A DNA stretch of 20,806 bases, taken from a virus. This document shows, piece by piece, positions 1-20,806 of this stretch (the stretch's first letter is position 1; each line of letters opens with the position of its first letter). The position numbers and the translations under genes were made by a program. The notes under the pieces were generated by a model, which was given only the letters and a program-made list of their open reading frames with translations, ran no database searches and was not told where the DNA came from. The stretch is from IMG/VR virus record IMGVR_UViG_3300023174_002944, positions 1-20,806 of that record; one strand, written 5' to 3'.

Positions 1-1310
1 CTATTCCAGGAGGATGGACTGGCGCAGGGTGTGACTACGCTGGAGATCCAAGGGTCTGGGGACAAAACTTTAGTTGTAATCTAAACACATTTTCTTCTGG
101 ATCTGGAGCAACACAAGAACAAACCAATGACTACAACAGTGCACTTGCTGCAAAAAACTCAGCCCAAGATGTATATAATGATAAATTAAATGTTTATAAC
201 CAAGCAGTTTCAACATTAAATGGTTACAATCAAACCCTAACTAATAAAACAACTGAATATAACAATTCAGTTTTAAATGTTGCAACGGCATTGCAAAATA
301 AAAATAATGCTATTGACGCATATGAGCAAGCAATTAATAATGTTAACAGTGCAATTGATAACGCATGGCGTTACTATGACGAGCAATCACAAAGAGAACT
401 TAATGCTGCTATTGCTCAAGCAGCAGCCAATGCTGCAGCCAATCAGCCTACCCCAGAAGCCAGCCCAGATCCAGAACCAACTGTTGCCCCCACACCAGAG
501 CCTTCTCCAGAACCAACTGCTGAGGAACCACCTACACCAGAGCCAAGCCCTGAACCTACAGCAGAAGAGCCTCCTACACCAGAGCCTTCTCCAGAGCCTA
601 CAGTGGACCCTACAGACCAGCCTACACCTGAGCCTACAGCAGAAGAACCACCAACTCCTGAACCTACCCCAGAAGCAACTGAAGAGACAACTGAAGAGCC
701 TGCTCCAGAACCTTCACCAGAACCTGGTCCAGAGCCAGAACCAGAAGAGAACCCTTGGAATGAACCAGATGTAGAAATTACTGATGAAGTCTTAGCAGCA
801 CTTGTTCCTGAAAAGGGAACTGGAACAAAAGAAGATCTATCTAATGTTATTGCTAACCTTACAAGCAAAGATAATAAGTTAGTTACTCTTTCCCCTGAAC
901 AAGTAACAGCAGTTAGCCAAACACTCAGAGCATTGACTAAAGAAGCAAAGGCTGAGGTTGCACAAGACCTTGGTATTAAGCCTTCAGAAGTTGCACAAAT
1001 TGCGGAGCAGATGAAATCTAATCCAGCACTTGCAGAAGCATTTGTTGAGTTTAATGATAGAGAAGCAGAGGCAGGAGAAACTGCAATGCCATTTACATTA
1101 GCAGATGCAGTAACAGAAGTACAAACAGAAGCATTTTTAGCAGACCCACTTGGAGCAGTCTTCGCAGTGGACCCAGTAGAACTCCTATCTAATTTCTCTG
1201 AGTTAGGTATGGATATGACAGACGATCAGAGAGAGAAAGCGCAAGAAGTAATTGTCCCAGTGATCATCGTATCACAAATTGCAGGGGCAATGATAAGGAG
1301 GAACAAATGA
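1..1310 (+). CDS. 5'-truncated virion-type protein with Pro/Glu/Thr linker
   Basis: The frame is open from the left edge (first full codon at base 3), so this is the last 435 residues of a longer protein; a TTG at 291 is internal, not a start. The visible N-terminal part is Gly/Cys/Trp-containing, then Asn/Ala/Gln-rich and helical-looking (about residues 40-140), then about 100 residues of Pro-Glu-Pro-Thr/Ser repeats, then an Ala/Glu-rich helical domain. It ends in a hydrophobic segment followed by basic RRNK. This pattern suits a surface-exposed phage structural or adhesion protein, but I recognise no specific family. The next gene starts inside its stop codon (ATGA) and the holin-like and lysis genes follow, as expected at the end of a late structural operon. 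Confidence 0.75.
   Translation, partial: IPGGWTGAGCDYAGDPRVWGQNFSCNLNTFSSGSGATQEQTNDYNSALAAKNSAQDVYNDKLNVYNQAVSTLNGYNQTLTNKTTEYNNSVLNVATALQNKNNAIDAYEQAINNVNSAIDNAWRYYDEQSQRELNAAIAQAAANAAANQPTPEASPDPEPTVAPTPEPSPEPTAEEPPTPEPSPEPTAEEPPTPEPSPEPTVDPTDQPTPEPTAEEPPTPEPTPEATEETTEEPAPEPSPEPGPEPEPEENPWNEPDVEITDEVLAALVPEKGTGTKEDLSNVIANLTSKDNKLVTLSPEQVTAVSQTLRALTKEAKAEVAQDLGIKPSEVAQIAEQMKSNPALAEAFVEFNDREAEAGETAMPFTLADAVTEVQTEAFLADPLGAVFAVDPVELLSNFSELGMDMTDDQREKAQEVIVPVIIVSQIAGAMIRRNK
445..753 (+). repeat. Degenerate coding repeat for PEPSPEPTAEEPPT-type units
   Basis: Imperfect tandem units of about 36-45 bases encode PTPEPSPEPTAEEPP-like blocks within the first gene. At least three copies of PEPTAEEPPTPEP are visible, with drift towards PEPGPEPEPEE at the end. 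Such low-complexity linkers usually form extended, flexible stalks between domains. They are prone to slippage, so copy number may vary between relatives. Confidence 0.85.
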
Positions 1311-1534
1311 AAATAATCAATAAGGCCATAAACCTGGTAGGCAAAATGCTAAAGGGATTAACTAAATGGTTTAAAGACGCAGGTATGGAATTAATTGCAC
1401 AAGCATTCACCCTCCTGGGCTTCTTTATCGCATGGCTAACTTTGACGGGATCAGCAAGAGACATTGTTGGTATTGCTGTAATGGCAACAACAGTTATCTG
1501 GTTAATCACAATCCCGCTAAGGAAGGAGAAATAA
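1307..1534 (+). CDS. Small two-TM membrane protein, holin-like
   Basis: A 75-residue protein with an amphipathic, basic N-terminus (residues 1-25), hydrophobic segments at about 28-48 and 51-70, and a short basic C-terminus (RKEK). Its ATG overlaps the upstream stop as ATGA and has a strong AAGGAGG site. Size, two helices and position before a second two-TM protein and the endolysin region are compatible with a holin or antiholin. I cannot place it in a named holin family, so the role rests on size and context. Confidence 0.6.
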   Translation: MKIINKAINLVGKMLKGLTKWFKDAGMELIAQAFTLLGFFIAWLTLTGSARDIVGIAVMATTVIWLITIPLRKEK

Positions 1535-1535
1535 A

Positions 1536-1820
1536 ATGGCAGTTAAAAAAGTAGTAGAACCCCCAAAGCAGGAGCACCCACAGAAAGCAATAACAAATAT
1601 TCTAATGAGAATTCTTGCGGTATTTGCAGCATCAGGACTATCAGTCTTGGGAGCAGGAGCCGTAGTAGGAATTGACACAGTTCAGGCAGTTATGCTTGCA
1701 GGACTCTTAGGCGTAGCAACAGTTATTGAAAGACTGGCAAGGGCTTTTTTGGACGATGGAAGGCTATCATTAGCAGAAATAAATGATGCCTTTAAGTCTG
1801 TAGACAAAAAGGCTAATTAG
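1536..1820 (+). CDS. Two-TM holin-like protein
   Basis: A 94-residue protein with a charged N-terminus, hydrophobic helices at about 24-45 and 50-66, and a charged C-terminal tail (residues 67-94, DDGRLSLAEINDAF then Lys). The AAGGAG site sits 7 nt before the ATG and one base separates it from the preceding gene. Small proteins with this topology are typical actinophage holins, which form the membrane lesion through which an endolysin acts; the CHAP endolysin lies 1.9 kb downstream. The holin call is inferred, not motif-proven. Confidence 0.65.
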   Translation: MAVKKVVEPPKQEHPQKAITNILMRILAVFAASGLSVLGAGAVVGIDTVQAVMLAGLLGVATVIERLARAFLDDGRLSLAEINDAFKSVDKKAN

Positions 1821-1836
1821 TCATTATTGACGGTAG

Positions 1837-1866
1837 TTGACAGCCCTCTCTGGGCAATGGTATACT
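1837..1866 (+). promoter_or_regulatory. Sigma70-type promoter for the Ntn-hydrolase gene
   Basis: TTGACA at 1837-1842 and TATACT at 1861-1866, separated by 18 bp. The predicted start near 1873-1874 leaves a leader of about 25 nt carrying GGAGAGGG before the ATG at 1899. The -10 box lies inside the 12-bp perfect palindrome ATACTTAAGTAT (1862-1873), a possible operator. Confidence 0.7.
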
Positions 1867-1892
1867 TAAGTATCACCTATCTGGAGAGGGCT
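1842..1892 (+). promoter_or_regulatory. Inverted repeat pairing with the ribosome binding site
   Basis: AGCCCTCTC (1842-1850) is a perfect reverse complement of GAGAGGGCT (1884-1892), which holds the ribosome binding site of the gene starting at 1899. A second inverted repeat nests inside (GGT and ATACTT at 1859-1867 against AAGTAT, one bulged C, and ACC at 1868-1877). Read-through RNA from upstream would contain both arms and could hide the binding site. RNA started at the internal promoter lacks the left arm. It could also act as a weak terminator for the upstream operon. Confidence 0.55.
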
Positions 1893-1898
1893 TTCGCC

Positions 1899-2423
1899 AT
1901 GACTTGTATTGCAGTTGTACGCCATGAAGATAAAATTTACATGGCTGGAGATCGTGGAGCATCAGATGATGGTACCATTCTAGCACTTGAAGCACCAAAG
2001 GTTTGGAAGATAGGTCCATACCTTATTGGATACGCTGGGTCAATGGACGGAGAAAGAATCCGTTACAACTTTAAACCAACTGCACCCAACATTAAAGACA
2101 CAGATAGATTTATGCAGACAAAGTTTATTAAAGAACTGCGTGAATTTTATAATGAGTTCTGGGTAGACACATCTAAAGATGGAGACCTTGGTTTAATTAT
2201 TGCAGTTCGTGGAAACATTTATGAACACAGTTCTGGAGATATGTCTTTATCTAAGTACACACTTCCATACCTTGCTATGGGGTCAGGAGCAGAGTATGCA
2301 TATGGGGTTTTGTACGCAACAGATAAGCAGAAAAATGCAAGGAACAGAGTAATGCAAGCAGTAAATGCTGCTATTAAATTTAACCCATCATGCATGGGTC
2401 CAGTTGACATTGTCAGTCTTTAG
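1899..2423 (+). CDS. HslV/proteasome-like Ntn hydrolase
   Basis: A 174-residue protein resembling the HslV peptidase subunit. The start at 1899 is chosen because it gives MTCIAVVR, putting Thr directly after Met as the N-terminal nucleophile; an upstream in-frame start at 1827 would bury it. Counting that Thr as 1, Asp17 (GDRGASD) and Lys33 (EAPKVWKI) fall where the proteasome-family catalytic residues lie, followed by GYAGS and the later GSGAEYAYG motif. HslV forms ATP-dependent protease rings with HslU; no HslU-like gene is in this window, so it may act alone or with a host unfoldase. A ribosome site GGAGAGGG precedes it inside a predicted hairpin. The family is fairly sure; the substrate is unknown. 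Confidence 0.8.
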   Translation: MTCIAVVRHEDKIYMAGDRGASDDGTILALEAPKVWKIGPYLIGYAGSMDGERIRYNFKPTAPNIKDTDRFMQTKFIKELREFYNEFWVDTSKDGDLGLIIAVRGNIYEHSSGDMSLSKYTLPYLAMGSGAEYAYGVLYATDKQKNARNRVMQAVNAAIKFNPSCMGPVDIVSL

Positions 2424-2432
2424 GAGTATACT
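2404..2432 (+). promoter_or_regulatory. Consensus promoter giving a leaderless mRNA
   Basis: TTGACA (2404-2409), 17-bp spacer and TATACT (2427-2432) lie within the end of the Ntn-hydrolase gene. The next ATG is at 2439, 6 nt after the -10 box, so transcription should begin at or next to the start codon. An AGGAG at 2422-2426 would serve read-through transcripts. Confidence 0.75.
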
Positions 2433-2438
2433 TTTAAT

Positions 2439-2657
2439 ATGAGCGAAGAATTTGAAGAGATCTTGAGGGACATTCAAAACATAGAATCAGATTTTGACGA
2501 GTTTGAAATCTGGCTTGAAAACGGTATTGAAAGAGGATGGGTAACAGAACCATTCTGCAATACACATGAAGGTGATCCATATATGGATGAAGAAGAGCAG
2601 CAAGAGTGGGAAGCAGGCGGAGACCCATGCCAAGTAGTTTTAAAAATCAAACAATAA
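2439..2657 (+). CDS. Small acidic protein of unknown function
   Basis: A 72-residue, strongly acidic protein (many Glu/Asp, for example the run DEEEQQEWEAGGD) with two Cys and one His in its second half. No family is recognised. It is preceded by a consensus promoter positioned for leaderless expression and also by an AGGAG site, so it can be made from either transcript. It lies between the Ntn hydrolase and a secreted protease. Acidic small phage proteins sometimes mimic DNA or inhibit host enzymes, but nothing in the sequence proves that. Confidence 0.75.
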   Translation: MSEEFEEILRDIQNIESDFDEFEIWLENGIERGWVTEPFCNTHEGDPYMDEEEQQEWEAGGDPCQVVLKIKQ

Positions 2658-2677
2658 CAACAACAAGGAGAAATAAA

Positions 2678-3553
2678 ATGAAGAAAGCACTACTAGCATT
2701 ACTATCAATTGCAATTGCATTTACAGCACTTGCACCAGCACAAGCACAAGATGAAAGAGTCTTAGCAATTATTGACTCTGCTATTAACTCAAGTAAGTTT
2801 CCATCAATCATTCAAGAAGCATGTTTTACAGCAAACGATAAGTTTGCTTTAAATGTTGGTGGTTCTACACTATGTCCAAATGGTAGCACATTCATGGAAG
2901 GCAAAGGAGCAGCAGGCAATACAGTCTGGCCAGCATCTGTCAATAATCCAGTTTTTCATGGAGATGCAATGGTTAAGTCTGCATTAACAGTTGATCCTAA
3001 CCTTAAGATTGTATTTGTAAGAATCTCTAATTTAGGCAAAGATGGTGGAACTAACCAATTCTCTAATAGAACAATTGAATTAGCAATAGATTGGGTTTCA
3101 AAGAATGCAGCAAAGTACAGTATTGATGCTGTTTCAATTAGTCAATCAAACATGGATTTTAATAGATGCCTAAATGATGCTGTTACTGTTGAGGCTATTG
3201 CATCTTTAACATCTAACAATGTTCCAGTCTTTGTTGCAACAGGAAATGATAAACTACGAGACAAAGTTGGATTCCCTGCATGTGTTAATGGTGCAATCGG
3301 TGTTGGAGCACTAGGCAATGCAACACAACTAGAGACAGCAACCAATACGGGTCCTGGACTTGACATGGTTGCACCTGGCAAGGCAAGCATTACTAAGTAT
3401 AATGGTTCACCAACAGACACTGCTGGTAGTTCTGCAGCAACCGCAGTTTCAGCAGCATCATATGTAAAACGCAACACCTTTAAAACTTTTGGAGAGTATC
3501 TAACATCTCTTCCAAAGATTTTAATTGGTACTGCATCATATATTCGTAACTAA
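2678..3553 (+). CDS. Secreted subtilisin-like (S8) serine protease
   Basis: A 291-residue protein. The start at 2678 is chosen over an earlier in-frame codon because AAGGAG lies 7 nt before it and because it yields a classical signal peptide (MKK, hydrophobic residues 4-18, then APAQAQ with cleavage near residues 23-24). The mature part matches the S8 fold: Asp33 in LAIIDSAI, His94 in FHGDAMV, oxyanion Asn190 in VFVATGND and Ser252 in GSSAAT. Motifs around Asp, His and Ser are degenerate (no DTG, no GTSMA). Likely roles are digestion of host surface protein during exit or processing of a neighbour virion protein. There is no clear propeptide. Family assignment is good; catalytic competence is uncertain. 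Confidence 0.8.
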   Translation: MKKALLALLSIAIAFTALAPAQAQDERVLAIIDSAINSSKFPSIIQEACFTANDKFALNVGGSTLCPNGSTFMEGKGAAGNTVWPASVNNPVFHGDAMVKSALTVDPNLKIVFVRISNLGKDGGTNQFSNRTIELAIDWVSKNAAKYSIDAVSISQSNMDFNRCLNDAVTVEAIASLTSNNVPVFVATGNDKLRDKVGFPACVNGAIGVGALGNATQLETATNTGPGLDMVAPGKASITKYNGSPTDTAGSSAATAVSAASYVKRNTFKTFGEYLTSLPKILIGTASYIRN

Positions 3554-3588
3554 ACAGTAGTCCTGGGCATGACTAAAACTGCCTGCCT

Positions 3589-3661
3589 TGCCCTATAACT
3601 CAGATGGTAGAGTGCCGAACTGTTAATTCGGATGTCCCTGGATCGAGGCCAGGTGGGGCAG
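3589..3661 (+). tRNA. tRNA-Asn (GTT)
   Basis: Full cloverleaf: acceptor TGCCCTA/TGGGGCA with one U-G pair, D arm ACTC/GAGT, anticodon stem CCGAA/TTCGG with loop CTGTTAA (GTT at 3622-3624), T stem CCTGG/CCAGG, discriminator G. CCA is not encoded. The T loop reads ATCGAGG, so position 54 is A rather than the usual T. It lies between the protease and endolysin genes. Confidence 0.93.
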
Positions 3662-3663
3662 CG

Positions 3664-3672
3664 TGATATAAT
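3664..3672 (+). promoter_or_regulatory. Extended -10 promoter for the endolysin gene
   Basis: TGATATAAT fits the extended -10 form TGnTATAAT. It directly follows the tRNA 3' end. No convincing -35 is seen within the tRNA. The predicted start near 3679 leaves a leader of about 22 nt with AAGGAGG ahead of the ATG at 3702. Confidence 0.6.
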
Positions 3673-3701
3673 AGAAGTACATGTCAACAAGGAGGAATAC
3701 C

Positions 3702-4346
3702 ATGGCAGCAAAAGGATCAGTAGAAGCAATCATTGAGATTGCAAAGAAAGAAGTGGGCACAATTGAAGGCCCCAAAGATAACGAAACAAAGTACGGTGCA
3801 TGGATTAAGGTTAACTTCCAGCCATGGTGCCAATCATTTGTTTCTTGGGCAGCATTTACTGCGGGAGTAAAATCATTCCCTAAGTCTGCATCAACAGTAG
3901 CAGCAGCAGATTGGTTCAAAAAGGCTGAGCGTTGGTCAGATGCTCGCAATGATGATCCACAAGCAGGAGACTGGATCTATTTTGATTTCCCAGAAGATGG
4001 CGTAAATCGTATTTCACATGTTGGTATTTGTATTAAGAACAACGGTGACGGAACTATTCAAGTTATTGAAGGAAACACTTCAGGAACTGCAAAGGGAGAC
4101 CAGCGCAACGGAGGAATGTGCGTAGAAAAGACTCGTGCATATGTAAAGAACAACAAGAAGAAGTTGGTTAACGCTGTAGTTGGTTGGGGTCGTCCAGTTT
4201 ACACTGGTGAAGAGAATGCTCCACTACTAAATAAGATTGCAGAATCTGTTAAACCAGCACCTGCAAAGCCATCAGCACCAAAGGAAATTAAGCCAGTAGC
4301 AAAAAAGTCTTCTGGTGGCGGAGGAAAGGGACCAGTGGCTCTATAA
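3702..4346 (+). CDS. CHAP-domain endolysin (peptidoglycan hydrolase)
   Basis: A 214-residue protein. The start at 3702 is chosen because AAGGAGG ends 8 nt upstream; an in-frame ATG at 3681 has no such site. The CHAP fold is shown by the nucleophile Cys43 in PWCQSFVSW, QAGDWIYF before the second motif, His106 in ISHVGI and VIEGNTS (Glu123/Asn125) as third polar site. CHAP enzymes cut peptidoglycan amide or peptide bonds. After about residue 170 comes a linker rich in Pro, Ala and Lys ending KKSSGGGGKGPVAL; there is no recognisable wall-binding domain. Arginine codons here are all CGN. A membrane protein gene overlaps its stop. Confidence 0.88.
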   Translation: MAAKGSVEAIIEIAKKEVGTIEGPKDNETKYGAWIKVNFQPWCQSFVSWAAFTAGVKSFPKSASTVAAADWFKKAERWSDARNDDPQAGDWIYFDFPEDGVNRISHVGICIKNNGDGTIQVIEGNTSGTAKGDQRNGGMCVEKTRAYVKNNKKKLVNAVVGWGRPVYTGEENAPLLNKIAESVKPAPAKPSAPKEIKPVAKKSSGGGGKGPVAL

Positions 4347-4546
4347 TGGAATCAACAAAAAAGTCATCAATTAAAACAATTACTTGGGAAATTTTTCACC
4401 TTGTAGTTCTTTCTGGAATCATTTATTTATTTACTGGTGAATGGGAATACGCAACTCTTGGTGCACTTATTTATATTGCTATTGAAACATTGGGATATTT
4501 TGTACATGAAAGACTATGGGCTAAATTTGGAAAGGGGATTAAATAA
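4346..4546 (+). CDS. DUF2061-like small membrane protein (first copy)
   Basis: A 66-residue protein with KTITWEIFHLVVLSGIIYLFTG, a second hydrophobic helix and a C-terminal YFVHERLWAKFGKG. KxxTWR/E near the N-terminus and the HERxW end are the DUF2061 pattern, a two-TM family of unknown function. A paralogue lies at 7848-8051, just before the halogenase gene. The start overlaps the endolysin stop by one base (TAATGG), so translation is coupled. Confidence 0.78.
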   Translation: MESTKKSSIKTITWEIFHLVVLSGIIYLFTGEWEYATLGALIYIAIETLGYFVHERLWAKFGKGIK

Positions 4547-4653
4547 TGCGTATTAAAATTATTAGGTTTGTTGTAAAAGCGCTTGGATATGACTGGGGTG
4601 GCGATAATCTTAACGCACCTGTTTGGACAGTAAAAGCAAAAAAGAAGAAGTAA
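4546..4653 (+). CDS. 35-residue basic microprotein
   Basis: The ATG overlaps the previous stop (TAATG) and an AAAGGGG site lies just upstream. The product begins MRIKIIRFVVKALGYD and ends in a Lys-rich tail (AKKKK). It has no recognised family. The coupled start, ribosome site and immediate abutment to the next gene suggest a genuine gene too small for usual gene callers. Confidence 0.55.
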   Translation: MRIKIIRFVVKALGYDWGGDNLNAPVWTVKAKKKK

Positions 4654-4656
4654 TCT

Positions 4657-4842
4657 ATGGCACTGTACGAATATGATTGCATGCCATGTGCACAAAGATA
4701 TACCAAAGAAAGATCTATTCAAGAAGACGATCCTGGATATAAATGTGAGACTTGCAATCACACTCTAGTTCGTGTATACTCTAATGTAGGAGCAGTATTC
4801 AACGGTAGTGGATTTTATTCCACTGACAATCGGAAGGTATAA
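4657..4842 (+). CDS. FmdB-like zinc-ribbon protein
   Basis: A 61-residue protein beginning MALYEYDCMPC and ending GSGFYSTDNRKV, with C8/C11 and C29/C32 as two CxxC knuckles. This is the FmdB-type zinc ribbon (CxxC_CxxC family), named after a putative regulatory protein whose biochemical role is still unclear. It starts 3 nt after the preceding microprotein and 1 nt separates it from the next zinc-protein gene. Phage copies are common. Confidence 0.8.
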   Translation: MALYEYDCMPCAQRYTKERSIQEDDPGYKCETCNHTLVRVYSNVGAVFNGSGFYSTDNRKV

Positions 4843-4843
4843 T

Positions 4844-5071
4844 ATGTTTACAATGATTAAAGATGATGTTAAGCGAGACTGGTTACTATCACCACATGAT
4901 CGATGTGATAGATGTAATGCTGAAGCCTTGGTTAAGGTTACTGGAATAAGTGGAGACTTATTGTTTTGCGGACATCACTACAACAAGATTATGGCTATTC
5001 CAGATGGCTACAATAGCATGATGTCATTTATGATTAGCATTGTTGATGAGCGAGAAAAACTAACCGAGTAA
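4844..5071 (+). CDS. DUF7455-like Cys/His zinc protein
   Basis: A 75-residue protein. The start at 4844 is chosen because GGAAGG lies 5-10 nt upstream; an earlier in-frame ATG at 4808 lies within the FmdB-like gene. RCDRCNAEALVKV followed by DLLFCGHHYNK gives a CxxC...CxHH metal site, the pattern of the DUF7455 family often encoded in actinobacteria. Its stop overlaps the start of the LLM protein (TAATGA), making it the lead gene of the enzyme run. The function is unknown; a regulatory zinc protein is plausible. Confidence 0.7.
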   Translation: MFTMIKDDVKRDWLLSPHDRCDRCNAEALVKVTGISGDLLFCGHHYNKIMAIPDGYNSMMSFMISIVDEREKLTE

Positions 5072-5910
5072 TGAAGATTCATTATATGCTTAGAGATCTT
5101 GATTCTGATCCTAGAGCATTAAAAAATCTTTCTACTGTTTTAGAAGACTCTGGTTATCATTCAGTTCTATTAACTTTTCACTCACAACAAGCAGATTATT
5201 TTATAAAGTCTGCTGCTGCGCTTAAACCAGGGGATAGATTAAAGTACATGATTGCGCTAAGGCCATATCATGTAAGTCCTCAATATTGTTCAATGATGAC
5301 TAGGGCTTATAGCCAAATAGACAAGGATAGGCTTATAATTAATTGGGTTGCTGGAGACTTTCACACAAGAGATGATGAGCCAGAGTTGGAGTTTGATGTT
5401 TTTGGAGAGTCAGAACTTATAGACACGATTCAAAAAAGAACCACCTACTTAAGAAATTTTGTAAATATGTACAAGATGTATTGTCCAATGGAAACAAGGC
5501 CACCAATGGTGTTTAGTGGTTTTTCTGATTATGCTTTAGAAACAACAAGGATGTTTGATGGTACGTCTTTATGTATGCTAGATACTTATAGAGAAAATAT
5601 AGAAAAGTTTGATGGGGTTAAAGGTAGAATGGTTAGTGCTAATGTTACTATCCTGGAATCAAACAAAGACATTGAAGAGTATAAAGAAAAGATTGTTTCA
5701 GTTAATCCTAGGCACATAAACTTCTCAATAATTGGAGATTATCAAACAGTCAAACAAAAAATAACTGAACTTAAAAATGAAAAAATAACTGATCTATTAT
5801 TATTTACTAACAGCCCTAACTTTGATCTATCCTGGAACCAGCAAAATGACATGATGGTAAATAAACTTGTTAAAGAAATAAACAGTGAGGCTAGAGAACA
5901 TGATAATTAA
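5071..5910 (+). CDS. Luciferase-like (LLM-class) flavin oxidoreductase, copy 1
   Basis: A 279-residue protein. Residues 62-96 (IALRPYHVSPQYCSMM, then a segment with DKDRLIINWVAGD) match the bacterial-luciferase/alkanesulfonate monooxygenase TIM-barrel core, where SsuD-type enzymes have RPG..SP......LD..S.GRL..N...G. It is shorter than typical members (about 330-380), and I see no clear C-terminal substrate-lid region. LLM enzymes use reduced FMN or F420 to oxidise small substrates. It shares the core with the protein at 12441-13322. All 15 Arg codons I counted are AGA or AGG. It overlaps the following sulfotransferase by 11 nt. Substrate and activity are unknown. Confidence 0.68.
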   Translation: MKIHYMLRDLDSDPRALKNLSTVLEDSGYHSVLLTFHSQQADYFIKSAAALKPGDRLKYMIALRPYHVSPQYCSMMTRAYSQIDKDRLIINWVAGDFHTRDDEPELEFDVFGESELIDTIQKRTTYLRNFVNMYKMYCPMETRPPMVFSGFSDYALETTRMFDGTSLCMLDTYRENIEKFDGVKGRMVSANVTILESNKDIEEYKEKIVSVNPRHINFSIIGDYQTVKQKITELKNEKITDLLLFTNSPNFDLSWNQQNDMMVNKLVKEINSEAREHDN

Positions 5911-6484
5911 TGAAAAAGATTATGACTCACTACTGTTTGTTCATATACCAAAAACTGCAGGCTCTTCAATTTCTAAAATATTAGATGAAAATAATCTAGA
6001 CAACTGGAAGAGAGAATGGCCAAGGCATCACGATCCATACTCATATTTAAAAGAAGCAAACCTAGTAGACGAGAAAGTCTTTTCTTTTGCTGTTGTAAGA
6101 AACCCCTACACAAGAACTTATAGTTGCTACAAGCAATACAATAAAACTAATCAAACAGACATCTCTTTTGCACAGTACTTAGACAACATTAAGCAGGGAA
6201 AAATATCTACAATAAGCCCACTACTTCACATACCCCAGTCTTTTTATATCATGGACCAGGATGACCTGCAGGTAGAGAGACTCTATAAGTTTGAGAATCT
6301 AAAAGAGTTAGAAGATGAACTTGGCTGGGAACTTGGATTTTACAATGTAGGCAACTATGTGGTAGAATCGTATATAGAAGACTATACTGATAAGGAAATA
6401 AATATGGTTCAGGACTTTTACAGTTCTGACTTTATTAACTTTGGATATTCTAAAGATTTTAATCAGACCCTGGAGGCAAGATGA
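5900..6484 (+). CDS. Sulfotransferase family protein, copy 1
   Basis: A 194-residue protein. The start at 5900 is chosen because GTGAGG precedes it by 9 nt; a GTG at 5885 would need that region as coding. The PAPS-binding 5' loop is HIPKTAGSS (residues 15-23) and the 3'-phosphate site is VVRNPYTRTYSCY (Arg67 onwards, Ser75). These define the P-loop sulfotransferases of the Sulfotransfer_2 type, which move sulfate from PAPS to sugars, peptides or small molecules. It lies two genes before an APS-kinase-like gene that could supply PAPS. Shorter than many relatives (about 220-300). No transmembrane segment, so it should be cytosolic. Confidence 0.8.
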   Translation: MIINEKDYDSLLFVHIPKTAGSSISKILDENNLDNWKREWPRHHDPYSYLKEANLVDEKVFSFAVVRNPYTRTYSCYKQYNKTNQTDISFAQYLDNIKQGKISTISPLLHIPQSFYIMDQDDLQVERLYKFENLKELEDELGWELGFYNVGNYVVESYIEDYTDKEINMVQDFYSSDFINFGYSKDFNQTLEAR

Positions 6485-7044
6485 GAAAGACACTGGAAGA
6501 CTTTAATTTTAAGCAACACAGTAGGTATGATGTTGAACCCATCAGAAACTATATAGATAGTTTTTCTGACGAGTGGTTTATTAATACATCACGACAAGAC
6601 AACTACTATGTTCATAAGGATACTAACTCATACTTTGTCTATACCGCAGATCTTATGTGGAAAGAAGGAGAAAAATTTTCTACTCAGAAAACATCTAACG
6701 ATGCTGGGCTGCTTGAAATTCTTGAGCCAATAATCTCAGACCTTGAAAGAATCCACAAGGGTGTCAGAGGGATGGTGCTTTTGATTAAGTTAAAAGCAGG
6801 TCAAGATATAGCACATCATCATGATGCAGGAGACTACCTTATGCTTTCAAGAAGAAACCATATCCCAGTAGTTACTTCCGATAGTGTATTCTTTGGTGTA
6901 GGAGACGATAGGGTTAAGATGGGTGCTGGAGAATGTTGGGAAATAAACAACTCAAGAACTCATTATGTAAATAATGGTAGTGAAATAGACAGAGTGCATT
7001 TGTTAATTGACATTATGCCAAACACAGAGATAGGTGAAAAATGA
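6481..7044 (+). CDS. Aspartyl/asparaginyl beta-hydroxylase-like dioxygenase
   Basis: A 187-residue protein. The second half shows the AspH/2OG-Fe(II) signature: HHHDAGD (iron ligands His113 and Asp115), the RRNHIPV block (residues 124-130), GECWEINNSRTHYVNN (third ligand His161) and DRVHLLIDI (Arg171, binding 2-oxoglutarate). All key residues are present. Family members hydroxylate Asp, Asn or other residues in peptides or small molecules. The start overlaps the sulfotransferase stop (ATGA) and its own stop overlaps the kinase gene, so the three are probably made together. Substrate unknown. Confidence 0.85.
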   Translation: MRKTLEDFNFKQHSRYDVEPIRNYIDSFSDEWFINTSRQDNYYVHKDTNSYFVYTADLMWKEGEKFSTQKTSNDAGLLEILEPIISDLERIHKGVRGMVLLIKLKAGQDIAHHHDAGDYLMLSRRNHIPVVTSDSVFFGVGDDRVKMGAGECWEINNSRTHYVNNGSEIDRVHLLIDIMPNTEIGEK

Positions 7045-7802
7045 TTATTCAGATTATAGGTCTTCCAGGTTCAGGAAAGACAGAGTTAGCCAAGGCACTC
7101 AAAGAAAGAATTAATGCTATTCATCTTAATGCAGATGAAGTTCGTGCAACTGTAAATTCAGATTTAGGATTTAGCCCTGAAGATAGAATTGAACAGGCAA
7201 GACGTATGGGAGAGATGGCAAGACTTATTGCTAAGCAGGGTGTTGCTCCAGTAATCGTTGACTTTGTATGTCCGACAGATCTAACTCGTGTAGCATTTGG
7301 TAAACCAGATATCCTTATCTTTATGGACACAATTGCTGAAGGTCGTTTTGAAGATACAAATAAAATGTTTGAGCGTCCAGAATCAGTTGATTTATATTTT
7401 ACTAATCATGAAAAAAATGCTGAAGAAAAAGCATCTCACATCATTAATAAGTTTAGCCTACATGATTGGTCTGCACCTACAACTCTTATGCTGGGTAGGT
7501 ACCAGCCCTGGCACGAGGGCCACCACGCCCTTTACAAAGAGGCTGGCAAGAGAACTGACCAAGTACTTCTTGGAGTCCGTAATACCTACAATACAAGCGA
7601 AAAGGATCCTCTTAAATTTGATCAGGTAAAAGAATATATTGCCAAGGATGACTTTATGGATGGTGCATTAGTATTAAGACTACCGAACATTACTAACATT
7701 GTATACGGAAGAGATGTAGGATATAAGATTGAACAAGTAGATTTGGGGGCAGACATTCATGCTATTAGCGCTACGCAAAAACGTAAAGAAATGGGCATCT
7801 AA
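7041..7802 (+). CDS. APS-kinase-like / HIGH-nucleotidyltransferase fusion
   Basis: A 253-residue protein with two domains. Residues 1-about 140 resemble adenylylsulfate kinase (CysC): P-loop GLPGSGKT (7-14), LNADEVR (29-35), DLGFSPEDRIEQARRMGEMA (41-60) and VIVDFVCPT. Residues about 145-253 carry a HIGH-type nucleotidyltransferase site, GRYQPWHEGHHAL (152-164), with the closing ISATQKRKEM (242-251). This half looks more like NadM/cytidylyltransferases than ATP sulfurylase. The kinase half could make PAPS for the sulfotransferase two genes upstream. Alternatively the fusion may act on a nucleotide-activated metabolite. Both active-site motifs look intact. The gene overlaps the hydroxylase stop (ATGA). 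Confidence 0.78.
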   Translation: MIIQIIGLPGSGKTELAKALKERINAIHLNADEVRATVNSDLGFSPEDRIEQARRMGEMARLIAKQGVAPVIVDFVCPTDLTRVAFGKPDILIFMDTIAEGRFEDTNKMFERPESVDLYFTNHEKNAEEKASHIINKFSLHDWSAPTTLMLGRYQPWHEGHHALYKEAGKRTDQVLLGVRNTYNTSEKDPLKFDQVKEYIAKDDFMDGALVLRLPNITNIVYGRDVGYKIEQVDLGADIHAISATQKRKEMGI

Positions 7803-7847
7803 AGTCTGGAACTTCATCACTAAGCCAAGCAAAATTGAGTGGCCATC

Positions 7848-8051
7848 ATGAATGTAACCAAACAAAGATCAGCATTAAAGGCTATTACTTGGCGTATAAT
7901 TGGTACAGCAGATACTTTTGTAATATCTTGGGCAATAACAAAAGAGCCAGTTACGGCTGGAGCAATCGCAAGTTTTGAGGTATTTACAAAGACAGTCCTT
8001 TATTACTTCCATGAGCGTGGTTGGAACAAAGTTAAATGGGGAAGAAAGTAA
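7848..8051 (+). CDS. DUF2061-like small membrane protein (second copy)
   Basis: A 67-residue protein, MNVTKQRSALKAITWRIIGT with two hydrophobic segments and the ending YYFHERGWNKVKWGRK; the KxxTWR start and HERxW end match DUF2061 and the copy at 4346-4546. The start at 7848 is tentative: GAGTGG lies 5-10 nt upstream, and a GTG at 7839 is also in frame. Its stop overlaps the halogenase start (TAATG), tying its synthesis to that enzyme. Function of the family is unknown. Confidence 0.75.
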   Translation: MNVTKQRSALKAITWRIIGTADTFVISWAITKEPVTAGAIASFEVFTKTVLYYFHERGWNKVKWGRK

Positions 8052-9595
8052 TGACAAAGAAAATAGTTGTTGTTGGTGGAGGAACTGCTGGATGGCTTAC
8101 TGCCCTCAAAGCACAACGATCATACCCAGACTTAGATATAACAGTAATTGAATCAAAAGACATAGGAATTCTGGGAGCAGGAGAAGGATCAACCCCATTT
8201 CTTGTAGACTTTTTTGACCATTTAGATATACCCCTTTCTGATCTAATAAAAAACTGTGATGCAACAATTAAAAATGGAATTAAGTTTACAAATTGGAATA
8301 ATGATGGAGAGTTTTATTACCATGGTTTTTCTACAACAGATAGATCTCTAGGTTTTGAAGCCGTATCTAACAAGTATCTTTCCAATAGTCCTCTAATTGT
8401 TGCAACCCTTGCGTTAAATGATAGCATCAATGAGATAGATTTTACAGAAAAAATTTCAGAAGCCAAAAAAGTTCCTTTTGTTTTAGAAGGTAGTAAAAGA
8501 GACTTTGGTTTTGTTTCTAAAAAAGATCCTATTGATGATTATAAAAAAATAGGAAACATGTCTCTACATATTAATGCTGTTAAACTAGCAGATAGACTAA
8601 GAGAGATCGGAACAAAAAGAGGAATCAAATTAGTTGACGGCATAATAAAAGATGTCTTGCTAGATGAAAAAGATTACGTAAAAAGTTTGGTCCTAGATAA
8701 CAATGAAAAGATCTACTGTGATTTTGTTTTTGACTGTAGCGGATTTCATAGATTAATTATTGGAAAAGTGTATAATTCTAAGTGGAAAAGTTATGCAGAT
8801 TTTCTTCAAGTTGACTCTGCTGTACCATTTTTTGTTGAGATGACAGACAAAATCCCATCCTATACAGAAGCAATTGCAATGAAGTACGGATGGATATGGA
8901 AAATACCCTTACAAACACGATTTGGTTGCGGGTATGTATACGACTCATCCTTAATATCTGAAGCAGAAGCAATAAAAGAAATAGAAGAATTTTTAGGCTA
9001 CGAGCCTGTCTATCCAAGAAAAGACAAGGGTGGTTTTAAGTTTAGTGCTGGATGTTACGAAGAACCTTGGATTAACAATTGCGTTGCAATAGGTCTTGCA
9101 GCAAACTTTGTTGAGCCACTAGAAGCAACATCCTTATGGGTAAGCATGGTTGGTTTAACTAATATATTTTCTAGCCCAGATTTTTTGATAAACAATTGTC
9201 AAGAAATAAGATCAGAGTTTAATAAACTTATTTTAGATATGAATGATGATGTAAGTAACTTTATATATTTTCATTATATGACTTTGAGAAAAGACACCGA
9301 GTTTTGGAAAAAATTTACATATGAAAATGCACCAAAAAATTTACAAGAAAAAATTAACAACTGGGAGAATAGACTTCCAAACAAACTTGACTCTAGTGAA
9401 TACTGGTCAGCAAATAGTTGGACATTTATCGGGTCTGCACATAACACAATCAATAAGGATGTTGCAAAAGCATACATAGAAAATTCTGCAGACTATAAAA
9501 AAGGTGTTGACATGTATGACTATTACAAGAAATATCAAGACTACAAGGTGTCAGAATGTGTAGATCACAGGCAATTTTTGGAGGGATTAAAATGA
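8051..9595 (+). CDS. FAD-dependent tryptophan-halogenase-like enzyme
   Basis: A 514-residue, full-length protein. The start at 8051 overlaps the previous stop (TAATG). FAD-binding GGGTAGW lies at residues 9-15, IGILGAGEGSTP at 38-49, the probable catalytic Lys at 74 in ATIKNGIKFTNW, the halogenase hallmark WIWKIP at 281-286, and NFVEPLEAT at 352-360 carrying the conserved acidic residue region. These match PrnA-type flavin halogenases, which use FADH2, O2 and chloride or bromide to halogenate Trp or other aromatic groups via a Lys chloramine. A partner flavin reductase is not visible here. The substrate may not be free Trp. It ends the enzyme run and overlaps a membrane-protein gene. Confidence 0.85.
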   Translation: MTKKIVVVGGGTAGWLTALKAQRSYPDLDITVIESKDIGILGAGEGSTPFLVDFFDHLDIPLSDLIKNCDATIKNGIKFTNWNNDGEFYYHGFSTTDRSLGFEAVSNKYLSNSPLIVATLALNDSINEIDFTEKISEAKKVPFVLEGSKRDFGFVSKKDPIDDYKKIGNMSLHINAVKLADRLREIGTKRGIKLVDGIIKDVLLDEKDYVKSLVLDNNEKIYCDFVFDCSGFHRLIIGKVYNSKWKSYADFLQVDSAVPFFVEMTDKIPSYTEAIAMKYGWIWKIPLQTRFGCGYVYDSSLISEAEAIKEIEEFLGYEPVYPRKDKGGFKFSAGCYEEPWINNCVAIGLAANFVEPLEATSLWVSMVGLTNIFSSPDFLINNCQEIRSEFNKLILDMNDDVSNFIYFHYMTLRKDTEFWKKFTYENAPKNLQEKINNWENRLPNKLDSSEYWSANSWTFIGSAHNTINKDVAKAYIENSADYKKGVDMYDYYKKYQDYKVSECVDHRQFLEGLK

Positions 9596-9876
9596 AATTT
9601 AGAACACAATGGATAACTGCTCTTCGTAGCATGGGCCACAAGTCTTATTGGAATAAGCCTAATACCGTAGAGTTCTTTGCCTTTATGACAAAGGCAGGAA
9701 TTATTATTCCAGGTCTGCTATTTAATACCCAGATCTGGTGGCTTTATATTATTGCTTTGGCAACAAGTATATCGCTTATATGGTCATCAACAGTTAAGAC
9801 ATTGCCAACTATAATCTGGTTTAATATAGTGTGGTCAATTCTAGCATTAACTGCTATAATTAAGTATTGGGTCTAA
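9592..9876 (+). CDS. Small multi-TM membrane protein
   Basis: A 94-residue protein. The start at 9592 is chosen because GGAGGG sits 6 nt upstream and it gives an ATGA overlap with the halogenase stop. Hydrophobic stretches at about 27-43, 46-64 and 70-91 suggest three membrane spans. No family is recognised. Being coupled to the halogenase it might export or anchor something in that pathway, but this is context only. Confidence 0.65.
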   Translation: MKFRTQWITALRSMGHKSYWNKPNTVEFFAFMTKAGIIIPGLLFNTQIWWLYIIALATSISLIWSSTVKTLPTIIWFNIVWSILALTAIIKYWV

Positions 9877-9886
9877 GGGGGCACAA

Positions 9887-10294
9887 ATGTTTGAATATTA
9901 TGTAAAAAAAGTAATAAAAGTTGTTGATGGAGACACCATTGACGTAGATATTGATTTAGGGTTTGACATTTCTTTTAGTTCAAGAGTAAGACTGGCTGGT
10001 ATTGATACACCTGAGTCTCGCACAGCAGACAAGGCTGAAAAGGCTTTAGGACTGGAAGCAAAGGCTTATTTGAAGCATGCTATTGAGTCTTCTAAGTCTG
10101 TCGTAATCAAGACTGAAAAGATGGATTCATCCGAAAAGTATGGTCGCATTCTTGGCTGGGTATACCTTGATGGAGATACCGTTTCTATTAATGACAAGAT
10201 GATCAACGATGGACATGCTTGGGGATATATGGGAGAAACAAAGGTCAAAGATTTTGACGCTTTGAAGAAGGCAAGAATAAAATCGGGGAAGTAA
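9887..10294 (+). CDS. Thermonuclease (SNase-like nuclease)
   Basis: A 135-residue protein covering the whole SNase fold: VVDGDTIDVDIDLG (12-25), RVRLAGIDTPES (33-44), and EKYGRILGWVY (83-93). Asp21, Arg35, Asp40, Glu43 and Arg87 line up with the calcium ligands and catalytic residues of staphylococcal nuclease. No signal peptide, so it should be intracellular, unlike the secreted prototype. It would cut DNA or RNA at 5' phosphodiester bonds, perhaps in host DNA scavenging. AAGGGGG lies just upstream of the ATG. Confidence 0.9.
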   Translation: MFEYYVKKVIKVVDGDTIDVDIDLGFDISFSSRVRLAGIDTPESRTADKAEKALGLEAKAYLKHAIESSKSVVIKTEKMDSSEKYGRILGWVYLDGDTVSINDKMINDGHAWGYMGETKVKDFDALKKARIKSGK

Positions 10295-10515
10295 TGAATA
10301 TAAAAAGTCAAGCAATGGTAGAGCATTTAATTATGCAAGGTGCCATAGAGATGGCTGGAATAGATGAAAAAGGCGAAATGCTTTATTCAATCACAGACAA
10401 ACTTGAGTTAGTCAATCCAGAAATCTATGCAGAACTAACAGAACAATATAAACATCACATGTTTCAAATGATAAAGCAGGGCCCTAAAGCCATGAACTGG
10501 AGACTGAGGGTTTAA
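10294..10515 (+). CDS. Unknown 73-residue protein
   Basis: A mostly helical-looking soluble protein rich in Met, Glu and Gln, ending in basic NWRLRV. The ATG overlaps the nuclease stop (TAATG). No recognised family or motif. Position suggests cotranscription with the nuclease. Confidence 0.65.
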   Translation: MNIKSQAMVEHLIMQGAIEMAGIDEKGEMLYSITDKLELVNPEIYAELTEQYKHHMFQMIKQGPKAMNWRLRV

Positions 10516-10522
10516 AGAAAAG

Positions 10523-10531
10523 TGATACAAT
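10523..10531 (+). promoter_or_regulatory. Extended -10 promoter
   Basis: TGATACAAT (TGn plus TACAAT) lies in the short gap between two genes, with a predicted start near 10538 and a GGGGGTG site before the ATG at 10550. No clear -35. Confidence 0.45.
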
Positions 10532-10549
10532 CATTACCTGGGGGTGTTT

Positions 10550-10963
10550 ATGAATAACTTGTATGGAGCGTTAGCCTTAACTGTTCCCCTATTATTAGTA
10601 ATAGGATACATAATGTTCTTTAAAAGGGGTACAGTTTATGAGCCTATGATGACTCAATCTATGATTCATAATCAATACTCTATGAGGAAAAAATATATTG
10701 AAAAAATAAACAGAAAAAGTCAATCAAAAATTCGTCAAGAAAAAGAAAATGTTAGAGTTATTATTGTTGAAAATGAAGCCTATTGGATCAAAGACAATGG
10801 GTTTTATACAGCACCAATGGTCAATAATTTGATCAGCAAAGACTCTGCAATACAAGTTGACACGAGCACTATGGATAAGGTACAATTAGACAAGATGTTG
10901 TTCATATTAGACAAACTAAGAGAAGGAGTAGGAAATGATAGTAGGGGTACAGGGAACGCCTAG
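10550..10963 (+). CDS. Single-TM membrane-anchored protein
   Basis: A 137-residue protein. The ATG at 10550 is preferred over an in-frame GTG at 10544 because GGGGGTG lies just upstream. One hydrophobic helix (about residues 5-23) ends in FFKRG, so the N-terminal anchor is followed by a long cytosolic part, with a basic coiled-coil-like stretch (about 35-68) and a folded C-terminal region. No family recognised. It overlaps the next gene by 29 nt. Confidence 0.7.
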   Translation: MNNLYGALALTVPLLLVIGYIMFFKRGTVYEPMMTQSMIHNQYSMRKKYIEKINRKSQSKIRQEKENVRVIIVENEAYWIKDNGFYTAPMVNNLISKDSAIQVDTSTMDKVQLDKMLFILDKLREGVGNDSRGTGNA

Positions 10964-11285
10964 TTTCACTAACTATAACATTTTTCTTAGAGCAATGGCA
11001 GTTGCCTTATCTGAATTAAAAGAAGATGAAAAAGAGTTTTATTTATACACTGCGGGTCCAGGAAATATTAGCGCAATGGCCTCAGAATTTGTAAATCTTT
11101 CTGAAAGAGGAATGAAGGCTAGAGGAAAGTCTATTAAGTTGTTTAGAGTTACTCCTGAATGGGTTGAAGAAAACATAAATAGTTTTAATCACTTTGCTTT
11201 TGTTGCTAATCCAAAAGAACAAGTTTCTAAAGTAGTAAACTTGTCAAGATCAAAAAACATCAACACAAACGTATACAACTTCTAA
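10935..11285 (+). CDS. SLOG-like Rossmann-fold protein (tentative)
   Basis: A 116-residue protein. MIVGVQGTPSFTNYNIFLRA followed by YLYTAGPGNISAMASEFVNL resembles the YspA/DUF2493 branch of the SLOG superfamily, in which a VGSRDFTDY start is followed by a GGARGAD nucleotide-binding loop. Here that loop reads AGPGNISAMA, so the match is partial. SLOG proteins bind nucleotide-derived ligands or phosphoribosyl compounds. An AAGGAG site precedes the ATG inside the upstream gene. Family call is uncertain. Confidence 0.5.
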   Translation: MIVGVQGTPSFTNYNIFLRAMAVALSELKEDEKEFYLYTAGPGNISAMASEFVNLSERGMKARGKSIKLFRVTPEWVEENINSFNHFAFVANPKEQVSKVVNLSRSKNINTNVYNF

Positions 11286-11297
11286 GGAGTACACACA

Positions 11298-11510
11298 ATG
11301 ATATCAATTAGTTCTCTTGAAAAAATGGAAGCAATTGTTTCCAAGAACAGCAACCTTTCCTGGGATGGATGGGATGTTGTAGAGATGGTTAGGTCAGATA
11401 AGGCCTTTGCATCAAGCCAGGGAGCATTAAAAAATAATGCTTGGCACTTAAAAAAGATTTTTGTCGTTTCTAGAACTGGATGGGAAATACCTGACAAGTA
11501 TGTAAGGTAG
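11298..11510 (+). CDS. Unknown 70-residue protein
   Basis: Soluble, Trp- and Lys-rich (five Trp: WDGW, NNAW and GWEIP among them), with AAGGAG 9 nt upstream of the ATG. No family recognised. It directly precedes the WhiB-like gene with a one-base gap, so the two are likely cotranslated. Confidence 0.65.
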   Translation: MISISSLEKMEAIVSKNSNLSWDGWDVVEMVRSDKAFASSQGALKNNAWHLKKIFVVSRTGWEIPDKYVR

Positions 11511-11511
11511 C

Positions 11512-11793
11512 ATGAATAAGTATGAGTGGAAAGATAATGCCTCATGCCTGGATTATGATACAAATGTATTCTTTGACAAGTATGAAGAAGACGAACTTCT
11601 AAGACCTGCAGTAGATCTTATATGCTCTAACTGTCCTGTAAGAAAAGAATGTTTTTCTGTAGGTATATCTGGAAAAGAGTGGGGAGTTTGGGGTGGAGTG
11701 TACTTAGAAAATGGAGAAATATCAAAAGAATTTTCTAGCCATAAAACAAAGACCGACTGGGGAATAACATGGCAGTCCCTAACAATGGAGTAA
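11512..11793 (+). CDS. WhiB-like Fe-S regulatory protein
   Basis: A 93-residue protein with Cys12, Cys38, Cys41 and Cys47 (C-x25-C-xx-C-x5-C) and the turn GVWGG (58-62), the signature of the WhiB family, which binds a [4Fe-4S] cluster and contacts the principal sigma factor. The family is essentially confined to actinobacteria and their phages, so it is the clearest host clue here. The C-terminal tail after GVWGG is acidic/neutral and lacks the basic AT-hook-like motif of DNA-binding members; it may modulate sigma rather than bind DNA. Confidence 0.85.
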   Translation: MNKYEWKDNASCLDYDTNVFFDKYEEDELLRPAVDLICSNCPVRKECFSVGISGKEWGVWGGVYLENGEISKEFSSHKTKTDWGITWQSLTME

Positions 11794-11794
11794 T

Positions 11795-12034
11795 ATGTAT
11801 ACAGATCAAATGAGAAGAGCGTTCAGATCTCTTAGATGTCCTGAAGGATTTTCTTTAGAGTTAGTAGATAATGACACATTCATAACTGTAAAAGCAAAAG
11901 AAAAAGACTTTATGTCTTTAGAAACAGTTGAACTTAAAAAGCAGGCTGTAGAGTATATGATCCGTGTTAAAAAAGCACTAGAAGATAATGGAGCGATTGT
12001 TCTATTAGTAAGAGAGGGTGGAAAAGAACTATGA
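11795..12034 (+). CDS. Unknown 79-residue protein
   Basis: Compact alpha/beta-looking protein: FSLELVDNDTFITVKAKEK suggests a strand pair, VELKKQAVEYMIRVKKALEDNG a helix and AIVLLVREGG a final strand. No family recognised. GGAG precedes the start, and the stop overlaps the next gene (ATGA). Confidence 0.65.
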   Translation: MYTDQMRRAFRSLRCPEGFSLELVDNDTFITVKAKEKDFMSLETVELKKQAVEYMIRVKKALEDNGAIVLLVREGGKEL

Positions 12035-12441
12035 TTGAGTTAATTTTTATATGTATCTTGTCTTCTTTAACCTTGCTTTTCTTATCCCTATATGTTCTAC
12101 AAAAAAGGGCTAACAAGGTTCTTATCGCTAAAACTTTAGAGGCTTTGTTGATGCAGCAATTAACCAGTAATATAAATAAAACAGATAAAGATCAATCTAA
12201 TGAAGATTTTTTAAAATTTGTTTCAGATTCTCGTGATTGGGCATATCAATACATAGAAGAAGTCCAGTCTGGACTGAAGTTATTTATTGATGAGGTTGGT
12301 CCACAGATTGATTACTATAATAAGTATGGCTCAGCAGTTGATGGTATGATTGCCCCTCATGACTTTGCTCTAAAAAAAATCTCTTCAGAATTTGAAAAGT
12401 TAAAAACTCTTCTACCAGAAGATTATGATAGAATAGTGTGA
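12031..12441 (+). CDS. N-terminally anchored single-TM protein
   Basis: A 136-residue protein with a hydrophobic helix at about residues 3-25 followed by QKRANK and a soluble, largely helical domain (about 60-136) containing WAYQYIEEVQSGLKLFI and ending KLLPEDYDRIV-like residues. No family recognised. It is translationally coupled on both sides (ATGA upstream, TGATG downstream) to the WhiB-side genes and the second LLM protein. Confidence 0.65.
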   Translation: MIELIFICILSSLTLLFLSLYVLQKRANKVLIAKTLEALLMQQLTSNINKTDKDQSNEDFLKFVSDSRDWAYQYIEEVQSGLKLFIDEVGPQIDYYNKYGSAVDGMIAPHDFALKKISSEFEKLKTLLPEDYDRIV

Positions 12442-13322
12442 TGAAGTTTTATTATTTTGGTGGAGTAATCGGAAATCCTGGGGATCCAAAAGATCCATCC
12501 AACCTAGATAACCATAACTTTTCTGGAGTGATGTTTACACATGATATCCCAGAAGGAGACATGTTTGTAAAGACAGCAAAAGATATAGAAAAAAGCGAAG
12601 ACATTAAATACTTAGTGGCCATTCGTCCATATACAATATCTCCTCAATATCTTTCAATGATAAATAGATCTATGGACAGAATAGATAAAGGTAGGCTTCA
12701 GATTAATTTAATTTCTGGATACATCAAAGATCATGAAGATGGTGTTGGTGGTGTTGTTGGAGATGTCAATGATAAATCTACTTCTCTTGACAGATCAAAC
12801 TACATGATAGAGTTTCTTAAAGTGTTAAATGAAATGGATCAAGACAAAGACTCTCCAGGATATTGGCGTGACCCAAACCATAAAAACAAATTAGATATAT
12901 ATGTATCAACAACTAATAGTTACGTCTTTGCAGCAGCAAAACAGTATGGTCATAAGATTATTTTGCCTTATCACATTTATGCTCGTAGAGGTTGGTCTGA
13001 TTTGGTAGATGGCTCTTCTGTATCGATTCCTCTTGAGTTAGAAGATATGGAGATAATGATTGCAATTACACCTATCATTAGAAAAACAGAAGAAGAACTT
13101 GACCTATTAACAAACCATGTAGTTAGACCAGTCTGGAAAAAAGGAGAGGTTCCGCAGCCCGTGCTGGATGCTGCTTACCTCACATACGATCAGTTTGATG
13201 ATCTTGTAAAGACTCTTGAAAGTAGAGGCATAAACCATATGCTTATTAATGCCGTACCTTCAGAAGAAGTAAACGTAATAGTTCCATTTATTAAAAAATA
13301 TGTAGAGGAAAATAAAAGATGA
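12441..13322 (+). CDS. Luciferase-like (LLM-class) flavin oxidoreductase, copy 2
   Basis: A 293-residue protein. Residues 60-93 (AIRPYTISPQYLSMI, then IDKGRLQINLISG) carry the same LLM barrel core as the protein at 5071-5910. GRLQINLISG is closer to the SsuD form than copy 1. The later VFAAAKQYGHKIILPY (about 155-175) fits the LLM strand where a gated substrate loop begins. Outside the core the two copies diverge, so a duplication would be old or the two were acquired separately. The start overlaps the previous stop (TGATG) and the stop overlaps the XapX gene. Substrate unknown. Confidence 0.7.
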   Translation: MKFYYFGGVIGNPGDPKDPSNLDNHNFSGVMFTHDIPEGDMFVKTAKDIEKSEDIKYLVAIRPYTISPQYLSMINRSMDRIDKGRLQINLISGYIKDHEDGVGGVVGDVNDKSTSLDRSNYMIEFLKVLNEMDQDKDSPGYWRDPNHKNKLDIYVSTTNSYVFAAAKQYGHKIILPYHIYARRGWSDLVDGSSVSIPLELEDMEIMIAITPIIRKTEEELDLLTNHVVRPVWKKGEVPQPVLDAAYLTYDQFDDLVKTLESRGINHMLINAVPSEEVNVIVPFIKKYVEENKR

Positions 13323-13477
13323 AAGATGTGATACTATCAGTATTAACAGGTTTTGGATGTGGCGTCGTGTTTGCTGCATTCAAATTGCCAGTACCAGCAC
13401 CACCAGTTTTTGCGGGAGTCGCAGGAATTATTGGTTTATGGATTGGCTTTACAGTACTAACAAAAATAATATCCTAG
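13319..13477 (+). CDS. XapX-like small membrane protein
   Basis: A 52-residue protein, MKDVILSVLTGFGCGVVFAA then KLPVPAPPVFAGVAGIIGLW. The block KLPVPAPPxxAGxxGIxG is the hallmark of the XapX (DUF1427) family, two short membrane helices joined by the Pro-rich turn. Family function is unclear. The ATG overlaps the stop of the LLM gene (ATGA). Confidence 0.78.
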   Translation: MKDVILSVLTGFGCGVVFAAFKLPVPAPPVFAGVAGIIGLWIGFTVLTKIIS

Positions 13478-13487
13478 GAGGAAAATT

Positions 13488-13784
13488 ATGAATAAACAAA
13501 TCAAAAACGCACTAGCGTCATACGGAAGATCAGTACTTGGAGCAGCAACAGCAATGTATGCCTCTGGTGTAACTGACCCTAAGACACTTGCTTACTCACT
13601 ACTTGGAGCACTAATCCCCGTAGCATTGAGAGCAGCCAACCCTAACGATCCTGCATTCGGCAAGATGCCATCTGTAGAAGAGGTAGACAGAGCAGTTAAG
13701 ACTGCTAAGGTTGTTAAGAAAACCGCAAAGAAGGCTCCTGCAAAGAAGTCATCTGGCGGAGGAAAGACTCAGCAAGTAAAGTAA
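13488..13784 (+). CDS. Holin-like protein with Lys/Gly tail
   Basis: A 98-residue protein with AGGAGG 7 nt before the ATG. Hydrophobic segments lie at about 15-27 and 33-50, followed by a charged region and a Lys/Ala-rich tail APAKKSSGGGKTQQVK. Topology suggests a holin or phage-membrane protein. The tail nearly repeats the end of the endolysin (KKSSGGGGK). A strong terminator follows, so this is the last gene of its operon. Confidence 0.65.
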   Translation: MNKQIKNALASYGRSVLGAATAMYASGVTDPKTLAYSLLGALIPVALRAANPNDPAFGKMPSVEEVDRAVKTAKVVKKTAKKAPAKKSSGGGKTQQVK

Positions 13785-13798
13785 TTTTACTATAGATC

Positions 13799-13829
13799 AG
13801 CAGGCTTGTTATTTGACAGGCCTGCTTTT
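13799..13829 (+). terminator. Intrinsic terminator
   Basis: AGCAGGCTTGT (13799-13809) pairs with ACAGGCCTGCT (13816-13826) in an 11-bp stem with one G-U pair and a 6-nt loop, followed by TTT and then C. It lies 15 bp after the stop of the holin-like gene. Confidence 0.85.
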
Positions 13830-13841
13830 CTATGTTATAAT
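13813..13841 (+). promoter_or_regulatory. Strong promoter for the HSP20 gene
   Basis: TTGACA (13813-13818), 17-bp spacer and TATAAT (13836-13841) preceded by TGT, making it both full-consensus and extended -10. Its -35 box lies in the loop and right arm of the terminator. The predicted start near 13848 leaves a leader of about 48 nt with GAAAGGGG before the ATG. Confidence 0.85.
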
Positions 13842-13896
13842 ATTATTGCCTGCCCAAATGGGGGGAATTAACTTATTCGCTTGAAAGGGGAATAAA

Positions 13897-14301
13897 ATGG
13901 TAGTAGAAACAATGCTGGGTCTTTTAGATGACCCATTCTTTAATCGATTCAATCAAACAGTCAGAACAACACAAAATAACTATCCACCTTATAATGTAAT
14001 TAGGGTGGGAGAAGACCTATTTATTTTGGAATTTGCATTAGCAGGTTTTGACAAAGAAGATGTGTCGATTACTGTAGAAAACAATCAACTAAAGGTTAGC
14101 GGACAGCGATCTGAGGTTGAAGAGGACAAATCTGTGACATTCTTACATAAGGGAATCGCAGCAAGAAAGTTCTCAACTGTATTTAACTTGCCAGAATATA
14201 TGGAAGTTGAATCAGCAGTATTCTCAAATGGTATTCTAGAACTAACTCTAGAAAAGCACATTCCAGAAGAGAAGAAGCCAAAAACTATTGAAATTCAGTA
14301 G
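13897..14301 (+). CDS. HSP20-type small heat-shock protein
   Basis: A 134-residue protein. The alpha-crystallin domain spans about residues 30-120: YNVIRVGEDLFILEFALAGF at its start, FDKEDVSITVENNQLKVSG, and the closing FSNGILELTLEK (GxLxLxL-like motif). The C-terminal tail KKPKTIEIQ supplies an I-x-I/V-like anchor for oligomer contacts. Small heat-shock proteins hold unfolded proteins without ATP; phage copies are common and may help capsid assembly. It is monocistronic, with its own strong promoter. A second in-frame ATG at 13912 is a possible alternative start. Confidence 0.9.
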   Translation: MVVETMLGLLDDPFFNRFNQTVRTTQNNYPPYNVIRVGEDLFILEFALAGFDKEDVSITVENNQLKVSGQRSEVEEDKSVTFLHKGIAARKFSTVFNLPEYMEVESAVFSNGILELTLEKHIPEEKKPKTIEIQ

Positions 14302-14314
14302 TATAATAAACTAT

Positions 14315-14415
14315 TCCGTCATGATACATGCAGTTGCTTTTAGCAACCTTATTGCTGAGTACGGATAAGCCAGGGTCGCACCCTGGGAGACCTGAGCAAG
14401 TCCATAAACTGCTCC
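14315..14415 (+). ncRNA. Candidate structured RNA, three-hairpin interval
   Basis: The gene-free stretch after HSP20 is dense in short inverted repeats: TCCGT/ACGGA (14315-14319 with 14361-14365) enclosing GTTGC/GCAAC (14333-14337 with 14343-14347), CCAGGGT/ACCCTGG (14370-14386, 3-nt loop) and GAGC/GCTC (14394-14397 with 14411-14414). A TATAAT at 14302-14307 could start it. It matches no RNA family I know, and a 3' end is not obvious. It could be an HSP20 3' UTR instead. Confidence 0.4.
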
Positions 14416-14422
14416 ATTACTA

Positions 14423-14431
14423 TGTTACAAT
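14423..14431 (+). promoter_or_regulatory. Extended -10 promoter of candidate small RNA
   Basis: TGTTACAAT fits TGn plus TACAAT. A start 7 nt downstream falls at G14438, the first paired base of the long stem that follows. No clear -35. Confidence 0.5.
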
Positions 14432-14437
14432 ATAGTT

Positions 14438-14521
14438 GTCCCACACAGGACCTTAGTGATGGATTAGTTACCCATTGGATAGAGACCGTGGCGCAAGTCA
14501 GGTGAATTGCCTGTGTGGGGC
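14438..14521 (+). ncRNA. Candidate 84-nt closed-stem small RNA
   Basis: GTCCCACACAGG (14438-14449) pairs with CCTGTGTGGGGC (14510-14521) over 12 bp with one G-U. The interior holds ATGG/CCAT (around 14459-14480) and CAGG/CCTG (enclosing a 7-nt TGAATTG loop, which competes with the long stem). An extended -10 box places the 5' end at the stem foot. CCTTAATATTTT follows the stem. It has no convincing anticodon arm, so it is not called a tRNA, and I recognise no family. Confidence 0.5.
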
Positions 14522-14537
14522 CTTAATATTTTCACGG

Positions 14538-14543
14538 TATAAT
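14538..14543 (+). promoter_or_regulatory. -10 box for leaderless HNH mRNA
   Basis: TATAAT lies 7 nt before the ATG at 14551 and overlaps an in-frame ATG at 14542, which favours 14551 as the true start. No Shine-Dalgarno site and no good -35 are visible. Confidence 0.5.
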
Positions 14544-14550
14544 GATAACA

Positions 14551-14823
14551 ATGACTGACAAAGAGTTAGACACCTATAATAAGCAGCAGTATAAAAAGAT
14601 GCTTGCTAAGATAAAAGAGGATTCTGGCTGTGTGGATTGTGGAATCAGTAATCATATTATCTTAGACTTTGATCACATAAGGGACAAAAAATACAATGTA
14701 TCCAGAATGATCCATGATGGTTTTTCATGGAGGGCTATCAAGAAAGAGATTGAAAAGTGTGAGGTAGTTTGCGCCAATTGCCACAGGGTAAGGACTTACA
14801 ACAGGCTTAACGGCATGGTATAA
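14551..14823 (+). CDS. HNH endonuclease-like protein
   Basis: A 90-residue protein with Cys27 and Cys30 (CVDCG), the DFDHI core (Asp41-His42), and CANCHR (Cys74, Cys77, His78), giving a zinc-braced HNH/beta-beta-alpha metal fold. WRAIKKEIEKCEVVCANCHR is typical of small stand-alone actinobacterial HNH proteins. Phage versions may be packaging nucleases or homing enzymes; nothing adjacent is a terminase gene, so a free-standing homing or nicking role is possible. The start at 14551 is chosen from the -10 spacing. Confidence 0.82.
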   Translation: MTDKELDTYNKQQYKKMLAKIKEDSGCVDCGISNHIILDFDHIRDKKYNVSRMIHDGFSWRAIKKEIEKCEVVCANCHRVRTYNRLNGMV

Positions 14824-14824
14824 T
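14819..14824 (+). promoter_or_regulatory. -10 box for a leaderless mRNA
   Basis: TATAAT overlaps the stop of the HNH gene and ends 6 nt before the ATG at 14831, with no Shine-Dalgarno site. The -35 region (TTACAA at 14796) is poor. Confidence 0.55.
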
Positions 14825-14830
14825 TATTAT

Positions 14831-15379
14831 ATGTTAAAAGAAGGCGACTTTGTTATGGGATCAACCTCTGAGGGGGTTATGCATGGCGTTATAGAGCACA
14901 TCATGACTGAGGGTGGGACACTTGGTACACCTGGATCAGAATATGCTTTGGTTTCAATGCCACCAGAAAACCCAGCAATGTCAGTTAGAATACACAAAGA
15001 AGAAAACGGTACATGGAAGCCAACAGCATACAGTATTGGCATGATGTATAAGGATGCTGAAAAAGCAGATATGGATAATCACTCAATGGATTCAGAAGTT
15101 GCTATGGCAATGTACGACTCATCAATTGGTAAGGCCTACGAAGGTTGTGGCTGTCCAATGTGCAAAGAACTAAATGTAACCTGTGAAGAATGCCCACAGT
15201 GTCAGGCTGGAGAGATGAAGTCGGATTGCTGCGGTAATGTAAATAAGCAAGCACCTTGTTGGGATGGATATGTCCAAAGAGGAATGAAGCCAGGAGCAGA
15301 CGGTAAGCCAGTTCCTAATTGCATACCAGTTGCTAAATCAGATAGTTGGATTGACTCTCCATTTAGAATGGTAAAGTAA
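14831..15379 (+). CDS. Cys-rich protein with TUDOR-like N-terminal region
   Basis: A 182-residue protein. Residues 4-75 (GDFVMGSTSEGVMHGVIEHI ... PTAYSIGMMYKDAEK) look like a small beta-barrel of the DUF2945/TUDOR type. After an acidic/Met-rich linker come ten or so Cys (GCGCPMC, CEECPQC, DCCG) that should bind zinc, then PCWDGYVQRGMKPGADGKPVPNC, a segment I associate with phage capsid-maturation or portal-adjacent proteins. That link is from memory and weak. Expressed from its own leaderless promoter. Confidence 0.6.
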   Translation: MLKEGDFVMGSTSEGVMHGVIEHIMTEGGTLGTPGSEYALVSMPPENPAMSVRIHKEENGTWKPTAYSIGMMYKDAEKADMDNHSMDSEVAMAMYDSSIGKAYEGCGCPMCKELNVTCEECPQCQAGEMKSDCCGNVNKQAPCWDGYVQRGMKPGADGKPVPNCIPVAKSDSWIDSPFRMVK

Positions 15380-15507
15380 TGCCAAAGAAAAAAGCAGCAG
15401 CATTTAATCCTATTCAGATTAAAGATGGATGGATTGTTAGATTATATAAAGATGGTCGCATTAAGTCTAAGATAGCACCATACGAACCTAAACATCCCAA
15501 GAAGTAG
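15379..15507 (+). CDS. 42-residue basic microprotein
   Basis: The ATG overlaps the previous stop (TAATG). MPKKKAAAFN then DGWIVRLYKDGRIKSKI ends KHPKK; a short beta-hairpin-like core between basic ends. No family recognised. It is coupled to the Cys-rich protein and followed after 2 nt by the sulfotransferase. Confidence 0.6.
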   Translation: MPKKKAAAFNPIQIKDGWIVRLYKDGRIKSKIAPYEPKHPKK

Positions 15508-15509
15508 CA

Positions 15510-16256
15510 ATGTCAAAGTATAACAAACTATACTTTTTACATATTCCAAAGACAGGTGGAAGGTTTTTAACAAAATATATACTTCGCCCAATGGAAAATA
15601 TATTAAAAGATAATGGCATAGAACTTATAAAATCTCCAGAAGATATGAGACAGCATGCTGGTTGGCCTGAATGGATAGATGATCAAACATATGTAATTAC
15701 AGTTTTTAGAGAGCCTTGTGAGTTTTTTGTTAGTTCTGTTTGTCATGCAGTAGCAGGGAAAAAGGGTTTGATAGATCAAGAAAAATGGCATATCATAAAA
15801 GAAGAAGGAAAAGATCTTCGTGTTGATAAACAAGAGTTATATGACACGTTGTTGCGTTGGGAATATATTAAAGATTTTCAATCTCAAAACTTTGCTTTAA
15901 GTCCAGATCCTGAAAAAATGTCTATACTGCATGAGTCTATGGCTAAGCATAATAAAAATGAATTATTTGACAAAGAAGAAATTTATAAAAGAGTCAAAAG
16001 AGTTAATTTAATGATCAGACATAAAGATCTAAACGCTATGGATTACACATTGCTGGTTAAAAAAATATCAGAAGACTTAGGCGTAGAACTAGATATTGAT
16101 TTATCAGAAATTGATAAAACATATTTTAAGAATGATGCTTCAAAAAGACTGTTTGACTCTTTAACTCAAAGCGAAAAAGATCTAGTCCTTGAAAGTTTTA
16201 CTCTAGATAAAAAGATATACGAAGACGATTCTTTATTCTGGAATCCTGCTAAATAA
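15510..16256 (+). CDS. Sulfotransferase family protein, copy 2
   Basis: A 248-residue protein with HIPKTGG (residues 11-17) as the 5'-PAPS loop and TVFREPCEFFVSSV (64-77) as the 3'-phosphate site with Arg67 and Ser75/76. It is longer than copy 1 (194 residues), with an extended helical middle rich in Lys and Glu. A His pair at 146 and 151 follows but the catalytic base cannot be assigned. Similarity to copy 1 is limited to these motifs, so the two probably act on different acceptors. It is the last plus-strand gene before the convergent boundary. Confidence 0.75.
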   Translation: MSKYNKLYFLHIPKTGGRFLTKYILRPMENILKDNGIELIKSPEDMRQHAGWPEWIDDQTYVITVFREPCEFFVSSVCHAVAGKKGLIDQEKWHIIKEEGKDLRVDKQELYDTLLRWEYIKDFQSQNFALSPDPEKMSILHESMAKHNKNELFDKEEIYKRVKRVNLMIRHKDLNAMDYTLLVKKISEDLGVELDIDLSEIDKTYFKNDASKRLFDSLTQSEKDLVLESFTLDKKIYEDDSLFWNPAK

Positions 16257-16284
16257 ATAAATAGTTTGTCATACAAAATTTAGG

Positions 16285-16347
16285 AGGGTGTGGTGTTGCA
16301 ACATAAAGCATATATGTTTCCCGACACATACCCTTTAACCACACCCT
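16285..16347 (-). ncRNA. Candidate 63-nt closed-stem small RNA
   Basis: On the minus strand AGGGTGTGGT opens and ACCACACCCT closes a perfect 10-bp stem, with an inner AACATA/TATGTT hairpin (7-nt loop). An extended -10 box (TGCTATAAT) lies so that transcription begins at the stem foot, and CCTAAATTTT follows the 3' arm. Design and 3' flank resemble the RNA at 14438-14521. It could equally be a bidirectional terminator between the convergent arms, although neither side has a good T run. Confidence 0.45.
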
Positions 16348-16354
16348 TGCTACC

Positions 16355-16363
16355 ATTATAGCA
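16355..16363 (-). promoter_or_regulatory. Extended -10 box of the minus-strand small RNA
   Basis: Minus-strand TGCTATAAT; its first two bases overlap the 3' end of the tRNA-Arg gene. A start 7 nt beyond the hexamer coincides with the 5' base of the 10-bp stem. Confidence 0.5.
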
Positions 16364-16433
16364 TCCCTGGTAGGATTCGAACCTACGGCCTACACCTTAG
16401 AAGGGTGTCACTCTTCCACTGAGTTACAGAGAT
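16362..16433 (-). tRNA. tRNA-Arg (TCT)
   Basis: Complete cloverleaf on the minus strand: acceptor ATCTCTG/CAGGGAT with one U-G pair, D arm starting TAACTCAGTGG, anticodon stem ACACC/GGTGT with loop CTTCTAA (TCT at 16399-16401), T arm GTAGG/CCTAC with TTCGAAT, discriminator G, no encoded CCA. It reads AGA codons, which dominate several genes in this window. Confidence 0.93.
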
Positions 16434-16437
16434 CTAG

Positions 16438-16512
16438 TACACCAGGTAGGACTTGAACCTACGAATAGCCGAATTATGAGTTCGGTGCCTTAACCAACTT
16501 GGCTACTGGTGC
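16438..16512 (-). tRNA. tRNA with CAT anticodon (Met or Ile2)
   Basis: Cloverleaf on the minus strand: acceptor GCACCAG/CTGGTGT starting with a G-U pair, D arm with AGTTGGTTAAGGC, anticodon stem CCGAA/TTCGG and loop CTCATAA (CAT at 16476-16478), T arm GTAGG/CCTAC with TTCAAGT, discriminator A. It may be elongator Met or a lysidine-modified Ile2 reading ATA; frequent ATA codons in the enzyme genes make the latter plausible. Only 4 nt separate it from tRNA-Arg. Confidence 0.9.
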
Positions 16513-16521
16513 AAACAAGAT

Positions 16522-16626
16522 TTACAGATTAAAGAAAAGAAATAGTACAAGAACACCAAGACATACAAAAAGAAACTTAACTTTCTTAGTCTTTGGCCAT
16601 TCATCTGGCACTCTTACTTCATTCAT
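16522..16626 (-). CDS. 34-residue single-TM microprotein
   Basis: GGAGG lies 5 nt before the ATG. A charged N-terminus (MNEVRVPDEWPKTKKVK) precedes a strongly hydrophobic helix (about 18-34) that runs to the C-terminus. Ends 9 nt before the tRNA pair, presumably in one transcript. No family recognised. Confidence 0.6.
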   Translation of the reverse strand: MNEVRVPDEWPKTKKVKFLFVCLGVLVLFLFFNL

Positions 16627-16641
16627 ATTTCCTCCAAGTAG

Positions 16642-16785
16642 TTATTTAATTAGTAATCCAAAAAATGTTCCAAGCAAAAAACATAAAATTCCAATAGTAG
16701 AATGATAGTATGTTTTCATATGTTGTTTAATAATATAACGCTTTACTTCTTTTGATATTTTATTTACTTCTTCTTGATTTACCAC
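16642..16785 (-). CDS. 47-residue single-TM microprotein (GTG start)
   Basis: A GTG start with GGAG 7 nt upstream. VNQEEVNKISKEVKRYIIK is an amphipathic charged helix, followed by a hydrophobic helix (about 30-46, GILCFLLGTFFGLLI) and a terminal Lys. No family recognised. It follows the DUF6065-like gene in the same direction. Confidence 0.55.
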   Translation of the reverse strand: MVNQEEVNKISKEVKRYIIKQHMKTYYHSTIGILCFLLGTFFGLLIK

Positions 16786-16811
16786 AGAATCTCCAATCTA
16801 TTTATTAATTT

Positions 16812-17612
16812 TTATGTGTACTTTTTTTTAGACCAGTCTTTTCCTTTATAACTTGTTATACCAAATCCCATCATATATTCTTCAACATACTGATCAAAGT
16901 TTTCTTTCATTTTTTCATTTGTATACTCTACAATTTCAGACTTCCATGACTCATTTTTTATAGGTATTAGTTGAGCATAAGGAGTTCCTGCAGGAATAGT
17001 TCCTTCCCATCCTTCTTTAAAATAAACAGGAATGTTTCCTGATCCAGTTAAAATACTATAAGAGTCCATAAAGCCAGACATAGTCTTAAATGGCAAGTTT
17101 GGTATATTTATTGGACTTGTTAAGAATATTGTATAACCTTTAGGAACCTGTGCTGACCAATTTAGAACCCAAGTATAAGGAATTTCATAGTATCCGTCTG
17201 GTTTTGGCAAACCTTCCTCACCTCCACGCAGTTTACAGAATGCAAATCCTTTTATCTGATTTGCGTCATCTCGGCTCCATGCACCTCCTAATTTTACTGT
17301 TACAGGTTGCTTTTCAGGATTTTCATGATTAGTTTTAATTGTAATGTCGCAAGGCGTAAACAAATAGTATCCTGAAACAAAAACATCAAGCAACGCTGGA
17401 CATGATTTCCAAGATGGCATTCTGCTTGGAACTGTGTTTCCGTTTTCACCTTTTAAAAAAATTAAAGGGTATGTACCATCCTCATTCCTAACATGCTTGT
17501 CTTTTTCTAAAAACCAATTTGGTATATGATTTTTTACTGGTGATGGCCTATAGTCTTCAGATTCGTTGTTTAACTTATGACACGAGTGAAACTTAATTAT
17601 GTTATCTGTCAT
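16812..17612 (-). CDS. DUF6065-like protein
   Basis: A 266-residue protein. The start at 17612 overlaps the upstream gene by 11 nt; an upstream in-frame ATG at 17639 would lie deeper in that gene. IPNWFLEKD, RMPSWKSCPALLDVFVSGYY, then LNWSAQVPKGYTIFLTSPIN and TIPAGTPYAQLIPIKNESW follow the order I associate with DUF6065, proteins often found next to oxidoreductases and tailoring enzymes in biosynthetic or phage clusters. Biochemical function is unknown. No signal peptide or membrane helix is visible, so it should be cytosolic. The assignment rests on recalled motif order. Confidence 0.55.
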   Translation of the reverse strand: MTDNIIKFHSCHKLNNESEDYRPSPVKNHIPNWFLEKDKHVRNEDGTYPLIFLKGENGNTVPSRMPSWKSCPALLDVFVSGYYLFTPCDITIKTNHENPEKQPVTVKLGGAWSRDDANQIKGFAFCKLRGGEEGLPKPDGYYEIPYTWVLNWSAQVPKGYTIFLTSPINIPNLPFKTMSGFMDSYSILTGSGNIPVYFKEGWEGTIPAGTPYAQLIPIKNESWKSEIVEYTNEKMKENFDQYVEEYMMGFGITSYKGKDWSKKKYT

Positions 17613-17766
17613 TTGCCATCTGCAAAGAACCAAATACAATCTTTTTTCTTAATTCTAATTGTTGACGCTCAAACTTAGAAAGATATGGCTTAGCCTGTAT
17701 TCTTTTCTTGTTCTTTGTTGCTCTCTTAATCTTATGCTGAGATACTTTGTTGTTAGACTTTCTCAT
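17602..17766 (-). CDS. 54-residue strongly basic microprotein
   Basis: Lys/Arg-rich throughout (MRKSNNKVSQHKIKRATKNK at the start, then KFERQQLELRKKI), suggesting nucleic-acid or ribosome binding. The start at 17766 overlaps the zinc-ribbon stop (ATGA) and has AAGGATC upstream, so it is preferred over an in-frame ATG at 17799. No family recognised. Confidence 0.6.
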   Translation of the reverse strand: MRKSNNKVSQHKIKRATKNKKRIQAKPYLSKFERQQLELRKKIVFGSLQMANDR

Positions 17767-17900
17767 TTTGATCCTTGATTTTCTGCTACGCTGTCGCATG
17801 GACAGATAATTGATTCTGGAAGTTCGTGAACCTTGGTTACAATAGTAATCATAGTCTCACACTCAACGCACTTATAAATCTTCTTAACTCGTTTGCTCAT
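17763..17900 (-). CDS. 45-residue zinc-ribbon microprotein, leaderless
   Basis: MSKRVKKIYKCVEC supplies Cys11 and Cys14, and IICPCDS supplies Cys33 and Cys35, a four-Cys zinc ribbon. A consensus promoter ends 6 nt before the ATG, with no Shine-Dalgarno site. Its stop overlaps the next gene. Confidence 0.65.
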   Translation of the reverse strand: MSKRVKKIYKCVECETMITIVTKVHELPESIICPCDSVAENQGSK

Positions 17901-17906
17901 AAACTA

Positions 17907-17935
17907 ATCATACCATATTGAAGTGTGCGTGTCAA
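17907..17935 (-). promoter_or_regulatory. Leaderless promoter (minus strand)
   Basis: Minus-strand TTGACA (17930-17935), 17-bp spacer, TATGAT (17907-17912), then 6 nt to the ATG at 17900. It overlaps the stop of the HAD phosphatase gene. Confidence 0.75.
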
Positions 17936-18381
17936 GATTTGTCTCCATCCCATGTACCAATCTTAGTGGTAGGAATTCCATACTGTTCCCATAGCCTAAT
18001 TACATTAGGGTTGTCGTCCACTGCATGAAAAATATTCCAATGTTTCTTAATCTTAAGTAAGATATCTTTTTTAACATCATAGTCTGGTCTATTGTCATCG
18101 TCCTTACGCATATACAGTGCGTGATGCCCAATGTCATTTTTTGCAAGCCAATAAGAGGTTAGACCACGCCAAGTTTCTTTTCTTGATGTAACAATAATAA
18201 CGTGCATTTGATCAAAGAACGCATGATTTAACATCTCTACCACTTCTATATTTGGCAGGGCATCCACAGAAGCCTCATGAAAAGCCTCATAGTCCCTATT
18301 AGAGCCACGAACATAGTGAAGGTAAGGATCTACATTAGCCAGGGTTCCGTCTACGTCAAAGATGCATGCAAGAGGTTTCAT
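17932..18381 (-). CDS. HAD phosphatase, T4-Pnkp-phosphatase-like
   Basis: A 149-residue protein with FDVDGTLANVDPY (HAD motif I, nucleophile Asp9), IVTSRKETWRGLTSYWL (motif II Ser/Thr), ALYMRKDDDNRPDYDVKKDI (Lys of motif III) and HAVDDNPNVIRLW (motif IV Asp-Asp). This order and the MRxDxDxRxDxxVK block match the 3'-phosphatase domain of T4 polynucleotide kinase. The kinase half is absent. A role in repairing or remodelling nucleic-acid 3' ends is likely. A leaderless consensus promoter drives it. Confidence 0.82.
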   Translation of the reverse strand: MKPLACIFDVDGTLANVDPYLHYVRGSNRDYEAFHEASVDALPNIEVVEMLNHAFFDQMHVIIVTSRKETWRGLTSYWLAKNDIGHHALYMRKDDDNRPDYDVKKDILLKIKKHWNIFHAVDDNPNVIRLWEQYGIPTTKIGTWDGDKS

Positions 18382-18387
18382 GTATTA

Positions 18388-18416
18388 ATTATAGCCTATC
18401 TCGGAAACTATGTCAA
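18388..18416 (-). promoter_or_regulatory. Consensus leaderless promoter (minus strand)
   Basis: Minus-strand TTGACA (18411-18416), 17-bp spacer and TATAAT (18388-18393), both perfect, then 6 nt to the ATG of the HAD gene at 18381. No ribosome binding site lies in between. Confidence 0.85.
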
Positions 18417-18426
18417 ATATATTATA

Positions 18427-19215
18427 TTATGCTAAAGCATAGTTGCTAGTATTTATAAGAGATCTTTTTCCAGCAATTAATTCTTCAATTTCTTTGCAAA
18501 CTGCAGCGTATTCTTCTTCAAATATTTTCATAGATCTACCAGGACCAACATCAATACGCTTACCTTCTTTTGCTGCTGCTTCTTTGACTCCTCTTTCTGA
18601 GTCGTAATTAAGTACTGTGCACTGGTACCACTTAGAAATATAGCCATCTCTGTCAATAAGATACTTTTCAAAGTTTCCACCTTGTTGTGTACCACCAGTA
18701 TCCATGTTTAGCCAATAAGAATAGTATTCTTTCTTATTCACAATTCCCAATTCTTGTTCTTTTACTTGCATTGTTTCCATGTGATTTGCAACCTGCTGGT
18801 AAAGTTCATGAGGGGTTTGTCTTGGTTGACCCAAACCATTTACTTTGGCATCACCATTGTGAGGATTTAGTTCATTAACAGAAATATTTGGATTTGATGC
18901 TACCATCTCTGAGTACTGAAATGTTGTTCCATAAACATCTTTGCCATAGTTTGCTGAATCGGCACCGCAAGTTATTCCTTGGGACCATTTTCCGTGAGTA
19001 ATTCCAGGACCACAGTAATCATTTGTAGGGATAGCAATAACTTGGAAGTCATCTCCACCATATGTGTCTTGTAGTCTTTGTAAAATTTCCATCTGGTTTG
19101 CGTTTCCACAACCAACAGTTGTGTTTACTAGCAAAGTTACCTTACCCTTGAATTGATCTAAAAAGTTTGGCGTATCTTCAGCCGAGTTGAGCGGGATATC
19201 ATAAATAGATTTCAT
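18427..19215 (-). CDS. Glutathione-peroxidase-like thiol peroxidase
   Basis: A 262-residue protein. FKGKVTLLVNTTVGCGNANQ (Cys36 at the peroxidatic position), VIAIPTNDYCGPG (a second Cys near the resolving loop) and NFEKYLIDRDGYISKWY match the thioredoxin-fold GPx core. It is much longer than usual bacterial GPx (about 160-180 residues), with an insert at about 80-170 and a charged C-terminal extension. GPx enzymes reduce peroxides using thioredoxin or low-molecular-weight thiols. The canonical Gln and Trp tetrad residues could not be placed confidently. An extended -10, leaderless promoter precedes it. Confidence 0.72.
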   Translation of the reverse strand: MKSIYDIPLNSAEDTPNFLDQFKGKVTLLVNTTVGCGNANQMEILQRLQDTYGGDDFQVIAIPTNDYCGPGITHGKWSQGITCGADSANYGKDVYGTTFQYSEMVASNPNISVNELNPHNGDAKVNGLGQPRQTPHELYQQVANHMETMQVKEQELGIVNKKEYYSYWLNMDTGGTQQGGNFEKYLIDRDGYISKWYQCTVLNYDSERGVKEAAAKEGKRIDVGPGRSMKIFEEEYAAVCKEIEELIAGKRSLINTSNYALA

Positions 19216-19221
19216 ATTGAT

Positions 19222-19230
19222 ATTATAGCA
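19222..19230 (-). promoter_or_regulatory. Extended -10, leaderless promoter (minus strand)
   Basis: Minus-strand TGCTATAAT ends 6 nt before the ATG of the GPx-like gene at 19215. The -35 region is not recognisable; the TGn element could compensate. Confidence 0.65.
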
Positions 19231-19234
19231 CTAT

Positions 19235-19339
19235 TTAATGATTAGACTTCATATGTGCAGACATTGACTCGTTAGCCATTATGCCCCAGCGAAGGTTCCA
19301 TTCTTTTTTGCAAACGGGACAGATAAGTATCCTACTCAT
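19235..19339 (-). CDS. 34-residue C2H2-type zinc microprotein
   Basis: MSRILICPVCKKEWNLRWGI supplies Cys7 and Cys10, and SMSAHMKSNH supplies His29 and His34, a single classical zinc-finger arrangement. The start overlaps the upstream stop (ATGAGTAG) and the GPx promoter lies just downstream of its stop. Possibly a DNA-binding regulator; short length means moderate confidence. Confidence 0.55.
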   Translation of the reverse strand: MSRILICPVCKKEWNLRWGIMANESMSAHMKSNH

Positions 19340-19634
19340 CTTTATCCCAATAGGCTTTGCCAAACTCGTCATAGTCATCCCACCCCGAACCTTCTAGGTC
19401 TTTTTTCATTTGTTCTATATCAAGTTGATAGTATGTTCCCCACCAACTATAAGGTTTATTAAGCAGTACCCACATTTTTGCGTGGTACTTATGACGAAAG
19501 CCTAGGTCAACATCTAACTCTTCTTCCAACATTAAAGCCTTAAACAAGTGATTACCAGCAAACCCACCACAGAAGTTGCCTATGACTCTTAGTGGCCATA
19601 TTCTAGTCTTCTCTATCTTCGTCATTTTTGTCAT
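19332..19634 (-). CDS. Unknown 100-residue aromatic-rich protein
   Basis: Soluble, Trp/Tyr-rich, with WPLRVIGNFCGGFAGNHLFKA then YSWWGTYYQLDIEQMKKDLE and an acidic end (WDDYDEFGKAYWDKDE). No family recognised. It starts 3 nt after the upstream gene stop and its end overlaps the zinc microprotein. Confidence 0.65.
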   Translation of the reverse strand: MTKMTKIEKTRIWPLRVIGNFCGGFAGNHLFKALMLEEELDVDLGFRHKYHAKMWVLLNKPYSWWGTYYQLDIEQMKKDLEGSGWDDYDEFGKAYWDKDE

Positions 19635-19637
19635 CTG

Positions 19638-19811
19638 TTACTCAAAATCCATTTGTTTTTCAAACCATTGAGTCATATAATTATCCAGTCCTCTTGCAAT
19701 TTTTGCTGCTTCTGTACGCATACCTAAAGCATTTGTAATTGATGTCTCAATAGGTATTGCTTCTATAGCCCTTGCTATTTCTTCTCGTAATGTCATATCA
19801 TCTATACTCAT
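19638..19811 (-). CDS. 57-residue helical microprotein
   Basis: GGAG lies 7 nt before the ATG. The product is Glu/Ala-rich and probably helical (TLREEIARAIEAIPI ... RTEAAKIARGLDNYM). No family recognised. It sits in the minus-strand operon 3 nt before the following gene. Confidence 0.6.
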   Translation of the reverse strand: MSIDDMTLREEIARAIEAIPIETSITNALGMRTEAAKIARGLDNYMTQWFEKQMDFE

Positions 19812-19827
19812 CTTTGTTCTCCTAAAA

Positions 19828-19920
19828 TTAGTCTTGATCTACCTTGTATGTCATTATAAAATAACACAATAAATATGCTGCAATAGCCGTTGGTATTAAA
19901 AATAAAGCATTAATCATCAT
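19828..19920 (-). CDS. 30-residue single-TM microprotein
   Basis: MMINALFLIPTAIAAYLLCY is nearly all hydrophobic and is followed by MTYKVDQD. Its ATG overlaps the stop of the half-PnuC-like gene (ATGA). A small membrane peptide; role unknown. Confidence 0.5.
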   Translation of the reverse strand: MMINALFLIPTAIAAYLLCYFIMTYKVDQD

Positions 19921-20201
19921 TTAGTTTCCTTCCATATCAATTGAGTAAAACTTTTCCAAGACAACTGTTCTTTGTCTAAAGCCTTCCAGTACCTATAGGA
20001 TCGAATATAAACAACAGAGTATGCAATCGCAGCAAAGATAAAACCATACTGCTTGGTTACTAAGGCATAGTAAATCCACATAGCCTCATTAAAGGTAGCC
20101 CAGATCCATGCCCAGATTTGTTTTCTGCCAACAAAATAAATTGCTGCAACGCCACTTAAAGCAAGCACCCAGGATGCATAGTCATTAATCCATTGTTCCA
20201 T
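19917..20201 (-). CDS. Half-PnuC-like small membrane protein
   Basis: A 94-residue protein with hydrophobic segments at about 8-24, 29-46 and 50-67 and motifs FVGRKQIWAWIWATFNEAMW and YALVTKQYGFIFAAIAYSVV resembling half of the PnuC/SWEET-like nicotinamide-riboside transporter repeat, with a basic, cytosolic tail. Full PnuC has seven spans, so this would work as an oligomer or be an unrelated look-alike. A leaderless promoter with TTGACT/TATACT precedes it. Confidence 0.55.
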   Translation of the reverse strand: MEQWINDYASWVLALSGVAAIYFVGRKQIWAWIWATFNEAMWIYYALVTKQYGFIFAAIAYSVVYIRSYRYWKALDKEQLSWKSFTQLIWKETK

Positions 20202-20207
20202 ATATCA

Positions 20208-20236
20208 AGTATACCTTAAAGTTAGGGTTTAGTCAA
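20208..20236 (-). promoter_or_regulatory. Leaderless promoter (minus strand)
   Basis: Minus-strand TTGACT (20231-20236), 17-bp spacer, TATACT (20208-20213), then 6 nt to the ATG at 20201. The -35 lies within the end of the upstream gene. Confidence 0.75.
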
Positions 20237-20465
20237 CTTGCTTTTGTTTCCACTTGGTTTTTACCCAAGTGCCTATTTTATTAATGCTAACTTTTTCTCT
20301 CAGGACTTCTGCAAAGTCTGTGCTTATCTCAGATCCAAGGTACTCTTCACCTGTTTCCAAGTCAATCAATTTCCATTTTCCAGGTGCTTTAGTATGAATA
20401 ATTAAATCAACTGGCTTATCAAAAGAATCAACCTCAGATCCATCCTTAAGTATTCTTGTGTTCAT
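20229..20465 (-). CDS. Unknown 78-residue beta-rich protein
   Basis: MNTRILKDGSEVDSFDKPVD then PGKWKLIDLETGEEYLGSE alternates polar and hydrophobic residues as expected for a small beta sheet, with a basic C-terminus (KTKWKQKQ). No family recognised. Its ATG directly follows the TAA of the zinc microprotein upstream. Confidence 0.65.
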   Translation of the reverse strand: MNTRILKDGSEVDSFDKPVDLIIHTKAPGKWKLIDLETGEEYLGSEISTDFAEVLREKVSINKIGTWVKTKWKQKQVD

Positions 20466-20591
20466 TTACGATACAAGGCCCATAGATAAATGAGTTAAGC
20501 ACACATCTGCAACAATATAGTCAGAGTGATCTACGACAACATCGTAATGAGTTGCGTCTTTATCACAAAAGAAACACTTAGAATTATTCAT
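20466..20591 (-). CDS. 41-residue zinc microprotein, leaderless
   Basis: MNNSKCFFCDKDATHYDVVV supplies Cys6 and Cys9, and VCLTHLS supplies Cys31 and His34, a CxxC...CxxH site like the DUF7455-like protein at 4844-5071 in miniature. An extended -10 box ends 6 nt before the ATG, without a ribosome site. Confidence 0.6.
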   Translation of the reverse strand: MNNSKCFFCDKDATHYDVVVDHSDYIVADVCLTHLSMGLVS

Positions 20592-20597
20592 ATACTG

Positions 20598-20606
20598 ATT
20601 ATATCA
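20598..20606 (-). promoter_or_regulatory. Extended -10, leaderless promoter (minus strand)
   Basis: Minus-strand TGATATAAT ends 6 nt before the ATG at 20591. No convincing -35. Confidence 0.6.
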
Positions 20607-20609
20607 TGT

Positions 20610-20738
20610 TTAAAGTTGTTCAGGATTGTCTGTGTTTATGGTATCTTTGGGCACCCAGATCTTTTTGCCATCTTTCCAGACAGGCCAATAGCCAAGGCTA
20701 CGCCAGTCCATACTCATAACTTTAGGATCTTTTGGCAT
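20610..20738 (-). CDS. 42-residue Trp-rich microprotein
   Basis: MPKDPKVMSMDWRSLGYWPV then WKDGKKIWVPKD; compact, aromatic and likely a small beta hairpin. No family recognised. It overlaps the end of the next gene upstream by 17 nt. Confidence 0.55.
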   Translation of the reverse strand: MPKDPKVMSMDWRSLGYWPVWKDGKKIWVPKDTINTDNPEQL

Positions 20739-20806
20739 TTACGCACCAAATCTTTCCATCACTCATGGTCTGGTGTGCTTCCCAGAACCACTCTGATTCT
20801 TTAGAT
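20722..20806 (-). CDS. 3' end of a partial gene at the right edge
   Basis: The minus-strand frame is open from the right edge and ends after 27 residues (SKESEWFWEAHQTMSDGKIW and a short tail) at TAA. The start is outside the window. Nothing can be said of function. Confidence 0.45.
   Translation of the reverse strand, partial: SKESEWFWEAHQTMSDGKIWCVNAKRS

Follow-up and report, generated by a model that had tools for sequence, protein, structure and literature searches.

Few small RNAs of phages have been characterised. In phage T4, the tRNA region gives rise to two small RNAs without a known role, RNAC and RNAD (PMC3014915), both of which are classed as late RNAs (PMC9697503). ROOL and GOLLD are structured RNAs of phages and prophages, which are often located near tRNA islands and whose function is also unknown (PMC12286853). 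Both pairs are the nearest analogues, in setting, of the hairpin RNA reported here. T4 is unrelated to the present phage, as is its host, and the likeness to RNAC and RNAD concerns the location: the hairpin RNA directly follows a tRNA gene in 38 of 59 genomic contexts, and in one contig (L232) it sits inside a tRNA array, between tRNA-Asp and tRNA-Glu. Unlike RNAC and RNAD, most copies have an extended -10 box of their own, and a tRNA neighbour is lacking in 21 of the 59 contexts. Many GOLLD RNAs exceed 800 nt, whereas the hairpin RNA is a single rod of about 70 nt, and this size together with the lack of an Rfam match sets it apart from both GOLLD and ROOL. Judging from sequence comparison, the hairpin very probably represents a genuine RNA gene, whose structured product is about 70 letters long; it is present once per genome in about 100 related, uncultured phages of freshwater actinobacteria. 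The reading favoured here, with a probability of roughly 0.62, is that this small RNA gene of a freshwater actinophage is free-standing.

The window, i.e., the whole stretch of DNA analysed, is an entire virus record of 20.8 kb (IMGVR_UViG_3300023174_002944). It encodes an Hsp20 protein, a CHAP endolysin, a tryptophan-halogenase-like protein, an HNH protein and a WhiB factor, together with three tRNAs (tRNA-Arg, tRNA-Met, and tRNA-Asn). Since WhiB is described as occurring only in actinobacteria and has served to assign freshwater actinophages (PMC6802176), the host is taken to be an actinobacterium. The features of the locus, in the order of transcription, are as follows.

16437..16512, minus strand: tRNA-Met (CAT), the second tRNA of a pair with tRNA-Arg
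16361..16433, minus strand: tRNA-Arg (TCT), the upstream same-strand neighbour of the hairpin RNA
16355..16363, minus strand: extended -10 element TGCTATAAT, by direct reading, overlapping the 3' end of tRNA-Arg
16275..16348, minus strand: small structured RNA, predicted transcript of about 74 nt with its tail (fold, covariation, and a covariance model match of 90.8 bits)
16338..16347, minus strand: 5' arm of P1, AGGGTGTGGT, beginning at the predicted transcription start (covariation)
16324..16337, minus strand: 5' arm of P2 (fold and covariation)
16318..16323, minus strand: apical loop CGGGAA, unchanged across 44 aligned sequences, which were collected with patterns requiring GGGAAAC
16304..16317, minus strand: 3' arm of P2 (fold and covariation)
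16295..16303, minus strand: unpaired 3' bulge of 9 nt, UGUUGCAAC, between P1 and P2, containing the palindrome GUUGCAAC
16285..16294, minus strand: 3' arm of P1, ACCACACCCT, pairing 10/10 with AGGGTGTGGT (covariation)
16275..16284, minus strand: tail CCTAAATTTT, the final conserved stretch before the neighbours diverge

A preliminary description of this DNA had placed an extended -10 box on the minus strand, with a start 7 nt further on, at the foot of a perfect stem, and this holds: the RNA is predicted to start at A16348/A16347, 7 nt past TGCTATAAT, where the 10-bp stem begins with all pairs formed. A TATAAT-type box is found in 56 of the 59 distinct contexts as classified by script, and an IMG/VR scan without a promoter requirement returned almost only loci that had already been found with the promoter in the pattern. 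The copy in L232 is without a -10 box, while in L024, as in some further contexts, the upstream gene ends in a stop codon that overlaps the box. As a promoter search of the locus found neither a -35-type nor a canonical -35/-10 promoter, the hairpin RNA would be served by an extended -10 promoter. Three other TG-TATAAT boxes of the window, at 14816 (plus strand), 19230 and 20606 (both minus strand), are followed about 6 nt later by an ATG, which suggests that their mRNAs would be leaderless and lends support to initiation some 7 nt beyond boxes of this kind. The gene for tRNA-Asn (3589-3662), too, has a promoter-like box at its 3' end: TGATATAAT (3664-3672, plus strand) follows it immediately and precedes the CHAP endolysin gene.

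The fold of the hairpin RNA has an energy of -29.6 kcal/mol (z = -3.7 against dinucleotide shuffles). Folding of four representatives leaves the palindrome GUUGCAAC at least 87% unpaired in every class tested, and two copies of it could pair with a computed energy of -12.9 kcal/mol for the 10-mer. It is invariant in all three classes seen; as the patterns by which members were collected required both GGGAAAC and GUUGCAAC, the invariance of loop and palindrome is partly built into the search. The palindrome, as TGTTGCAACA, is present again at 3232-3241 (plus strand) within the subtilase gene, where it provides codons for VAT, probably by chance.

The preliminary description had also proposed that an RNA family could be defined in phage contigs, and for the hairpin RNA this is borne out by about 100 IMG/VR stretches, covariation and a held-out match. 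Orthologous loci reached via the neighbouring proteins carry the same element as the window, in one case (L010) at a distance of over 2 kb from tRNA-Arg. When IMG/VR was scanned with patterns, 60 stretches were found with the core, 97 with the core plus TATAAT, and 99 with the core without the promoter. These fall into two main classes, GGGTGTGGTT...AACACCACACCC and GTGACAATATAGT...ACTATATTGTCC, plus a third with AGAAGGTAGG/CCTACCTTCT (L011 and L232). The 44 distinct sequences align nearly without gaps over a P1 of 11 pairs, a P2 of 14 pairs in which mismatches are tolerated, the 6-nt loop and the 9-nt 3' bulge. Paired cells amount to 86.9% across this alignment, and compensatory changes on both sides are seen in 19 of the 25 pairs. 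The score for covariation reaches 0.413 versus 0.191 (sd 0.009) in shuffled and at most 0.186 in slid alignments; such scores are inflated by relatedness, and kinship-robust measures (pairs, pair types) also beat all shuffles. The covariance model R1 recovered the held-out class-3 element of L011, which has a different closing stem, at 55.7 bits (E 9e-13). Regarding the strand, the balance of G-U against A-C cells (58 to 42) is a weak guide, many of the A-C cells being contributed by class 1, in which the outermost column, 4-68, does not pair.

By Rfam 15, the hairpin RNA matches no known RNA family. A scan of the window with all 4227 Rfam families at the gathering threshold returned only tRNA, and permissive scans gave nothing relevant, the best E value being 0.084, to an unrelated flaviviral element, and, for a class-3 copy, 0.32. 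Classes 1 and 2 had no credible match among 50,697 INPHARED phage records, the lone chance match having an E of 9, and no mention of the RNA was found in the literature on actinophage katG/WhiB and on mycobacteriophage small RNAs. Host copies were sought in 84,980 prokaryote genomes with a pattern that did not cover class 2, and the five stretches returned were taken as chance since their printed flanks show no matching stems. L082 and L109 were dismissed as chance matches.

With regard to the second RNA of the window, RNA A (14438-14521, plus strand, CAGGACCTTAGNGATGGNTTAGTTACCCATTG...), it is conserved in at least 120 IMG/VR stretches and its closing stem covaries, and it has neither an Rfam match nor, queried in the same BLAST, a credible one in INPHARED. 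It is followed by the HNH gene, which has its own -10 box. The preliminary description was right that both stems contain GTGTGG/CCACAC and that the two RNAs share a design: each has a TG-TAYAAT box, a closed covarying stem with a start near its foot, and a CCTAA-like tail. The proposal that they form a single family fails, as model R1 has no match at 14438-14521 and model R2 none at the hairpin RNA, both at E<=10. RNA A is thus a different conserved RNA, distinguished by another interior sequence and structure and by its place before the HNH gene. Nor does the suggested interaction through complementary arms survive in the class-2 phages that carry both RNAs (L076, L077, L080, L086, and L103): the stem of the hairpin RNA there reads GACAATATAGT, RNA A keeps (C)CCACACAGG, and the arm-arm duplex falls from -10.2 to -3.4 and -6.1 kcal/mol.

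For the neighbourhood, a script sorted 61 contexts, two of which were dropped because, with no promoter and with unrelated neighbours, they resemble the chance matches of the genome scan; many of the remaining 59 are related and hence are not independent events. The upstream neighbour is tRNA-Arg in 34, tRNA-Asp in three, tRNA-Glu in one, and a protein gene in 21. Downstream are found katG in 16, ahpC in 13, convergent genes in about 10, tRNA-Glu in two, and several others. Over 23 selected contexts, identity climbs at the TG of the -10 box from an upstream level of about 0.31-0.34, remains high until about 20 nt beyond GTTGCAAC, and then falls to about 0.28. The cassette from this TG through the CCTAANTTTT tail is thus sharply delimited, whether its neighbours are tRNA, katG, ahpC or convergent genes. 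Exactly one copy is present per record (15 records of 13-115 kb), and conservation stays full where no co-directional gene lies downstream (the window, L002, L019, L036, and L076). On sequence grounds, the sharp borders, the single copy and the varied neighbours favour a free-standing small RNA over either a terminator or a leader of an mRNA.

The bidirectional terminator that the preliminary description had named as the refuting alternative belongs to a wider explanation, in which the hairpin shapes transcripts without any partner, whether as a terminator, a 5' protective hairpin or a processing stem parting tRNA units from their neighbours. The position between convergent units in the window, the closed stem at the predicted start and the T-rich tail would suit such a role, but class-2 stems are A+T-rich and followed by no long T run, and the element precedes co-directional genes and tRNA-Glu in relatives or sits in a tRNA array. 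Moreover, no terminator-like site was detected in 16200-16560 on either strand with a tool limited to loops of 3-8 nt, to which P1 itself is invisible, and a pure stem would not need the invariance of loop and bulge letters. A partnerless element is therefore improbable, and a bidirectional terminator is disfavoured. On the other side, a canonical terminator at the end of the RNA was not found, which counts against a free-standing RNA. That the locus is instead a short gene for a peptide of about 20 residues has in its favour one forward frame that is open in 42 of the 44 sequences (pattern SGN...CCNT). Coding was rejected as very improbable, since codon-position entropy is flat (0.54, 0.48, and 0.58) and without codon periodicity, changes are mostly non-synonymous, neither start nor stop codons are conserved, and L105 is frame-shifted, base pairing being kept throughout. 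A chance hairpin beside a chance -10 box is hardly conceivable: the window contains two boxes with an 8-bp closed stem 5-9 nt further on, against 0.47 expected in shuffles (maximum 4), which is weak alone, but this reading is refuted by the covariation and opposed by the roughly 100 contigs and the held-out match.

Another explanation, itself unlikely, is that the element acts in cis as a riboswitch-like or protein-binding 5' UTR leader of phage oxidative-stress genes, mainly katG (catalase-peroxidase) and the gene for the AhpC peroxiredoxin, other copies being relics or cases of gene loss. In 29 of the 59 contexts, but in none of the others, about 35-50 nt separate the element from a downstream katG or ahpC, which has a plausible ribosome site and for which no second promoter is apparent; the element is directly upstream in 22 of 80 katG loci, and Pfam supports the peroxidase and AhpC identities. 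However, it is absent from 57 of the 80 katG loci and from 75 of 80 ahpC loci, so that an obligate leader is unsupported; in the one further katG locus (L232) the gene is 2.1 kb away, and five ahpC loci have the element. The whole record is without it in 23 of 25 katG and 25 of 25 ahpC phage records, at the level of possibly incomplete contigs. Conservation that stays full without a co-directional downstream gene, or between the two tRNA genes of L232, also speaks against a leader. Furthermore, katG and ahpC genes without the element are found directly after tRNAs too, with short leaders, and a shared insertion site beside tRNA genes can therefore explain much of the association. Still, katG or ahpC lies on the same strand in about half of the contexts with little room for a further promoter, so the RNA must there also be, or overlap, the mRNA leader, which weighs against the free-standing reading. 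A dual role, in which an independent trans-acting RNA would in addition be a built-in leader tuning katG/ahpC wherever it lies upstream, the palindrome GUUGCAAC mediating dimerisation or partner binding, is a doubtful extension of this; if true, it would mean RNA-based control of the oxidative-stress defence of a phage.

As a free-standing small RNA, the hairpin RNA would be transcribed by the host polymerase from the extended -10 box 7 nt upstream. The transcript would fold as a rod with P1 outside, P2 inside, the CGGGAA loop at its tip and the bulge UGUUGCAAC on the 3' side, a structure that covariation supports. With its 5' end buried in P1, it is expected to be stable and to accumulate alongside the phage tRNAs. 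It may then act in trans, the invariant loop and the palindromic bulge being offered to a partner, for which a host protein, a host RNA or a second copy of the same RNA are candidates. The family is compact, with clear covariation, two invariant putative recognition sites, its own promoter box, and phages assigned to actinobacteria by WhiB, and its small size makes the RNA convenient to synthesise, to probe and to employ as bait in the search for a host partner. Since the RNA is often adjacent to phage peroxidase genes, it may be linked to the defence against reactive oxygen that phages have been proposed to mediate (PMC6802176).

As a separate observation, phage katG and ahpC genes (L227-L306 and L307-L386) are often located immediately 3' of tRNA genes, especially tRNA-Arg(TCT), a position that looks like a hot spot for the insertion of oxidative-stress genes. 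Just upstream of ahpC in L322, L323, and L327 there is a third element with a closed stem, AGGGTAAGATAAGAAAGTTGGTGCAAATCCAACCTACCCTACTAAC, whose UGCAAAU hairpin resembles a T-loop. The L327 copy has no Rfam match, and that of L322 begins 7 nt after a TATAAT box.
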